Source: Desulfosporosinus sp. Sb-LF
GTDB lineage: Bacteria > Bacillota > Desulfitobacteriia > Desulfitobacteriales > Desulfitobacteriaceae
Reading direction: 5' to 3'
DNA: 64,000 bases
Assembly (NCBI RefSeq): GCF_004766055.1
Contig: NZ_SPQR01000008.1
Coordinates: forward strand, 62,001 to 126,000
Under the pieces are notes generated by a model, which was not told the origin of the DNA, made no database searches, and saw only the letters and a program-made list of their open reading frames with translations. Positions 1 to 64,000 of the stretch are shown piece after piece. Position 1 is the stretch's first letter; the number at the start of each line of letters is the position of its first letter. The position numbers were made by a program, and so were the translations under genes.

Positions 1-2660
1 AACGCTGTCAGGTGGATTTCCATTTTGGAGGAAATTTATTACCGGTATTTGAAGTTCCTCAAGGGTACACATTAGAAGGTTTTCTCGAGGCCGAATGTCG
101 CAGTGCCTTTCCGCGTTTCTATCCACAAATGAAGGAAGTAGAGCGTGAACGTTTGGATTATGAGCTCCAAGTTATCTTTCAAACGGGGTTTGCAGGATAT
201 TTCCTGATTGTTGCAGATTTCTGTCGTTTTGCAAGGGAAAACTGCGTGGCAGTCGGGCCTGGGCGGGGGTCAGCGGCAGCAAGTATGGTGGCGTATTTAT
301 TAGGAATCACATCGGTTGAACCGCTGCGCCATGATTTGCTTTTTGAACGGTTCTTAAATCCGGATCGAATCTCGATGCCGGATATTGACATAGATTTTGA
401 CCCGGAAGGCCGGGAACGTGTGATCCGTTATGTCACGGAAAAATATGGCTCAGATAAGGTGTGCCAAATCATTACTTTTGGAACCATGGGTGCAAAAGCG
501 GCAATTCGGGACGGGGGGCGGGTTTTAGGGATTCCCTTGGCCAGAGTGGACAAGGTAGCGAAAGCGATTCCTTCTGATTTAGGGATGACCTTGGAAAAAG
601 CCTTAAGTGCATCTCCTGATTTGGCTCGTATGGTCGAAGAGGACGAAGAGATCAAGCGGCTTTATACCTTAGCTCGGTCTCTCGAAGGGATGACGAGACA
701 CGCTTCTACGCATGCAGCAGGAATTGTTATCTCTAAAGATCCTCTTATGAATCATCTCCCCCTTCAGAGGACGTCGGAGGACTTTGTCATGACCCAATTT
801 CCGATGAAAGTGGTCGAGGAAATTGGGCTCCTAAAGATGGACTTTCTAGGGCTGCGAAACTTGACGATTTTACAAGAGGCTGTGCGACGGATTGAGGAGA
901 CTCAGGGGTTAAAGCTAGATTTTCAAACTCTGACACTGGATGATCCTCGGACGTATACGCTCTTAGCGTCCGGAAACAGTACGGGAATCTTTCAACTGGA
1001 AAGCGGCGGTATGCGCGCTATTTTGAAGGAGCTCAAGCCAACCTGTTTTGAGGATATTATAGCAGTTTTGGCTTTATATCGACCCGGTCCGATGGAACAA
1101 ATCCCGGAGTTTATCCGCCGAAAACACGGGGGCAATATCACGTATCTACATCCAAAACTGGAGACGATTCTTAAATCGACCTACGGGATTATCGTTTATC
1201 AGGAACAAGTCATGCAGATCGCTCGTGATCTTGGTGGATATTCTCTGGGTCGAGCGGATTTGCTCCGCCGGGCGATGGGGAAAAAGAAAAAGGAAATCAT
1301 GGAAGAGGAGCGCCAGAACTTCATTGAGGGGTTACAAGATGAGGATGGAACATGGATTATCCCCGGCGCACTTCGGATTGGTTTGACGCGTCAAGATGCA
1401 GAAGTAATTTTTGATCTAATGGCGAAGTTTGCCGAGTATGGTTTTAACAAGGGGCATGCAACAGCCTATGCCGTGATTTCGTATCAGACGGCCTATTTAA
1501 AAGCAAACTATCCCTTAGAGTTCATGGCTGCTCTTTTAAGCACTGTTATGGGCTCATCGGATAAAATATCGTTTTATATTCAAGATGCAAAGCTGAGTGG
1601 AATTCAAGTGCTCCCTCCCGACGTCCAATTCAGCCTAGTCGGATTTTCCACTGAGGAGCAGGCGATCCGTTTTGGATTGGGAGCTATCCGCAATGTGGGG
1701 GTCAATGTTGTGGAAAAGATCTTAGAAGCTCGTAAAGATGGCCTTTTTAAATCCCTAGATGATTTCTGCATGCGTGTCGATCAAAAGGTTTTAAACCGAC
1801 GTGTTCTAGAAAGTTTAGTTCGTGCTGGTGCCTTTAGTTCGTTTTGTTCAAGAGCACAGGCGATGGCTGTTTTGGACCAGGTTTTAGATACAGCGCAACG
1901 TCGACAAAAAGACAGGCTTTCGGGTCAATTTTCCCTTTTCGATTTGGATGAAGGGCTTGACGAGGGAATTAAACTACCCCAACTTCCAGATTTTCATGAA
2001 CGCCTGATTCTTGATATGGAAAAGGAATACCTAGGTCTCTATTTAAGTGGACACCCGCTTTCCTCCGTTATGCCTCAATTACAGCCTTATATGTCGTCTG
2101 ATATCCTGACTTGTCTGGAAGGCGAGGAGGAGAAGAAAGTGGCGCTTGGAGGATTAGTAACGGGATTTCGGCAAAATGTAACTAAAAAGGGCGAAATGAT
2201 GGCGAGCTTTGTTTTGGAAGATTTATCAGGAGGAATTGAGGTTTTAGTTTTCCCACGAATCTATGCTCAAATCCATTCAATGGCCAATGATCAGGTGATC
2301 GTTGTGGTAGGGCGGTACAATATTCGGGATGAGGAGAAAAAGATCTTCGCTGAGAAAATCACAAAAATTGAGGACTTAGAGCCTTCACCTATTCTGAAAA
2401 ACGTCTCTGCTAAAACGGCAGGAAAGCGTCTTTTTCTAAGGTTTCCCGATGATAAAAGCTATCTTATGCAGCAAGTATTGAATATTTTACAGCGTTTTCC
2501 TGGAAATCAACCGGTTTACTTCTATTTTGAGGAAAACCAGAAAGTTATTGAAGGAAAACAAGAATTTTGGGTTAATGATGGAGATGAACTTAACAGTGCG
2601 CTTCGAGAAGTGATGGACCCCCGTAATATGATCTGGAAACCCGCTAAAAATTTTGCCTAA
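1..2660 (+). CDS. dnaE: DNA polymerase III alpha subunit, 5' truncated by window edge
   Basis: Replicative DNA polymerase catalytic subunit. The reading frame is open to base 3, so the GTG at 12 is internal and the N-terminal PHP domain lies mostly outside the window. Visible are the palm motif with GPGRGSAA and the PDIDIDFD catalytic aspartates (near residues 120-130 of the visible part), the RPGPM and YQEQVM motifs, the GHATAYA segment, and a C-terminal OB-fold (VALGGLVTGFRQNVTKKG). It ends at TAA 2658-2660, 77 bases before coaD. Seen: motifs and an intact frame. Family knowledge: DnaE rather than PolC, because no exonuclease insertion is visible. Confidence 0.97.
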   Translation, partial: RCQVDFHFGGNLLPVFEVPQGYTLEGFLEAECRSAFPRFYPQMKEVERERLDYELQVIFQTGFAGYFLIVADFCRFARENCVAVGPGRGSAAASMVAYLLGITSVEPLRHDLLFERFLNPDRISMPDIDIDFDPEGRERVIRYVTEKYGSDKVCQIITFGTMGAKAAIRDGGRVLGIPLARVDKVAKAIPSDLGMTLEKALSASPDLARMVEEDEEIKRLYTLARSLEGMTRHASTHAAGIVISKDPLMNHLPLQRTSEDFVMTQFPMKVVEEIGLLKMDFLGLRNLTILQEAVRRIEETQGLKLDFQTLTLDDPRTYTLLASGNSTGIFQLESGGMRAILKELKPTCFEDIIAVLALYRPGPMEQIPEFIRRKHGGNITYLHPKLETILKSTYGIIVYQEQVMQIARDLGGYSLGRADLLRRAMGKKKKEIMEEERQNFIEGLQDEDGTWIIPGALRIGLTRQDAEVIFDLMAKFAEYGFNKGHATAYAVISYQTAYLKANYPLEFMAALLSTVMGSSDKISFYIQDAKLSGIQVLPPDVQFSLVGFSTEEQAIRFGLGAIRNVGVNVVEKILEARKDGLFKSLDDFCMRVDQKVLNRRVLESLVRAGAFSSFCSRAQAMAVLDQVLDTAQRRQKDRLSGQFSLFDLDEGLDEGIKLPQLPDFHERLILDMEKEYLGLYLSGHPLSSVMPQLQPYMSSDILTCLEGEEEKKVALGGLVTGFRQNVTKKGEMMASFVLEDLSGGIEVLVFPRIYAQIHSMANDQVIVVVGRYNIRDEEKKIFAEKITKIEDLEPSPILKNVSAKTAGKRLFLRFPDDKSYLMQQVLNILQRFPGNQPVYFYFEENQKVIEGKQEFWVNDGDELNSALREVMDPRNMIWKPAKNFA

Positions 2661-2737
2661 AGAGGTTTCCACTAGCAGGATTATTAACTTTTAAGGCGAA
2701 ATCCATGGAAATATCTGAAATAAAAAGGAGATTCATT

Positions 2738-3244
2738 GTGCGTACAGCGATTTATCCCGGAACATTCGATCCGGTAACCAACGGACATCTCGATATTTTA
2801 ATCCGGGGGAAAGAATTGTTTGACGGAGTGACTATCGCCATTGCCGCTGATAGTAATAAGGCTCCTTTGTTTACGCTCGGAGAGAGAATGGAACTTCTTT
2901 TAGAATCAACAAAGGACATGCCTAATGTCAGTGTCCGTGTTTTTGAGGGGTTGACGGTTGAATTTGCACGTCAATGTGGTGCGGTAGCCATTCTTCGAGG
3001 ACTTCGCGCACTGTCAGATTTTGAATATGAATTCCAACTTGCCTTAATGAACAAAAAAATTGCACCGGATATTGAAACAGTTTTTTTGATGACTCAGAGT
3101 GAATTTTCGTTTATTAGTTCAAGTGCGATTAAATTAACAGCTAGTTTGCATGCTAGTATTTCGGATTTTGTGCCACCCCATGTCGAAAAAGCATTGATGT
3201 CTAAATTTTCCGGAATACGCTCGGATTCAAATGATCAGGAGTAG
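2738..3244 (+). CDS. coaD: phosphopantetheine adenylyltransferase
   Basis: Penultimate step of coenzyme A synthesis: ATP plus 4'-phosphopantetheine gives dephospho-CoA. The nucleotidyltransferase signature YPGTFDPVTNGH is at the extreme N-terminus and the ISSSAIK motif near residue 127. Length of about 168 residues is normal for the family. I chose GTG 2738 because AAGGAG at 2725-2730 lies 7 bases upstream and the family begins a few residues before YPGTFDP; the ATG at 2705 would add a non-homologous leader. coaE, the last CoA step, is also in this window at 28424. Confidence 0.95.
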   Translation: MRTAIYPGTFDPVTNGHLDILIRGKELFDGVTIAIAADSNKAPLFTLGERMELLLESTKDMPNVSVRVFEGLTVEFARQCGAVAILRGLRALSDFEYEFQLALMNKKIAPDIETVFLMTQSEFSFISSSAIKLTASLHASISDFVPPHVEKALMSKFSGIRSDSNDQE

Positions 3245-3257
3245 AATGGGCATTTGT

Positions 3258-3286
3258 TTGCACAATCTAAAAGGCTATGGTATCAT
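3258..3286 (+). promoter_or_regulatory. sigma-A type promoter of the acc operon
   Basis: TTGCAC at 3258-3263 and TATCAT at 3281-3286 are separated by 17 bases, in the gap between coaD and the small gene at 3318. Predicted from sequence only. Confidence 0.6.
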
Positions 3287-3317
3287 AATACGTATTTAAT
3301 AAGGGGGCTTTACCAGA

Positions 3318-3518
3318 ATGTGGACCGTCATATATATTGCACCCAATAAGATAATCGCTGAAAAATATAAGACAATCCTCACCGACGAAGGGATGCTTGT
3401 TCAACTTCGCCCGATTGGTTCAGCGCATCTTGGCGATCATGCTTCAGTTGAGATTCTTGTACCAGAATCTGAAGCAGAAGAAGCCCATGAAATCATCACT
3501 GGCGCCATAGGGAGCTAA
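3318..3518 (+). CDS. small DUF2007-like protein upstream of accD
   Basis: A 66-residue protein with an alternating beta/alpha pattern starting [11 protein letters not shown] and ending [13 protein letters not shown], resembling the DUF2007 'putative signal transducing protein' family, a ferredoxin-like fold without known catalysis. AAGGGGGC at 3301-3308 precedes the ATG. Its stop is two bases from the accD start, so it is almost certainly co-transcribed and perhaps translationally linked with the acetyl-CoA carboxylase genes. No catalytic residues are evident and the function is not known to me. Confidence 0.8.
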
Positions 3519-3520
3519 CC

Positions 3521-4420
3521 ATGTTTAAAGATATATTCAGAAAACCTAAGTATGTTACGATTCAATCTGCTCCATCCCAGAAACGTGCTCCGTCGGATGT
3601 TCCTTTGCAACAACCCTTGACGATTAGCAAGAAAGAGCTTCCTGATGGTCTTTGGGTTAAGTGCCCGAAGTGTGGGGAAGTTCTGTTTAACAAAAATCTC
3701 GAGGAAAACGCAAGAGTTTGCACGACATGTGAGTATCATTTCAGAATTACGGCAAGGGTGCGCCTTGGGTTATTGGCTGATGAGGATAGTTTCCAAGAAT
3801 GGGATTCCGAAATGATAACACGCGATCCCTTGGAGTTTCCTGGTTATGAAGAAAAGCTCCTTGAAGCACAGGGGAAGTCAGGAATGACGGAAGGTGTGCT
3901 TACAGGATATGCCATGATTGAGGGGATCCCTGTTGTTCTAGCTTTCAATGAAGCAAGTTTCATGATGGGCAGCATGGGCGCTGTCGTAGGGGAAAAAATT
4001 ACTCGCGCGATTGAACGTGCGATTGATATGCGTTTACCCGTGGTTATGTTTTCTACTTCGGGGGGCGCTCGAATGCAAGAAGGAATTATCTCGTTATACC
4101 AAATGGCAAAGACCAGTGCTGCTTTAGGACGGCTAGCTGAAAATCACTTGCTGTATATTTCCGTACTTACAGATCCCACATTTGGAGGGGTCACAGCCAG
4201 CTATGCTTCCCTTGGGGACATTTCGATTGCTGAGCCTAATGCTTTAATTGGATTTACGGGACCGCGAGTGATTAAACAGACCATGAGGCAAGAGCTTCCT
4301 GTAGGTGCACAAACGGCAGAGTTTAACCAAGAGCATGGCCTAATTGATTTGATTGTAGAGCGATCCCAGATGCGCTCTACTTTAGCTCGTTTGTTGCGAT
4401 ACCATCAGGAAGGGGTATAG
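3521..4420 (+). CDS. accD: acetyl-CoA carboxylase carboxyltransferase subunit beta
   Basis: Transfers the carboxyl group from carboxybiotin to acetyl-CoA to make malonyl-CoA for fatty acid synthesis, as a heterotetramer with AccA. An N-terminal zinc ribbon is visible (CPKCGEVL at about residue 47, then CTTCEYHF). The crotonase-fold core follows, with [11 protein letters not shown] and [11 protein letters not shown], the glycine-rich CoA/oxyanion region. 299 residues is typical. It is followed one base later by accA. Confidence 0.97.
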
Positions 4421-4421
4421 T

Positions 4422-5420
4422 ATGGCGCAACTGTTTGATTTTGAAAAACCTATTTTGGAACTGGAAAAGAAAATCTCGGAAATTCAGAAGTTCTCCGCTG
4501 ATAAGGGAATGGACCTTTCTCAGGAAGTGGCTACCCTTGAAAAGAGAGTAGTCCTTCTGAAGAAAGAAATTTACGGTAGCCTTGAGCCTTGGCAGAAAGT
4601 TCAGATTGCTAGGCATCCTGAACGACCTAATTTTTATGACTACGCTTCATTGTTGTTTGAAGACTTTATAGAACTTAAGGGTGATCGACTTTTTGCGGAT
4701 GATCGCTCGATTGCGGGTGGGATTGCACTTTTCCACGGAAAAGTTGTGACAGTGATTGCCCAGGTTAAGGGGAGGGACACGAAGGAGAATATTAAACGTA
4801 ACTTCGGCATGCCTCATCCTGAAGGGTATCGCAAAGCGTTGCGCCTGATGGATCAGGCTGAAAAATTCGGACGTCCGATCTTGACGTTCATTGACACTCC
4901 CGGGGCCGCCTGTGACTTAGCAGCTGAGGAACGTGGGCAGGGCGAGGCTATTGCCAGATGTCTTCTTGCGATGTCGGGATATCGGGTTCCTGTGATTAGT
5001 ACTGTGATCGGAGAGGGCGGAAGTGGTGGAGCTCTCGCTCTTGGAGTGGGTAATGTGGTCTTGATGCTTGAGAATTCCTTTTACTCTGTTATTGCTCCAG
5101 AAAGTTGCGCCTCCATTCTATGGAAAGACACCACTAAGGCGAAGGAAGCGGCAGCTGCTCTGAAATTTACGGCACAGGACTTGAAACGGCTTGGAGTCGT
5201 TGATGAAATAGTACGAGAGCCTCTAGGCGGGGCCCATAACAACCTCAACCAGACCGCAGAAGAATTATCACAGGCCATTTCGAAGTACCTCGTGCGTCTC
5301 CGTTCAGAGGCTCCTGAAGCTCTGAAGGATCAGCGATATCAGAAGTTGCGTTCAATTGGAGTTTTTGAAGAAAAAGTTACATTAAATCTAACAAAAGGCT
5401 TGACTAAGTCGCTAGATTGA
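4422..5420 (+). CDS. accA: acetyl-CoA carboxylase carboxyltransferase subunit alpha
   Basis: Partner of AccD in the carboxyltransferase half-reaction. The N-terminal helical coiled coil (FEKPILELEKKISEIQ) and the crotonase core with GRDTKENIKRNFGMPHPEGYRKA and GEGGSGGALALGVG are clear. 332 residues is slightly longer than average because of a short C-terminal extension. It starts one base after the accD stop, in the same operon. Biotin carboxylase and carrier subunits are not in the window. Confidence 0.97.
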   Translation: MAQLFDFEKPILELEKKISEIQKFSADKGMDLSQEVATLEKRVVLLKKEIYGSLEPWQKVQIARHPERPNFYDYASLLFEDFIELKGDRLFADDRSIAGGIALFHGKVVTVIAQVKGRDTKENIKRNFGMPHPEGYRKALRLMDQAEKFGRPILTFIDTPGAACDLAAEERGQGEAIARCLLAMSGYRVPVISTVIGEGGSGGALALGVGNVVLMLENSFYSVIAPESCASILWKDTTKAKEAAAALKFTAQDLKRLGVVDEIVREPLGGAHNNLNQTAEELSQAISKYLVRLRSEAPEALKDQRYQKLRSIGVFEEKVTLNLTKGLTKSLD

Positions 5421-5465
5421 TGGTATTATAACTAAGTCGTCATTGAACATCTGGCGAATAACATT

Positions 5466-5551
5466 GGGCGAGTGGCGGAATGGCAGACGCGTCGGTCTCA
5501 AAATCCGATATATGTGAGTATGTGGGGGTTCAAGTCCCCCCTCGCCCACCA
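5466..5551 (+). tRNA. tRNA-Leu (anticodon CAA)
   Basis: A class II tRNA with encoded CCA. The acceptor stem GGGCGAG (5466-5472) pairs with CTCGCCC (5541-5547), followed by discriminator A and CCA at 5549-5551. The anticodon loop CTCAAAA gives CAA, reading UUG. The T-arm GGGGG TTCAAGT CCCCC is perfect, and the long variable arm expected for leucine tRNA is present. Confidence 0.97.
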
Positions 5552-5563
5552 CAAAGAACTTAT

Positions 5564-5592
5564 AAAAAGAGCCTATAAAGGCTCTTTTTTTG
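5564..5592 (+). terminator. rho-independent terminator after tRNA-Leu
   Basis: AAAGAGCC-TATAAA-GGCTCTTT hairpin followed by a T tract. Confidence 0.85.
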
Positions 5593-5735
5593 TACGTAAA
5601 GCACTAGTGCGAAAACGGGGGACGGTTCTTGCTTTTAAACCTCTTCAAATGATAATATAAAGCAAAAAAGGTACTTATTAAATGGAATTGAAATAGAACA
5701 TCTAAAGACCTTACAAACACTGAAAGAGATGGGGC

Positions 5736-5774
5736 TTTCAGGAAACTTTCAGCTTTCCTTCAGCATCGATTCAG
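5736..5774 (+). promoter_or_regulatory. tandem 11-bp TTCAG repeats, probable response-regulator operator
   Basis: Four hexamers of pattern NTTCAG start at 5736, 5747, 5758 and 5769, exactly 11 bp apart. The last ends 10 bases before CATAAT (5785-5790), a candidate -10 box. A spacing of one helical turn is what OmpR/PhoB-family dimers use. The same arrangement, with the same distance to the -10, occurs before the glycosylation operon at 9654. The rest of 5593-5841 shows no gene; it contains one GGGGACGGTTCTT stretch at about 5619 of unknown meaning. Confidence 0.7.
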
Positions 5775-5841
5775 CCGAGTATTGCATAATAAGGCAATGT
5801 GGCGAAAATAAGATTTTCCTTAATCTTTAGGGGGTAAAGGT

Positions 5842-6522
5842 ATGCAGAAACTAAAGGGAATCAAAGTATTGCTAGTCGATGATGAACCGAATATATTGCA
5901 ATTTTTAGAGATGGGTCTTCAGGATGAAGGATTTGAGGTACTTACGGCTCAAGACGGGATGACAGCCGTAACGCTCGCCAAACAATTTCAGCCCCATATT
6001 ATTATACTGGATGTCATGATGCCCGGCATGGACGGTTTCGAAGTATGTCGAATGCTCAAGAAGACTGAAGATGTGGCCATTATAATGCTGACGGCTAAGG
6101 ATGAAGTGGACGATCGTGTAAAAGGGCTCACTCTGGGGGCCGATGATTACATGATGAAACCGTTCAGTTTTGAGGAATTGCTAGCACGTATTCATGCTAG
6201 AATCCGAAATCAATTCCCCAATTTGATGGGGGAAGTTGTAATTGGAGCCTTTCGAATTGATGACAGGCGCAAAGAAATCCTTTACGAGCAACGGATTCTG
6301 GAACTCTCAACAACCGAGTATGAGCTGCTCAAATTTTTAGTACTCAATCAAGGCTTAGTTTTAAGCAAAGCGAAAATATTGGACAAAGTATGGGGCTATG
6401 ACTTTGGTGGAGATGAAAATATTGTAGAGGTGTATATACGGTCGCTTAGGGAAAAGTTAAATGACAAAGAACATCGTTTAATTCGCACCTTGCGCGGGGC
6501 GGGATACAGGGTTGACCTGTAA
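5842..6522 (+). CDS. OmpR/PhoB-family response regulator
   Basis: A 226-residue two-domain regulator. The receiver domain has the acidic pair VDDE (13-16), phospho-acceptor Asp57 in LDVMMPGMDG, and the conserved Lys in MMKPFSF (about residue 107). The C-terminal winged-helix DNA-binding domain ends in the usual RTLRGAGYR. AGGGGG precedes the ATG. It overlaps the kinase start by one base. The 11-bp repeats upstream suggest autoregulation, and their recurrence at 9654 suggests it also controls the glycosylation operon; both are inferences. Confidence 0.95.
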   Translation: MQKLKGIKVLLVDDEPNILQFLEMGLQDEGFEVLTAQDGMTAVTLAKQFQPHIIILDVMMPGMDGFEVCRMLKKTEDVAIIMLTAKDEVDDRVKGLTLGADDYMMKPFSFEELLARIHARIRNQFPNLMGEVVIGAFRIDDRRKEILYEQRILELSTTEYELLKFLVLNQGLVLSKAKILDKVWGYDFGGDENIVEVYIRSLREKLNDKEHRLIRTLRGAGYRVDL

Positions 6523-8054
6523 TGAAAACAAACTCGCTACGCTTTCAACTACTATCACGTTCTTTACTGCTCATGGCTGTATTACTTGTAATCATCGGAT
6601 TTTCGCAATATATCTTCATGCGGGAGTTTATATACCAAAATAAAGCAATAAGTGTACAAAGTCAGATTCGATCAATTCCTCCAGATGCATGGGGAAAATG
6701 GGTGAATAATACAGACGGTGATAATCACGATAAAACACCAGGTAACCCCCCAGATAATATAGAGATCACTTCGGGTGATCATGAAGGAAGCGATCACGAC
6801 CATGCCTTCATTAGCGAATCAAATGACGGTCGAAATCGTGTCCCTTTTTTCTTTTTACCAGACTCCACCATCGCCTTCTACGAGACGAATGGGACTTTTA
6901 CGGTACTTTCTAATTCACTAACGACTGGTGGAATCCCTTCTAAACTTGCTGAGCAGGATTATAAAGACGCCATGGGTTCAAAAGCTGGATTGATGTACAA
7001 AGTCTTGAACCAAACAGCGGGAAGTGAGCAATTGATCGTTCTGCAACCTATTCAAACAAAGGGTCAATTGCTCGGAGTTGTGCAGGTAGATGTAAGTACT
7101 AAGCCCTTAAAGGATATTTTAACTCGGCAACTTTTGACGTTTCTGTCGATTTCATTACTCGCGTTAATCGGTGGTATGTTGGCCTTTATTCCTGTGTTGA
7201 GAAAAACGTTGGTTCCTTTATCCAAGATGGTGGATACAGTGGAACAAATCGACGCCGGAAATCTAGCCGAACGATTACCGGTTGGACAGGGGCAAGTGGA
7301 AATTGACCGTTTGGCAGTCTCTTTTAATGGAATGTTGGAAAGACTGGAATGTTCGTTTGAGGCGGAAAAAGAGGCAAAAGAGCAGATGCGGCGCTTTGTC
7401 GCTGACGCCTCTCATGAGCTTCGCACTCCCTTGACCTCTATTCACGGTTTTTTAGAGGTACTGCTCCGTGGTGCGATGAATCAACCGGATAAGTTGCATA
7501 GGTCTTTGAAGAGCATGTACGCTGAATCTGAGCGCATGAAAAAGCTGGTTCAAGACCTTCTTTTACTTGCGAAGCTGGATCGATCACCGAATATCCAGCT
7601 TAGTGAGGGAGAACTGGGCGAGATAATGAAGGAAATGGCACCGCAGTTAAGGTTATTAGCGGGAAACCGCAAAGTTAGCCTGCGACTTACTTCGAATTTG
7701 AGATGCCGCTTTGATGCGGATAAGATGAAGCAGGTGATCTTAAATCTCTTTCATAATGCGGTACAGCATACGGATTCAGAGAAGGGGGATATCCGACTTT
7801 CGTTGGAAACCGCTCCCGCCGGTGGGGTAGAACTTACCGTGAGAGATAACGGTTCTGGCATACAGGAGGAGCATTTGCCTAAGCTGTTTAACCGTTTTTA
7901 TCGAAGTGATTCTTCGAGAACTCGTAAATACGGTGGTGCGGGACTCGGTTTGGCAATCACTAAATCGATTGTAGAACTTCATGGAGGTACGATACGGGTA
8001 GAAAGTTTTGCAGAGGAAGGAACCATCTTTTATGTATGGTTACCCGCAATCTAA
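6522..8054 (+). CDS. sensor histidine kinase
   Basis: Membrane sensor partner of the preceding regulator. TM1 spans about 12-31 and TM2 about 204-226, enclosing an extracellular domain of some 170 residues that includes an Asp/His-rich stretch (about 64-95, with DGDNHD and SDHDH), a possible metal or charge sensor. HAMP follows, then HisKA with phospho-acceptor His298 (ADASHELRTPLTS), and HATPase with N box, DNGSGI and GGAGLGLAI. The ATG overlaps the regulator's stop (TAATG). The stimulus is unknown; envelope stress or cations are plausible from the regulated neighbours. Confidence 0.94.
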   Translation: MKTNSLRFQLLSRSLLLMAVLLVIIGFSQYIFMREFIYQNKAISVQSQIRSIPPDAWGKWVNNTDGDNHDKTPGNPPDNIEITSGDHEGSDHDHAFISESNDGRNRVPFFFLPDSTIAFYETNGTFTVLSNSLTTGGIPSKLAEQDYKDAMGSKAGLMYKVLNQTAGSEQLIVLQPIQTKGQLLGVVQVDVSTKPLKDILTRQLLTFLSISLLALIGGMLAFIPVLRKTLVPLSKMVDTVEQIDAGNLAERLPVGQGQVEIDRLAVSFNGMLERLECSFEAEKEAKEQMRRFVADASHELRTPLTSIHGFLEVLLRGAMNQPDKLHRSLKSMYAESERMKKLVQDLLLLAKLDRSPNIQLSEGELGEIMKEMAPQLRLLAGNRKVSLRLTSNLRCRFDADKMKQVILNLFHNAVQHTDSEKGDIRLSLETAPAGGVELTVRDNGSGIQEEHLPKLFNRFYRSDSSRTRKYGGAGLGLAITKSIVELHGGTIRVESFAEEGTIFYVWLPAI

Positions 8055-8085
8055 TAGACCACACGATTAGGTAGAAAATGCAATT

Positions 8086-8129
8086 ACGGCTCTATTCGCT
8101 GATTTATGGCGAATGGAGCCGTTTCTTTT
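8086..8129. terminator. bidirectional hairpin, left copy of a flanking repeat
   Basis: ACGGCTCTATTCGC and its near-perfect complement form a 14-bp stem around an 8-base loop (8086-8122), followed by TTTCTTTT. It lies between the convergent kinase gene and nhaC; the nhaC stop codon is inside the loop. Bases 8081-8100 are repeated exactly at 9583-9602, upstream of nhaC. Confidence 0.75.
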
Positions 8130-9459
8130 GACCCTGAGCCCAAAACTTTACATATAGAATTTGAGTGAATGGAAGAAGATAGAGGAAAAAAGCGTAGGGT
8201 ATGAAGCCGGTCAGACTTACATTCATCGTTGAAGAAGGAACAAAGGCCGCCGTATTCCAGGGTATCAGAGCTGCCAACGGTACGCAGGTATTTTCTAAGT
8301 CAACTGCCAATTGGTAATGATCAAATTTGTTTTTAACATAAACCTTGTTCATTAGAGAATTAGTTAAAACGATAGCGATCGTTTGGCTGCACCCTAAGAG
8401 GGCGGTGAGAATGCTTACGGTCGTCGTCGTCAGGAACGTGGCAGGGCGAGATTTCGCTCTTAATAGAATCTCGTCTAAATCTTCCAGAATGTTTGTTTCT
8501 GCAAAAAGTCCTGCCCAACAACAGGAAACAAAAACGACAACCGATACTTTCCACATTGAAAAGATCCCACCGCCCTTCAGGATGGTCCTAAGTGAACTAT
8601 CTATGTCTAGATTAAAACCTAACAGCACAATTCTTAAAATTTCAAGGACATTGTAATGTTGTCGGCTAAAACTAATAATCGAAGCTAGCAAAATGCTTAC
8701 GAGCATCGATATTTTTACGTCAACCCTTAGGATTGCGAGAATGAGTATGGCTAGTGCTGGCAATAAGGCTACCCAATGAAGCCCAAAAATGTTGGAGATT
8801 TCATAGGTCATAGTGCTTTCTGTAAACGTTAAGGGATGATGTAACGACAACAATAGGTATAGGAAAATTGACATAATAAAGGAGACAGTTCCTGTCGTTA
8901 ACATAGCCTTTATGTTTGGATAAAGATCGGTTTCCGTCAAATGGGCAACTAAATTGGCACTTGAGGACATAGGGGAGCAACGATCACCAAAATAGGCCCC
9001 AGCAATAATAGCTCCGGCGGCGATATCTGCATCGATATTGCCGCTCTTAGCCATTAAAATTAAGGATAAGCCTACGGTACTCACCGTTCCGAAAGAGGTT
9101 CCTAGTAGGAAGGATACCAAACAACTTATAAGAAATGCGTACATTATAAAAAGCTTTGGGTCAATAAGCTTTATGCCATAATAAAGAATAGCTGGAGTGG
9201 TTCCTGAGGCCATCCAGAGGGATGTTATGGCACCAACCAACACGAGGATACGCAAGACAATAAACGATTTTTTGCCTCCCTGATAGGACATTCGTATAAT
9301 ATCTTTCATCGGATATCCCCTTAGCCAGGCAATGAAAGCAAAATTCAATAAACAAAGTACCAGCGGAAAACCAATAAATATTCCATGAAGGGTGCAGAAA
9401 ATTAGAAGGACAAACGCGATAATTACGCTGATAATAATGTATGAATTCCCTTGTTTCAT
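8104..9459 (-). CDS. nhaC: NhaC-family Na+/H+ antiporter
   Basis: A 451-residue polytopic membrane protein of about 11-12 helices. NhaC signatures include GTSFGTVSTVGLSL and GAYFGDRCSPMSSSANL, corresponding to the GAYFGDKxSPLS element of the family, plus a second half with AETNILEDLD. The family exchanges Na+ for H+, sometimes coupled to organic anions such as malate/lactate; the exact substrate is not predictable. It is transcribed against its neighbours and is flanked on both sides by related hairpin repeats, suggesting that it interrupted a two-component system/target-operon pair. Confidence 0.88.
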   Translation of the reverse strand: MKQGNSYIIISVIIAFVLLIFCTLHGIFIGFPLVLCLLNFAFIAWLRGYPMKDIIRMSYQGGKKSFIVLRILVLVGAITSLWMASGTTPAILYYGIKLIDPKLFIMYAFLISCLVSFLLGTSFGTVSTVGLSLILMAKSGNIDADIAAGAIIAGAYFGDRCSPMSSSANLVAHLTETDLYPNIKAMLTTGTVSFIMSIFLYLLLSLHHPLTFTESTMTYEISNIFGLHWVALLPALAILILAILRVDVKISMLVSILLASIISFSRQHYNVLEILRIVLLGFNLDIDSSLRTILKGGGIFSMWKVSVVVFVSCCWAGLFAETNILEDLDEILLRAKSRPATFLTTTTVSILTALLGCSQTIAIVLTNSLMNKVYVKNKFDHYQLAVDLENTCVPLAALIPWNTAAFVPSSTMNVSLTGFIPYAFFLYLLPFTQILYVKFWAQGQKKRLHSP

Positions 9460-9582
9460 GGTTTACCCCCTTATGATACTTTTGAATTCTCTGTGGTTAT
9501 TTAATCTGATATGTACAGTGTGTAGTATAATAAGTTTAATTAGAATCCACAAGGGAAGAAGTGCACAATTCAGACAAAAGCT

Positions 9583-9630
9583 CAATTACGGCTCTATTCG
9601 CTAATTCATTGGTGGATAGAGCCGTTTTTG
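9583..9630. terminator. hairpin repeat, right copy flanking nhaC
   Basis: Bases 9583-9602 equal 8081-8100 exactly and the downstream arm (ending GAGCCGTTTTT at 9628) is similar. The stem ACGGCTCTAT/ATAGAGCCGT is followed by a T run, so it can terminate plus-strand transcripts. The short frames across 9460-9798 have no coding character. Confidence 0.7.
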
Positions 9631-9653
9631 TACGCCTGTTTCTATTTATAGTC

Positions 9654-9730
9654 ATTCAGCTGATCTTCAGCAAACACTCAATTAACATTCAGGTAGCGTT
9701 TAGGCTCGATTCAGGAACGAGAGTTATAGT
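9654..9730 (+). promoter_or_regulatory. six tandem 11-bp TTCAG repeats plus -10 box of the glycosylation operon
   Basis: Hexamers start at 9654, 9665, 9676, 9687, 9698 and 9709, all 11 bp apart: four perfect NTTCAG and two degenerate (ACTCAA, GTTTAG). The last ends at 9714, 10 bases before TATAGT (9725-9730), matching the geometry upstream of the two-component system. No good -35 is present apart from the repeats, which suggests an activator-dependent promoter. Confidence 0.72.
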
Positions 9731-9798
9731 AATGGAGAACCAAGAGAACGGAACGATGCGACGTCAGACATTAATTTGTAAAGGAGTTTTCTGAAACA

Positions 9799-12003
9799 AT
9801 GAAATTATTAAAATCTAAACATATTGATCCGTTACTGATTGGAATTTGCTTATTAGCCGCTTTTTTAAATATCTACGGTATTTGGAAGGACCAATATGCT
9901 AATGCCTATTACACAGCTGCAGTCACTAGTATGCTGCAAAGTCTTCACAACTTCTTCTTCGCTTCCTTTGATCCGGGGGGGTTCGTGACCGTGGATAAAC
10001 CTCCCGTAGCATTCTGGATCCAGACGATGTTCGCATCGGTGTTTGGTGTGCATGGCTGGAGTGTCATTTTGCCGCAAGCTCTGGCAGGAGTAGGGTCTGT
10101 ACTGCTAATTTACGCACTTATTAAACCATCTTTTGGTAAAACAGCAGCTCGGTTCTCAGCTTTAGTAGCCGCCTGTACCCCGATCGCAGTGGCTGCAAGC
10201 CGCTCAAATAATGTCGATAGTTTATTGGTTTTCACGCTTCTCTCTGTAACTTGGATGTTATTCAAGGCTATTAAAACAAAAAAGTGGAGTTGGTCCATCG
10301 CTGCTTTTTCTACGATCGGGGTAGGTTTTAATATCAAAATGCTCCAAGCTTATATGGTACTGCCTGCCTTTTATCTATTTTATTTAATTGCTTTCAAGGT
10401 TAATTGGAAAAAGAAAATGGGTGTGCTTGCCGCCTCAACTGTAGCCTTGTTGATTGTATCGTTATCATGGCCCCTCATTGTAGACAGCATTCCGAAGGAA
10501 AACCGTCCTTATGTTGGTAGCAGTCAAACAAATTCGGTGTTGGAACTGGCATTCGGTTATAACGGCATTTCTCGCCTCACAGGTCAGGGAGGACCAGGAG
10601 GCGGCAATCGAGCAGGAGATGGTGGCGGAATTCCTGCTTCGCAGGAAATGTCCGGGCAAAGGCAAGATGACGGAGGGCAGATGCCTACAGGACTGCAAGG
10701 TCAACCATTGACTGGCCAAAGTTCAGATGGCGGTGGATTAAGTCAAAACTCGGCTGGGCAGAACCCAGCCATTGATGACAATAATTCAAACCGTCAAATG
10801 AGAGATGGTGGCCCAGGTGGTGGAGCGCCGGGCGATGGAGGTAATGGAGGCAATGGTATGTTCAACACTGGAACGGCCGGACCGCTCCGCTTATTCCAAC
10901 CCCAGTTATCTGGACAAATCAGTTGGCTGCTTCCTTTTGCCTTGTTGGCAGCGGTCGGCCTGTTGCTTGGAATTCGTCCCAAAAAACCACTGACCGATAA
11001 GCAGAAAGAAAGCCTATTTTGGCTGGCTTGGTTAATACCTATGATGGGGTTCTTCAGTGTAGCAGGGTTTTTTCATCAGTACTATCTAATTATGTTAGCT
11101 CCACCTATTGCAGCTCTGACAGGAGCAGGTTGGGTAGAACTCTTTAACTTTAACCGCAACCGCGAAGGCTGGAAACGATGGTTGCTGCCAGTGGGATTTT
11201 TAGGAACGACAGCTTTTGAGATCTATATTCTATTGCCTTATAAGACACAAATCGGCTTAGGTTTGCCAATTGCTGTAGGGGTTGTAGGAATCGTGGTTTC
11301 CCTCATTCTATGCTTACCTCTATCCACTCGAACTTTGGGGCGTGAACTAAAAATCTCGATCTCCAGAGTAGCTGCTTTGGGAGGAATTTTGATACTACTA
11401 GTAGCTCCGCTTTATTGGGCTACTACGCCGCTCATCTACGGAGATAACGCCATGATGCCAGCAGCAGGACCGCAAAATGGAGCGGGTATGCACGGCCAAG
11501 GTCCGGGACAAGACCAGGCGCAGGCCCAGTCGAAAGTTCAAGTACAAGATCAAACGCAGAATCTAACACAAGATCAGACACACGTTCAGGCGCCTAACCA
11601 ATCACAAGGCCAGCCCCAAGAAAATGTTGACACACAATTACTTGCTTATCTAACCGCCAACAATACGGGTGAAAAATACCTATTTGCAACGACCAACGCT
11701 GGCACAGCCGAAGCCTACATTATTAATACCGGTAAGGCAGTGATGGCGATGGGCGGGTTTTCTGGCTCCGATCCTATCCTCACCGTAGACAAATTAAAAC
11801 AAATGGTTGCTAACAAAGAGGTCAAATATTTCTTGAGTTCCTCCGGCGGACCAGGAGGAGGAAGCTCAGACGTTCAGGCATGGATTATCCAAAACGGGAA
11901 AGTAGTCCCGCAGACAGAGTGGCAGTCAAGCACGAATAATGGGAATTTCCAGGGAGGTAAGGGTATGAACGGCTCCCAAACTTTATACGAAATCAAATTT
12001 TAA
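9799..12003 (+). CDS. GT39-like membrane glycosyltransferase (YkcB/ArnT type)
   Basis: A 734-residue multispan glycosyltransferase of the dolichyl/undecaprenyl-phosphate-sugar type. The N-terminal half has YYTAAVTSML and DKPPVAFWIQ, the conserved acidic/lumenal loop of the family, then about ten helices. Two low-complexity extracytoplasmic stretches stand out: a Gly/Gln-rich region at about 262-360 and a Gln-rich one at about 559-610. The C-terminus is an extracellular domain with a GGPGGGSSDVQ loop. AAAGGAG lies at 9780-9786, with the ATG at 9799. B. subtilis ykcB-ykcC has the same pairing with a GT2 gene. Acceptor unknown. Confidence 0.88.
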   Translation: MKLLKSKHIDPLLIGICLLAAFLNIYGIWKDQYANAYYTAAVTSMLQSLHNFFFASFDPGGFVTVDKPPVAFWIQTMFASVFGVHGWSVILPQALAGVGSVLLIYALIKPSFGKTAARFSALVAACTPIAVAASRSNNVDSLLVFTLLSVTWMLFKAIKTKKWSWSIAAFSTIGVGFNIKMLQAYMVLPAFYLFYLIAFKVNWKKKMGVLAASTVALLIVSLSWPLIVDSIPKENRPYVGSSQTNSVLELAFGYNGISRLTGQGGPGGGNRAGDGGGIPASQEMSGQRQDDGGQMPTGLQGQPLTGQSSDGGGLSQNSAGQNPAIDDNNSNRQMRDGGPGGGAPGDGGNGGNGMFNTGTAGPLRLFQPQLSGQISWLLPFALLAAVGLLLGIRPKKPLTDKQKESLFWLAWLIPMMGFFSVAGFFHQYYLIMLAPPIAALTGAGWVELFNFNRNREGWKRWLLPVGFLGTTAFEIYILLPYKTQIGLGLPIAVGVVGIVVSLILCLPLSTRTLGRELKISISRVAALGGILILLVAPLYWATTPLIYGDNAMMPAAGPQNGAGMHGQGPGQDQAQAQSKVQVQDQTQNLTQDQTHVQAPNQSQGQPQENVDTQLLAYLTANNTGEKYLFATTNAGTAEAYIINTGKAVMAMGGFSGSDPILTVDKLKQMVANKEVKYFLSSSGGPGGGSSDVQAWIIQNGKVVPQTEWQSSTNNGNFQGGKGMNGSQTLYEIKF

Positions 12004-12020
12004 AAAGTAGGAGGCAGAGT

Positions 12021-12989
12021 ATGAACGCAGATATTCGTTATTCCATAGTTATTCCCGTCTACAACGAAGAAGCTGTCATTGACCAAACTTATCGGCGTTT
12101 GAAGCAGGTCATGGATTTAACAAAAGAGCCTTATGAGTTAATTTTCGTGAACGATGGTAGCTGCGATCATACGACTGCTATGATCAAAGGTTTTAGAGAT
12201 CAGGATGTTGCTGTGAAGCTGATAACGTTTTCCCGTAATTTTGGCCATCAAATTGCCATTACGGCTGGGATGGACTACGCGTCAGGTGCGGCTGTGGTTG
12301 TAATTGACGCAGATTTACAGGATCCGCCCGAGCTGATTTTGGATATGATTGCGAAGTGGAAAGAAGGGTTTGGCGTCGTTTACGCCAAACGGACGAAGCG
12401 GAAGGGAGAAACATTTTTTAAAAAACAAACTGCCCGTTTGTTTTACCGAATTTTGAAAGCTTCCACGGATCTTGAGATCCCGACGGATACTGGCGATTTT
12501 CGCTTATTGGATCGAAGAGTGTGTGAAGAACTAAAACGGCTGCCTGAGAAAAACCGTTACGTTCGCGGCTTAGTAAGTTGGGTTGGCTTCCGACAAACGG
12601 CTGTTGAGTATGAAAGGGATGAACGGCTGGCCGGTGAGACGAAGTATCCTCTGAAAAAGATGATCAAGCTAAGTTTGGACGGCCTAACTTCCTTTTCCTT
12701 TAAGCCCCTCAAAATGGCGAACTATGCCGGAGTCGTACTCATCACTTCTGGATTAACCTACTTGTTAGTCTTGTTATTTCTAAAGATATTATCCCCTGCG
12801 GTTATCGCAGGTTGGAATCTGATTATGGCGATGCAACTGGTGTTAAGCGGCATTCTTCTGACGATGATGGGAATTATCGGAGAATATATCGGACGTATAT
12901 ACGATGAAACAAGAGATCGGCCCTTATATATTGTGAGTGAATGCCATGGAATGATGAAAAAAGAACGGAATGTTAAGAGGGTTGTCTAA
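12021..12989 (+). CDS. GT2 polyprenyl-phosphate glycosyltransferase (YkcC/DPM1-like)
   Basis: Predicted to load a sugar from a nucleotide donor onto undecaprenyl phosphate for the neighbouring GT39 enzyme. The GT-A core shows VIPVYNEE, FVNDGS and the metal-binding DADLQDPPE. Two C-terminal membrane helices (about 235-258 and 268-292) are typical of GtrB/DPM-like enzymes. 322 residues. GTAGGAGGC precedes the ATG, 17 bases after the GT39 stop. Confidence 0.92.
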   Translation: MNADIRYSIVIPVYNEEAVIDQTYRRLKQVMDLTKEPYELIFVNDGSCDHTTAMIKGFRDQDVAVKLITFSRNFGHQIAITAGMDYASGAAVVVIDADLQDPPELILDMIAKWKEGFGVVYAKRTKRKGETFFKKQTARLFYRILKASTDLEIPTDTGDFRLLDRRVCEELKRLPEKNRYVRGLVSWVGFRQTAVEYERDERLAGETKYPLKKMIKLSLDGLTSFSFKPLKMANYAGVVLITSGLTYLLVLLFLKILSPAVIAGWNLIMAMQLVLSGILLTMMGIIGEYIGRIYDETRDRPLYIVSECHGMMKKERNVKRVV

Positions 12990-12990
12990 T

Positions 12991-13377
12991 ATGTCGAAGC
13001 GTTCTCTGGAGTTTATGAAGTTCTGCCTGGTAGGGACAGTAAATACGGGTGTCGATTTTGTCGTATTTACTGTTCTCTCCAATTTGGGTGTTCTGTTGTT
13101 AATAGCGCAATGTGTCTCCTACACCTGTGGAGTATTGAATAGTTTTCTATTGAACCGGACGTGGACTTTCAGAGGACGCGGTCAATCCTCCGGGCAGTTG
13201 ATCCGATTCTTGGTACTAAATCTAGGTACGTTGATAATCACTTACGGATTGTTAGTCTACTTTCACAATTCCCTAGCATGGCCATTGATCGTCTGTAAAT
13301 TGGTGGCAACGTGCGCTAGTCTTGGGATTAATTATGTAGGAAGCCGTTTGTGGATTTTTTCGCCAATCTCACTATAG
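12991..13377 (+). CDS. GtrA-like polytopic membrane protein
   Basis: 128 residues with four predicted helices; matches the GtrA family (FCLVGTVNTGVDF near the N-terminus, then SYTCGVLNSFLLNRTWTF). GtrA proteins are proposed to flip lipid-linked sugars or present them to the transferase. I chose ATG 12991 (residue 8 of the longest frame) because the GAGGGTTG ribosome site precedes it; it directly abuts the GT2 stop. Position between the GT2 and GalU genes supports the role. Confidence 0.88.
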   Translation: MSKRSLEFMKFCLVGTVNTGVDFVVFTVLSNLGVLLLIAQCVSYTCGVLNSFLLNRTWTFRGRGQSSGQLIRFLVLNLGTLIITYGLLVYFHNSLAWPLIVCKLVATCASLGINYVGSRLWIFSPISL

Positions 13378-13394
13378 AATTGGAGGGTTATAGT

Positions 13395-14297
13395 ATGAAA
13401 ATTAGAAAAGCCGTTATCCCGGCAGCTGGTTTGGGTACGAGATTTTTACCCGCCACCAAAGCCCAACCTAAGGAAATGCTGCCGATCGTTGACAAACCTG
13501 CCATCCAATATATCGTGGAAGAAGCGGTACAGTCGGGCATAGAAAGTATACTCATTGTAACGGGCAGAAACAAGAAATCTATTGAAGATCATTTTGACAA
13601 GTCTGTGGAACTCGAACAAATGCTGTGGGAAAAGGGGAAAACTGATTTACTAAGCGAGATCCAAACTATTAGCAATATGGTCAACATTCATTATATCCGC
13701 CAAAGGGAACCGCTTGGTTTGGGGCATGCCATTCTTTGCGCGGAGCAATTTATTGGCGACGAACCGTTTGCTGTTCTGCTTGGCGACGATATTATGGTTT
13801 CCGATCCTCCTGCTTTAAAGCAGCTGATCAATGTCTTTGAAACGGATGATACAACTGTTGTTGGCGTCCAGCCGGTGCATCCGGCGGAGGTCAGCAAATA
13901 TGGCATTATCTCGGCTGTGGCACAACATAACAAGATTTTACAAGTAAGAGATCTGATTGAAAAGCCCACTCTAGCCAATGCTCCTTCCAATTTGGCAATC
14001 ATGGGTAGGTATATCTTAAAGCCGTCTATTTTTCCTTTTCTCAAAACCCAAGAAAGAGGAGCGGGGAACGAGTATCAGCTAACAGATGCCTTACGAGAAG
14101 TATGTCTTCAGGAAGGTCTGCTTGGGCTGGAGTTGAAGGGAGAACGCTACGATATAGGGGATAAGTTTGGTTATATGAAGGCAATCATTGAAATGGGGCT
14201 ACAGAGGGAAGAACTACAACCACAGCTGATTGATTATTTGCATCGAGTGCTTAAAAAGCAACATAGTAGGAATCGGCCGAAAAAGGCGGCGGTATGA
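13395..14297 (+). CDS. galU: UTP-glucose-1-phosphate uridylyltransferase
   Basis: Makes UDP-glucose, the likely donor for the operon. The nucleotidyltransferase signature AAGLGTRFLPATKAQPKEMLP is at 12-32 (quoted in part: GLGTRFLPATK), with the DDIMV metal site at about 133 and the EKP segment at about 181. The start is ATG 13395, after GGAGGG at 13381-13386; the upstream in-frame extension overlaps gtrA. 300 residues is normal. Confidence 0.95.
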   Translation: MKIRKAVIPAAGLGTRFLPATKAQPKEMLPIVDKPAIQYIVEEAVQSGIESILIVTGRNKKSIEDHFDKSVELEQMLWEKGKTDLLSEIQTISNMVNIHYIRQREPLGLGHAILCAEQFIGDEPFAVLLGDDIMVSDPPALKQLINVFETDDTTVVGVQPVHPAEVSKYGIISAVAQHNKILQVRDLIEKPTLANAPSNLAIMGRYILKPSIFPFLKTQERGAGNEYQLTDALREVCLQEGLLGLELKGERYDIGDKFGYMKAIIEMGLQREELQPQLIDYLHRVLKKQHSRNRPKKAAV

Positions 14298-14313
14298 AAG
14301 GAGCACCTAACTA

Positions 14314-15885
14314 GTGGTATTCAAGAAGCATATTCTTAAAATAAGCTTGTTAGTGATTCTAGTATTAGCCTCAGTCTTTTGCATTACAACCTTGAAGAGT
14401 TATAGCGGTAATGCTACTCAATCCACTCAAACTAAAATTGCCTATAGTAACTCGTTTGCAAGTCAAAATGCACCTCAAGAACCAGGCTGGCAGTCCCAAC
14501 CTTCAGATGCAAGTCAGAGAACGGTATCCCCACACGCAGGTGGGCCAAATGGAATGAAAAGTATGAGTACGAATGCGAGTGCAAATTATTCCTCCCAAGT
14601 TATTGCCTATGCTGTTATCTTTTTATTGCTTTTCCTTGCAGCCTATTACCTTGTTATTAAGAAAAAGGCTAAAATCCAGCCTTGTAATGCAAAACTACTG
14701 ATTCTGACCATACTCGGTGTGGGTTTGCTCTTGCGGATTCCTCTGGCCATGTTGATTAGCGGCCATCCTTTTGATCTAAGTACATTTAAAAACTGGGCAA
14801 CCACTGCTGCCAATAATTTCTTCCAATTCTATCAAGGACGTAACGCCAGTGATTATCCGCCTTTGTATATCTACGTTTTATTTCTCATTGGGAAAATCGG
14901 GAATTTATCTGCACTGAGTCCCTATTTCACGTTGCTTTTAAAGCTACCATCCATCGTTGCGGATATCGCCTCGTCCTTTCTGTTATACAAACTCGCGAAG
15001 AAATATCTCTCTTTGGAAATCAGCATCCTGATAGCCGCATTTTACACCTTCAACCCAGCTGTATTTATTAATTCAACGATATGGGGTCAGGTGGATTCCC
15101 TCTTCACATTAATCATTATTTCCGCGATTGTTCTGCTTTCGGAAAAGAAAATCGGCGTTGCCACTGTCTTGTTTACTGCAGCTGTTCTTATGAAACCGCA
15201 AGGGATTATCTTTCTCCCCGTACTTTTCTTTGAACTGATTAGGCAAAAAACTCTGAGGAGTTGGATAAAAGTAATTATCTCTGCCTTGGTTACGGGCATA
15301 GTGATTGTACTTCCATTTTCTTTGAATACGAACGGTCTTTGGATTTTCAAACTCTTTGCAAGTACGCTAAGGGAGTACCCTTATGCTTCTGTTAACGCTT
15401 TTAACTTTTTCAGTTTGCTGGGAGCGAACTTTGTAAAGGATGCAGGCACACTATTTGTATTCAGTTATCATACCTGGGGACTGATTGCGATTGTCATGAT
15501 CACAGCATTCTCATGGTTTCTTTTCATTAAAGGAAAGAACAGGATATATGCTTCTGTTGTAGCACTCCTCCTGATCGTCGGTGTCTTCACGTTTTCTACT
15601 AGAATGCATGAACGATATATGTTTCCTGCCGTTGCCTTAGCAATTTTAGCCTTTATTTACCTTAAGGATAAACGATTGGTGTTGTTAGCCGCTGGCTATA
15701 GCACGACGATCTATATTAATACTCACTTTGTTCTTTATGAAACGCAGAACGGTATAAATTCTATTGCATTTGGCCCGACTCTGGCCGCCACCTCTCTCTT
15801 AAATGTCTTGTTGTTCGTATACCTTTGTAAGGTTTTATATGAGATTGTCACGGAAAGGAGGGGATGTTGCAAAGTAATAACGTAA
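14314..15885 (+). CDS. multispan glycosyltransferase (GT87/mannosyltransferase-like)
   Basis: A 523-residue protein with an N-terminal helix (8-25), a polar Ser/Gln-rich external segment to about 95, then some ten helices. The acidic loop HPFDLSTFKNWA and DYPPLYIYVLF resemble the lumenal catalytic region of GT-C enzymes; the motif FNPAVFINSTIWGQVDS is conserved among bacterial GT87/PIG-M-like proteins. GTG start at 14314 with AAAGGAG at 14297-14303. Last gene of the glycosylation operon. Donor and acceptor unknown. Confidence 0.8.
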   Translation: MVFKKHILKISLLVILVLASVFCITTLKSYSGNATQSTQTKIAYSNSFASQNAPQEPGWQSQPSDASQRTVSPHAGGPNGMKSMSTNASANYSSQVIAYAVIFLLLFLAAYYLVIKKKAKIQPCNAKLLILTILGVGLLLRIPLAMLISGHPFDLSTFKNWATTAANNFFQFYQGRNASDYPPLYIYVLFLIGKIGNLSALSPYFTLLLKLPSIVADIASSFLLYKLAKKYLSLEISILIAAFYTFNPAVFINSTIWGQVDSLFTLIIISAIVLLSEKKIGVATVLFTAAVLMKPQGIIFLPVLFFELIRQKTLRSWIKVIISALVTGIVIVLPFSLNTNGLWIFKLFASTLREYPYASVNAFNFFSLLGANFVKDAGTLFVFSYHTWGLIAIVMITAFSWFLFIKGKNRIYASVVALLLIVGVFTFSTRMHERYMFPAVALAILAFIYLKDKRLVLLAAGYSTTIYINTHFVLYETQNGINSIAFGPTLAATSLLNVLLFVYLCKVLYEIVTERRGCCKVIT

Positions 15886-15934
15886 GACTACCGTGATTAA
15901 TGTAAACGAATAATCGAAGGAGGGATTTTTTAGA

Positions 15935-16012
15935 TTGAAGAAATTGTATCAACTTAATAAATCTATAAGGAAATCCTGGCTAGCGTCCTTCAGGCCAACA
16001 AGACATATTTAA
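15935..16012 (+). other. possible 25-residue peptide or 5' gene remnant
   Basis: GAAGGAGG at 15916-15923 is followed by a TTG-started, lysine/arginine-rich frame of 25 codons. The ribosome site is good but nothing else supports a gene. It could be the start of a truncated gene. The rest of the 15886-16302 gap holds the hairpin at 16071 and no other coding signal. Confidence 0.2.
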
Positions 16013-16070
16013 ACAGGTATTGGCCTCTTTAACATAACTTCGAAAACTTTGATGCCTAATAGGAAAATAT

Positions 16071-16129
16071 ATTATAGAGATTTTAGACTTTCTCTCGCAC
16101 ATTAGGGAAAGACCTTCAATCTCTATAAT
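16071..16129. repeat. long interrupted inverted repeat in intergenic region
   Basis: ATTATAGAGATT (16071-16082) and AATCTCTATAAT (16118-16129) are exact complements. Inside them CTTTCTCT and AGGGAAAG pair with one wobble, giving a long stem with an internal bulge. There is no strong T tract, so it may be a structured RNA, a small mobile-element relic or a weak terminator. Confidence 0.55.
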
Positions 16130-16302
16130 TTTATGAATGCAAATAAGTTTAGGATATTTCAATACCTGACGAAAAACTGTTAAGATTTTGTGAAACTATG
16201 CGAATGTTTAAGATAGCCACAGGAAACTCCTTTTTCTCGTCGAATATACATACACGTAATGTAGTTTGAGTATAGATCACGGATCAGAGGAGTGAATGAG
16301 AG

Positions 16303-17211
16303 ATGCTATCAATAATTGCTGGACTCGCTTTAAGTGCCCAAATTTATACACATCAACCGTCCGTTCAAGAACAACCTGCTCACCGTTTACCTAGTTCCAG
16401 CATACATGTGTCGGATCGTCGCAGAAATGTAAATAATTTATCTGTTACTCAAACAACCCTTTCACAGTCGGCAAATTCAAGTATTACGCTAAAAGCTGGG
16501 GACGATAGAGTGACCAATAATTTGCTCAAATCAGCTGTAAAGATCATTAACCAGACATCTTTGCCGATTTTGAGTAAATATGCTGGCTCGACACCTTCTC
16601 AGGCTGTGAACATTGTTTTATTTTCCAGTCCTAAAACTTACGGAAATGCTTTGCTTCAGGCTGGTATCCCAGCTAGTGAAATATCTGTCTACACGGCTAA
16701 TACTGGTGGAATTACGATTGGCTCTAATATCTGGATTCCTCTTTATAATCTACAAGACATTTCACAGTTGGCTAATGTGATGACCCATGAATTGACACAC
16801 GTTACCTTTAACCAAGCAGGGTCTGGCGATAAAATGCCTACATGGGTCAACGAAGGAGCTGCTTGGCGAGACGGTTTATTAGCTGAACAACAACTCGACT
16901 CTTATGGAACAGCTCTTGAAATGCTAACTCAACAAAGAGGAGTTCAGCAAGCAGTTGGCAATGGTCAGTTACTTCCTCTAACGGCCACAGAACAAAACAT
17001 CATTACTGCCAATTACAATGTAGAATACGAGGATTTTATGGCTGTAGAATCCCTGATTAAGCAATTTGGTACCGATCAGTTTATTACTTTCTTAAAAGCT
17101 GCAACAGCAAAGCAACAAGACGCAAACGAAGCTTTCCAAACAACCTACAAGTTAAGTATGGATGATTTTCAAAAAAGCTTCTTAGGGCAATTGCTTGATC
17201 AAACGAAATAG
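16303..17211 (+). CDS. secreted or membrane-anchored gluzincin-like metallopeptidase
   Basis: 302 residues with a short hydrophobic N-terminus (MLSIIAGLALSAQIY) that could act as a signal or anchor. The zinc motif MTHELTHVTFN (about residue 162) supplies HExxH in the variant form HELTH, and WVNEGAAW (about 184) supplies the downstream glutamate, as in peptidase MA/M1-like gluzincins. CAGAGGAG precedes the ATG. It is followed by a strong terminator and looks monocistronic. Substrate unknown. Confidence 0.8.
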   Translation: MLSIIAGLALSAQIYTHQPSVQEQPAHRLPSSSIHVSDRRRNVNNLSVTQTTLSQSANSSITLKAGDDRVTNNLLKSAVKIINQTSLPILSKYAGSTPSQAVNIVLFSSPKTYGNALLQAGIPASEISVYTANTGGITIGSNIWIPLYNLQDISQLANVMTHELTHVTFNQAGSGDKMPTWVNEGAAWRDGLLAEQQLDSYGTALEMLTQQRGVQQAVGNGQLLPLTATEQNIITANYNVEYEDFMAVESLIKQFGTDQFITFLKAATAKQQDANEAFQTTYKLSMDDFQKSFLGQLLDQTK

Positions 17212-17226
17212 ATATCCTGCACATGC

Positions 17227-17259
17227 TAAACCCCGAGTGTCATTGACACTCGGGGTTTA
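17227..17259. terminator. terminator between convergent genes
   Basis: Perfect 16-bp palindrome, TAAACCCCGAGTGTCA and complement. The T/A-rich flanks let it serve both the peptidase gene (+) and the EamA gene (-). Confidence 0.85.
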
Positions 17260-17337
17260 GCAATAAACGTTTAACTAAAAGGTTGGAAGCATTAAGTCTT
17301 GATTCAGGAACATGCTAAAGTAGTAATCTTGGCCAGG

Positions 17338-18267
17338 CTATAGGGATTTTCTATATGAGTTTTTTAAATAATTAACCCTTGATTCAGGTCGTGTGGCTAA
17401 ATATACGCCGGTAATTACAATGGCGGCGCTCATGAGTTTAATCAAAGTGATCGACTCACCTAAGATTGTCACAGACTGGATAATCGTAAAGATCGGTACC
17501 AAATTAATAAAAATGGCTGTGCGAGGTGCACCAATACGTTGAATGGCAATCATCTGAAAAAGGTAACCCAATACCGAAGCAAACACGCTCATATATAGAA
17601 TGGAGAGCCATCCCCGCGCTGTCGCTGCAAATAGATATGTGGCAGGGTTTTCCCACAAAACGAAAGGAACGGAAACAACAACACAGATCAGGAAAGTATA
17701 GGCAGTGACCATGAGCGGCGATAGAAGGTATTGTTTCATATATCGTCTACTAAGTAGCGAATAGATAGCAAAACAACAGACAGCAATTAGCATCAGTAAA
17801 TCACCTTTGTTGAATTGAAATTGGGATATTAGCTGCAAATCTCCATTCGTAATGAAGAGAAAGACGCCACTGAAAGACAGAAAAATTCCAAATAATCTCA
17901 AGGGAGTTAATCGTTCGCCGAAGAACATGGCAGCCAGAAGTGTCGTGACCATGGGATTAATAGCTCCGATGAGTGACGAATTCATTGCCGTAGTATAGTT
18001 TAGTGAACTAAAAAACAATGCGTGATAACAAAAAGTGCCAACGAATCCAAGCAAGATAAGCGCGGGCCATTGTCTACCGCGTGGTAAAAGGTTTCCCGGC
18101 TCTTTGATATACAAAATTGCAAAAATCAAGGGCAAAGCGAAAAGGAAACGAAAGAAAGTCAATGCAAATGGGGGGAATTCTCCTACGGCAATTTTGCCAG
18201 TAATAAATGCACCAGACCAAAAAACAGTGGTCAGTACCATTAACAAACGGATTTGTTTATCGGACAT
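17338..18267 (-). CDS. EamA/DMT-family transporter
   Basis: 309 residues, ten predicted helices in two EamA repeats. The first repeat has FFRFLFALPLIFA and the second opens with GDLLMLIAVCCFAIYSLLSRR. It ends with ESRVNYLKNSYRKSL in the cytoplasm. The family exports metabolites or amino acids and the substrate cannot be predicted. AAGGAGAG lies just upstream of the ATG on the minus strand. It is divergent from polA. Confidence 0.88.
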   Translation of the reverse strand: MSDKQIRLLMVLTTVFWSGAFITGKIAVGEFPPFALTFFRFLFALPLIFAILYIKEPGNLLPRGRQWPALILLGFVGTFCYHALFFSSLNYTTAMNSSLIGAINPMVTTLLAAMFFGERLTPLRLFGIFLSFSGVFLFITNGDLQLISQFQFNKGDLLMLIAVCCFAIYSLLSRRYMKQYLLSPLMVTAYTFLICVVVSVPFVLWENPATYLFAATARGWLSILYMSVFASVLGYLFQMIAIQRIGAPRTAIFINLVPIFTIIQSVTILGESITLIKLMSAAIVITGVYLATRPESRVNYLKNSYRKSL

Positions 18268-18387
18268 TTTAACTCTCCTTCTATATAGTTAGCCTAATAT
18301 AGGTTACTACTAAAGTATTAACAGCTAATTGTACTAATCTATAGAAAAGTAGTCAATTGCAAAAAAACGAGTTAGCGGTGCAATTGT

Positions 18388-18429
18388 TTGTTAGAAAGCA
18401 GTCGGTATGATATAGTGAAATGCGAAAGA
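18388..18429 (+). repeat. 42-bp dispersed repeat carrying the polA promoter (copy 1)
   Basis: Matches 25306-25347 with one mismatch over 42 bases. It contains TTGTTA (18388-18393) and TATAGT (18411-18416) with a 17-base spacer, a credible sigma-A promoter for polA. Confidence 0.75.
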
Positions 18430-18441
18430 ATGGGGGTTTTC

Positions 18442-21069
18442 ATGATGCCACGGATGGTGATTTTGGACGGTAATAGCCTTGCGAATCGCGCCTTTTACGC
18501 TTTACCGCCGTTGACTACAGCGGATGGTCGCCCAACGAATGTCTTACATGGTTTCCTAACGATGCTTTTTAGATTAGAACAAGAGCAACATCCCGATTAT
18601 TGGGTAGTCGCTTTCGATAAAACCAAAGCAACGGTTCGTATTGAACAGTATGCCGGGTATAAAGCGCAGAGGAAAGAAACCCCGGAAGGACTGCGTCCTC
18701 AATTTGATTATCTTAAAGAAATCTTAACGGAATTGGACGTTCCGATGCTTGAGCTTGCCGGGTATGAAGCGGATGATCTTATTGCTGCAGTCACCAAACA
18801 GGCGGAAACACAGGGGATGGAGATTCAGATTTATACGGGGGACAGAGATGCTTTGCAACTTATCTCTGCTAAAACGAACATCTTTCTGACGAAAAAAGGG
18901 ATCAGTGAAGTCGAATGTTATGATGAAAATGCCCTGTGGGAACGCTACCAGCTGCGTCCTTACCAAATCATCGATCTTAAGGGTCTTATGGGAGACACCT
19001 CGGATAACATCCCAGGGGTTCCCGGTGTCGGGGAGAAAACAGCGCTGAAATTACTTTGGGAATTTGAAACAGTCGAGGGAGTTTTGGCGAACGCGAATAA
19101 GGTCTCTGGGAAAAAACTGCAGAGTAATTTAAAAGACTATACCGATCAGGCAATCCTGAGTAAAAAACTAGCGACGATGTTAACCGAAGTACCCCTGGCG
19201 TTTTCAATTGATGATCTGGTATACCGCCGTCCAAGGGCGACTAAAGTACTTCCCGTTTTAAAAAAGTATGATCTCAAGAATGTGACTCGATTATGGCAAG
19301 AACGACATAAAGACGATGAGGAATCGCTCAGAGAATGCCCAGATGAATTGCTTCTGGCATGGCCAGAGCGCACATTGACGGAAGAAGGCTGGCTTGCCCA
19401 GATCGAACAATGGCAGGCAAAGAAAATCCCACTCACCTTGGCCTGCCGTTATGAGGGTACTGGTTTACAAGGCGGTCACTGGCTAGAATGGGGAGTGGCA
19501 ACTCAGGGTGAAGCTTTTACACTAAAACGTGCTGAAATATCCCCAGGTATTGTTAAGGTGTGGTTAGACTTGCTGGGTAATGAGCAGGTTCCCAAAATTT
19601 TGGTAGATAGTAAAACGACGGCCTTATTGCTCGCAAACGAAGACACTACATTAAAGGGTGTCACGCTTGATTTAAGTTTAGCATCCTACTTGATTCAATC
19701 CGCGCGAACTAAGTTTGCCCCACTGGATTTAGTCAAAGAATACGTTCATAATCAAGATGTCTTCGTGGGCGCTGCGGAAGAAGCCTCAGCATTAGCCCAA
19801 GTGGCTCCTAAATTTAAGGAAGAACTCGAATTACTGGGACTCTCAGGCTTGCTGCATGAGATTGAAGAACCTTTGAGCTTAGTACTTGCACAAGTGGAAC
19901 GCCATGGAATTGCAGTTGACACAGAGCAGCTGACTGCTTTCGGTGAAGGAATCAGTCTAACTCTTAAACAATTAGAGCAAGATATCTATTCTCTTGCCGA
20001 AGAATCGTTCAATATAAATTCTCCGAAACAATTGGGTGCAATTCTTTTTGAGAAATTAGGTCTTCCTACTGCAAAAAAGACTAAAACGGGTTATTCCACC
20101 AACGCGGAGACGTTGGAGGAACTGCGCTTAGCTCATCCAATCGTTGAGAAAATTCTTGACTATCGGCAACTGAATAAGCTCATGTCAACCTATGTCAATG
20201 GGCTGCTCGCTCAAGTGAAGGACGGACGAATTCACACGACTTTCCAACAAACCGTGACAGCGACTGGTCGTTTATCGAGCACAGAACCTAATTTGCAGAA
20301 TATCCCCATTCGGCTGGAACAGGGTCGACAGTTAAGAAAAGTTTTCCATCCCACGGAAGCAGGATGGGTGCTCCTATCTGCTGACTACTCTCAAATTGAA
20401 CTTCGAATTTTAGCTCACTATTCTCAAGATCCACTTCTGTGTGAATCGTTTGCACTGGGACAGGACGTCCATACTAGAACAGCAGCGGAAGTCTTTGGTA
20501 CCTCGCTTGAAGCAGTCACTCCGAACATGCGCCGGAGTGCCAAGGCAGTTAATTTTGGGTTGGTTTACGGGTTAACCGAATTCGGCCTCTCGCGTGATTT
20601 GGGAATTCCTCGTAAAGAATCTAAATTTTATATTGAACAATATTTCAAACGCTACAGTGGGGTCAAGCGTTATCTCGAAGAGGTCGTTGAGCAGGCGAAA
20701 CAAGAGGGACAAGTCCGTACCTTGTTAAACCGTCTCCGGCGTATTCCAGAGTTGTTTCATCCTAATCGTGTTCAACGCAATATGGGAGAACGCATTGCCA
20801 TGAACACACCTGTACAGGGAACAGCGGCTGACATTATGAAATTAGCGATGATCAATGTTGCCGAAGGGTTGAAGCCCTTCCGGGCGGCCATGCTACTCCA
20901 AGTACATGACGAACTCTTGCTTCAAGTGGCTCCAGAGGATTTGGAAAGTGTGGCACGTATGCTGATTGAAGAAATGGAAAACGCTTTCCCACTCGCTGTG
21001 CCCATGACAGTCGATTGTAAAGTGGGACCGAATTGGTATGAGATGCAGCCGTTCAAGCCTATGGATTAA
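18442..21069 (+). CDS. polA: DNA polymerase I
   Basis: Repair and Okazaki-fragment polymerase. N-terminal 5'-3' exonuclease domain (LDGNSLANRAFYA, YEADDLIA, GDTSDNIPGVPGVGEKTA). The central 3'-5' exonuclease domain lacks the DxE catalytic pattern, as in many Firmicutes. The C-terminal polymerase has motif A DYSQIELRILAH, motif B RRSAKAVNFGLVYG and motif C VHDELL. ATG 18442 or 18445 is the likely start, after GAATGGGGG; the frame from 18388 would run through the promoter. mutM follows 12 bases later. Confidence 0.97.
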   Translation: MMPRMVILDGNSLANRAFYALPPLTTADGRPTNVLHGFLTMLFRLEQEQHPDYWVVAFDKTKATVRIEQYAGYKAQRKETPEGLRPQFDYLKEILTELDVPMLELAGYEADDLIAAVTKQAETQGMEIQIYTGDRDALQLISAKTNIFLTKKGISEVECYDENALWERYQLRPYQIIDLKGLMGDTSDNIPGVPGVGEKTALKLLWEFETVEGVLANANKVSGKKLQSNLKDYTDQAILSKKLATMLTEVPLAFSIDDLVYRRPRATKVLPVLKKYDLKNVTRLWQERHKDDEESLRECPDELLLAWPERTLTEEGWLAQIEQWQAKKIPLTLACRYEGTGLQGGHWLEWGVATQGEAFTLKRAEISPGIVKVWLDLLGNEQVPKILVDSKTTALLLANEDTTLKGVTLDLSLASYLIQSARTKFAPLDLVKEYVHNQDVFVGAAEEASALAQVAPKFKEELELLGLSGLLHEIEEPLSLVLAQVERHGIAVDTEQLTAFGEGISLTLKQLEQDIYSLAEESFNINSPKQLGAILFEKLGLPTAKKTKTGYSTNAETLEELRLAHPIVEKILDYRQLNKLMSTYVNGLLAQVKDGRIHTTFQQTVTATGRLSSTEPNLQNIPIRLEQGRQLRKVFHPTEAGWVLLSADYSQIELRILAHYSQDPLLCESFALGQDVHTRTAAEVFGTSLEAVTPNMRRSAKAVNFGLVYGLTEFGLSRDLGIPRKESKFYIEQYFKRYSGVKRYLEEVVEQAKQEGQVRTLLNRLRRIPELFHPNRVQRNMGERIAMNTPVQGTAADIMKLAMINVAEGLKPFRAAMLLQVHDELLLQVAPEDLESVARMLIEEMENAFPLAVPMTVDCKVGPNWYEMQPFKPMD

Positions 21070-21081
21070 GGAGATAACAAC

Positions 21082-21903
21082 ATGCCAGAACTTCCAGAGG
21101 TTGAAACGATTCGACGGACATTAGCTGAACACGTTACAAACATAAAAATTGAGGAGATTACTCTTTTTTGGCCCGCAGCAGTCTGTGGGTGGGAAAATAC
21201 GGACTTTACAGCTTTAGTTACCGGGCGACGGATCAAAACAATAGATCGCCGTGGTAAGTATCTTTTGATTCGATTGGATGAAGATTTGACGTTAATAGCG
21301 CATATGCGTATGACTGGTCGATTGAATTATTATCGAGATCATCAAGAACCCGAAAAACATACGCATGTGGTCTTTCGCCTAGAACACGGGGAAGTCCATT
21401 TTTCAGATGTGCGGAAATTCGGGCGCATTCAAGCCATACCCACCCCATTATGTATAAGTGAATCCTCTCTTAGCAAACTGGGTCCGGAGCCTTTGGAAGC
21501 AGAATTCACTCCCGCAGTTCTGAAAGAACGTTTTGGAAAGAAAAAACTCTCTATAAAAGCCGCCTTACTCGACCAGCATGTCTTAGCAGGCTTGGGTAAT
21601 ATCTATGTAGATGAATCCCTTTTCTTGGCGGGAATATCCCCGCAACGAGGAGTGGACACTCTATCCGAGGAAGAAATCTCAAAACTCCATCAAGCTATTC
21701 AAAGCGTTCTACAAGCAGGGATAGATGCTCAAGGCACGTCCTTCCGGGATTATCGAGATGCTAATGGAGAAAAAGGATGGTTTGAGAAGGCCCTACAGGT
21801 ATATGGAAGGGGAGGAGACCCTTGCAATGTGTGTGGGCAGATCTTAGAACGAATACGCCTTGCCGGAAGGACCACAGTTTTCTGCCCGAGGTGTCAGAGG
21901 TAA
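21082..21903 (+). CDS. mutM: formamidopyrimidine-DNA glycosylase
   Basis: Removes 8-oxoguanine and FaPy lesions. The catalytic N-terminal Pro and Glu are intact (MPELPEVET, with Pro2 and Glu3 after Met removal), the K58-equivalent GKYLLI is present, and the C-terminal zinc finger is CNVCGQ...CPRC. 273 residues. AAGGAG precedes the ATG. Pairing with polA is common in Firmicutes and makes functional sense as a base-excision repair operon. Confidence 0.97.
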   Translation: MPELPEVETIRRTLAEHVTNIKIEEITLFWPAAVCGWENTDFTALVTGRRIKTIDRRGKYLLIRLDEDLTLIAHMRMTGRLNYYRDHQEPEKHTHVVFRLEHGEVHFSDVRKFGRIQAIPTPLCISESSLSKLGPEPLEAEFTPAVLKERFGKKKLSIKAALLDQHVLAGLGNIYVDESLFLAGISPQRGVDTLSEEEISKLHQAIQSVLQAGIDAQGTSFRDYRDANGEKGWFEKALQVYGRGGDPCNVCGQILERIRLAGRTTVFCPRCQR

Positions 21904-21968
21904 CACCCTTGAATTTTCTCAACTATGTAATTGCCTTGTGCCTCATAAAAGATGGCACATTTCGTATT

Positions 21969-21998
21969 CAGCTCTCTGATTAAGGAGAGCTGTTTTTT
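21969..21998 (+). terminator. terminator of the polA-mutM operon
   Basis: CAGCTCTC-TGATTAAG-GAGAGCTG followed by TTTTTT. Confidence 0.85.
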
Positions 21999-22168
21999 CG
22001 TTCTGGTTTGACTCAACTGCAGTACTGAAAAACCAGTCATGAAAATAAGTGGCTTAAAAAATAGCCTCTAGTTAACGAGCAAATTGGACATTATGATCTA
22101 AGGTAGATTTGAACGCAAAGCCGCGCGTCCATGAGCAAGAAAGAAGCGTATTTTCTTTATAATATAGA

Positions 22169-22242
22169 TGTAAAGTGAACTTGACATTGCAAGAGGTTAA
22201 ACAACATATACTTGTTATGTAAAGTGAGCTTCACATAACAAG
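22169..22242 (+). promoter_or_regulatory. two dyad operators upstream of the Xre gene
   Basis: TGTAAAGTGAACTTGACA (22169-22186) and the larger palindrome from CTTGTTATGT to ACATAACAAG (22211-22242), whose centre is TGTAAAGTGAGCTTCACA. Both share the TGTAAAGTGAnCTT core. TTGACA at 22181-22186 may be a -35 box inside the first dyad. Probably the binding sites of the adjacent Xre regulator (inference). 21999-22168 shows no gene. Confidence 0.6.
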
Positions 22243-22259
22243 TGCGAAGGAGCTTAAAG

Positions 22260-22463
22260 TTGAAAAACAAGATAAGGAATCTTAGGGAGCAATTTGATTT
22301 GACTCAACTGGATTTGGCTGAAAAAGTTGAAGTATCAAGGCAAACAATTATTTCACTGGAAAATGGCAAATACAATCCCTCTATTTTTCTTGCGTATAAG
22401 ATTTCAAGAGTGTTCAACTTGCCAATTGAAGAAGTCTTTATATTTGAAGAGGAGGATATTTGA
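22260..22463 (+). CDS. Xre-family transcriptional regulator
   Basis: 67-residue single-domain helix-turn-helix protein (RNLREQFDLTQLDLAEKV, then SRQTIISLENGKYNPS) of the short Cro/YozG type that pairs with a membrane protein. I chose TTG 22260 with AAGGAG at 22246-22251; the 22242 start would lie inside the operator palindrome. Translationally coupled to the next gene (TGATG overlap). Confidence 0.88.
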   Translation: MKNKIRNLREQFDLTQLDLAEKVEVSRQTIISLENGKYNPSIFLAYKISRVFNLPIEEVFIFEEEDI

Positions 22464-22870
22464 TGAGAAGAAATGAATATCTGAAAAGAGAAATAATCTA
22501 TTCGGCTATCTTTATCCTTGTCGGCATTATAGCTTTAACTGGTTTCGTTATAGGCTTTGAAAAACCTGTGATGATTGGAATTGCAATTGGATTTATTCCA
22601 ACTGGGGTAGGAATGCTTCTAATTTATCAAAAAGCCAAGAAGCACGCTGGATTTGGTAGGAACATTCAACTTGAAAAAGAAGAGCGGAATACCTATATTA
22701 ACTCTAAAGCTGGGCATACGGCTTTTTGGGTTTCCTATCGGTATATTTTCATTGCTGTAGTATTAAGTAATGCCATTAGCGTATCAGTGCAGAAATTTGC
22801 AATCTTCACGCTAGTATTTATGTCCGTCGTATATTTCCTTTTTGTTGCTATATACCATAGAAAATATTAA
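22463..22870 (+). CDS. small membrane protein (DUF2178-like) paired with Xre regulator
   Basis: 135 residues with four predicted helices (about 10-30, 36-54, 84-104, 108-130) and a charged cytoplasmic loop ERNTYINSKAG, which is typical of the DUF2178/DUF6442 type of proteins that sit behind small Xre regulators. ATG 22463 overlaps the Xre stop; GAGGAGG lies upstream. Function unknown; possibly a membrane partner controlling the regulator. Confidence 0.7.
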   Translation: MRRNEYLKREIIYSAIFILVGIIALTGFVIGFEKPVMIGIAIGFIPTGVGMLLIYQKAKKHAGFGRNIQLEKEERNTYINSKAGHTAFWVSYRYIFIAVVLSNAISVSVQKFAIFTLVFMSVVYFLFVAIYHRKY

Positions 22871-22944
22871 GACTAATCATAAATTATTAGACGCTTATAG
22901 CGGCCGCCGTTCAATTGAGGCCTCTGACATTGGGGGAGAATTAG

Positions 22945-23469
22945 ATGGGTAGAAAAATTAGAAGTACGATCTTAGTTTCAATATGCATTTTAGTTTTAAC
23001 TGGATGCACAAATCAAGGTCAAGTTAAGGAGAATGCTCAGCTTAAGACGAAAATAGAATTGCTGAAACAACAAAACGAAGCTGCAAACAACAAGGTTAAG
23101 GAGCATGAAGAACTTTACGAGTTACGGAATACTTTAGATAGCAACCTGAATATTACTTTGAGATCTTTGACTAAAGGGGATTATGAATCGGCACAAAAGA
23201 ATCTAGCCCCGACAATTCATATTAAGGACAAAAAAATGATAACCAGTTCAAATGCCGGGGACTATGAGTTTATTATCCCAGATAAGCCAATGAACCTAAG
23301 GCAAAGAGCATTTATGAAGAATGGCGGTAATTATAGCGCAATCTACGAGATGTATGATGCTGGATATACCACGGGTTACAAATACGTGGACCGAATTTAT
23401 ACATTAAATGTCGGTTATGTCCAAGATGGTGGTACATGGAAATTGAGCAGTGTAATGATTGACGAGTGA
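22945..23469 (+). CDS. hypothetical lipoprotein
   Basis: 174 residues. Lipobox LVLTGC at residues 16-21 after a hydrophobic stretch. A coiled-coil segment at about 28-65 (LKTKIELLKQQNEAANNKVK) follows, then a globular domain with many Tyr and Gly. GGGGGAG precedes the ATG. I do not recognise a family. It stands alone between the Xre pair and DUF4405. Confidence 0.75.
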   Translation: MGRKIRSTILVSICILVLTGCTNQGQVKENAQLKTKIELLKQQNEAANNKVKEHEELYELRNTLDSNLNITLRSLTKGDYESAQKNLAPTIHIKDKKMITSSNAGDYEFIIPDKPMNLRQRAFMKNGGNYSAIYEMYDAGYTTGYKYVDRIYTLNVGYVQDGGTWKLSSVMIDE

Positions 23470-23624
23470 TAGAGAGGTTTTCGTATTACCGACACTTTGC
23501 CAGATTTATAGCTTACTTAACATGGTCGCACAAAAACAATGGGATGATTTAACCGAATACTAAAATACATGTAGACAGTGTGATTAACTATGAAGGCATA
23601 GTATTGCCGTGGTTTCGTATAGTA

Positions 23625-23677
23625 GAGGGTTTGCGACATCGGGGAATGAATGTAATAACCCGACGTCGCAAACCCTC
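23625..23677. terminator. large hairpin downstream of the DUF4405 gene
   Basis: GAGGGTTTGCGAC (23625-23637) pairs perfectly with GTCGCAAACCCTC (23665-23677), and the inner TCGGG/CCCGA extends it. It lies 3' of the minus-strand DUF4405 gene and also 3' of the plus-strand lipoprotein gene. No strong T run follows, so a processing or non-intrinsic terminator role is possible. Confidence 0.5.
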
Positions 23678-23702
23678 GGAACGTTGCTAGTAACAAGGAT
23701 AA

Positions 23703-23948
23703 TTATAATCTCCGCAGGTTTTGGAAGGTTTTCTTGTACCACTCCCAATGGGTTACGAGGTGGTAAACGGTGACAATGACAAGAGTTACAGAAGCCCATT
23801 TGTGAATATCCTCAAGTAATAAAGTAAGTTCGTCACGGCCGGAATGGAACGGGAAGACAAGCCAGACAAGTAGGCCGGTGATTGTAGCGACTAATATTAA
23901 AGAAATTAACGTAGTGTCTACTAGGAAATTTCTTTTTGCTTTATTCAT
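23703..23948 (-). CDS. DUF4405 small haem-b-like membrane protein
   Basis: 81 residues, two helices (about 8-30 and 45-65) with histidines at the membrane face (EDIHKWASV, YHLVTHWEWYKK), the pattern of DUF4405 proteins related to cytochrome b561/FdnI. ATG 23948 is chosen because GGGTGG lies 7 bases upstream on the minus strand. Predicted to bind haem and carry electrons; partner unknown. Divergent from a broken gene at 24033. Confidence 0.75.
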   Translation of the reverse strand: MNKAKRNFLVDTTLISLILVATITGLLVWLVFPFHSGRDELTLLLEDIHKWASVTLVIVTVYHLVTHWEWYKKTFQNLRRL

Positions 23949-24032
23949 ATATACCACCCAATTAATCATATCTTGGGTTGCCAGGGTTTAGTACTTTCTT
24001 GAAAGAGATAAAGCGTGAGAAAGGAGGTCATT

Positions 24033-24483
24033 ATGAGAAAGTGTTTTCTGGCATTTTGGCTATTGGCGTTCTTTTTTGGTACTCCACAAGTTAGTTTTGG
24101 TGCAGATGCCCTTACTCGAATGTTACACGCAGAAGAATTTGAATCATTTCGACAAGACCAAGATGCGCTAATTGTTGAGGGCTTCTCGGCGATCTCGCCT
24201 GTATAAAATGGTATGTAAATTCCGGCGGTAAGGAAAGCAATTTCTCCTTTATTAGCAATAGTGCCTATGTGAAACGCCCAGATGGGCAGCTTTTTCAAAT
24301 ATGTCCAAAGTCAAATCTCGACAACGGGACTATATCGCAAAGTGTCTCCCACGATCAATCTGGAGAAAATCAGAGGAGCAGGGGTTTATAACATCCATTA
24401 AACCCTATTCGTTAGTTATTGCAATCGGTGTACTTATAATTAACGCTTGGTTGTTTGTAAGGCTATTTTCGAAGGAGAAGTAA
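24033..24483 (+). pseudogene. frameshifted secreted, membrane-anchored protein
   Basis: AAAGGAGG then ATG 24033 opens a frame with a clear signal peptide ending SFGA, followed by about 38 residues, and stops at TAA. A second frame from about 24170 continues with coding-like sequence (WYVNSGGK, SNSAYVKRPDGQLFQICPK), and a third from about 24350 supplies a C-terminal helix and basic tail ending FSKEK at 24483. Two frameshifts in an otherwise contiguous gene explain this best. I cannot assign the original family. 24484-24634 shows no gene. Confidence 0.55.
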
Positions 24484-24634
24484 TTGTCCTTGGAATGACT
24501 TCTTGTTAAAATACTGGGGAATGCAATGCCTTTGTTCCAAGTAGGATCTGCCGTAGCCATCAAACATAGGGCGTTTTAGTGTATGGCTCGCATTTCACTT
24601 TTGACTCAGCATGCGGAATTTTAGGAGTTAAGAA

Positions 24635-25312
24635 ATGCAAAACAACAAGACGGTGGTTTTAATCCATGGATTCAACAAAAATGAATCAGACATGTGTACC
24701 CTCAAATCCAACTTAACTGACCTAGGATACTATTGTGTTACAATTAATCTTCCTACCAGGTTTGGGACACTAGACGACTGTAATAAAGTTCTACAAAGTG
24801 AGCTTGTTAAAGTGCTTTCTTCCATGGCAAAACAGCAGCAGATCCATTTGGTTGGACACAGTATGGGTGGCCTCATCATTAGGAATTATCTAGCGAAACA
24901 CTCCTTTCCAAACTTAGGTCGATGTGTATTAATTGCAACACCCAATAGTGGATCCAAACTTGCCGACCTAGCTCACAAGATTTTCCCACCAGTAGCAAAA
25001 GTCTTTAAGCCTATAAGTGAGCTCAAAACTAATGGTACTCAGATTCCGAAACCCGTTAATATTCCATGTCCTGAAATAGGAGTGATAGCAGGCAATAAAT
25101 GTAATCTATTGTTAGGGATTCTTCTACCTAATGAAAATGATGGTAGGGTTGAAGTTGATTCGACCAAACTAGAAGGAATGAAAGATTTTATTGTCAAACG
25201 GTTTGGTCACATGGAAATACACCACAAATTTGATATTGCAATTCTCATAGATAACTTCTTGCAAAACGGAACTTTTCAGGGCCAAGATGAACCTGATTCG
25301 CATGATTGTTAG
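24635..25312 (+). CDS. alpha/beta hydrolase, lipase-like
   Basis: 225 residues beginning with a beta strand and oxyanion segment VVLIHGFNKNE. The nucleophile elbow GHSMGG (Ser at about 74) is clear; an acidic residue in NENDGRVEVDS and the His in FGHMEIHH complete a plausible triad. No signal peptide, so probably cytoplasmic. TTAGGAG precedes the ATG. Substrate unknown; resembles PGAP1/lipase-class esterases. Confidence 0.85.
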   Translation: MQNNKTVVLIHGFNKNESDMCTLKSNLTDLGYYCVTINLPTRFGTLDDCNKVLQSELVKVLSSMAKQQQIHLVGHSMGGLIIRNYLAKHSFPNLGRCVLIATPNSGSKLADLAHKIFPPVAKVFKPISELKTNGTQIPKPVNIPCPEIGVIAGNKCNLLLGILLPNENDGRVEVDSTKLEGMKDFIVKRFGHMEIHHKFDIAILIDNFLQNGTFQGQDEPDSHDC

Positions 25313-25347
25313 AAAGCAGTGGGTATGATATAGTGAAATGCGAAAGA
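25306..25347 (+). repeat. 42-bp dispersed repeat (copy 2), promoter-bearing
   Basis: One mismatch to 18388-18429. The TTGTTA-N17-TATAGT promoter is preserved and points at the GNAT gene. The repeat overlaps the last codons of the lipase gene. Confidence 0.75.
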
Positions 25348-25379
25348 TTAGGTTCAATGGGCTCTCAATGGAGGAAAAA

Positions 25380-25805
25380 ATGATAACCAATAAGTTTTTT
25401 AGAGGAATTGATGACCTTACGGATGCTTTTTTCATCAGAAAGCAAGTTTTTATTGATGAACAAGGCATATCTGAGACGATAGAAAGAGATAGTTATGACC
25501 AGAGTTCTGACCACGTTGTTATTTATGAAAATAGTCAACCAATAGGGACCGGAAGATTAGTCTTCAAATATGGAGAATACTCAATTGGAAGAGTAGCAGT
25601 TCTCAAAGAGCATAGGGCTAAGAATGTTGGAGCTTTAGTGGTTAACCTATTAAAAGACAAAGCGATCCATCATGGTGCCAGTGAAGTACACGTCCATGCT
25701 CAAAAGGAAGTTGAAGGATTCTATCGGAAATTAGGATACAAGGCATATGGAGATATTTATGAAGAAGCAGGGATTGAACATATAAGCATGTCGATAAACC
25801 GGTAA
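25380..25805 (+). CDS. GNAT-family N-acetyltransferase
   Basis: 141 residues. Acetyl-CoA-binding motif region GRVAVLKEHRAKNVGALVV with the C-terminal GFYRKLGYKAYGDIYEEAGIEH; close in layout to the YjcF/ElaA-like group. I chose ATG 25380 because GGAGG (25370-25374) is five bases upstream; the start at 25338 lies in the promoter repeat. Acceptor unknown. Precedes the ABC-F gene. Confidence 0.88.
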   Translation: MITNKFFRGIDDLTDAFFIRKQVFIDEQGISETIERDSYDQSSDHVVIYENSQPIGTGRLVFKYGEYSIGRVAVLKEHRAKNVGALVVNLLKDKAIHHGASEVHVHAQKEVEGFYRKLGYKAYGDIYEEAGIEHISMSINR

Positions 25806-25845
25806 ATTTCCTCCTTCACTTTAAAAAAAGGGGCTAGCTAGAGAA

Positions 25846-27687
25846 ATGAGTGTTTTATTTTGCCGGGATTGCGGCGTCGATATTTCAGGTGATCCGCTCT
25901 TTCGGCGGATTAGTTTTGCTCTGGAACATGGAGAAAAGGCTGCACTGGTCGGCCCGAATGGGGCGGGTAAAACTACCCTAATTCGAGCCTGCTTGGGAGA
26001 TATACGTTTAGAAAGCGGAGAAGTGCAAATTTTTGGCTCGTACGGATATCTTCCTCAAACTCCGATTGTCGAGGATGAGGGGAACGTTTTTGAGTGTGTA
26101 ATCCAAGAACGAGCGGATTTGTTACAAATGCAGGACCAACTGCGTGAATTAGAAGAAAAGATGGCACTTACACCTAGTGAGAAAGTCATGGAACAATATG
26201 CTGCTTTGACTGAGTTGTTTGAGCGGCAGGGGGGATATGCTTTAGAAGCTTTGGTCCGGAGAATCTTGTCTGGGCTTGGACTAGAGGCAGAGATAAATTC
26301 CCTAGTTACCACCTTGAGTGGGGGACAAAAGACTCGACTAGCCTTGTGTAAGCTGTTGCTTAGATCCCCTGAACTTCTGATTTTGGATGAGCCAACAAAT
26401 CACTTAGATATCGCTGCTCTAGAGTGGTTAGAGGGATATTTGCGAGATTATCCGGGGGCCTTGCTCATTGTTTCTCACGATCGTTACTTTTTGGATCGTA
26501 CCATCTCTCGGGTGTTTTGCCTGGAAAATGGGGGATTAAAGTCATATACTGGTAATTACTCAGAATATGAACTTCTGCGCATTATAGAAAGTAAAACAAT
26601 AGGCCGTGAAGCAGAGCGGTTGGAGAAGAAAATTGCCAAACTTGAGGAGTATGTCCGGAGAAATAAGGCAGGGGTAAATTCGAAACAGGCACGCGGGCGC
26701 GAAAGTCAACTGCAGAAGCTAAAACCGATCCAGGTCACAAAGGTAGATCATGGGCTTGCTATTACGCTTCAAAGTGGGGGACGAAGTGGGGATCGTGTTC
26801 TTTTGATCGATGATCTTACCATCACCTACGGAGCCCGTACCCTCTTTCAAAAAGTTCAGTTGGATTTGAGACGGGGAGATCGGGTTGCTTTGTTGGGAAA
26901 AAATGGAGTTGGCAAGACCTCTATTCTGAAAGCGATTCTCCATCAGGCTCCTTTTAAGGGAACCATTCGCTTAGGTGCGAATGTAAAGATTGCCTACTAT
27001 TCACAAGAACATGAGAATTTGGGTAGTTCGGGAACCCTAATGGACGAGATTCGGAATGTCTCGAATTTGAAGGACCCGGAAATTAGGAATTTGCTCGCAC
27101 GGTATGGATTTAGGCAAGATGACGTTTTTAAGCACGTTTCTGTACTGAGCGGGGGAGAAAAGAGCCGTTTGGCTTTGTGTAAACTTTTCCTCGAGCAAGG
27201 AAACTTGTTGTTATTGGATGAACCTACTAATCATCTTGACGCTGAAACCCGTGGAGTGCTTGAAGAGGCTCTCCAAGAGTATGACGGTACCGTGCTTGTT
27301 GTTTCCCATGACCGATATTTTTTGGACAAAGTTGTTGGTAAGATCGCAGAATTAACAACAGTTGGGCTGTCACTCTATGAAGGAGATTACACCGGTTTCA
27401 AGGAATATAAACAGCAAGAAGAAACGGTCGTAGCACCGCTCGAACGAAGTTCTAAGCCTATTAACCAAGAACAGCAAGAAACTCGTAATTTAGCGCGAGA
27501 AAAAAAGCGTATGAAGCAACTGGAACTAGAAATCGAAGAGCTAGAAGAGGCGCTCCAAACCTTAGAATCAGAACTTTCCCTAGCAAATACTAATTATGAA
27601 TTAGCCATGAAGCTACACGAAGAATCCGAGAAAGTTCAGAAACGCTTAGATAGTGTCTTAGAAGAATGGGTTGCAGGTAGCGATTGA
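25846..27687 (+). CDS. ABC-F family ATPase
   Basis: 613 residues, two ABC domains and no membrane segments. Walker A is GPNGAGKTT and GKNGVGKTS; signatures are LSGGQKTR and LSGGEKSR; Walker B is LLILDEPTNHLD and LLLLDEPTNHLD. A linker helix pair joins them (about 245-300) and a C-terminal coiled coil (about 530-605) ends it. ABC-F proteins act on the ribosome as translation factors or antibiotic-protection proteins. Which subtype this is cannot be told without alignment. Confidence 0.93.
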   Translation: MSVLFCRDCGVDISGDPLFRRISFALEHGEKAALVGPNGAGKTTLIRACLGDIRLESGEVQIFGSYGYLPQTPIVEDEGNVFECVIQERADLLQMQDQLRELEEKMALTPSEKVMEQYAALTELFERQGGYALEALVRRILSGLGLEAEINSLVTTLSGGQKTRLALCKLLLRSPELLILDEPTNHLDIAALEWLEGYLRDYPGALLIVSHDRYFLDRTISRVFCLENGGLKSYTGNYSEYELLRIIESKTIGREAERLEKKIAKLEEYVRRNKAGVNSKQARGRESQLQKLKPIQVTKVDHGLAITLQSGGRSGDRVLLIDDLTITYGARTLFQKVQLDLRRGDRVALLGKNGVGKTSILKAILHQAPFKGTIRLGANVKIAYYSQEHENLGSSGTLMDEIRNVSNLKDPEIRNLLARYGFRQDDVFKHVSVLSGGEKSRLALCKLFLEQGNLLLLDEPTNHLDAETRGVLEEALQEYDGTVLVVSHDRYFLDKVVGKIAELTTVGLSLYEGDYTGFKEYKQQEETVVAPLERSSKPINQEQQETRNLAREKKRMKQLELEIEELEEALQTLESELSLANTNYELAMKLHEESEKVQKRLDSVLEEWVAGSD

Positions 27688-27750
27688 TTTCACCAAATAG
27701 AGTCTAAACCCATATATTATCCTGAAGTCGCAAGGTGGAGGGATACATAT

Positions 27751-28410
27751 ATGGGAGTAGCTTTACTTATGGCAGTGGCTTTAAGTTTAGATGGATTTGG
27801 TGTAGGGTTGGCCTATGGGCTACGCCGCATTCGCATACCAATGAGTTCTCTTATTGTCATTGCCCTGTGTACCGTTTTTGCAATGGGTACATCCATGCTT
27901 TTTGGCAGTTGGGTGATGTTATGGCTTAGGTTTATTCCAGCAAGTTTATTAGGGGCTGTCATTTTGCTAGCTCTGGGAGTTTTTCAACTGTCCAAGGCAA
28001 TATGGAATCGTAAACGGGAAATATTCCCGGAAGCGGTTCCGGCGATGGCTGTGACACTTCAGATGCCGGTGATGGAGCCGATCTTTCGATTTCAATTTCG
28101 TTTTTTGGGATTAGTGATTCAGGTGTTAAAGACACCGGATATAGCGGATGTTGATGGCTCTGGAGGGATTAATTTCCGTGAAAGTCTGCTCCTTGGCAGT
28201 GCATTAGCTATGGATGCTTTTGCCAGCGGAATAGGAGCGGCAATGGCAGGAATGACTCTATCCGTCGTTGGGGTCGTGGCCATAACACAAATAATGATGT
28301 TACGTGGAGGCCAACAGATGGCCGGCAAAATCCCTGAAAACTGGACGGCTAAAGCGGAATTTTTACCGGGCGTTGTGTTAATCTTGATAGGACTGGGTAA
28401 ATTGATCTGA
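27751..28410 (+). CDS. ytaF: sporulation membrane protein YtaF
   Basis: 219 residues, six predicted helices in two halves resembling the MntP/LysE fold. Duplicated motifs are AVALSLDGFGVGLAYG near the N-terminus and SALAMDAFASGIGAAMAG near residue 150. GTGGAGGG precedes the ATG. YtaF is restricted to spore formers, supporting a sporulating host. coaE starts 14 bases after the stop. Confidence 0.9.
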   Translation: MGVALLMAVALSLDGFGVGLAYGLRRIRIPMSSLIVIALCTVFAMGTSMLFGSWVMLWLRFIPASLLGAVILLALGVFQLSKAIWNRKREIFPEAVPAMAVTLQMPVMEPIFRFQFRFLGLVIQVLKTPDIADVDGSGGINFRESLLLGSALAMDAFASGIGAAMAGMTLSVVGVVAITQIMMLRGGQQMAGKIPENWTAKAEFLPGVVLILIGLGKLI

Positions 28411-28423
28411 GGTGAGGTATTTG

Positions 28424-29035
28424 TTGACTATCGGACTGACGGGTGGGATCGGAAGCGGTAAATCTACGGTTGCCCAATGGTTTAGAAAACATGGGGTTCC
28501 GGTATTAGATGCCGACAAAACGGTGCACCGTTTGTTAGAATCGGATCTGTCGATTATTTCAAAACTGATTGGAGAATTCGGGCCTGCTATCCTAGAGGAA
28601 AACGGAAAAATTAGTCGTTCTAAACTGGGTGCTCGAGTTTTTGGTAATGAGGATGCACGAAGGCGCTTAGAGCGCGTCGTACATCCTCGCGTAGTGGAAT
28701 GCATGAACGATGAGCTGGCCACGCTTCGGGATACAGGGATCGAAATTTGTGTGTGGGATGTGCCTTTACTTTTTGAAGCGGGTTTCGAGCTGTTTGTCGA
28801 CGAGGTTTGGGTTGTGTGGGTACCACGGAACCTGCAAATTGACCGCGTTCTTGTGCGGGACAAGCTGAGTCAGGCAGAGGTGGGAGCCCGTATCGCCGCC
28901 CAATGGTCTTTAGATGAAAAGCGTAACCGAGCGGATGTCGTAATTGATAACTCCGGAAATCTGCGTGAAACTGAATGCCAGCTTAAAGAGTTGTGGAATA
29001 AATTACTGAGAAGGCTAAGCTCCAGTGATACATAA
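28424..29035 (+). CDS. coaE: dephospho-CoA kinase
   Basis: Last step of CoA synthesis. P-loop GLTGGIGSGKST is at the N-terminus, followed by DADKTVHRLL and the lid segment VRDKLSQAEVGARIAAQ. Start assigned to TTG 28424, six bases after GGTGAGG; GTG 28412 would place the start inside the ribosome site. About 203 residues. Behind ytaF in a probable operon with the transglycosylase gene. Confidence 0.95.
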   Translation: MTIGLTGGIGSGKSTVAQWFRKHGVPVLDADKTVHRLLESDLSIISKLIGEFGPAILEENGKISRSKLGARVFGNEDARRRLERVVHPRVVECMNDELATLRDTGIEICVWDVPLLFEAGFELFVDEVWVVWVPRNLQIDRVLVRDKLSQAEVGARIAAQWSLDEKRNRADVVIDNSGNLRETECQLKELWNKLLRRLSSSDT

Positions 29036-29135
29036 TCGCTCATGTTTAGTAGTACAGTTAGCCAATAGCTAAAATTATGATAGAAAGGAACGGGCGTAAC
29101 ATCCCCTTGTTTAAACGAGGAGTTTCCTGCGCCTG

Positions 29136-29726
29136 ATGTCGGTGATGGGTAAAAATAAATCAAAGCGTTGGACGATGGTTAAAAGAATAAGCATTTTTAG
29201 CTTGCTAACCATCTTAGCGGCTTATAGTCTATTGCAAATCCCAGTCTTAGAGAAGATCATTTATCCGTATCCACACCGGACTATCATAGAAAAATATGCA
29301 GCGCAGTATGGAGTTGATCCTTTGTTTGTTGTCGCCGTGATCCGGGAGGAGAGTAAGTTCCTTCCCCAATCCGAATCACATAAAGGTGCCAAAGGGCTAA
29401 TGCAGTTAATGCCTAGTACGGCACAATCAATTGCAGACAGCATTGGAGACAAGACATATCGGGACGAGGATCTAAATAATCCAGAAAAGAATATTCAATA
29501 CGGAACTTGGTACCTTTCCAGTTTGCAAAAGGTATTTTCTAATAATACAATGTTAGTGATTGCGGCCTACAATGGTGGAAGAGGGCATGTGCAAGAATGG
29601 ATCAAAACCGGTCAAATTGATCCGGCCAACATGCTTCAACAGGATATTCCTTTTAGGGAAACTCGGGATTATGTAGGGCGTGTCTTGAGTAGTTATCGAA
29701 AATATAGTTTACTTTATCGAGACTAA
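29136..29726 (+). CDS. membrane-anchored lytic transglycosylase (Slt70/GEWL family)
   Basis: 196 residues with an N-terminal anchor (about 17-35), then a soluble lytic transglycosylase domain. The catalytic Glu lies in VIREESKF (about residue 70), followed by AKGLMQLMPSTA and IAAYNGGRGHV, all diagnostic. Cleaves peptidoglycan to 1,6-anhydromuropeptides outside the membrane. GAGGAG lies 14 bases before the ATG, a long spacing; ATG 29145 is an alternative start. Confidence 0.92.
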   Translation: MSVMGKNKSKRWTMVKRISIFSLLTILAAYSLLQIPVLEKIIYPYPHRTIIEKYAAQYGVDPLFVVAVIREESKFLPQSESHKGAKGLMQLMPSTAQSIADSIGDKTYRDEDLNNPEKNIQYGTWYLSSLQKVFSNNTMLVIAAYNGGRGHVQEWIKTGQIDPANMLQQDIPFRETRDYVGRVLSSYRKYSLLYRD

Positions 29727-29781
29727 CTGGTGGTTTTAAATAGTCGTGGTTTAATCATATGTAGTGAAAGGAAGAAGTCTA

Positions 29782-30057
29782 GTGAAAGAGGTAGATCCTG
29801 AAGAAGTATCACGGATTCTGACTCGTCTTAAAACAGTGCGTGGACATATTTCGGGAGTTGAACGAATGATGGAAGAAGAGAAGAGTTGTGAAGAAATATT
29901 ACTACAGCTTGTCGCCATTCGTTCTGCTATACATAAAGTATCTGTTATTGTTGCACAACGGTATGCCAATACGTGTATAATTGAGGCAATCGACCAAGGG
30001 GAGAATCGTCAAGAGGCTCTTAACAAGGCGATTGAAACATTGATGAAACTCAATTAG
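29782..30057 (+). CDS. CsoR/CstR-family transcriptional repressor
   Basis: 91 residues from GTG 29782 (AAAGGAAG eight bases upstream). All-helical DUF156 repressor: LKTVRGHISGVERMMEE is the conserved helix. Counting from this start the ligand positions are Cys36, Tyr61 and Cys65. Copper-sensing CsoR needs Cys-His-Cys at these positions; a Cys pair 29 residues apart without the His is what persulfide-sensing CstR has. This points to reactive-sulfur rather than copper sensing, which is inference. A matching C-tract/G-tract dyad sits before the sulfur operon at 33271. Confidence 0.85.
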   Translation: MKEVDPEEVSRILTRLKTVRGHISGVERMMEEEKSCEEILLQLVAIRSAIHKVSVIVAQRYANTCIIEAIDQGENRQEALNKAIETLMKLN

Positions 30058-30082
30058 TAATAATATCTATAAGCTGGGTTTT

Positions 30083-30117
30083 AAGTCGTCAAACTTCTCG
30101 GAGTTGACGGCTTTTTG
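30083..30117 (+). terminator. terminator after the CsoR/CstR-like gene
   Basis: AAGTCGTCAA and TTGACGGCTT pair (one wobble) around an 11-base loop, followed by TTTT. Confidence 0.75.
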
Positions 30118-30273
30118 ACTATCTTGGGAATTGAGGGTCGACGTAACTGATAAAATTAAACGTATGAGGGATAAAAGACTGTTATATTATAGGGAATTTG
30201 TGGTTTGTCATTGATTTATTTCCTAACTTTGGATATACTTGATTTGAGCATATGCCCAAAAGGAGCTGATCTA

Positions 30274-30756
30274 ATGTCAAGGCAGCGTTGTTGTGGCCTG
30301 ATCGACGATGCAATAGTTTGCCAAACATTTATTCCTCTGGGACAGTCCTGTTTGCAGGAAATAATAATCCTACTAGAGGAACTTGAGGCCATTCGTCTTA
30401 AAGACAAAGTGGGTTTGGATCAAGTCGAATGTGCAGCGTCTATGGGGGTTTCCAGAGCTACGTTTCAGCGAATTTTAGGCTCAGCTAGGTCGAAAGTTGC
30501 CACTGCTTTAGTCGAAGGACGACCAATTATCATTCGAGGTGGTAACTATTTGATGAAAAATCGGGTGTTTGAGTGCGTTGGATGCGCCCATGTATGGGAG
30601 GTCGAGCCATGCGCTTTAGGAGGTAAACACGGATATGAAATCGCTTGTCCCAATTGTGGGAGCATGAAGAAGATGAAGCTAAACAATGGGACTAAGCATG
30701 CCTGTGGCAGTGGTCATAATGATGGGCATGGCAAGGGTGGATGCTGTTCATCTTGA
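30274..30756 (+). CDS. DUF134 putative DNA-binding protein with zinc ribbon
   Basis: 160 residues. The N-terminal DUF134 helix-turn-helix region (LEELEAIRLKDKVGLDQ, then AASMGVSRATFQRIL) is followed by a cysteine-rich C-terminus (CVGCAHVW, CPNCG) and a Gly/His tail ending GKGGCCSS. ATG 30274 follows AAAGGAG at 30259-30265. DUF134 commonly neighbours NifX-like and Mrp genes, as here, suggesting control of iron-sulfur or metal-cluster handling. Confidence 0.85.
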   Translation: MSRQRCCGLIDDAIVCQTFIPLGQSCLQEIIILLEELEAIRLKDKVGLDQVECAASMGVSRATFQRILGSARSKVATALVEGRPIIIRGGNYLMKNRVFECVGCAHVWEVEPCALGGKHGYEIACPNCGSMKKMKLNNGTKHACGSGHNDGHGKGGCCSS

Positions 30757-30804
30757 GCGATTTAGAACAGAGGGCCTAAAATAATTATTATAGGAGGGTT
30801 CATT

Positions 30805-31185
30805 ATGTCAAAAAAGATTGCGATTCCAACAAACGGTGAAGTTCTAGATGCTCATTTTGGACGAGCAGCGGGATTTTCAGTGTTCGAAATCGAGGGCGAT
30901 CAAGCTCGTTTTATGGAATTACTAAGTTCAACAGGTCTACAGCACCAACATGCAGGACTCGCAAATATGTTTAAGAGTAAAGGAGTCGAGGTGCTCGTCT
31001 GCGGTGGAATTGGTGGGGGCATGATTAACGGCCTTAATGCTGTGGGGCTTGAAGTCGTATCGGGTGCCTCTGGAAACGTGGTTGATGTAGCAAATTTGTA
31101 TGCCCAGGGTAAGATTGTGAGTACCGGATCTATCTGCGCACATGATCATGGTGATGGACATGATCACGGACATCACCACCACTAA
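30805..31185 (+). CDS. NifX/NafY-like cofactor-binding domain protein
   Basis: 126 residues of the dinitrogenase iron-molybdenum cofactor family: IAIPTNGEVLDAHFGRAAGF at the start and VLVCGGIGGGMINGL in the middle. A His/Asp-rich C-terminal tail (HDHGDGHDHGHHHH) probably binds metal. TAGGAGGG precedes the ATG. No nitrogenase genes are present, so it is more likely a metal-cluster carrier for other enzymes. Confidence 0.88.
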   Translation: MSKKIAIPTNGEVLDAHFGRAAGFSVFEIEGDQARFMELLSSTGLQHQHAGLANMFKSKGVEVLVCGGIGGGMINGLNAVGLEVVSGASGNVVDVANLYAQGKIVSTGSICAHDHGDGHDHGHHHH

Positions 31186-31360
31186 GTTATAGTTCTAAGC
31201 ATTTCTTTATCCTCTTGGAGTTCCTAGGAGCGCAAATTAAGTAATAAAGGAAGGAACGGAGACAAACTTGACAAGAGAAGAATCACGGTAGTAATATAAA
31301 TTTGGCTTATTATCCCTTATAAGAGGTAAAAGCCGATGATTAGAAAGGGAGGCATTTTCT

Positions 31361-32215
31361 GTGAGCGAGTCGTGCCATAGCTGTTCAGCAGCAGGTTCCT
31401 GTACCACTGAAAGTTGTTCCACTGAGCCCCAAAAGACAAAGGCTCAAAAAGCAAGCCACGTTGACAAGGTCATTGCAGTCATGAGCGGCAAAGGAGGCGT
31501 CGGTAAATCCTCAGTTACTGGTATGTTGGCTGTAAGCTTAATGCGCCAGGGATATAAAGTAGGGGTTTTAGACGCTGACATAACTGGGCCAAGTATTCCT
31601 AAAATCTTCGGTGTGACAGGAAAAGCAGGTGCCAGTGAGGGAGGAATCATTGCTCCAACAAGCCGCGGTGGTATTAAAGTGATGTCGTTAAATCTTATGA
31701 TAGAAAATGAAGATGATCCAGTAATTTTACGTGGACCACTCATTTCTCAGCTTGTCAACCAGTTTTGGACGGATGTAATTTGGGGTGACCTGGATTATTT
31801 ATTAATTGACATGCCTCCTGGTACGGGGGATGTGCCGATTACGGTATTCCAATCGTTACCTATCAACGGAATTGTTATGGTGACAAGTCCACAGTCATTG
31901 GCTAACATGGTGGTGCGAAAAGCGATCAAAATGGTACGAAACTATAAACCGCCAATTTACGGATTGGTCGAAAATATGGCGTATGTGCAATGTCCCGATT
32001 GCTCTAAGAGGATCGAAGTTTTTGGGAAGCCCAAAGGCCAGGAAGCAGCGGATCGTAATTCTATTCCTTATTTGGGAGAGCTTCCGCTTGACCCAGCATT
32101 GGCTGAGTTATCGGATGCAGGCAAAATCGAAGATTACCAATCCTCCGGTTTTGATCAAATTGCGAAGCATTTAGCTGAACAGATCAAATCGAACGGTGAT
32201 AAGAATCTGGCCTAA
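31361..32215 (+). CDS. Mrp/NBP35-type ATP-binding Fe-S carrier protein
   Basis: 284 residues. A cysteine-rich N-terminus (CHSCSAAGSC) precedes the deviant Walker A MSGKGGVGKSS, the DMPPGTGD motif and the CPDC pair at about residue 211 that binds a bridging 4Fe-4S cluster in the dimer. Predicted cytosolic Fe-S scaffold/carrier. GTG start 31361 with AAAGGGAGG upstream. In the same direction as the NifX-like gene, 175 bases away. Confidence 0.92.
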   Translation: MSESCHSCSAAGSCTTESCSTEPQKTKAQKASHVDKVIAVMSGKGGVGKSSVTGMLAVSLMRQGYKVGVLDADITGPSIPKIFGVTGKAGASEGGIIAPTSRGGIKVMSLNLMIENEDDPVILRGPLISQLVNQFWTDVIWGDLDYLLIDMPPGTGDVPITVFQSLPINGIVMVTSPQSLANMVVRKAIKMVRNYKPPIYGLVENMAYVQCPDCSKRIEVFGKPKGQEAADRNSIPYLGELPLDPALAELSDAGKIEDYQSSGFDQIAKHLAEQIKSNGDKNLA

Positions 32216-32225
32216 TTGAAAAAAG

Positions 32226-32280
32226 TAAGATCAGGAACTGTTACAACGTACATAACATAGTCCTGATCTTATTCTTTTCC
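32226..32280 (+). terminator. terminator after mrp
   Basis: TAAGATCAGGA (32226-32236) and TCCTGATCTTA (32261-32271) are perfect complements around a 24-base loop, followed by TTCTTTT. Confidence 0.8.
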
Positions 32281-32449
32281 GTTTAACAATAGATTTCGTA
32301 GGGTCACCTTGCCTCTGGATTTTCTCTTAAAGCCTATCATGAAACGACAAATTAATCTTTTTTCCTAGAATATTGACGAAAAATAATTGATATTTAATAG
32401 ATCATACTATATATTTAGAGGTATTAAATTATAGAGGTGGTGACCGAAA

Positions 32450-32899
32450 TTGTATTCAGAAAAAGTTGTTGAGCATTTTGATTGTCCGCAGAATGTTGGT
32501 AGTATGCCAGACGCGGATGGGGTAGGAACTGTTGAAGACCTAAATAACGGGGGGGCTTTGACTATTTATGTCAAGGTACAGTTTCGAATTATCACAGAGA
32601 TTAGTTTTTTGGCAGTGGGGTGCACTGCATCTGTTGCAGCAACAGGTAGCGTAATTAATGTTTTGGCAAAGGGCAAGAGCATTGACGAAGCAATGAAAAT
32701 ATCCGTGCAGGATGTCATCAATTCCTTAAAGGGCTTGCCAGAGGATAAACAGTATTGCTCTAATTTGGGAGTAGCCGTATTGCGCAAAGCCATCGGAAAT
32801 TATTCTGAAAAACGGGGTATTTATAGTTCTCAAATTGACCATAACATTACGTCAAAGCCGTCCTTGAAAGTAAGAGCACATAGGCAAAAGATAGTCTAA
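32450..32899 (+). CDS. NifU/IscU-like protein lacking the first ligand cysteine
   Basis: 149 residues from TTG 32450 (GAGGTGGTGA upstream). The IscU fold is recognisable: EHFDCPQNVGSM at the start, AVGCTASVAATGSV with Cys58, and DKQYCSNLGVAVLRKAI with Cys103. At the position of the family CGD motif the sequence reads NNGGALTI, so the first ligand Cys and its Asp are gone; an extra Cys12 occurs where IscU has Asn. It may not assemble clusters conventionally. The C-terminal 30 residues are basic and atypical. Its own promoter seems to lie in the AT-rich 32380-32440. Confidence 0.8.
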   Translation: MYSEKVVEHFDCPQNVGSMPDADGVGTVEDLNNGGALTIYVKVQFRIITEISFLAVGCTASVAATGSVINVLAKGKSIDEAMKISVQDVINSLKGLPEDKQYCSNLGVAVLRKAIGNYSEKRGIYSSQIDHNITSKPSLKVRAHRQKIV

Positions 32900-32997
32900 G
32901 ACTCCTTAGACTTATCAGGTGAAAATTCTTTCGATGGAGAAAATGATGTGTGATGAATAAGGAATTGTATACAATAGGCACGGTTGAATAATTATGC

Positions 32998-33047
32998 CCG
33001 TTTAAAGACTGGGACCTCACTAATGAGGTCCCAGTCTTTTTAAACGG
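32998..33047 (+). terminator. strong palindromic terminator after the NifU-like gene
   Basis: CCGTTTAAAGACTGGGACCTCA with its complement forms a stem of about 22 bp around 33020-33027, with a T run in the descending arm. Confidence 0.85.
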
Positions 33048-33049
33048 TT

Positions 33050-33175
33050 ATTTACGGCGTTCCAATTCATCCTTCAACTCTCCTATGGATTCGCGTAAGG
33101 TCGAAGTTTGGGATGCATACTTTGTGACGGTATCCAGGGAGCTATATATTTGAGTAAAACATCTTAGCAGTATTC
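33050..33175 (-). pseudogene. possible 3' remnant of a minus-strand gene
   Basis: On the minus strand a short frame of about 40 codons ends with helical, charged sequence (LRESIGELKDELERRK) at the stop near 33052. There is no start or ribosome site, and an upstream stop at about 33176 closes it. It looks like the tail of a decayed coiled-coil protein. Weak evidence. Confidence 0.25.
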
Positions 33176-33231
33176 ATGAATCTACAGGTTTGTAGGATTT
33201 CCATAAAAGATGTTTGATTTTCAAAAAGATA

Positions 33232-33260
33232 TTGACCGCTTAAATGTTTCGGTGTATTCT
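33232..33260 (+). promoter_or_regulatory. promoter of the sulfur-respiration operon
   Basis: TTGACC (33232-33237), a 17-base spacer and TATTCT (33255-33260). Immediately upstream of the operator dyad at 33271, in an otherwise gene-free gap. Confidence 0.65.
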
Positions 33261-33270
33261 TAGGGTAAAT

Positions 33271-33290
33271 ATACCCCTCCCTAGGGGGGT
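33271..33290 (+). promoter_or_regulatory. CsoR/CstR-type operator dyad
   Basis: ACCCCTCC-CTAG-GGGGGT is a near-palindrome of a C-tract and a G-tract with AT flanks, the form of CsoR-family operators. It starts about 10 bases after the -10, so a bound repressor would block initiation. The likely ligand is the CstR-like repressor encoded at 29782 (inference). Confidence 0.55.
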
Positions 33291-33338
33291 GGGGAGCGTT
33301 AGACTAACGAATATCAATTTGTGAGGTGAGGAGAAAAC

Positions 33339-34202
33339 GTGAAAAGAAAAAAGTTGTCTACATTAGCCTTAGTCTTTGGGGTATTCGGTGTTGTTCTTCT
33401 AGGTTCTTTTTGGCTAACGACGCCAAAAGATACCCAGGCTGCCTGTGGGGCATCAACCTCCTCCTGTAAAACCTGTCATGAGGTTCAAGGATCGGATCCC
33501 GTCTCCAAAAAGGGGGATTGGCATACCCAGCATGCCTTCGGGGATTTTTGCCAGGCTTGTCATGTTGGAGTAGCAACGGAAACGGACAAGGCTAAAGCTC
33601 ATGTAGGAGTCGTCGCAAAGCCCCTTGCGCAACCGGGACAATCCTGTGCATCCTGTCACCCTGCAGATGCAGCAGCTCGGGTCGCAAAATATGGCGGAGC
33701 TGCAACAACTTCAACTTCTACAGGAACTAACCCTGCAGAACCAGGCGCCTCAGCGGCTGGAACGGCTCCCGCGACAGGGACTGGAGCAGTCACTCCGTCT
33801 CCTGCAGCAACGCAAGTTCCGCCCAGCGCAAATCCTAACTTTGACATCCTAGATTTCAACAAAAGTGGTAAATTACCCTGGCTGGCTTGGGCGATCGTCA
33901 TCGCAGACATCTTGGCACTCTTGGTTTTAGCTGTCCTGCTCTGGAAATGGAAAAAAGGGTTATGGCCCTGGGCCTTCGCGCAAGGAAAGCACAAGAATGT
34001 TCCATTTAACACTCTGCCACTGGAAGTTCAAGACGTATTCACCCAATTACTAAAAGGAGACATGCACACTGTCTTGGCTCTCCAAAAAATTCTAGAACGT
34101 GAACACGGGAGTCTATTGTTGCAAGCCATCACAACGATGGATGAAAACGAACTTAAGTCTTTGGCCTTGTTAGGTGAGAAGAATGGAAAGGGGGAGAATT
34201 AA
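33339..34202 (+). CDS. three-haem membrane-anchored cytochrome c
   Basis: 287 residues. Signal/anchor helix at 7-26; three CXXCH haem sites (CKTCH, CQACH, CASCH) between about 42 and 108; a Ser/Thr/Ala/Pro linker (about 120-168); a second helix (about 182-202); and a cytoplasmic tail. An extracytoplasmic electron carrier tethered to the membrane. GTG start 33339 behind GTGAGGTGAGGAG. First gene of the operon; its tail ends three bases before the first YeeE gene. Confidence 0.88.
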   Translation: MKRKKLSTLALVFGVFGVVLLGSFWLTTPKDTQAACGASTSSCKTCHEVQGSDPVSKKGDWHTQHAFGDFCQACHVGVATETDKAKAHVGVVAKPLAQPGQSCASCHPADAAARVAKYGGAATTSTSTGTNPAEPGASAAGTAPATGTGAVTPSPAATQVPPSANPNFDILDFNKSGKLPWLAWAIVIADILALLVLAVLLWKWKKGLWPWAFAQGKHKNVPFNTLPLEVQDVFTQLLKGDMHTVLALQKILEREHGSLLLQAITTMDENELKSLALLGEKNGKGEN

Positions 34203-34204
34203 CA

Positions 34205-34735
34205 GTGTCCTTTAATGAGAAGATGAAGGAAAAAGTATGGTCCCCTTGGGCAGCAGGAGTTCTTTTGGGACTGACTGCCATCGCTTCCTATGTTTTGGTC
34301 GACAAAACCATTGGCTCTTCAGGTGGCATTGAGAGTATTGACAGTATCCTTTTAAAAACATTTCATTTAAACTTGGCCAATTCTATGTACTTCAAATTCC
34401 AGATGCCACCGGTTGTTAGTTTTCAAATCGTACTCTTTGCAGGCATGCTGCTGGGGGCGTTCGTGTCGAGTAAATGGTCTAAGGATTTTAAGTTCAGAAT
34501 GATGCCGGATCAGCAATGGACACAGAACTTTGGACCCAGTAAGCTGAAGCGTTGGGCGTTGATTTTTCTTGGTGGGATCATAATCGAGTATTCCGCGGGC
34601 ATTGCCGGAGGGTGTACGAGTGGTTTAGCTATTTCAGGAACGATGCAACTATCTCCAGCTGGACTGCTCTTTATAGCAGGACTGTTCGTGTCAGGTATCA
34701 TCACGACAAAGATTTTGTATGGAGGTGATTATTAA
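34205..34735 (+). CDS. YeeE/YedE-family sulfur transporter, first half
   Basis: 176 residues with five predicted helices. The family signature GGCTSGLAISGTMQLSPAGLL (key residues GGC at about 138-140) is intact. TsuA/YeeE proteins import thiosulfate by relay through membrane cysteines; YedE homologues are proposed selenium transporters. Here the usual single protein is split in two genes. GTG start 34205 follows GGGGAG. Ends one base before the second half. Confidence 0.88.
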   Translation: MSFNEKMKEKVWSPWAAGVLLGLTAIASYVLVDKTIGSSGGIESIDSILLKTFHLNLANSMYFKFQMPPVVSFQIVLFAGMLLGAFVSSKWSKDFKFRMMPDQQWTQNFGPSKLKRWALIFLGGIIIEYSAGIAGGCTSGLAISGTMQLSPAGLLFIAGLFVSGIITTKILYGGDY

Positions 34736-34736
34736 T

Positions 34737-35315
34737 ATGACAACGTATGTTGCCCCCTTAATCATTGGCTTTTTCTTCGCGTTCGCTCTTCAAAAGGCGG
34801 GTCTAGCTCACTATCATAAGATCGTCAATCAATTTCGGTTTAAGGATAATACCATCATGAAACTTATGATGACGGGGATCTCAGTGGGACTTGTGGGTCT
34901 CTATACTCTGAAAGATCTTGGTTTTATCCAACTCGACCAAGTTTCTTCCACTTATATAGTTGGAAACCTTCTTGGTGGGCTGCTTTTTGGGGTCGGTATG
35001 GCCATCGCCGGCACGTGACCGGGTACATTGATCACAGGTTGTGGTCAGGGAAATTTAGACTATTTGATTCCGGGAATTTTAGGTTTTCTCGTTGGTGGGG
35101 TTATTTTTGGGGCCACTTACCAATCGATTTTCATGAAAATATCGACCATTGGCTCCTACGGTCAAAAAACTCTGGAAGATCTTCTTAATGTCAATCATTG
35201 GCTGTTCATCTCGCTCTTTGTCCTGTGTACTATTGTGTTCTATGTGGGTTCAAAAATTATGGAGAAGTCTAAAGGCGCTTCAAAGACACAGGTCAACGAC
35301 TTAAACGTGAATTAA
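34737..35315 (+). CDS. YeeE/YedE-family transporter, second half, selenocysteine-containing
   Basis: 192 residues if UGA at 35016-35018 is read as selenocysteine (residue 94). Upstream sequence ends GMAIAGT and downstream begins PGTLITGCGQGN in the same frame, so the junction AGT-U-PGT reproduces the AGTCPGT motif of the family with Sec replacing the essential Cys. Helices continue on both sides with no loss of coding character. GGAGGTGA (34721-34728) precedes ATG 34737. A hairpin with the expected spacing follows the UGA. A gene-prediction program would report two truncated genes. Confidence 0.87.
35016..35050 (+). promoter_or_regulatory. UGA selenocysteine codon with bacterial SECIS-like hairpin
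   Basis: UGA at 35016-35018. UGAUCAC (35029-35035) pairs with GUGGUCA (35041-35047; six Watson-Crick pairs and one U-G) around the loop AGGUU. The apical loop begins 18 bases after the UGA, inside the range known for bacterial SECIS elements, and has G in its first two positions like the fdhF loop. Confidence 0.75.
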
Positions 35316-35348
35316 TCATTCTATCTCCCAAGGAAAGGAGGCCTCCAT

Positions 35349-37559
35349 GTGTCCAAAGTGTATACTTGGAATCAATTGTTCAGCCGCCGTCAGTTTATTA
35401 AAGGAACTGCCGCAGGTGCAGCTCTGGGCGCTACCGCTGGCTTTGGGCTTCTAGCGCCGGGAACCAGCGTTGGTGCGAGTCAAGATTCAGCGCAGACATC
35501 AGCAACGGGTGCAAAGATGGTTACCACTATTTGCGAGCAGTGTGTATGGCGGTGTGGAGTAATAGCTAAGGTCGAAAATGGCGTAGTGAAGAAGTTGGAA
35601 GGGAATCCTGATCACCCCAATAATTTAGGAAAGCTATGCCCTCGTGGGAATGCAGGCATAGAAACAATGTATAGCCCGGATCGCATTAAATTCCCAATGA
35701 TTCGGGCAGGGGCAAGAGGGAGCGGCTTGTGGCGTAGGGCTTCTTGGGATGAAGCTTTGAGCTATACGGCAGACCAAATGAAGAAAATCAAAGACAAGTA
35801 CGGCGCTAAGGCTATGATGTTCAACTCTACGGATAATTTATCTCAACCGTTTTTTGAGATTCTGCTTAAAGCCTATGGAACTCCTAATTACGGCACGCAG
35901 CGAAGTTTGTGTTTTAATGCCATGACAACCGGATTTCTGTATACCTACGGTGTACCGCAACCGGGGACAGACTATAAGAATTGCAAGTATATGATTTTCA
36001 CGGGCAGAAATCTGGCGGAGGGAATTTCCAATAACGAAACTCAGGAAATGATCGAAATGGTGGCTAGAGGGGTTAAGGTCGTTGTACTTGATCCACGTTT
36101 CAGCAAGACGGCGGCGAAAGCGACAGAATGGCTGCCAACGCGTCCTGGTACAGATTCGGCCTTCTTCCTTGCAATGATTAATGTCATCATAAATGAAAAA
36201 TTGTACAATACAACGTTTATCAAAAAGTATACTCAGGGTTTCGAAGATCTGACCACTGAAGTGAAGGACTATACGCCTGAATGGGCGGAGCAGAAATGTG
36301 AGATCGCAGCAACGACCATTCGCAGGATCGCGCGGGAGTTTGCAGCTGCTGCTCCTGCGGCCATTGCCCATCCTAACTGGAGAACGTCTAACTTTGTGAA
36401 TTCGTTCCAAACAGAACGATCCATTGCCGTGCTTAATGCCCTGATGGGCAACTGGGCACAGCCGGGCGGACTCATTCCTGACCAGGAAATCAACACTGCT
36501 AAGCTTGGAGTTCTGTCCCATCCCCCCTTCCCGATGGCTCAGGGAATGCGCCTTGATGGAGTTCCTTGGCAGTATCCCATGGTACCCTTATCCTATGGTG
36601 TCATCCAGACGATGCGGGATAATATTTTAACGGGTAAACCGTATGAGGCCAAAGGATGGTTAATTTCTAGGCAAAATCCAATCCTCTCGATCCCAGAACG
36701 ACAAAAAACAATTAATGCTTTTATGAAGTTGGATTTTGTGGCAGTCATCGATATTCAAGCAAGCGACACAGCGTATTATGCGGATGTGATTTTGCCAGAA
36801 TCTAGTTATCTCGAACGCTATGACGGTTTAGTACCGATTGGGAATAAAATATTTGTCCGTCAACCCGTGATAGAGCCTTTATATGATACCAAAAGTAGCT
36901 TAATGATCTATAAGGAACTGGCGGATAAGTTAGGACTGGGAGAGTTCCTGCCCTATAAGGATGAAAAGGATCTCTTAACACGGCAACTCAAACCGTTTTC
37001 AGTAAGCTTAGAGGAACTACAGCGTGCAGGGCACTATGTCGTTAAAAATCTAAAGGAAGACCATTCCAAGGACTTCGAATTTCAAACTAGCAGCGGAAAA
37101 GTGGAAATTTCCTCAAGTATAATGGCTCAGATGGGCAAGAAAGCGGTACCCACCTGGAATGAACCGCCCCGCCCAGCGTTAGATCACTATTATCTCTTGA
37201 CGGGAAAAACTGCCCAGCACTCTCAGATGTTCACACAGAACAATCGCTGGCTACTGGAAGTCTTTCCTGAAAATCGGGCCTGGTTGCACACTTCAGTAGC
37301 CGCCAAGCTCGGGGTTAAGAAGGATGATCAAGTGGTGTTGGAGAGTGAAGTCGGCAAGGTGAGTATTAAAGCCTATGTAACAGAGGGTATACGTCCGGAC
37401 TGTATCTTCATGGTCGGAGGGTTTGGGCACATAAGCAAAGGACTTAAATCTGCTTATAAGCTTGGAGCAAGTGATTCAGCCCTACACAAGACCATCACAG
37501 ACCCGATCTCGGGAGGTTCGGCCTTGAGTGAAACCTTTGTAACAGTGAGTAAGGCGTAG
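35349..37559 (+). CDS. molybdopterin oxidoreductase, PsrA/PhsA-like catalytic subunit
   Basis: 736 residues. Twin-arginine signal SRRQFIKGTAAGAALGATAG (residues 12-31) sends it across the membrane folded. CEQCVWRCGV followed by LCPRGNAG binds a 4Fe-4S cluster. The molybdenum ligand candidate is the Cys in QRSLCFNAMT (about residue 190), as in polysulfide/thiosulfate reductases. The C-terminal MGD domain has LTGKTAQHSQ. GTG start 35349, eight bases after AAAGGAGG; the ATG at 35347 is out of frame. Substrate inferred as a sulfur compound from the transporter next door; arsenate or tetrathionate cannot be excluded. Confidence 0.9.
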   Translation: MSKVYTWNQLFSRRQFIKGTAAGAALGATAGFGLLAPGTSVGASQDSAQTSATGAKMVTTICEQCVWRCGVIAKVENGVVKKLEGNPDHPNNLGKLCPRGNAGIETMYSPDRIKFPMIRAGARGSGLWRRASWDEALSYTADQMKKIKDKYGAKAMMFNSTDNLSQPFFEILLKAYGTPNYGTQRSLCFNAMTTGFLYTYGVPQPGTDYKNCKYMIFTGRNLAEGISNNETQEMIEMVARGVKVVVLDPRFSKTAAKATEWLPTRPGTDSAFFLAMINVIINEKLYNTTFIKKYTQGFEDLTTEVKDYTPEWAEQKCEIAATTIRRIAREFAAAAPAAIAHPNWRTSNFVNSFQTERSIAVLNALMGNWAQPGGLIPDQEINTAKLGVLSHPPFPMAQGMRLDGVPWQYPMVPLSYGVIQTMRDNILTGKPYEAKGWLISRQNPILSIPERQKTINAFMKLDFVAVIDIQASDTAYYADVILPESSYLERYDGLVPIGNKIFVRQPVIEPLYDTKSSLMIYKELADKLGLGEFLPYKDEKDLLTRQLKPFSVSLEELQRAGHYVVKNLKEDHSKDFEFQTSSGKVEISSSIMAQMGKKAVPTWNEPPRPALDHYYLLTGKTAQHSQMFTQNNRWLLEVFPENRAWLHTSVAAKLGVKKDDQVVLESEVGKVSIKAYVTEGIRPDCIFMVGGFGHISKGLKSAYKLGASDSALHKTITDPISGGSALSETFVTVSKA

Positions 37560-37570
37560 GAGGAGAAAAT

Positions 37571-38146
37571 ATGGCTGTTCGCATGGGATTTGTCATCATT
37601 ACCTCGCGCTGTATCGACTGCGATGCTTGCATGGTGGCTTGCCGCGCGGAAAATGACGTGCCCATTGGTAAAACGCGAAATTGGGTGAAAAGTAGCGGAG
37701 TTCAGGGGAAGTTCCCCAATGTTAAGGAAGTCTTTCGTCCTGGAAACTGTATGCATTGTGAGCATCCTCCTTGTGTCTCCGTATGTCCGACTGGGGCTTC
37801 TTATAAACGTCCAGATGGGATTGTTTTAGTCGAAGCCCGTAAATGCATTGGGTGTAAATACTGTATCACGGCTTGTCCGTATGATGCTCGCTTTGCTAAT
37901 CCTGAAACGGGAAAGGCTGACAAGTGTACTTTCTGTCTACAGCGCTTGGAGCAAGGACTTCAGCCAGCGTGTGTTCAAACATGCTTAGGAAAATCCCGCC
38001 AGGCAGGCGACCTAAATGACCCGAATAGTGTCGTTTCGAAACTGATCGAAAAATATCCGACCCGTCAGTTGCTTAAACAAGTGGGAACGGGTCCAAATAT
38101 ATATTATATTGATGACGTGGTTCCAGAAATACCCGTGGGCAAATAA
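37571..38146 (+). CDS. PsrB/DmsB-like four-cluster ferredoxin subunit
   Basis: 191 residues with the full set of cysteines for four 4Fe-4S clusters: CIDCDACMVAC, CMHCEHPPCVSVC, CIGCKYCITAC and CTFC...CVQTC. Carries electrons between the NrfD-type membrane subunit and the catalytic subunit. No Tat signal, so it is exported with PsrA. GTAGGAGGAG precedes the ATG. Confidence 0.95.
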   Translation: MAVRMGFVIITSRCIDCDACMVACRAENDVPIGKTRNWVKSSGVQGKFPNVKEVFRPGNCMHCEHPPCVSVCPTGASYKRPDGIVLVEARKCIGCKYCITACPYDARFANPETGKADKCTFCLQRLEQGLQPACVQTCLGKSRQAGDLNDPNSVVSKLIEKYPTRQLLKQVGTGPNIYYIDDVVPEIPVGK

Positions 38147-38169
38147 CGGGCTTAGGAGGGAGTTTTCAC

Positions 38170-39066
38170 GTGGAAATAACATGGGGCTTATTGATTGTTA
38201 TTTACCTCTTCACAGCAGGAATAAGTGCAGGAGCCATGGTTACGTCCAATCTTGCCTTGCTCTATGGCGGCCAAGATTATGAGCGCGTTGGCCGTTGGGG
38301 TGCCTTTATTTCACCCTTCCCCATTTCCTTTGGTTTAGGGGTTCTTTTACTAGATCTAGGGAGTCCATTTAACTTTTATCGCTTATTCATGACGTTGCAG
38401 GTCAGGTCCCCGATGTCTTATGGAAGTTGGGCAATTCTCTTATTCTCATTATTGAGTGTTATCTATCTTTATCTCTGGCTTCCGGAAAAATTTCGGATTT
38501 TTGGGCAGAAGAAATCCTTGGAAAAATGGAAAAAGGGCTTAGCTAAAGGGATGCCTTTCTTATCAGTAGGTGTGGCATCGTATACCGGACTTCTGCTTAA
38601 TGCCGCCGTACGTCCCTTATGGACTGTTCCCTTGTTGCCCGTGTTATTTTTAGTCTCTGCTTTGTCGACAGGGGTTGCGTCCGTGATTTTCTTTGCTGCT
38701 CTAAGTCCATGGCAACGTGCAAGGCACAAAGAATTGCATGTTTTGACCAAGGCTGACGCTTTGCTCATTATTCTGGAATGCTTTATACTATTAATAATGA
38801 TCGTAATGGGCAGACTCAGTTCGGCTAGCGTCTCGAATGCCTTTGGAAGTCTGTTATACGGAGAGTTCGCAGTAATTTTCTGGGTTATGAGTGTCGGACT
38901 CGGGTTGTTTGTCCCCTTTTCGTTGGAGTACCTGGAATTGAAGGACAAAATTCCTGTTCGTTGGACGTTACCTGTGACTATCAGTAGCAGTTTTCTAGTT
39001 CTTTTTGGTGGATTTTTTGTACGTTATATTATAACTTACGCTGGGCAATGGAGTAGCTGGTTTTAG
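38170..39066 (+). CDS. NrfD/PsrC-like membrane quinone-binding subunit
   Basis: 298 residues, eight predicted helices, no haem ligands, typical of PsrC/NrfD (TAGISAGAMVTSNLA, SPFPISFGLGVLLLDLG). Oxidises menaquinol and passes electrons to PsrB. GTG start 38170 after AGGAGGGAG. Completes a three-subunit reductase with the two preceding genes. Confidence 0.9.
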   Translation: MEITWGLLIVIYLFTAGISAGAMVTSNLALLYGGQDYERVGRWGAFISPFPISFGLGVLLLDLGSPFNFYRLFMTLQVRSPMSYGSWAILLFSLLSVIYLYLWLPEKFRIFGQKKSLEKWKKGLAKGMPFLSVGVASYTGLLLNAAVRPLWTVPLLPVLFLVSALSTGVASVIFFAALSPWQRARHKELHVLTKADALLIILECFILLIMIVMGRLSSASVSNAFGSLLYGEFAVIFWVMSVGLGLFVPFSLEYLELKDKIPVRWTLPVTISSSFLVLFGGFFVRYIITYAGQWSSWF

Positions 39067-39107
39067 TTTAAGTGGTGAGGGTTTGTGAGAGGAGGCAGGG
39101 GAACAAT

Positions 39108-39551
39108 ATGCCAGAATGGACAAGACGCGCGGTGTTGCGTTTAGCGTGGGTTGGAATTGTCGCTGCTGGTGCCCTGACAATCAAGCCTCTTGCAGAGTAC
39201 CTCACCAGTAATGAGGACCGCGTGCGATCTCCTTTAGTGTTCTATGACAAACCACTTGATGAAAATAGTGACTGGCAGTACACCTCCGCTTCTCGGGTGT
39301 GGGTAAAGCGGGACACATCGGGCATTATGGCCTTGGTTGCGACTTGCACTCATCTGGGCTGTGAAGTGAATTATCATCCGGAAAAGAAAGAATGGCTTTG
39401 TCCTTGTCACGGTAGCATTTATGACTCAGAGGGCAGGCCAATATCGGGACCTGCCCCTAAAGCTATGACGAGAGTGGCGGTAGAACGCAAAGCGGATGGA
39501 TCTCTTATCATCAATACTTCGAAACAAGTTGGATTGGATGCATGGCTATGA
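39108..39551 (+). CDS. Rieske 2Fe-2S protein
   Basis: 147 residues with an N-terminal anchor helix (about 9-27) bearing a twin-arginine-like start (TRRAVLRL). The cluster boxes CTHLGC and CPCHGS are exact, and the Pro loop is GPAPKAMTRV. Start is ATG 39108, behind GAGGCAGGGG. It oxidises quinol at the Qo site and passes electrons outward. The stop overlaps the cytochrome b start (ATGA). Confidence 0.94.
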   Translation: MPEWTRRAVLRLAWVGIVAAGALTIKPLAEYLTSNEDRVRSPLVFYDKPLDENSDWQYTSASRVWVKRDTSGIMALVATCTHLGCEVNYHPEKKEWLCPCHGSIYDSEGRPISGPAPKAMTRVAVERKADGSLIINTSKQVGLDAWL

Positions 39552-40240
39552 AAGACAAAATTACGATAACGAGTGAGGATATCGTAACAGAATCAATCTC
39601 GGAACAAGTAACTGAACGTTACAAGAAAAACTTTGTAAACCATATTAGACCCCGTTTTGTCCCTGACGGAGTCTTATCCGTACTCTATACGTTTTGTCTA
39701 GGTGGGTTGTCTTTCCTAGCCTTTATCGTTTTGGGGGTAACGGGACTTCTGCTAATGTTTCACTATCAACCAGGAGAAAGCACTGGTTTCAACAGTATTT
39801 TAACGTTAGCTTCCGTGATTCCATACGGTGGGGTCATTCGGAATTTACACTACTGGGCTGGCCAGCTCATGGTGGTTACCGTAAATCTACATATGCTACG
39901 GGTCGTCTGGACCCATTCCTACAAGTCACCTAGGCAACTCAATTGGTTGGTCGGCGTGGGACTGCTAATTCTCATCTTGGTTTTGGATTTTACCGGATAC
40001 TTACTGATCGGATCCCAAGAAAGTGGTGCGGCTGCAACCGTGGCCGTCAATATTTTGGGGTTAATCCCTGGCTTCGGTGTTGCACTGGGGCAGATTTCGC
40101 TCGGCGAACCTTCGTCATTAAGCGGAAGTACTCTAGTGGTGTATGTATGGCATTGTGTCGGTCTACCTATGATTGCGTTGATACTACAGTTCTATCATTT
40201 CTGGCGGATTCGTCGTGATGGGGGAGTTCGTCCGCTCTAA
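39542..40240 (+). CDS. cytochrome b6-type subunit
   Basis: 232 residues, four helices. The haem ligands are visible as RNLHYWAGQLMVVTVNLHMLR (first and last His 14 apart, helix B) and VWHCVGLPMIALILQFYHF (helix D). FCLGG at residues 51-55 matches the cytochrome b6 YCLGG element whose Cys binds haem c(i) covalently, so a b6f-like Qi site is likely. ATG 39542 or 39548 is possible; 39548 gives the ATGA overlap with the Rieske gene. Confidence 0.92.
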   Translation: MAMKDKITITSEDIVTESISEQVTERYKKNFVNHIRPRFVPDGVLSVLYTFCLGGLSFLAFIVLGVTGLLLMFHYQPGESTGFNSILTLASVIPYGGVIRNLHYWAGQLMVVTVNLHMLRVVWTHSYKSPRQLNWLVGVGLLILILVLDFTGYLLIGSQESGAAATVAVNILGLIPGFGVALGQISLGEPSSLSGSTLVVYVWHCVGLPMIALILQFYHFWRIRRDGGVRPL

Positions 40241-40252
40241 GGGGGAAACCAA

Positions 40253-40618
40253 ATGGCCCGCTCACAAATAAGACACCTCAAGGAAAAAGAAGGGATCGCT
40301 ACACTGTTTTTTCTCGTAGTTTGTATTGCTCTGGCCTTAGAATTTTCGCCTAGTGTCGGAACGAGCAATTTGGCTTCCGCCGTTACACATGCCGTTGCTC
40401 CTTGGATTTTTGGACCGTTTCAAGTTCTTTTATTGTACCTTCCTCCTTGGTTAGGCGCACTAATTGTCCCGATTCTAATCATAGCCGGACTTTTAGGGTT
40501 ACCTTGGCTCGTGGATTATATCGGAACCAAGTGGGGTCAAGTGATCTTCAGCACTCTCTACGGATTTGTCCTACTCCTTCTGCTGTGGTTTATGGTCAAA
40601 GAATTGTGGTGGATTTAA
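40253..40618 (+). CDS. cytochrome b/b6f subunit IV-like membrane protein
   Basis: 121 residues, three helices (about 16-31, 56-82, 93-117). The segment VAPWIFGPFQVLLLYLPPW resembles the subunit IV/C-terminal cytochrome b PxW(Y)FxPxYxLL region that flanks the Qo site; the PEWY motif itself is not seen, PPWL being in its place. GGGGGAAA precedes the ATG. Position after cytochrome b6 supports the assignment. Confidence 0.8.
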   Translation: MARSQIRHLKEKEGIATLFFLVVCIALALEFSPSVGTSNLASAVTHAVAPWIFGPFQVLLLYLPPWLGALIVPILIIAGLLGLPWLVDYIGTKWGQVIFSTLYGFVLLLLLWFMVKELWWI

Positions 40619-40619
40619 T

Positions 40620-42116
40620 ATGAAAAAAACATTCTTGCTTGCAAGTCTTTTATTAATACTGATCGTGATTCTAGCACTGAACCAAGAGAACACGCCAAGT
40701 TGGACTCGTTATCAAAAAGAATATTTTACGGAGCAAATCTCAAACTTGCAAGTTCAGCTCGGTACTGTAGACGATCCAACTAAGAAAGACCAGCTTCAGC
40801 AAGAACTTGCAAGTTATCAAAAGCGTAAGCCTGAGATCATCAACATTGTTCTTCCCAATGGAAAGGTCGAGCGTTGCAAAACTTGCCACATTGGAATTGA
40901 AGAAATATCGAACTCTCATCCCAGCAATACGTTTGGGTGTGCGGTGTGCCATGGCGGAAACCCTCTCTCGCTTGACAAAACGACGACCCATGCCCAAATG
41001 TATGGGGGAGGGCATCCGGGTTCACTCGATGTCGTCTCTTTAAGCTGCGGAGGAACAGGGGCGAATGGGGTATCTTGTCACGCAGGTAATCATGAACAGG
41101 CCAAAAATGAAGCCGATCTCGTGAAGACCTCGATCATGTCCACGAAGGCAGGAGAACTCAGTGTTGTGCGAATGATGTTCGGATACGATAAATCCAAGGA
41201 TATACCGGGACTCACCAAGGGGCAGGTAGGATTTCTTTATCCTAACCCGCTGCAGGGACGACCGAACGAAAAAGATTTCCGACAGAACTGCCTCAGTCAG
41301 TGTCATCAAAGCGGAGGGGTTCTTCCAACTTCTATATCGACAAAGAATCCTAACCCAGAGAGAACTCAAGGTAAGGGACAGGTCGAATCGAAGGATATAC
41401 AAGGGAATGGCTGTGAGGTATGTCATGTCTTGACTAATCCTACTCATACTTACATTGGTGCCGATACGACCATAAAGTCCAGTAAGATTGGGCGAGGAAT
41501 GGTCCATAGTCTAACGACTCAAATCCCTTATACCCAGTGTAATCAGTGTCATAACCAAGGGAACCATGATCCTTTAAAAATGAGTTTTGCTATTCGTACA
41601 GATATGACAGAGGTCGTTAGCGACTGGAAAGCTGGAGATATAAATTGGCTAGATCGCCTCAAAGATTACTATTTACCCGGTGAAATTTTTGCTCAGTGTG
41701 AAGTGAGTCTGGACTGCATCGATTGTCACACAAGACAAGACGTTATGGGAGATAACAAGCTCCATACCTCTCAATATGATGCGGTGCATCTGCAGTGTCA
41801 AGATTGTCATGGTACCAAGGAAGCCCTTCCCCGAACCAAGCAAATCGAGGATCCTAATGACCTAGCGTTTGAGGAGAAGATAACAAATCCGAAATTCCCA
41901 GAGTTGAAAAATGGGGATGAAATCCTGATGACGGTAAAAGGAGAGGAATTGCCCTTCAGTCGCCATCAAGGAAGCGATTGGGTACAGAGTAGCCGTGTAA
42001 CAGGCAAGACCTTCAAAATACCCTTAGTCTATGGAAGCAAGTGCCAGCAATCCCTCATGCAACAGGGAGCGGATTCGTGCCATAAATGCCATAACCGAAG
42101 TGCCTTACACCCATAA
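40620..42116 (+). CDS. extracytoplasmic multihaem cytochrome c
   Basis: 498 residues from ATG 40620, which begins just after the preceding stop. An uncleaved-type signal helix (4-19) and a short coiled coil precede seven CXXCH motifs (CKTCH, CAVCH, CEVCH, CNQCH, CIDCH, CQDCH, CHKCH). CLSQCH is a CX3CH variant; CGGTGANGVSCH (CX9CH) and CQQSLMQQGADSCH (CX11CH) may be further unusual sites. Presumed electron acceptor of the Rieske/cytochrome b complex, or terminal reductase. I do not recognise a named family. Confidence 0.88.
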   Translation: MKKTFLLASLLLILIVILALNQENTPSWTRYQKEYFTEQISNLQVQLGTVDDPTKKDQLQQELASYQKRKPEIINIVLPNGKVERCKTCHIGIEEISNSHPSNTFGCAVCHGGNPLSLDKTTTHAQMYGGGHPGSLDVVSLSCGGTGANGVSCHAGNHEQAKNEADLVKTSIMSTKAGELSVVRMMFGYDKSKDIPGLTKGQVGFLYPNPLQGRPNEKDFRQNCLSQCHQSGGVLPTSISTKNPNPERTQGKGQVESKDIQGNGCEVCHVLTNPTHTYIGADTTIKSSKIGRGMVHSLTTQIPYTQCNQCHNQGNHDPLKMSFAIRTDMTEVVSDWKAGDINWLDRLKDYYLPGEIFAQCEVSLDCIDCHTRQDVMGDNKLHTSQYDAVHLQCQDCHGTKEALPRTKQIEDPNDLAFEEKITNPKFPELKNGDEILMTVKGEELPFSRHQGSDWVQSSRVTGKTFKIPLVYGSKCQQSLMQQGADSCHKCHNRSALHP

Positions 42117-42168
42117 ATTGGGCAAGCCCTCATGAGGTCATCGAGGAGCTTATAAGGAGATACAAGAA

Positions 42169-42804
42169 ATGAACAGACCCATTAAGGTTAAACAAATAAC
42201 ACGATTGTACGAGAGTTGTAACCGATGTGGTTTACCCACATTAACTTGCATTTGCAATATCGTCTCTCCTATAAACACGAAAGCAAAGTTTTTGATCCTA
42301 TCAAGTGAAAGAGAGTTTTATAGAGCTTCCAGTACAGGTAGATTGCTTAAGTTGATAAATCCTGGCTCAACTGAGATTTTCCTATGGGAACGAACCAACC
42401 CATCTCCCGGACTAATGGCGAATATTCAGAAATATCGAGGAAAAGCGTATTTGTTGTTTCCGGCGGAGAGTACGGATATGGTAGCTAGATCCGTAGGTGA
42501 GGTTGAAGAAGGACCAGTTGCCTTTGTGTTAATTGATGGTACATGGAAGGAAGCTAGAAAAATAGTTCGAAAGAGCGACTATTTAAAGGATTTGCCCCTT
42601 GTTTCTCTTAAACCGGATTATGAATCTAGATTTAGTTTGCGAAGGGGCAGGGTGGAAGGCACAATTTGTACGATAGAAGCAGCAATGGAAATTTTAAAAC
42701 TTACAGGCGAAATAGCACAAGAACGAATTATTGGAGAATATTTCGATTTGTTTCTAAAACATTATAAGGCGGGCACAAGTTCGCATTTGCCGAAAATAGA
42801 TTGA
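42169..42804 (+). CDS. DTW-domain protein (tRNA acp3U-transferase-like)
   Basis: 211 residues. The cysteine-rich N-terminal motif CNRCGLPTLTCIC and the DTW-like core LIDGTWKEARKIVRKS are diagnostic; the last aspartate-rich motif reads EAAMEIL. DTWD proteins (TapT/TuaA) add an aminocarboxypropyl group to tRNA uridine; residues present support activity but I cannot test it. AAGGAG precedes the ATG. 42805-42986 holds AT-rich promoter-like sequence only. Confidence 0.85.
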   Translation: MNRPIKVKQITRLYESCNRCGLPTLTCICNIVSPINTKAKFLILSSEREFYRASSTGRLLKLINPGSTEIFLWERTNPSPGLMANIQKYRGKAYLLFPAESTDMVARSVGEVEEGPVAFVLIDGTWKEARKIVRKSDYLKDLPLVSLKPDYESRFSLRRGRVEGTICTIEAAMEILKLTGEIAQERIIGEYFDLFLKHYKAGTSSHLPKID

Positions 42805-42986
42805 TGACTATTGCAAAGCACATGAGTTATTATAGGGGATCTAGTTTTCGCATGCGCTTTTGCTTCATGAGAAATGGAGGAATTAAATTCACGGAGGCAG
42901 AAGAGATCTGGTATTTATAACAAAAATTTTTATTGAAAATACCTTTTTAGTTTAGTCGATAAAAATGCCTAAAAGGTGGAGTGAAT

Positions 42987-43187
42987 ATGCCTGCGTTTAT
43001 TTTGGAGAGAATGTGTCGGGGGTGCAAACACTGTGTCAACGCTTGCCCGGTTCAAGCGATTAGAATGGTCGCACATCTCACGGTTGTCGACCCCAATCTA
43101 TGTACGGAATGCGAAGCATGTATGGAAGTATGCATACATGGCGCTATTACATTCAAATCAATAGAGGAGGAAAAAACGAATGGATGA
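42987..43187 (+). CDS. 2[4Fe-4S] ferredoxin-like protein
   Basis: 66 residues. Two CxxCxxCxxxC(P) motifs (CRGCKHCVNACP and CTECEACMEVC) give two cubane clusters. ATG 42987 with AAGGTGGA upstream is preferred over GTG 42981. Its last eight bases overlap the next small gene, so the two are translated together. Electron partner unknown. Confidence 0.9.
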   Translation: MPAFILERMCRGCKHCVNACPVQAIRMVAHLTVVDPNLCTECEACMEVCIHGAITFKSIEEEKTNG

Positions 43188-43353
43188 AGATCGACAGAAG
43201 GAACTTAGCCTGCAGCTTGACGCTGTAGAAAAAAAGTTAGCAGATTTAAAGGCACGCTGGCCGTTTCATTCTGTGCAACCTAAGATGGTAGCAGAACGCG
43301 AGGACTTGGAAGAGGAACGAGACCGCTTATTAGGCATAATCAATCCAGCGTGA
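43180..43353 (+). CDS. tiny charged coiled-coil protein coupled to the ferredoxin
   Basis: 57 residues, start ATG 43180, preceded by AGAGGAGG (43163-43170). Two helical segments rich in Glu/Lys/Arg flank a Pro-containing hinge (RWPFHSVQPK). No membrane segment and no cysteine. Too short for most gene callers. The ribosome site and the overlap with the ferredoxin gene make it credible. Function unknown. Confidence 0.72.
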   Translation: MDEDRQKELSLQLDAVEKKLADLKARWPFHSVQPKMVAEREDLEEERDRLLGIINPA

Positions 43354-43423
43354 TAGTTGAATTACTCAGTTCTGTAAAGACTAATCATGAATATAAAGAA
43401 AACGACTAAGGGGGACATTTATC

Positions 43424-43810
43424 TTGGATATAAAATATGAGGTAAAGACTAGTAAAACCTTTTCAACAGCCGTTGAAGATTTGAAAAAAAGCTTAAGTGA
43501 AAATAAGTTTGGGGTATTATGGGAGCTCAATTTTAAGGAAAAGTTAGAGGAAAAGGGATTAGAATTTAAGCAGAATTTTAAGGTGTTAGAGGTATGTAAT
43601 CCACAACAAGCTAAAGAGGTATTGGATTGTCATATTGAAGTTGGATACTTTTTACCGTGTAAAATGGTTGTGTATGAAAAAGAAAACAGTGTTTATATGG
43701 GAATGATGCGTCCTACTTCTATGATTGGCATGTTGGGGCAAGAAGAACTACTAAATATTGCACAACAGGTAGAAATAGTGTTGAAGAAAGCTATAGATGA
43801 GGCGATCTAG
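43424..43810 (+). CDS. DUF302 protein
   Basis: 128 residues matching DUF302: FSTAVEDLKKSLSENKFGVL, VLEVCNPQQAKEVLD and a final alpha-helix. TTG start 43424 with AAGGGGG upstream. Cytoplasmic, no signal peptide. DUF302 proteins are associated with stress or sulfur metabolism in some genomes, but the role is not defined. Followed by a strong terminator. Confidence 0.85.
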   Translation: MDIKYEVKTSKTFSTAVEDLKKSLSENKFGVLWELNFKEKLEEKGLEFKQNFKVLEVCNPQQAKEVLDCHIEVGYFLPCKMVVYEKENSVYMGMMRPTSMIGMLGQEELLNIAQQVEIVLKKAIDEAI

Positions 43811-43821
43811 CAGATATTTGC

Positions 43822-43867
43822 AAAAGAGGATTATTCACTTTCTTGAAAGTGAATAATCCTCTTTTTT
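43822..43867. terminator. terminator between DUF302 and rocB-like genes
   Basis: AGAGGATTATTCACTTTC with its perfect complement and T tract; the A tract in the other direction also serves the convergent peptidase gene. Confidence 0.9.
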
Positions 43868-43907
43868 GTCTCCCAACACTACTTGGGAAATAATAGAAAT
43901 TTGAGAC

Positions 43908-45557
43908 TTATTTCAAGATATCTTGGATGACCTCATTAATGAGGTTGGGAACAATCTCAAAGGAGTAAGCAATCTCAGCCCGCTCATGCTTTTTGTGAGC
44001 ATCGAGCCCATACGGTCCGATACAGATCACGGGAACATTGATATCCCGTACATCTTGGTATTCTACATAGTGTTTTGTTCCCCATGCTGGATTATTTAAG
44101 CAAACCGCTTGGATCCCAGCTTCATCATCACTTAAGGCCACGAAACTCATGTCTGAAATATAGGGGAAGAAGTTCCGAGTAACAATGGGGTTCGGGTAGT
44201 TAGGCTGGATTTTGGCGACGGCTCCCTCTAGTGCTTCGATTAACCGTTTTTCTTGCTCGGTTTTTCCTGTGAGTTCGATTCGTGGAGAGTAGAGAGAGGA
44301 ATAGAACAGGATCATTGCAGGACTTTTATCCTTCATAAATTTCCACGCTTCTTCAACCACCCTGGCAGAAAACATTCTAATATCTAAGGTGGCGTCCGTT
44401 AAAAGGTCATCAGTGAATTCTTTCATGTGTTTTGTATAAGTTTCGCCGTTTTGGTCAATTAATTGCTGATGAAATTCCTCATAAGTAAACACTCGCACAT
44501 CCCAAGGGATAGGCTGATAGGTTTCCCCACTTAGTTCACAATAAGCCTTATAACGTTCTATAAAAGTCTCTAAAGCCCTCTCAAAAGCAATTTCTGCGTG
44601 GTGTTTGAGCTTATCTAGGACATCTTTTGGGCTCCATGAATAAATAAAGAAGTTATAGTAAACGTAAGCAGACAGAGCGGTTTGAACGGTATAGGAAGGT
44701 TTTAAGTCTGTTTGCTTTAGTGAGACCGGAGGAGCAGGTGTCTCACCATAGGCCTTGTCACTGAGGAACGGGTTGTAGTTAATTTCTCGAGTGAGTTCGG
44801 CAGCAAGAAAATTGGGATCAAGTCCTTCGAAACAAGAACCAACATGAGTTTCCTTCCCAGTAATGAAGAAGGAAGGCAAGAGTTTTCCGACGGTTCCTTT
44901 GTAGATATATCGATTTTTATCTCCATCATACCTGGGGGAGACAAAATCTGCGTTGATTGCCGCAATATAACGAAAACGATAGCTCTCTTTCCATTGTTTC
45001 AGTACCTTTAAAGCAGAAAGAATGCCGTGGGAGCTGTCCTCTTCATCGCACTCCGCGATGAGTAAGAGGTTCCCGGCTAAGGTCTCTGGGTGTTCTGAAT
45101 AGTGTTTTAGCAAATAAATGTGACTGGCTAAGCCACCTTTCATATCCAAGACCCCGCGACCGAACAGCCATTTGTCAGAGTTTAAGTGTTGCTCAACTAT
45201 AGCCGGGAGTTTTTCCGACTTATATGCAGTCTCTAATGCCTCAGGATTACACGCAACATTTTTTAACTGGGCATAGTCGTCAATTCCGACAGTATCAAGA
45301 TGCCCCATTAAAATAACTGTATCGGTCGATACTTTTTTAGTCCCTTGCACAAAAGCAATCACGTTATAGCGTTCGATTTCATCGTCAACAGTGCGAGCTA
45401 ACACCAAATGCTCTGGGTTGGCAACAAAATAAGGAAATGCTTCTAACATATGATGGATGCTAGTTGCCATATCCTTTTCACCAGAAGTATTAACAACGCT
45501 AGGAACCTTAACTAATTCTTTGGTAATCTTCAATACATCATCAAGACACTTTAACAT
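43908..45557 (-). CDS. M20 peptidase, RocB-like
   Basis: 549 residues of the long M20 type. Zinc ligands are in LMGHLDTVG (about residue 85), GRGVLDMKGG (about 138) and ECDEEDSSHG (about 169), and a C-terminal His in WGTKHYVEY (about 499). Similar in length and layout to RocB of arginine utilisation, whose reaction is not settled. The ATG 45557 has AAGGAG upstream on the minus strand. It is divergent from a lysine-riboswitch-controlled transporter, hinting at basic amino acid or peptide use. Confidence 0.9.
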   Translation of the reverse strand: MLKCLDDVLKITKELVKVPSVVNTSGEKDMATSIHHMLEAFPYFVANPEHLVLARTVDDEIERYNVIAFVQGTKKVSTDTVILMGHLDTVGIDDYAQLKNVACNPEALETAYKSEKLPAIVEQHLNSDKWLFGRGVLDMKGGLASHIYLLKHYSEHPETLAGNLLLIAECDEEDSSHGILSALKVLKQWKESYRFRYIAAINADFVSPRYDGDKNRYIYKGTVGKLLPSFFITGKETHVGSCFEGLDPNFLAAELTREINYNPFLSDKAYGETPAPPVSLKQTDLKPSYTVQTALSAYVYYNFFIYSWSPKDVLDKLKHHAEIAFERALETFIERYKAYCELSGETYQPIPWDVRVFTYEEFHQQLIDQNGETYTKHMKEFTDDLLTDATLDIRMFSARVVEEAWKFMKDKSPAMILFYSSLYSPRIELTGKTEQEKRLIEALEGAVAKIQPNYPNPIVTRNFFPYISDMSFVALSDDEAGIQAVCLNNPAWGTKHYVEYQDVRDINVPVICIGPYGLDAHKKHERAEIAYSFEIVPNLINEVIQDILK

Positions 45558-45686
45558 ATAAATAGTTCTCCTTTTTTAGCGCATTCTATCATCAAATAAG
45601 CTACTAGGTACTTGTCGTAAATCATCAGCCTTTATGTATCGACTTTTGTTGAATTCTGTTAAATTATATAATATACATACTTATAA

Positions 45687-45711
45687 GAGCAAATCAAGTC
45701 TTGATTTGCTC
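45687..45711. terminator. hairpin upstream of the lysine riboswitch promoter
   Basis: GAGCAAATCAAG and CTTGATTTGCTC are perfect complements around a single T, followed by TTTATTT. Could insulate the transporter from upstream transcription. Confidence 0.55.
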
Positions 45712-45729
45712 TTTATTTCAGACTATAAT
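45701..45729 (+). promoter_or_regulatory. promoter of the lysine-riboswitch operon
   Basis: TTGATT (45701-45706), 17-base spacer, TATAAT (45724-45729). Predicted start near 45736, just before the aptamer. Confidence 0.65.
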
Positions 45730-45756
45730 CGAGATGTTAGAATTCCATAAGTTTCC

Positions 45757-45972
45757 TCGCCTAGTTTTCAGGTGAGGTAGAGGTCGCAGCTTATAAAAGT
45801 AGTTTGCTTGAGGCTCAGCACAGCCATGGAAAGTGAACGAAAGGATACGTTGCCGAAGTTTCTATACGTTGCTGTGTATAGGGGCTGGGATTGTTTCCAA
45901 ATAGGGGCAAGACTGTCACAGCCGGCATGCCAATCCGCTGTGGAGAGCTATCTTCGATGAAGGTATTAGGCG
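45757..45972 (+). ncRNA. lysine riboswitch (L box)
   Basis: Conserved L-box blocks occur in order: GGTGAGGTAGAGG (45771-45783), AAGTAGTT (45797-45804), GAACGAAAGGATACGTTGCCGAAG (45835-45858, core GCCGAAG), GGCTGGGATTG (45883-45893), AGACTGTCACAGCC (45910-45923) and TGTGGAGAGCTATCTT (45940-45955). CGCCTA at 45758 and TAGGCG at 45967 close helix P1. The order and sequence match the B. subtilis lysC leader closely. Lysine should turn expression off. Confidence 0.92.
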
Positions 45973-46015
45973 CAGGGGATGAACTGTCACCTTTTCAGGT
46001 GCTTACTTTGTGCTT

Positions 46016-46053
46016 AATCCTCCTTCGAACAAAAAGGGGGATTTTTATTTTTG
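46016..46053 (+). terminator. regulated terminator of the lysine riboswitch
   Basis: AATCCTCCTT and AAAAGGGGGATT form a stem around a short loop, followed by TTTATTTTT. It lies between aptamer and first gene, so regulation is probably by premature termination. A second small stem (CACC/GGTG, about 45989-46002) may belong to the switch. Confidence 0.82.
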
Positions 46054-46107
46054 TAAGTGTGTTTAAGGTTATGCAAGAATCAGAATAACTTGGGAGGATG
46101 AAAAGAA

Positions 46108-46935
46108 ATGAGAAAAACTAAAATGAACGTTAAAAAAGTTGTAGCAATTGCCATAGCGGGGATGATGTTACTATCGCTGAGTGGATGTGGCTCCAAACCG
46201 CAAACAGCTAAGGAAAGCGCCTCAACACCGACCACACAAGCGCAAACCGTAAAAACCATTCAAGAAGGCTCGTTAACCTTTGCTATGACTGGACTTTACA
46301 AACCGCTAAACTATAAAAAAGACGGGGAATTAGTTGGCTTTGACGTAGAAATCGGAAACGAGGTAGCCAAAAGAATTGGATTAAAGCCCAATCCGGTGAC
46401 GAATCCATGGGAAACCATTATTCAAGGCCTCAAAGGTAACAAGTATGATGCTATTATCGCAAGTATGACGGCTACTCCAGAACGTGCGCAACAAATCGAC
46501 TTCTCTGATCCTTACTATATTTCTGGGGCTCAAATCTTTGTTGCGGAAGGGAACACGACTATCAAGACTAAAGACGATCTAAAAGGTAAAGTAATCGGAG
46601 TTATTCAGTCTAGCACTTGGAAAGACCTTGCGGAAAAGTACACAGACAAAATCAAGCCCTACTCCAGTGACGTTTTTGCTCTTCAGGATCTACCCTCTGG
46701 TCGAATTGATGCGGTCATTACCGATAAAATTGTAGGGATATCGGCTATCAAAGAACAAGGTTTGAAGCTCAAACCAATTGACTCTGTGCTCACTGAAGAT
46801 AAAATTTGTATTGGTATTAACAAGGGTAATCCAGAACTCATGAAGAAATTAAACGACGCCATCAAAGGTATGGTAGCGGATGGTACGTATGCAAAAATTA
46901 GTGACAAATGGTTTGGCTATAACGTTTTGAAGTAA
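46108..46935 (+). CDS. amino-acid ABC transporter substrate-binding lipoprotein
   Basis: 275 residues of the type II (family 3) binding proteins. Lipobox LLSLSGCG (Cys at about 27) after a basic N-terminus. Ligand-binding segments are GLYKPLNY, GFDVEIGNEVAKRIG and the SMTATPERAQQIDFSDPYY signature. GGGAGG precedes the ATG. The lysine riboswitch upstream argues that the ligand is lysine or another basic amino acid. Confidence 0.92.
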   Translation: MRKTKMNVKKVVAIAIAGMMLLSLSGCGSKPQTAKESASTPTTQAQTVKTIQEGSLTFAMTGLYKPLNYKKDGELVGFDVEIGNEVAKRIGLKPNPVTNPWETIIQGLKGNKYDAIIASMTATPERAQQIDFSDPYYISGAQIFVAEGNTTIKTKDDLKGKVIGVIQSSTWKDLAEKYTDKIKPYSSDVFALQDLPSGRIDAVITDKIVGISAIKEQGLKLKPIDSVLTEDKICIGINKGNPELMKKLNDAIKGMVADGTYAKISDKWFGYNVLK

Positions 46936-46980
46936 TTGTCGAGTTTCCAGAGTCTTTATGCCAATCAAGTTGAAGTAACT

Positions 46981-47005
46981 ACAGTGCGCGTTCATCGCGC
47001 ACTGT
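46981..47005 (+). other. intercistronic hairpin after the binding-protein gene
   Basis: ACAGTGCGCG and CGCGCACTGT form a perfect 10-bp stem with loop TTCAT and no T tract. Such hairpins often stabilise the upstream binding-protein mRNA so it is made in excess over the permease. Confidence 0.55.
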
Positions 47006-47026
47006 ATATTGAAGGGGTCGAAACGA

Positions 47027-47710
47027 ATGAATTTCCTACACAATATCTCATCAATTTTTCAACATCATGGGATGGCGTTCATAAAGGCGACTGGTATTAC
47101 GGTTTCTCTGACTGCGGTCTCATTGATTATTGCTACCTTTATCGGTTTAATCTTTGCGTTTTTTAAAATTTCTCATAATAAAGTTTTACAAAAAATTGCG
47201 GATATTTATATTGGCTTAGTTCGTGGTACTCCCTTGATTGTACAGCTAATGTTTCTATACTATGGGATTTCCAGCGTTTTGGTACTCCAGGATTTTACGG
47301 CTGGGGCACTAGCTCTAGGTATCCATTCAGGGGCCTATATCGCGGAGATTTTTAGAGGGGCCATTCAATCCATTGACAAAGGTCAACTGGAAGCGGCTCG
47401 TTCACTTGGAATGCCTTATCCTTTGGCAATGCGGCGAATTGTATTTCCCCAGGCTTTTAAAAGAGCAATTCCCTCCTTGGGGAACCAGTTTATTATAGGT
47501 CTTAAAGATTCTTCGTTGGTGGCCTATATCGCAGTAACAGAACTATATAATACCGCTTTATCTGCGCAGGGCGAAAACTACATGCCCTTTGAGACCTATT
47601 TTGTTGTGGGACTTTACTATCTAGCTCTCGTATTGATCTTTACCTTTATTCTTAATAAGATTGAGGCCCGCCTTGATACCTCAAAAGCAGGGAGGGTGAC
47701 AGTGGCATGA
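47027..47710 (+). CDS. amino-acid ABC transporter permease
   Basis: 227 residues of the HisM/GlnP type, five predicted helices. The EAA-type cytoplasmic loop is present ([20 protein letters not shown]). [16 protein letters not shown] is the family N-terminal signature. ATG 47027 follows GAAGGGG; the longer frame from 47009 would overlap the intercistronic region. Its stop overlaps the ATPase start by four bases. Confidence 0.93.
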
Positions 47711-48429
47711 TTAAAGTGACAAAATTAGAAAAGTCGTTTGGCAGTCTTCAGGTTCTACAAGATGTTGATCTGGAAGTTAAGAATAATGAAGTGGTTGTAC
47801 TCATCGGCCCTAGTGGTTCCGGTAAAAGCACACTTTTGCGTTGTCTCAACTTTTTAGAGATTCCTAATGGCGGTCAAATTAGCATAAACGGACAGCTTGT
47901 GAATCCGCATAAGACCGATCTGAATATGATTCGTGAACACATGGGCATGGTGTTTCAGCATTTTAACCTTTTTCCCCATAAAACCGTGATCGAAAACCTT
48001 ATGGAAGCTCCCATCTACGTCAAGAAGAAGCATAAGGCTGAGACCCGAAAAAAGGGTTTAGAGCTTTTAGCGAAGGTTGGCCTGGCAGAAAAGGCGGAAC
48101 ATTATCCGGAACAATTATCAGGTGGGCAAAAGCAACGGGTTGCCATTGCCAGAGCCCTTGCCATGGAGCCGGACGTGATGCTCTTTGATGAACCAACATC
48201 CGCTTTAGATCCAGAGCTTGTCGGGGAAGTTCTTTCAGTAATGCGAGATCTGGCGAAGGACGGAATGACTATGGTTATAGTGACCCATGAAATGGGCTTT
48301 GCCAAAGAAGTCGCGGATAGAGTACTCATGCTTTCCGAAGGTAAAGTGATCGAGGAAGGGCATCCGACAGAGTTTTTTGGGAATCCCAAACATGAAAGAA
48401 CCAAACGTTTTCTGAACCAGGTGTTATAA
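47707..48429 (+). CDS. amino-acid ABC transporter ATP-binding protein (GlnQ/HisP type)
   Basis: 240 residues. Walker [11 protein letters not shown] loop [14 protein letters not shown], signature LSGGQKQR, Walker [15 protein letters not shown] and switch His in VTHEMGFA. Last gene of the riboswitch operon, followed by a terminator. Confidence 0.96.
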
Positions 48430-48442
48430 GTTTTTGTTCATA

Positions 48443-48489
48443 AAGGGCCCTGGCTTAAGTGGAATAAATCTACTTGAGTCAGGGCCCTT
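48443..48489. terminator. terminator of the amino-acid transporter operon
   Basis: AAGGGCCCTG and CAGGGCCCTT close a stem with further AAGT/ACTT pairing, followed by CGTTTTG. It also faces the convergent chrA gene. Confidence 0.8.
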
Positions 48490-48547
48490 CGTTTTGATTT
48501 GGACATTGCGTTTTACTCAATTCTTTAATCCGTAGGCAAATGTGTTG

Positions 48548-49810
48548 TTAGAAAATAACCAGCGACACCAACGCTCCGGCGATGATGATCCACAGCGTAT
48601 CGATCTTGGTAAAACGCTGTACTCCAAAGGCTGCTATAGCCATTCCATAGGTCGGCAAATCGACTAACGAGCTACCCGTCAATTTAAAGATCACAGCCCA
48701 TAGTGTACCGATAAAGGCGGCAACAACTCCAGTGATAACCATTTTAAATTTATCAACCTTACGAGCACGATTGTAGAGATCTGAGATAATATTCACAAAG
48801 GTAAAGGCAGGTAGATACATATTGGCCATAGCCAAGGCTGCTCCGAAAATACCTGCAACTTTATAGCCGATAAAGGCGGAAATAACAGTCACTGGACCAG
48901 GTGTTAGTAAACTTAAGGCTAATGCGATACCGAACTCCTTATCTGTGACAAAATGGTATTGATTAACCATGGCATCTTGGATAAACGGTAACATTGCATA
49001 GCCACTTCCGAAGGTTAACCCACCGATTCCAAATAACGTATTACCCAGTTGTCGATAGGTGGGATTGATAAAGTTAATCGCAAAATTGATAATCAGTAGA
49101 ACGGCAACCATCATTAACATAACCACGTATTTCTTTTTGCTGAACTCAAACTTAATGGCAGAGACAGCTCTGGGGGAAGACTTTTTGGCAACCCAAAACT
49201 TTTTATCCATGATGGCTTTCCACCTAGGAACTTTAAACGTCAGAAAGGTAAAGACTAGGCTGACGACTCCCGCAACGAAAAGGAGTGATATAATGTTGAC
49301 TTTCAAAAAATACACCATGATAAATCCGCTGACAGCCAGAATCGTCAATTGAGGGGAGTTTACTCCCTTTTTCCAGAGATCTAAAATGGTGTTTAAGACC
49401 AGACCTACGACTAGCGCGCCTACTCCCTTAAATAACGAGGATACTAAAGGTATGTCGTTATAGTTTAGATAAAGGTGGGCGAGAACGACCATTAGGAGAA
49501 AACAAGGAATTACAAAAAAGATACTCGCAACTAGGGCGCCAGGAAATCCTCTGAGGAAATATCCGATGTAGGTGTTTAGATTGACGGTAGGTGCCCCGGG
49601 TAGGAGTTGTGACAGAGCTAGACCGTTCAAATATTCCTCGTCGGTCATCCAGTTTTTTTTGTCTACCAGGGCCTTTTTGGCCTCCCCAAGTGCAGCTAGA
49701 CTATACGATACAAACCCGATGTGCAGAAATGTTTTAGCAATTTCCAAGAGGCTTACCAACCTGGGTTGTTCAGATGATGGGTTGATTTCGCTTGCCGGTT
49801 TGTCTTCCAT
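48548..49810 (-). CDS. chrA: ChrA-family chromate transporter, two-domain form
   Basis: 420 residues with two CHR domains: the N-terminal half has LALSQLLPGAPTVNLNTYIGY and the C-terminal half has LALSLLTPGPVTVISAFIGYK, the duplicated PGP core. Ten to twelve helices. ChrA exports chromate; some homologues have other anionic substrates, so the annotation is family-level. GGGGGC lies before the ATG on the minus strand. A hairpin at 49853-49876 lies between it and the next gene upstream. Confidence 0.88.
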   Translation of the reverse strand: MEDKPASEINPSSEQPRLVSLLEIAKTFLHIGFVSYSLAALGEAKKALVDKKNWMTDEEYLNGLALSQLLPGAPTVNLNTYIGYFLRGFPGALVASIFFVIPCFLLMVVLAHLYLNYNDIPLVSSLFKGVGALVVGLVLNTILDLWKKGVNSPQLTILAVSGFIMVYFLKVNIISLLFVAGVVSLVFTFLTFKVPRWKAIMDKKFWVAKKSSPRAVSAIKFEFSKKKYVVMLMMVAVLLIINFAINFINPTYRQLGNTLFGIGGLTFGSGYAMLPFIQDAMVNQYHFVTDKEFGIALALSLLTPGPVTVISAFIGYKVAGIFGAALAMANMYLPAFTFVNIISDLYNRARKVDKFKMVITGVVAAFIGTLWAVIFKLTGSSLVDLPTYGMAIAAFGVQRFTKIDTLWIIIAGALVSLVIF

Positions 49811-49930
49811 GATTTAGCCCCCTAACGCACTAATATAGTTAGGATTTTTCCCGATCAGAGAAATATCTCTGGTCACCAAGACTAACGCTATACATGGTCT
49901 GGGGTTTTAAGAATCTTTGCCGAATTGAAT

Positions 49931-50755
49931 TTAACAGGGGATCAGACCACATTCCTCCAAAATTATAGACCCTTCTGGTCCAGTCAGAAGATCGACAAAC
50001 GATCGAGCTAGTTCAGGGTGTGGGCTGTTCTTAGATAAGCCAATGGCAAATTCTATAGGCTTTCCGTGAATAATGATGTAGTTACCCGGAAGCTTGCTTT
50101 CAACGGAAACAGAAGCCAGGTCATAAAAATCAGCGTGAGCAGGGTTGGAAAGGTTAATTTTTGAGGGTAGAGTTAGATAGGGAAGTCCTAGTTGTGTTGC
50201 CTGTGAGGAATACAAAAAAGCATAATCAACCTTACCCTGAAATAAAGCCTTTGCCAGATCCAAGGATTTAGGGTATGTAGAGTAAGGAATACAGGCTGTT
50301 TCCAGCGCTGAGTAGAGACCAGGTTTGTTATAAATTTTTTCAGCCAATTGCCAAACCATCAAGGTTCGATAGCCGCACGGATCGAGATGATGGTCAGAAC
50401 GGGCAAAACGAATTTGAGGTTTTAGTAACAGATCGACCCAATTGTTGGGAGTGATTTCTTTACTCCCTCTTGAAAAGCGATCATAGCCAATGACAATTTG
50501 GTCAGCAGCGAAGACGAAATAAGTTTCTACCAAATCGGGTACTAGCAGTTCTGCAAAGAGTGCTTGGTCAGCTAAAGCAAGGATGTCGTAGTGTTCTCCT
50601 GATAATAACCGTTTGGCACCTTCCCTTGAACCAACCCCTTCTATCTCTAATTTCAGACTAGAGTGTTGTCTTGAAAAGTGTTCAAGACACGTTTCAACAA
50701 CACGTTGCAAGGCGCCAGCATGAATAATTTTAAGAGCCTTATTCGAACCACTCAT
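49931..50755 (-). CDS. ModA/WtpA-like binding protein without signal peptide
   Basis: 274 residues of the PBP II (molybdate/tungstate type) fold: HAGALQRVVETCLEHF, GSREGAKRLLSG, ALADQALFAELL, VIGYDRFSRGS, and a substrate site in DHHLDPCGYRTLM. No signal peptide or lipobox is seen; the N-terminus is MSGSNKALKIIHAG. The ATG overlaps the padR stop by four bases, and no permease or ATPase is adjacent. A cytoplasmic oxyanion sensor is a reasonable alternative to a transporter part. Confidence 0.78.
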   Translation of the reverse strand: MSGSNKALKIIHAGALQRVVETCLEHFSRQHSSLKLEIEGVGSREGAKRLLSGEHYDILALADQALFAELLVPDLVETYFVFAADQIVIGYDRFSRGSKEITPNNWVDLLLKPQIRFARSDHHLDPCGYRTLMVWQLAEKIYNKPGLYSALETACIPYSTYPKSLDLAKALFQGKVDYAFLYSSQATQLGLPYLTLPSKINLSNPAHADFYDLASVSVESKLPGNYIIIHGKPIEFAIGLSKNSPHPELARSFVDLLTGPEGSIILEECGLIPC

Positions 50756-51153
50756 GGTTTGTTCACCCCATCTTCCGTCTTGGACAAAGACTTTTCATAT
50801 TGGCAATAGGTGTGTAAGAAGTTCTCTAATTTTGTTTTTTGCTGGGCGATGTATTGTGACCATAACACTAAGGATTCCTTTCCTTGAGGGGCCAATTCGT
50901 AAAGTCGCCTACCTGGGCCTGATTCACCGACTTCCCAATGGGATTTGATTAACCCATCTTTGTCCATACGCCTTAGATTACGATAAACGGTTGCGGCATC
51001 CGCCTCTCCGCTTTTAAAATCGGCGTCATTGAGGCGTTGAATCAATTCATAACCGTGTGAAGGTTTCTGACCTAAAAGGAGAAGTAATTCCGCTTGGATA
51101 GAACGCTCGACGGGAATCGTGAGTTCGAATTTTTGGATTGTATCTTCATTCAT
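50752..51153 (-). CDS. PadR-family transcriptional regulator
   Basis: 133 residues. Winged helix with AELLLLLGQKPSHGYEL, then DAATVYRNLRRMDKDGLIKSHWE and a short C-terminal helix (VLWSQYIAQQKTKLENFL). ATG 51153, preceded on the minus strand by GAGGTG. The frame from 51177 would add eight non-homologous residues. Coupled by a four-base overlap to the ModA-like gene. Confidence 0.88.
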   Translation of the reverse strand: MNEDTIQKFELTIPVERSIQAELLLLLGQKPSHGYELIQRLNDADFKSGEADAATVYRNLRRMDKDGLIKSHWEVGESGPGRRLYELAPQGKESLVLWSQYIAQQKTKLENFLHTYCQYEKSLSKTEDGVNKP

Positions 51154-51288
51154 AGTGTACACCTCAATTACTATCACTGTGCATATAGGTTTAAATTGTA
51201 TATATTCTACAGCTTCAAATAATATCCGTCAACAGTTAAAATGATTTAGTCAGGGTCAGATATTACGGAATTGGATACGGAAATGAAG

Positions 51289-51372
51289 GTAGACTTTGCT
51301 CCGTTCACTAAGAGATACACTTCCTGCCGAGCAGCTGATATCCGGATTGAAAATGGACAACGGTTCAATTAA
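51289..51372 (+). pseudogene. remnant of a thioredoxin-reductase-like gene
   Basis: The frame RDTLPAEQLISGLKMDNGSI (51310-51369) closely matches RETLPAEQLISGLEMEEGAI of the intact gene at 51509. The preceding VDF at 51289 is in another frame, indicating a frameshift. Both upstream and downstream parts are missing. The rest of 51154-51508 shows no gene. Confidence 0.75.
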
Positions 51373-51508
51373 TTCTAATAATATCTGGCTACATATGGAA
51401 AGGATTTTGTTAGCTATTATTCTTTGCTATATAGTCTGGTATTTTAACTTTATTGTGGGAACACTCTAATAAAGTAAGAGGAATTCATACCAGAGGAGGT
51501 TTTCCAAA

Positions 51509-52414
51509 ATGTCAGAGGATCTTCAGGTTTTGAAAAAACACTATGAACTAGCAATCGTTGGATGTGGGCCAGCAGGAATGGCCGCGGCTCTTAACGCTAA
51601 AATCCGGAAACGCGATTTCATCTTATTAGGATCTGGATTTTGCAGCCCCAAGCTCTCGAAAGCCCCACAAGTCGATAATTGGCTTGGATTCCCGGAGATT
51701 GGCGGGGAAGAATTGCGTCAACGATTTTTAAATCACTTGAAAGAACAAGCGATAAATATTGTTGAATTTAAAGTTACAAATGTTTATCCCGGGCCGCCTT
51801 ATACGCTCGTGGGCAAGGATCAATCCTTTGAAGCGGATGCTGTTGTTCTGGCAACAGGCGTATCCGTGAATAAACTATTTCCTGGCGAAGCAGACTTATT
51901 GGGTCGTGGAGTTGGATATTGCGCAACATGTGATGGTCCATTATACAAAAATAAACGGGTTGCAATCATTTCCTACGAACAGGCAGGAGAAGATGAGGCC
52001 AATTTTATGGCGGATATCTGTTCCAAGGTCCTTTACATTCCCTATTACAGTGATCTTAAGAGGCTTGATCCACGAATTGAGGTCTATAAAGGCAAGGTTA
52101 AGGGTATTGTGGGAGAGAGCACGGTAGAAAGGCTTGATGTAGGGGAAGAAGAATTGCCGGTGGACGGAGTGTTTATTCTGAGAGAAACCCTTCCTGCTGA
52201 ACAGCTTATATCCGGCTTGGAAATGGAAGAGGGGGCAATCAGGGTCAATCATAAACTTGAGACAAATTTGCCTGGTCTATTTGCTGCAGGAGACTGCACA
52301 GGGCAACCCTTTCAGCTCATTAAAGCGGCGGGAGAAGGCGGAACAGCCGCGCTGCAAGCCGTAAAGTATTTAGATAACTTGAAATCACCCGATCCTAAAG
52401 TTCCTATTCTCTAG
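51509..52414 (+). CDS. thioredoxin-reductase-like flavoprotein without NADPH motifs
   Basis: 301 residues. FAD-binding GCGPAG (18-23), redox-active CATC (Cys138, Cys141) and the C-terminal GLFAAGDCTGQPFQLIKAAGEG are all present. The second dinucleotide domain lacks the GGGxSA and HRRxxxRA NADPH motifs, having SYEQAGEDEA instead. This pattern occurs in ferredoxin-dependent thioredoxin reductases (FFTR) of clostridia, so reduced ferredoxin is a likely donor (inference). AGAGGAGG precedes the ATG. Confidence 0.88.
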   Translation: MSEDLQVLKKHYELAIVGCGPAGMAAALNAKIRKRDFILLGSGFCSPKLSKAPQVDNWLGFPEIGGEELRQRFLNHLKEQAINIVEFKVTNVYPGPPYTLVGKDQSFEADAVVLATGVSVNKLFPGEADLLGRGVGYCATCDGPLYKNKRVAIISYEQAGEDEANFMADICSKVLYIPYYSDLKRLDPRIEVYKGKVKGIVGESTVERLDVGEEELPVDGVFILRETLPAEQLISGLEMEEGAIRVNHKLETNLPGLFAAGDCTGQPFQLIKAAGEGGTAALQAVKYLDNLKSPDPKVPIL

Positions 52415-52436
52415 GCAAGGAATTTTTCAGAGCAGA

Positions 52437-52460
52437 AAGGGTAGGATTTCTCCTACCCTT
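52437..52460. terminator. bidirectional terminator
   Basis: AAGGGTAGGA-TTTC-TCCTACCCTT, between the converging flavoprotein gene and the small gene at 52469. Confidence 0.7.
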
Positions 52461-52468
52461 ACCCAATA

Positions 52469-52729
52469 TTATTGAGACACAAACGTAATATTCCTAATCG
52501 GAATACGAACCACCGGGCGAAGTCCATCAATAGGAGTACCAACATTGGAAAACAGTTGCGCATTAGTTAATAATGCTACGCCATCTTGTAATCCTCCAAA
52601 GTTCCCAACCCAGAAACCAGAGTCCATTCCAACAGCCAAACGCGCTCCAATAGGGTAAGCGTCAAATAATGCTATCTTCGCAGGCCTACAAGGTACTCCT
52701 ATAGGTGAAAACGGTGTTCCAAAAAGCAT
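52469..52729 (-). CDS. small conserved protein of unknown function, paralogue A
   Basis: 86 residues. The last 67 residues align without gaps to paralogue B (53147) with 54 identities by hand count. Shared blocks: LFD-YPIGA, GMD-GFW-G-FGG and the ending TFVSQ. Rich in Gly, Phe, Val and Pro, mostly beta-like; no signal peptide, no cysteine cluster. AAAGGGG lies nine bases before the ATG on the minus strand. I do not recognise the family. Confidence 0.75.
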   Translation of the reverse strand: MLFGTPFSPIGVPCRPAKIALFDAYPIGARLAVGMDSGFWVGNFGGLQDGVALLTNAQLFSNVGTPIDGLRPVVRIPIRNITFVSQ

Positions 52730-53146
52730 ATGGTTGATCCCCTTTCTGTTTATTAGCCATAAATGGCAATAAGATTAGAAAACTTAGGGATTTACCAATT
52801 AGGATTATTACTAATATCAGCATATGAGAGCGAGTCCTATAATGTTACAAGCTGTATTTTCGTCCATCTATTTCGGATTGATGTCGGTGTTACAAACAGA
52901 GGCCTGCTACACTACAATGGTTAGAATTAGTTGGGAAAGCTTTATTTCAATTATGATTGTTAAGAGACACATGTGTGCTGAAAAATAGTAAGCAGTTGCT
53001 CTTAAGCTGCACATTTTTAGGACAAGAATCATATGATGAAATTAGAAAGAGAGATAACCCCGGTACTGTTTAGAAGTCAAGACAAAGTCCGCTCTATCTT
53101 CTAGGCCACTTGATTGGCCAAAATTTAAGAAAAGGGGTTGTCTAAT
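52730..53146. other. gap between the divergent small paralogues
   Basis: No supported gene. A 48-codon frame (52842-52988) exists but lacks a convincing ribosome site. The segment must contain two divergent promoters; I could not identify sigma-A boxes with confidence. Confidence 0.3.
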
Positions 53147-53392
53147 ATGGGGTTTGGAGTACCTTTTTCACCAGTTTCGCCTATCGTAGGACTTTTTGAC
53201 ACTTATCCAATTGGTGCTACACTTCGGATAGGTATGGATGCTGGCTTCTGGATTGGCCAATTTGGAGGAATTCAAGATGGTGTCGCACTTTTAACCAATG
53301 CACAACTTCACTCTAATATTGGTACCCCAATTGATGGATTTCGACCTGTCGTGCGTATTCCTATCCGCTCAATCACTTTCGTCAGCCAATAA
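53147..53392 (+). CDS. small conserved protein of unknown function, paralogue B
   Basis: 81 residues from ATG 53147, preceded by AAAGGGG with the same nine-base spacing as paralogue A; TTG 53138 is in frame but less likely. Starts MGFGVPFSP and ends ITFVSQ like A, and lacks a five-residue insert present there (VPCRP region). Divergently oriented from A. Duplication with strong sequence retention implies selection on both. Confidence 0.75.
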   Translation: MGFGVPFSPVSPIVGLFDTYPIGATLRIGMDAGFWIGQFGGIQDGVALLTNAQLHSNIGTPIDGFRPVVRIPIRSITFVSQ

Positions 53393-53460
53393 TCATTAAC
53401 AAAAAGGCCGTAACGAAACTTTAGTTGAAGTGGACCTATATCCCAGACATCACAATAAAG

Positions 53461-53630
53461 TGCCCTCCCATGGTAAAATACAAATCATCTACTATGGGAG
53501 GGCATTTTTATGGGCAAAAAAGTGAACAACAAAAGTATATCCTCCAGAAATTAAACTAGAAGTCATTCGGCTTCATTTGGAGGCCGGTCTCAGTTATGAA
53601 TCACTCATGGAGTGGCTTGGGACTTACTAA
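53461..53630 (+). mobile_element. IS3-family orfA remnant with upstream hairpin
   Basis: TGCCCTCCCATGGTA (53461) pairs with TACTATGGGAGGGCA (53489-53503) with one mismatch. An ATG at 53510 begins a short frame, and after a +1 shift the text YPPEIKLEVIRLHLEAGLSY reads like the N-terminal helix-turn-helix of an IS3 OrfA transposase. It stops at about 53630. No orfB is present, so it is a decayed fragment. Confidence 0.6.
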
Positions 53631-53774
53631 GGGTCAATATCGAGAACGATCGTTTGAGCTTTTATATCATGTTGCTCCATAACGTTTTACATATCCCGAA
53701 TAATGCTACTTTTGAGTTCTCTGGAATAAAGGCTATCTGCGTAGGGCCAGAGTCACTGATTGTACCTATAGGGT

Positions 53775-54020
53775 CTATAGTTTTTGAGAAAGAACACACA
53801 GTGCCCGACACAAACCTACAATATATGATTCAGCTTCTTCGAAGGTTTCGAAACACCCCAAAGGTTGATCGTAATGTTTATCGACCCAGGCAAGAAATTC
53901 ATTTCCTGTCGGAGAGATAATCCATAACTCACCATATATACTCAAGACAATCGTGCTAAGGTCAATCATTTCTTCAAAAGTGGTGTACCCATGGTGACTT
54001 GCAAACTGGTCATTTGTCAT
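53775..54020 (-). CDS. small hypothetical protein
   Basis: 81 residues, acidic N-terminal part (HHGYTTFEEMIDLSTI), then a strand-rich segment YGELWIISPTGNEFLAWVDKH and a helix FETFEEAESYIVGL. GGAGG lies nine bases before the ATG on the minus strand. The last 10 residues look less constrained, and the IS remnant lies close to its 3' end, so the tail may be altered. Family not recognised. Confidence 0.6.
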   Translation of the reverse strand: MTNDQFASHHGYTTFEEMIDLSTIVLSIYGELWIISPTGNEFLAWVDKHYDQPLGCFETFEEAESYIVGLCRALCVLSQKL

Positions 54021-54345
54021 ATCAGATCCTCCATTTCTCCCAGGTAAGTACTAAAAACACTATGTAAACAACCCGTTGGCAAGCTTGGCGCTTTATTGTC
54101 TGCTTTCGCCTACGCAAATTCCGCTAACTTGCCCTCTTGAAATAGTTGTTTTTGTAGCGAAATCATAGATCTCAGATAATGCACATGGACAGACGTTGCT
54201 GTTGTCAGGAATAAAGCAAATTCCTAAACATATTATAAGAAGGGATACATTAATCAATTATCTACCAAATAATTAATTTTTGTTGGTTTACTCTATGATA
54301 GTTCAATGATATTGTTGTCATATAGATAGGGAACGGAGGGGGAAA
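54021..54345. other. gene-free gap before the MFS gene
   Basis: No open frame with a ribosome site. The right part (54250-54330) is very AT-rich and probably contains the MFS promoter. I see no repeat or RNA element. Confidence 0.3.
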
Positions 54346-55737
54346 ATGAAAGAGAATTCATTAAGATCGGTCTTAATCGTCGTCATGATTACCTCATTCT
54401 TAGCACCGTTTACGGGGAATGCGATTAATATAGCCATTCCGGCGATAGCGGGTGAATTTCATAGTACCCCAGTCATGCTAAATATGGTTGTAGCGAGTTA
54501 CATTATTGCTTCGGCAGCCTTTTTACTCCCGTTCGGTCGACTTGGCGATATTGTCGGAAGAAGAAAAGTTTTTGTCGTAGGTATGTTCTTGTTCAGCATA
54601 ACCTCGTTTCTTTGTGCTATAGCTTTTTCTCTCCAATCGTTGATCCTATTTAGGGTCTTGCAAGGAGTAGCCAGTTCTATGATCTTTGGAACGTCGATGG
54701 CCATCTTGATTTCCTTTGTTCCTCCCCAAGAGAGAGGTAAGGTTATTGGTTTGACTGTTTCCACGACGTATTTAGGGCTTTCGCTTGGACCCGTACTGGG
54801 CGGATTCATTACGGCTTATTTAAGCTGGAGAGTAATTTTCTGCCTTAACTGTTTTATCGGCTTGTTTGTGGCGGTTTTCACGTTACTCAAAGTCCGGGAA
54901 GATTCGAGTGGAACACAAGAGGAAACGTTTGATTTAATCGGTAGTATACTTTGCGTAGCAGGAATTGTTTCAATTTTGTATGGAGTATCCACTATTTCTA
55001 CCGTACCCCTCGCACGGTTTATATTGCTTGCAGGTCTTGTGTTATTTGTTGTGTTTATTCGTTATGAAATGACCCTGAAATTTCCTTTAATTAAGATCGA
55101 AATGTTTACGCGTAACATACCGTTTGCCTTTTCGAATTTAGCGGCATTGGTCAATTATGCGGCTACTTTTGCATCAACTTTCATGATGTCTCTATATTTG
55201 CAGACCGTCATGGGGTTTAGCCCCGAAAAAGCAGGTCTGATTCTTTTAGCTCAGCCTATCGTTATGGCAATCCTATCTCCCTATGCGGGAAAACTTTCGG
55301 ATCGTATGCAACCACGCATCGTTGCTTCATGGGGCATGGGAATAACGACGATTGGACTATTTTTCTTCATCTTTTTAAGTGATCACAGTCCAGTTGTGCT
55401 CATTATTGCTAATTTAATGATGATAGGCGTTGGATTTGCCTTGTTTTCTTCCCCGAATACCAAAGCGGTCATGAGTTCAGTGAGTAAGAGCTTTTATGGG
55501 GTCGCTTCATCGACGCTTGGTACGATGAGGCTTGTAGGGCAGGCGATAAGTATGACGATCGTCACTTTAATTACATCGCTTTTCATGAAAAACTTGAACA
55601 TCGGATCTGCCGATTACGCCACTCAGTACCTTAAAAGTTCAAAGATTGCCTTCCTAGTATTTACTGTAATTTGTTGTGCAGGGATCATCGCCTCGCTCGC
55701 ACGAGGAAGTATGGAATCTTCGAATAACAACCTGTAG
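54346..55737 (+). CDS. MFS drug-efflux transporter (DHA2-like, 14-helix)
   Basis: 463 residues, about 14 predicted helices. Motif A LPFGRLGDIVGRRKVF between helices 2 and 3 and motif C-like LGLSLGPVLGGF after it, typical of EmrB/QacA-type drug:H+ antiporters. GGAGGGGG precedes the ATG. No regulator is adjacent; monocistronic with a strong terminator. Substrate unknown. Confidence 0.9.
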   Translation: MKENSLRSVLIVVMITSFLAPFTGNAINIAIPAIAGEFHSTPVMLNMVVASYIIASAAFLLPFGRLGDIVGRRKVFVVGMFLFSITSFLCAIAFSLQSLILFRVLQGVASSMIFGTSMAILISFVPPQERGKVIGLTVSTTYLGLSLGPVLGGFITAYLSWRVIFCLNCFIGLFVAVFTLLKVREDSSGTQEETFDLIGSILCVAGIVSILYGVSTISTVPLARFILLAGLVLFVVFIRYEMTLKFPLIKIEMFTRNIPFAFSNLAALVNYAATFASTFMMSLYLQTVMGFSPEKAGLILLAQPIVMAILSPYAGKLSDRMQPRIVASWGMGITTIGLFFFIFLSDHSPVVLIIANLMMIGVGFALFSSPNTKAVMSSVSKSFYGVASSTLGTMRLVGQAISMTIVTLITSLFMKNLNIGSADYATQYLKSSKIAFLVFTVICCAGIIASLARGSMESSNNNL

Positions 55738-55762
55738 CTTATTCCAAACGACTTATCACAAG

Positions 55763-55808
55763 ACATAAAATGCAGTCCACTTCTATGGAGGTGGACTGCA
55801 TTTTATGT
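55763..55808. terminator. terminator after the MFS gene
   Basis: ACATAAAATGCAGTCCAC and its perfect 18-base complement around a 10-base loop; the T-rich arm forms the tract. Confidence 0.88.
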
Positions 55809-55921
55809 TAACCAAAAGGGTCTACAGTGAATAGAATGTTTGGGAAGGTGACCAACGAAACGTCAAAAAAAACAACCTTCCAATTCGACTGATGAATACT
55901 TATTTACAGGGAGTGAAGCCG

Positions 55922-57250
55922 ATGACCTCGCGTTTTGAAAAACTCATCCAGGAAGCATCCTTTCCACCCTTAGTAGCCCGTTATTTTTCCCAAAGGGTCT
56001 CTCCAGATTTGATGTCTTCGTCACGAATTGCGAAGTTTCAAGAGGAAGCGATCAAAGAAGTCATAAGTAGGGCCTATGAAAATTCGCCATTTTATCAGAG
56101 GAAGATGACTGAGGCAAATGTAAAACCCGCGAACATACAGAGTCTTGTTGATTTAGAGAAGATGCCTTTTACTACTAAGGAAGATTTGCGCCAAGATCCT
56201 TGGGCACGTCTAGCCTGCGACAAAAAAGAGATTAGTCTCATTCACGTTTCCTCAGGGACGACTGGTGGTAAAGAGATCTACACACCCCATACTTGGAAGG
56301 AATACTATCTTAATCATTCCATTATTTACCCTAGGCTTACTCCAGTCAAACGTAACGATCTATGTTTCGTGGCATTACCTTATGAAATGAGCCAGTCTGG
56401 ACTCAATTTTCATAACATGTTTCTCATGGGCCATCAAGCAACGTCAGTAGCAGTTGGAAAAGGCGGGGCTTACTCAACTCCTGAGAAGACGATTCGGTTA
56501 ATGCGCAGATTGAAACCGACGTTTATCGCCACTTCTCCTTCTTATGCTATGAATCTTGCCGAAGCGGCAGCTGAAGCCTCGTTTGATCCCACAAGTCTTT
56601 CTTTGAAGAAAATGTGGGTCGTTGGAGAAGGTTGTTCTGGGGCTTTCCGCAAACGACTGGAAAAAATTTGGGGGACAACCGTCAATAGTAATTACGGTGC
56701 CACAGAATGTGGTTTTATTGGCAGGGAATGTGACGCCCACAACGGCCAGCACATTACCCAGGCCCATGTCTTAGTAGAAATTGTGGATCCCCAAACGGGA
56801 AAAGTCTTGAAACCGGGAGAAATTGGTGAAATCGTAGTAACCAGCATGTTGCGCTTTGACACGCCTCTGATCCGTTATCGTACGGATGATTTGGGTTACC
56901 TCGATTACAAACCCTGTCGCTGTGGAGTTCGTTTACCACGGTTACACCTCAAGGGGAGGGCGACTGACCATATAGTTCTCCAGGGAAAGGGCTATTCTCC
57001 ATACGCTCTAGAAGAATTCTTGATGCGGCTACCTGAAGTAGGGAATTGGTATCAATTTGTGATTAAGCATGGTGACAATGAGAAGCTCACCATTCGCACG
57101 GAACCTGCAACGGGTGTAGAGGGTACCCCGGAGTTGGCCCAAAAACTTTCGAATAAGCTAGAAGTCAGTATTGGTGTTCCCTGTGATTTACAATTTGTCG
57201 GTAAACTGCCGCGACCGGGGATCAAAGCCATCCGGGTGGTTTATGAATAA
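55922..57250 (+). CDS. PaaK-like phenylacetate-CoA ligase family enzyme 1
   Basis: 442 residues of the ANL superfamily. The ATP-binding loop is SSGTTGGKEIY (about 110), the substrate/AMP site SNYGATECGF (about 257), then LIRYRTDDLG and the hinge KGRATDHIVLQG, with a short C-terminal domain. ATG 55922 after GGGAGTGAAG. Activates an aromatic or other carboxylic acid to its CoA thioester via an adenylate. Acid unknown. First gene of a six-gene operon. Confidence 0.9.
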   Translation: MTSRFEKLIQEASFPPLVARYFSQRVSPDLMSSSRIAKFQEEAIKEVISRAYENSPFYQRKMTEANVKPANIQSLVDLEKMPFTTKEDLRQDPWARLACDKKEISLIHVSSGTTGGKEIYTPHTWKEYYLNHSIIYPRLTPVKRNDLCFVALPYEMSQSGLNFHNMFLMGHQATSVAVGKGGAYSTPEKTIRLMRRLKPTFIATSPSYAMNLAEAAAEASFDPTSLSLKKMWVVGEGCSGAFRKRLEKIWGTTVNSNYGATECGFIGRECDAHNGQHITQAHVLVEIVDPQTGKVLKPGEIGEIVVTSMLRFDTPLIRYRTDDLGYLDYKPCRCGVRLPRLHLKGRATDHIVLQGKGYSPYALEEFLMRLPEVGNWYQFVIKHGDNEKLTIRTEPATGVEGTPELAQKLSNKLEVSIGVPCDLQFVGKLPRPGIKAIRVVYE

Positions 57251-57269
57251 GAGAGACGGAGTGAGATCA

Positions 57270-58592
57270 ATGAAATTTCGCTTTGAAAAGCATCTAAAAA
57301 ATTATGTTCAAGAGCCCTTGCTAAGTCGTTTCAGCAATCTTACCGAGGAAGAAACGACCTTAACGAAGTTGGCCGAATTTCAAAAGGAGGCCCTGTTGGC
57401 AAATATCGCCCATGCAATGAAAAATCCGTTTTATCAAAAAAAGATTAAGCAGGCAGGGATCAAACCCCAGGCTCTTAAAAATCTGGAGGATCTGGCCAAG
57501 TTTCCGTTGACCACCAAGGAGGAACTGCGCGAAGATCCCTGGCAACTTCTTGCGACGGACAAACAAGATATCAGTCTTATACAAGTTTCCACCGGAACCA
57601 CGGGTGGGGAAGAGATTTACATGATGCAGTCGTGGAGGGATCTCTACCTCAACGAATTCTCCGCTGGATACCCACATCTACTCAAACTGACTCCAGGAGA
57701 TATTTGTATTAATGCACTTCCCTATGAGATGAGTTCTTCAGGACTAGCATTTCACAAAGTTTTCATGGAGATTTCTGGGGTAACGGTGGTCCCAGTCGGT
57801 AAAGGTGGAGCTTATTCGACGCCAGAAAAAACCATTAAAATCATGCGAGACTTAAATGCAACGGTGCTCATGACGACCCCTTCCTATGCGATTACTCTAG
57901 CCGAGGCTGCCGCTGAAATGTCGTTTGATCTGACCAGTCTGCCTTTAAAAAAGATTTGGTTAACAGGGGAAGGCTGTTCTCCGGCTTTTCGTGAACGAGT
58001 GGAGAAGATTTGGGGAACGATTGCAAATTTCTATTATGGGTCGTTGGAATGCATGGGACTTGGGATCGAGTGTGACGCCCATGCGGGTTACCACATTCCC
58101 ATGGGACATGTGATCGTGGAGATCATCGATCCCAAAACAGGCAATGTTCTTGAACCTGGAGAAATAGGTGAGGTGGTGGCCACTCCATTGCTTCGTTTTG
58201 ATACCCCTTTACTACGCTATAGAACTCAGGATCTAGGATATATTGACACTGACCCTTGTAGTTGCGGTTCCGATTTTCCTCGGTTTTTTATGCGGGGGCG
58301 GTTGGTTGACCAGATCACCGTCCAAGGGATCAACTTTTCTCCGTTCTATCTGGAGGAGTTCTTAATGAGGCTGGAGGAAGTTGGAAACTGGTATCAGTTT
58401 GTAGTTCAGCCGGAGGACAACGAGCGGTTGAAAATCCGCACTGAACTTGCGGCTGGGATCGAGGCTACCCCTGAGCTTGCCGAAAAATTAGCAAGTAAAA
58501 TGGAATTTTCCCTTGGAATTCCCTGCGAATTCGAGTTTGTAACGAAACTGCATCGGGTCGGTTCTAAGGCTATTCGTGTGGTTCGTGAATAG
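57270..58592 (+). CDS. PaaK-like phenylacetate-CoA ligase family enzyme 2
   Basis: 440 residues, clearly paralogous to the preceding gene throughout (EEFLMRL-EVGNWYQFV shared). ATP loop STGTTGGEEIY; the AMP site reads FYYGSLECMG in place of YGATE, so substrate preference probably differs. ATG 57270 is chosen (GAGTGAGATCA upstream); the frame from 57171 overlaps the first gene. Tandem duplication followed by divergence. Confidence 0.9.
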   Translation: MKFRFEKHLKNYVQEPLLSRFSNLTEEETTLTKLAEFQKEALLANIAHAMKNPFYQKKIKQAGIKPQALKNLEDLAKFPLTTKEELREDPWQLLATDKQDISLIQVSTGTTGGEEIYMMQSWRDLYLNEFSAGYPHLLKLTPGDICINALPYEMSSSGLAFHKVFMEISGVTVVPVGKGGAYSTPEKTIKIMRDLNATVLMTTPSYAITLAEAAAEMSFDLTSLPLKKIWLTGEGCSPAFRERVEKIWGTIANFYYGSLECMGLGIECDAHAGYHIPMGHVIVEIIDPKTGNVLEPGEIGEVVATPLLRFDTPLLRYRTQDLGYIDTDPCSCGSDFPRFFMRGRLVDQITVQGINFSPFYLEEFLMRLEEVGNWYQFVVQPEDNERLKIRTELAAGIEATPELAEKLASKMEFSLGIPCEFEFVTKLHRVGSKAIRVVRE

Positions 58593-58604
58593 GAGGATAT
58601 AACC

Positions 58605-59372
58605 ATGATTATCGATGCCCATGCCCATCTGTCAGACACAACCTATGGTAATCCCGATCTGTATTTTCAGCAACTAAAGGATGCAGGTATTGAACGGGGG
58701 ATTGTCGTGCCCGGCGGAATGATGGACGTTCGGAAAATGACCGACTATATTACGGGGCGCGCTAAACCGGAAAACTTGATTCCCAACAACACGTTTGTCG
58801 CCCAAGCCTGTACGAACCATCGGGCAATGCTAAATGGATATGCCTGTATTGATCCGCACGAGGGAAACCCTGTTGGTAAATTGGAGAAATATTTCAAAGA
58901 GGGCTTTCGTGGCTTGAAACTCTCTCCCATGACACATCAGTTTTCGTTTGCAAGCAAGGCTTTGGCAGAACTTGCGTCATGTTGTGGTGAACACGGTTTT
59001 CCAGTGTATTCGCACGTCGTTTTTAACCCAGGCTCTTGTACCGCTAAGTTTGTCAAATTGGCGAAGCAATTTCCTAGAACAAACTTTATTCTAGGACATA
59101 TGGGGTTTGGACCTGCAGATACAGAAGGTTTGGAGGCAGCTACCGACTTGGCTAATTTTTACTTAGAAACGTCCAGTGGTAGTTTTTTGCATATCAAAGA
59201 AGCTGTGGCCAAAGCAGGGGCTGAGAAAGTGATTTTTGGATCTGAATTTCCCCTTTCCCACCCTAAAGTCGAGTTGACCAAAATCCTTTTACTCAACCTA
59301 AAAGGTGCAGAACTAGACAAAGTTCTCGGAGGCAATATTCAACAACTGCTAGGACTAAAACCTATTGCTTAA
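58605..59372 (+). CDS. amidohydrolase-family metal-dependent hydrolase
   Basis: 255 residues, TIM-barrel amidohydrolase_2. Metal ligands: DAHAHL at the N-terminus, YSHVVF (about 142), LGHMG (about 166). The last metal Asp in the usual FGSDxP appears as FGSEFP (about 207-212). Such enzymes decarboxylate or hydrolyse aromatic acids and lactones. TAGGAGG precedes the ATG. In the CoA ligase operon. Confidence 0.85.
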   Translation: MIIDAHAHLSDTTYGNPDLYFQQLKDAGIERGIVVPGGMMDVRKMTDYITGRAKPENLIPNNTFVAQACTNHRAMLNGYACIDPHEGNPVGKLEKYFKEGFRGLKLSPMTHQFSFASKALAELASCCGEHGFPVYSHVVFNPGSCTAKFVKLAKQFPRTNFILGHMGFGPADTEGLEAATDLANFYLETSSGSFLHIKEAVAKAGAEKVIFGSEFPLSHPKVELTKILLLNLKGAELDKVLGGNIQQLLGLKPIA

Positions 59373-59393
59373 GCAACGAGAGGAGCTATATCC

Positions 59394-60440
59394 ATGGTAC
59401 GAAAAGTGTTGTTCTCTTTCTCGATGGTGATATTGGTGATTTCCCTGGTGATAGGACCCATTGGCTGTAGCTCTAACCCGGTTGCAACCGCACCCAAAGC
59501 ACCTCTTGATAAAGTGGTGTTCAACCTACAATGGTTGCCGGAAGACCCAGCCTGTTGGGTGGCCCTAGATAAAGGATTTTGGACAGAGCAGAACCTTGAT
59601 GTCAAGATTATCAGAGGGTACGGTTCGGGCGATACCGTGACAAAAATTGCCTCAAAACAAGCAGATTTTGGGGTCGCAGACATTGGCAATCTTATCTTGG
59701 CAAGAGCTAAGGAAGATATCAAAGTTAAAGCTGTAAGTAACTTTAAGAATTCGTACGGTGGGCTTGTTATTTACAGGGAATCGCTCGGGATCAACCAACC
59801 TAAGGATCTGGAAGGAAAAACGATGATTGGTTCCGCAAGTTCATCCATTACGACGTTCTTCCCGGCATTTGCCAAAGCGACCGGGGTTGATCCCAGCAAA
59901 GTTAAGTGGACCCTCTTAGATCCAGCACTCCATATTTCGGCCTTTGTTCAGGGCCAGGCGGACACATTGACAACTATGTTCAAGTACGTTCCAAAGGTAG
60001 AAAAGCTGATGGGAAAACCAGTACGGTACTTCTCGTACAGCGAAGATGGGCACCTAGATCGCTATGGTGAAGTAATCATTGCCAATGAGGATCTGATTGC
60101 TCAGAATCCCGATCTGGTACGTCGGTTCGTTGCTGGATTTCTGAAAGGGCTTCAATATAGCCTGGAGAATCCTTTGGAGGTTGGACAGATTATGAAGAAA
60201 TATTCGCCTGAGACGGATCCCAATCTGGCTGTAAAGATGTGGCAATCGGAATTGGATCACAACGTCATTATTGGTGAAGAATCCAACTCTAAGGGGCTCG
60301 GCTGGATGGAGAGGGATAGGATGGTGAAAACGATTCAGCTAGTTATGGACGCCTATGAACTGAAACAACAGGTTCCAGCAGAAAAGATCTTCACGACGGA
60401 GTTCTTGCCCAAGGAGCCAGTTTACCCACCCAAGAGGTAA
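59394..60440 (+). CDS. NitT/TauT/SsuA-family ABC binding lipoprotein
   Basis: 348 residues. Lipobox LVIGPIGC at about 18-25. SsuA/THI5-like fold: NLQWLPEDPACWVALDKGFW, VKIIRGYGSGD, ADFGVADIGNL and EGKTMIGSASSS. Family members bind sulfonates, nitrate, aromatic acids or pyrimidine precursors. GAGAGGAG precedes the ATG. Placement behind two acid-CoA ligases suggests an organic acid or sulfonate ligand (inference). Confidence 0.9.
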   Translation: MVRKVLFSFSMVILVISLVIGPIGCSSNPVATAPKAPLDKVVFNLQWLPEDPACWVALDKGFWTEQNLDVKIIRGYGSGDTVTKIASKQADFGVADIGNLILARAKEDIKVKAVSNFKNSYGGLVIYRESLGINQPKDLEGKTMIGSASSSITTFFPAFAKATGVDPSKVKWTLLDPALHISAFVQGQADTLTTMFKYVPKVEKLMGKPVRYFSYSEDGHLDRYGEVIIANEDLIAQNPDLVRRFVAGFLKGLQYSLENPLEVGQIMKKYSPETDPNLAVKMWQSELDHNVIIGEESNSKGLGWMERDRMVKTIQLVMDAYELKQQVPAEKIFTTEFLPKEPVYPPKR

Positions 60441-60477
60441 ACCCTTGAAGAGAGAAAGATTAACTGGATAGGGGGGG

Positions 60478-61254
60478 ATGTCCTTGACCGCGCTACTTTC
60501 TTTAGAAAATGTTGAGAAGACCTATTGGTATAACCCTGATGAGAGTATGGCAGCCCTCCAGGGAATTAATCTTGAAGTCCAGGATGGAGAATTTATCGCG
60601 ATCGTTGGACCAAGCGGTTGTGGAAAGACGACATTGCTTAAATTAGTGTCTGGGTTGATAAGCCATACGAAGGGGAGCATCGACATCGATGGCATGCCAC
60701 TGCAAAAATCGCACCGTCAGCTGCTGGGAATGGTGTTTCAGCAGCCGGCGCTGCTCCCGTGGCGCAAAGTAATCGACAATGTACTCTTACCCTGTGAGAT
60801 ACGGGGGCAGGACCTCAAAAAGGCTCGCCCTAAGGCTATTGAATTACTGGAGCTGGTGGGACTGAAAGATTTCGTGAATCGTAAACCTAATGAGCTTTCC
60901 TACGGTATGCAGCAGCGTGTTTCTATATGCCGTGCGCTCGTCTACGATCCCAAGATTTTGCTAATGGATGAACCCTTTGCGTCTCTTGATGCTATTACTC
61001 GGTTTGAACTCAGCCAGTTATTGCTTGATATCTGGAGTATAAAAAAAATCACGGTGTTGTTCGTGACTCATAACATTCAAGAAGCGGTCTATCTTGCAGA
61101 TCGGGTTGTCGTGATGACGCCGAGACCGGGAAAGATTGCTGCCATCATCGAGGTGCCCTTGCCCAGGCCCAGAAAGGAAGAACATCTTTATGAACATGAC
61201 TTTAGTTCGTGTGCCAAAAACATTCACCAACTCCTGGGCTCGAACGCACTGTGA
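60478..61254 (+). CDS. NitT/TauT-family ABC transporter ATPase
   Basis: 258 residues. Walker A GPSGCGKTT, Q loop MVFQQPALLPWRKV, signature LSYGMQQR (a variant of LSGGQ common in this family), Walker B ILLMDEPFASLDA and switch His in VTHNIQEA. GGGGGGG immediately precedes the ATG. Overlapped at its end only by the upstream frame of the permease. Confidence 0.95.
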   Translation: MSLTALLSLENVEKTYWYNPDESMAALQGINLEVQDGEFIAIVGPSGCGKTTLLKLVSGLISHTKGSIDIDGMPLQKSHRQLLGMVFQQPALLPWRKVIDNVLLPCEIRGQDLKKARPKAIELLELVGLKDFVNRKPNELSYGMQQRVSICRALVYDPKILLMDEPFASLDAITRFELSQLLLDIWSIKKITVLFVTHNIQEAVYLADRVVVMTPRPGKIAAIIEVPLPRPRKEEHLYEHDFSSCAKNIHQLLGSNAL

Positions 61255-61268
61255 AAGGAGTCGAACCG

Positions 61269-62033
61269 ATGAATAGTCGTTGGAAACGGCTTTACAGCAG
61301 TGAACTCTTCATGACGCTGATGAGCTTAGGGATTGTGGTCGCAGCCTGGGAACTGCTGGTGGATTTTTTCAAGGTACCCAAGTGGCTCTTGCCCGGCCCC
61401 AGCGCAATTCTCGTAGAGATGTATGCATCTAAAGGGTATCTTTGGAATCATACCCTCGTCACCATAAAAGAAGTTTTTGTGGGATTTGCCCTTGCAGTGC
61501 TAGTGGGAATATTGCTAGGAATTATCATTGCCTATTCTCCAATTTTAGAAAAAACACTCTATAAACTATTAGTTGCCACTCAATCAATTCCTAAGGTCGC
61601 GATTGCTCCTCTACTAGTACTCTGGCTGGGCTTGGGTTTGCTGACAAAGGTGACCATGGTATTTCTGATGTGCTTTTTTCCCATCATGGTGAGCATGGTT
61701 TCTGGGCTTCAGTCGACACATCGCGAGTTGCTGGAGTTGGCTGATGTGCTAGGGGCGAACTGGGTGCAATCTTTCCTCAAAATTCGGTTTCCCGCGGCCT
61801 TACCCTATTTGTTTAATGGCCTGAAAGTATCGGTCAGCTTGGCTGTTGTAGGAGCGGTGATCAGCGAGTTCATCAATGCTGATAAGGGGCTTGGTTATTC
61901 TTTGTTAATTTCAACGTCACAAATGAACGGCCCCTTGGCTTTTTCTGTCTTGACAATCCTTGCGGCGCTAGGAATTGGCCTCTTTTCAATCGTGGCCAGG
62001 TTGGAGAAGATGATTTGCCCGTGGGCGAAGTAA
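61269..62033 (+). CDS. NitT/TauT-family ABC transporter permease
   Basis: 254 residues, six predicted helices. The EAA loop is ELADVLGANWVQSFLKIRFPAALPY. Starts at ATG 61269 behind AAAGGAG; the frame from 61209 runs through the ATPase gene. Completes the importer. Last gene of the operon; no clear terminator follows before 62120. Confidence 0.93.
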   Translation: MNSRWKRLYSSELFMTLMSLGIVVAAWELLVDFFKVPKWLLPGPSAILVEMYASKGYLWNHTLVTIKEVFVGFALAVLVGILLGIIIAYSPILEKTLYKLLVATQSIPKVAIAPLLVLWLGLGLLTKVTMVFLMCFFPIMVSMVSGLQSTHRELLELADVLGANWVQSFLKIRFPAALPYLFNGLKVSVSLAVVGAVISEFINADKGLGYSLLISTSQMNGPLAFSVLTILAALGIGLFSIVARLEKMICPWAK

Positions 62034-62119
62034 ACTCGAAAGAGCACACTCTATCGCGCAGGGGAATAAATTGGTGAAGGTACTCTAGTTGCTAATGCCT
62101 GAAAGGAGGGGAGAATTTA

Positions 62120-64000
62120 ATGCCGGAAAACAAGAACCCAGATGCTGTCTCTAAAAAGGGTCATTCCCGGTTAAAATTTTGGACCCATAGTAACAAATCT
62201 TCCTCGGATTTAATCATTCAACCGATGAATGATGCGAAACCGTCCGAAAAAGAGAAGCCTCAATTCAAGCGGATTCAAGCGCAGGAACCAGGAGATAAAA
62301 AGTTTGCTAGGGGAACAAACGACCAAGTCGTTAAGAAGATCAGCTTTCAGAAAAATCAAATGCATCCTCCTGATTCTTCAAAGACGACTATAACACAGCC
62401 CCAGTGGATAAGACCTCGTTCGCTGGGAAGCACACAGGTTGCAAACCAACCGATCAATTTACCGTTCAAAGATTCTCTCAAAATAATGAAGGAAGTGATC
62501 ATTAAAATCAAAAACTCATCGCATGAACCCAATGAAAAGGTTGAACGTAAAATCGAGATAAGTGTCCCAGAAGAGGTTACCAAAGAGCGCGATCCGATTT
62601 CGGTCGAAGAACCTGAACTAATTCAAGAGATCATTGTGAGCGAATCAGACGATGCTCATGATGAAATTAATGGAATTAACGAGATTGAGCTAGATCAAAC
62701 AGACCTCGAAGAAGACGCCAATACTGAAAAGCTTATGGATGTTACAGAAATTAGGGAACAGAGCGGAGAAGCAAATGCTGACCTCTACACCGAAGCCGTT
62801 AATTTATACAGATTTGGGTTGGCTGGCGACAAAGAAGCGGCAGCACGGGCCTACGATCTACTGAAAATCGTCCATCAGAAAGATCCAGAAAATCATCTGG
62901 CCGAAGCATACCTTGGTAGTGCCACCTCCCTATTAGGACGAGATGTCGCGGATTCGAACGAACGGTTCAAATACGCTATACAGGGTCTCAAAATTCTCGA
63001 TAAAGTGGTTGCTCTCGAACCCGAAAATATTGAAATTCGTGGATTGCGTGCCTTTTTATGTTGTAAGCTCCCCGAGCAGTATTTTCATCGCAACGAAACA
63101 GCGATTGAAGATTTTGCTTATTTAGTTTCAAGATATGAAGAGGATGACTGCTTGTTCACAAAAGATTTCTTCTGCCAATTATTGTTCGAGTTAGGATTGG
63201 CCTATAACCGCTTGAGCAGGAAAAAAGAATCAGAATCAACCTGCCGCAAACTATTGTCGTTGACAGATGACCCCAGATATGAAGCACTCATTAAGCAAGA
63301 AGGCATACTCATTTCTGAAAAAGCGAATGGGAAAAAGCAATTAGAACGAGGATTTGCTGTAAAAGGTGAATGGAACAAAGCTAAGTATGACGAGAAATTA
63401 CAAGAGGCCATATCTCTGCATCATCGTGCTTTGTTTAACAGCAAGCCAACAATCGAAAAGGCGTTTGAAATTTTTAAGCAGGCCCATAAGAGGAACCCAC
63501 AGGATCCCTTGATTAGGGCCTATTATGCTGATTGCCTTGCCATTATGGGACTGAATTCTTCCGATACGGCGGTAATGTTCCGTCATACGACTTATGCAAT
63601 CAAAAATCTTGATCAGGCCGTCAATGAGAGTCCAGATAACCTTACTATTCGGTTCTTAAGAGGTTATAACAGCTACAGAATCCCAGAAGCATTTTTTAAG
63701 CGTACGCTAACTGCCATTCGTGATTTCGACTATCTAATTCAAAGGTATGAACAAGATCCATCAAGTTTTGATGAAGAAACTTATTGGCAATTGCTTTGTG
63801 ATTTAGGCCATTCTTATGAGCGACTTGAGCTGAAAGAAGAAGCAAAGGTGGCCTGGATCAAACTCTCTCAATTCGGTGATTCGAAGTTTAAAACCTTAGT
63901 GGATGAAATCCTAAAGGAAGGTTCAGATTTGGGTTTAGCGCAAATTGGACCAAATTCAAGTTTTGATGAACTACTCAAGGAAGGGCAAAGGTTATATGAT
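62120..64000 (+). CDS. large TPR-like repeat protein, 3' end beyond the window
   Basis: 627 codons from ATG 62120, with no stop before the edge. AAAGGAGGGG (62102-62111) precedes it. The first 210 residues are hydrophilic and charged, with acidic stretches, probably disordered. Two related modules of about 190 residues follow, each with TPR-like helices: the first begins LYTEAVNLYRFGLAGDK, the second LQEAISLHHRALFNSKP, each containing an NxxIRxLR block and a YEQD-type helix, and a third starts at the edge. No signal peptide or membrane segment; a cytoplasmic scaffold is likely. Function unknown. Confidence 0.8.
   Translation, partial: MPENKNPDAVSKKGHSRLKFWTHSNKSSSDLIIQPMNDAKPSEKEKPQFKRIQAQEPGDKKFARGTNDQVVKKISFQKNQMHPPDSSKTTITQPQWIRPRSLGSTQVANQPINLPFKDSLKIMKEVIIKIKNSSHEPNEKVERKIEISVPEEVTKERDPISVEEPELIQEIIVSESDDAHDEINGINEIELDQTDLEEDANTEKLMDVTEIREQSGEANADLYTEAVNLYRFGLAGDKEAAARAYDLLKIVHQKDPENHLAEAYLGSATSLLGRDVADSNERFKYAIQGLKILDKVVALEPENIEIRGLRAFLCCKLPEQYFHRNETAIEDFAYLVSRYEEDDCLFTKDFFCQLLFELGLAYNRLSRKKESESTCRKLLSLTDDPRYEALIKQEGILISEKANGKKQLERGFAVKGEWNKAKYDEKLQEAISLHHRALFNSKPTIEKAFEIFKQAHKRNPQDPLIRAYYADCLAIMGLNSSDTAVMFRHTTYAIKNLDQAVNESPDNLTIRFLRGYNSYRIPEAFFKRTLTAIRDFDYLIQRYEQDPSSFDEETYWQLLCDLGHSYERLELKEEAKVAWIKLSQFGDSKFKTLVDEILKEGSDLGLAQIGPNSSFDELLKEGQRLYD

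Follow-up and report, generated by a model that had tools for sequence, protein, structure and literature searches.

Can selenocysteine (Sec) occupy the place of a sulfur-carrying cysteine in a membrane transporter? This question is raised by a gene of Desulfosporosinus sp. Sb-LF that lies in a stretch of 64,000 nucleotides (contig NZ_SPQR01000008.1, positions 62,001 to 126,000; hereafter the window) and that is interrupted by a single TGA codon. The original prediction, made from the letters of the window, read this codon as Sec in a YeeE/YedE-type transporter half-gene. Here, we compared the gene, the RNA element downstream of its UGA and its neighborhood with those of homologs in other genomes. 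All operon features described below are on the forward (+) strand, and positions are those of the window.

An in-frame UGA and its downstream hairpin

The region from 34737 to 35315 is one continuous frame whose sole interruption is the TGA at 35016–35018 and which is terminated by the TAA at 35313–35315, in agreement with the earlier description of two same-frame ORFs parted by this codon alone. Its ATG at 34737 is preceded by a Shine-Dalgarno sequence, GGAGG, at 34721–34725, and the stop of the preceding gene lies at 34735. Translation with TGA as Sec gives a protein of 192 aa with the stretch AGT-U-PGT, i.e., Sec at the cysteine of an AGTCPGT motif. This placement was borne out by an alignment of homologs, in which column 94 is invariantly Cys or Sec (81/81), encoded by TGA in 44 and as Cys in 37 sequences. 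Of 20 close homologs in the window's family, 19 have TGA and one has TGC at this codon. Five further Bacillota families (f3, f36, f37, f41, and f76) proved to contain TGA forms in a phylum sample of 398 genomes, and samples of 400 and 396 genomes revealed many more in Chloroflexota. A plasmid search returned two distant matches and nothing else. UGA at this site is thus common to more than 50 homologs from several Bacillota families and Chloroflexota, so that a sequencing error turning TGT or TGC into TGA, raised as a caveat with the original prediction, does not account for it.

The part of the gene beyond the UGA appears to be maintained as protein-coding sequence. In 18 Desulfosporosinus-type Sec genes, pN/pS was 0.119 for the 60 codons that precede the UGA and 0.125 for the 50 that follow it, indicating equally strong purifying selection on either side. 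In the same genes, codons +4 to +10, which contain the hairpin, are nearly devoid of synonymous change.

The predicted 7-bp hairpin is indeed present in the sequence: its stem (TGATCAC/GTGGTCA) starts 11 nt past the UGA and grows to 9 bp around a GGU loop once A-U and U-G pairs are added. The resulting bacterial SECIS-like hairpin spans 35028–35048, with a core stem at 35031–35036/35040–35045 and the loop at 35037–35039. Like the SECIS of E. coli fdhF, it has a GGU apical loop at an offset of 21 nt from the UGA; unlike in fdhF, the encoded protein is a different one and the lower stem sequence is not the same. Of the 2262 TGA trinucleotides on both strands of the window, only UGA 35016 and one other precede a GG-loop hairpin of this quality. 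An Rfam search gave no match of interest, and the plain fold of 61 nt of the single sequence was no better than that of shuffles (z 0.08). Because this fold energy is unexceptional, the evidence for a SECIS consists of position, loop, and comparative covariation. In 26 distinct Sec-form sequences, 94.9% of the cells of the six-pair stem are paired, and at three pairs A-U is replaced by G-C or C-G through double changes (26 cells with double changes). Stem covariation reached 0.482, compared to 0.259 (sd 0.028) in shuffled alignments; none of 500 shuffles attained the observed value, and slid stem registers gave at most 0.259. In our first set, the hairpin folds after the UGA in 31/31 Sec forms and the fixed-register stem is broken in 11/11 Cys forms; a few Cys forms collected later, notably L146 and L151, retain the hairpin. 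Overall, the comparison supports a SECIS-like reading of this element.

The genome (G000; 4.27 Mb, 99.99% complete) also encodes the machinery for Sec insertion, the absence of which had been named as a point against the prediction: selA (560.5 bits), selB (334.7 bits), the tRNA-Sec gene selC (65.3 bits; ARAGORN anticodon TCA), and selD (410.7 bits), the latter with an in-frame TGA of its own. A second selD-like gene (L019, C4:32862–33701; 351.7 bits) has a TAA near its start and lacks an in-frame N-terminal catalytic segment; it is possibly a decayed paralogue. We found selA in all TGA genomes tested, with strong matches except in G026 (78% complete), where the match is a fragment at a contig end. 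Among genomes with Cys forms, selA is absent from a Deferribacteraceae and two Fimbriimonadales (G049, G050, and G051) and present in some others (G027, G358, G498, and G667).

A TGA that acts as a real stop, in a pseudogene or between two separate short proteins, or that stems from a sequencing error has in its favor that a standard gene finder would cut the gene in two at this codon and that a true nonsense TGA is known at a Trp position of a distant paralogue (G395), but since more than 50 species have TGA at this codon, purifying selection is equally strong past it, the hairpin covaries, and every TGA genome tested has Sec machinery, such readings are refuted by conservation and effectively excluded, with a vanishingly small probability. 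On comparative grounds, 34737–35315 is therefore confirmed as a genuine selenoprotein gene, as first observed, and Sec is very likely incorporated at UGA 35016. Unless curated, the gene is predicted to be shown as two truncated ORFs in every UGA species.

In a tree of the 81 sequences, a single clade (support 99/89) holds all 44 Sec forms together with 14 Cys forms, and all other Cys forms lie outside of it. Most of the Cys rows nested inside the clade have a broken hairpin. The Sec/Cys label requires 11 changes on this tree compared to 27 in shuffles, which is most simply read as a single ancient gain of Sec followed by repeated replacement of Sec by Cys. Two Chloroflexota loci, L151 (TGT; G1175) and L157 (TGA; G1150), are 95.7% identical over 530 nt, have identical hairpins, and are separated at the key codon by a single base, which marks them as a recent natural Sec/Cys exchange. 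In a Chloroflexota sub-branch of the Sec clade (L165, L166, and L168), the key Cys is followed by AAP rather than PGT (CAAP for CPGT); these are the Cys forms within the clade that no longer have the PGT motif.

Two half-genes and the proposed relay cysteines

The Sec protein matches Pfam family PF04143 (Sulf_transp) with 83.8 bits over profile positions 10–161, and the gene directly upstream (34205–34735; 176 aa) matches the same profile with 75.2 bits over positions 167–309, both above the gathering score of 27 bits. Since the two genes match complementary parts of the profile, they represent one YeeE/TsuA-type transporter split in two, with the C-half first. Wherever a UGA-clade locus has enough flanking sequence, the C-half directly precedes the N-half. 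Thus, the assignment to a YeeE/YedE half-gene stands at the level of the family and can be refined to the N-half of a two-gene transporter.

A PDB sequence search aligned Sec94 to Cys91 of Spirochaeta thermophila TsuA (StTsuA/YeeE; PDB 6LEO, 6LEP, 8J4C, and 8K1R; E 3e-7 to 8e-9). In StTsuA, Cys293, Cys91, and Cys22 are arranged in a row across the membrane, 8.6 and 6.7 Å apart, and this row has been proposed as a thiosulfate relay (PMC11073785). By homology, Sec94 would replace the middle relay cysteine. The original prediction of a residue that carries sulfur through the membrane agrees with this alignment, and it is from the alignment that we infer the relay role. The probable equivalent of Cys293, based on motif and invariance, is Cys137 of the C-half (codon 34613–34615), which lies in AGIAGGCTSG, is invariant in 21 aligned C-halves, and is never encoded by TGA; the C-half gave no significant PDB sequence match. 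In contrast to StTsuA, which is one chain with three relay cysteines, the transporter described here is encoded by two genes and has Sec at the middle site, an extra Cys at +4/+8, and no equivalent of Cys22, the corresponding residue being Ala24 in the window protein and non-Cys across alignment A1. Moreover, no YeeD-like gene was seen among the operon neighbors.

Against the TsuA/YeeE equivalog models NF052577 and NF041049, the N-half (P0001) scores 52.6 and 44.6 bits, far below the cut-offs of 400 and 645, which are hard to reach because the gene is split and a half protein is scored. On these scores thiosulfate is a candidate rather than an established substrate.

We also searched 398 genomes for Sec in the C-half. 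The one in-frame TGA found, in a paralogous C-half (L182 4253–4696; G395), replaces a Trp and was rejected as Sec; it is a probable nonsense mutation and could be misread as Sec in searches for read-through.

Operon context and the cysteine downstream of Sec94

The two half-genes are embedded in an operon with the order membrane cytochrome, C-half, N-half (Sec), PhsA, PhsB, NrfD, Rieske protein, cytochrome b, and multihaem cytochrome, which is conserved in Bacillota and Chloroflexota whether the transporter has Sec or Cys, although some genes have been lost or have diverged. The first gene (33339–34202) encodes a membrane-anchored multihaem c-type cytochrome, as indicated by CxxCH motifs, a weak Cytochrome_C7 match, and its conserved position. 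The Sec gene is followed by a molybdopterin oxidoreductase gene (35349–37559; PF00384, PF01568, PF04879, and TAT_signal) whose product is PhsA-like; with 609 bits against the PhsA model NF012032 it misses the equivalog cut-off of 694, so that thiosulfate is a candidate substrate only. Given its Tat signal, this enzyme is probably active on the outer side of the membrane. Further downstream are genes for a PhsB/TtrB-like ferredoxin subunit (37571–38146; family profile matches), an NrfD-like membrane quinol subunit (38170–39066; PF03916), a Rieske iron-sulfur protein (39072–39551; PF00355), and an ExtP-like cytochrome b (39542–40240; PF00033; NF040969 245.8 bits, cut-off 290). A small membrane protein (40253–40618) had no family match in profile searches and, by its conserved position, would form the second part of the cytochrome b module. 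The last gene (40566–42116) encodes a multihaem c-type cytochrome (Cytochrome_C7) with an ExtM-like C-terminal half (NF040943 126.9 bits, cut-off 800), and its true start is probably near 40617.

Elsewhere in the window, a CsoR-family repressor with two Cys (29764–30057; PF02583) could be a CstR-type persulfide sensor controlling nearby sulfur genes. DUF134, NifX-like (Nitro_FeMo-Co), and Mrp/NUBPL ATPase genes occupy 30205–32215, and DUF134, NifX-like, and Mrp genes are also found 5′ of the operon in many Desulfosporosinus relatives.

Eight residues past Sec94, the TGT codon at 35040–35042 encodes Cys102, a candidate partner thiol. A Cys at +4 (UPGTC) and/or +8 (UPGTLITGC) from Sec is present in all 44 Sec forms of alignment A5, compared to 8 of its 37 Cys forms (Fisher p = 5e-15, without correction for phylogeny). 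The 21 UGA forms of a Chloroflexota class scan, which were gathered after the pattern was noticed, conform without exception. With 8/37 carrying it, the statement that Cys forms never have the partner was rejected as too strong, and the alignments indicate that the partner Cys can also occur where Sec does not. We likewise rejected a partner forced by the SECIS alone, as other Sec forms have Gly or Ser at +8 and instead bear their Cys at +4, which lies outside the core stem.

AlphaFold2 predictions of the half protein alone had a pLDDT of 47 with 23 sequences and a moderate mean pLDDT of 69.9 with 81. In the latter model, a transmembrane helix ends at residue 91 and a short helix spans residues 95–103, which would therefore place Sec at the N-cap and the +4/+8 positions one and two turns on. 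A Foldseek search with the half-protein model gave no convincing PDB match; a useful one was not expected, because the model represents half of a pseudo-twofold protein.

Taken as a whole, the explanation that we favor with considerable confidence is a genuine selenoprotein gene whose Sec94 occupies the middle place of a sulfur relay. The hairpin at 35028–35048 would direct SelB and tRNA-Sec to insert Sec at UGA 35016, and the product would be the N-half of a two-subunit YeeE/TsuA-type transporter for which the preceding gene supplies the C-half. The exported PhsA-like enzyme would make or use reduced sulfur species (thiosulfate, polysulfide-type sulfane sulfur, or sulfite), which would be handed through the membrane by transient contacts, first with the C-half Cys equivalent to Cys293, second with the Sec94 selenol, and third with the cysteine that follows Sec by one or two helical turns (+4 or +8). 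This last Cys may stand in for the missing Cys22, or it may resolve Sec as a selenenylsulfide. The sequences themselves establish the Sec-decoding signals and their breadth, conservation and selection, the family, the identity of the relay column, and the operon. Relay role, substrate, and direction, as well as the role of the second Cys and the selenenylsulfide, are what we infer, and movement of reduced sulfur species between the PhsA-like enzyme and the cytoplasm would be the most economical function.

A plain relay, in which the +4/+8 Cys simply replaces the third relay cysteine (Cys22 of StTsuA) and the central Sec tunes affinity, is a serious contender that we place just short of probable. 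The consistent lack of a Cys at the Cys22 position argues for it, as do R98 and E101 of StTsuA, which follow shortly after Cys91: since these residues are at the cytoplasmic surface, the +4/+8 positions would lie between Sec and the cytoplasm. However, L062, L090, and L103, which have the same operon type, possess neither Cys22 nor a +4/+8 Cys.

Alternatively, Sec94 and the downstream Cys could form a redox-active selenenylsulfide in a membrane unit that is redox-active or transfers sulfur rather than serving as a passive ion relay, e.g., one that exchanges sulfane sulfur or electrons with the PhsA/cytochrome complex. The occurrence of the partner in every Sec form (44/44 in A5 and all 21 of the class scan), the predicted short helix with Sec at its N-cap, the loss of the partner in several Sec-to-Cys replacements (L062, L069, L090, and L103), and an operon rich in redox proteins are consistent with this view. 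Nevertheless, the +4 Cys is retained in 7 of the 14 Cys-encoding rows of the Sec clade, the +8 Cys falls within the SECIS stem, where constraint on the RNA might account for it in part, and the homologous Cys91 of StTsuA has been described as a relay site and not as part of a disulfide (PMC11073785). We therefore regard the redox-active pair as rather unlikely.

The sulfur relay can also be weighed against a cargo of selenium compounds (selenite or selenide), as for YedE/FdhT. The Sec protein weakly matches YedE/FdhT (30.2 bits, cut-off 350) and seleno_YedE (TIGR04112; 22.6 bits, cut-off 200), and the cytochrome b and multihaem cytochrome resemble ExtP and ExtM of Geobacter. Yet both scores are far under the curated cut-offs and TsuA models score higher; moreover, the operon enzyme is PhsA-like and Cys versions are found in the same operon, which makes a selenium cargo improbable. 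The Geobacter extHIJKLMNOPQS cluster shares the Rieske, cytochrome b (ExtP), and multihaem (ExtM) neighbors; deletion of extI impairs selenite/tellurite reduction, and ExtKL is itself a predicted selenocysteine cytochrome (PMC5877670, PMC6148476). In contrast to the window, no YeeE or PhsA homolog is listed for that cluster, and the window proteins score below the Ext cut-offs.

Relation to known selenoproteins

Most characterized selenoproteins are redox enzymes, many of them with thioredoxin-like folds (PMC13188914). A predicted Sec-containing YeeE/YedE protein with the motif GUxSG is nevertheless listed in reviews (PMC13188914, PMC9312934), so a Sec-containing member of this family, for which the original prediction left open any earlier description, is already on record, although with a motif other than the [TFY]UPGT seen here. 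The listed protein (WP_012471001.1) belongs to the same Pfam family and also has one Sec replacing a conserved Cys; it is set apart by the description of its motif from the [TFY]UPGT of our N-half gene. GUxSG would fit GGCTSG of the C-half, where we always find Cys, but also GGCASG in the N-half of StTsuA. NCBIfam contains no model specific to the UPGT clade, and our literature search, the scope of which did not extend to two relevant Haft papers, retrieved no other report of a UPGT-type Sec YeeE/YedE. The UPGT Sec site, the split architecture, the partner Cys, and the reductase operon look undescribed, with the GUxSG site compared by motif only.

In its most far-reaching form, the locus would encode a split sulfur transporter whose pore holds an essential Sec-Cys pair, a selenenylsulfide relay that couples sulfur translocation to the PhsA/Rieske-cytochrome b operon and is ancestral to the Bacillota and Chloroflexota clade. 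We consider this doubtful; if true, passage through the membrane would depend on selenium at this step. With Sec at its chalcogen-handling site, a transporter of this kind could be used to ask directly whether selenium chemistry accelerates or gates the cysteine relay proposed for YeeE-type transporters, and natural Sec/Cys pairs that are one base apart at the key codon, such as L157 and L151, make this question testable.
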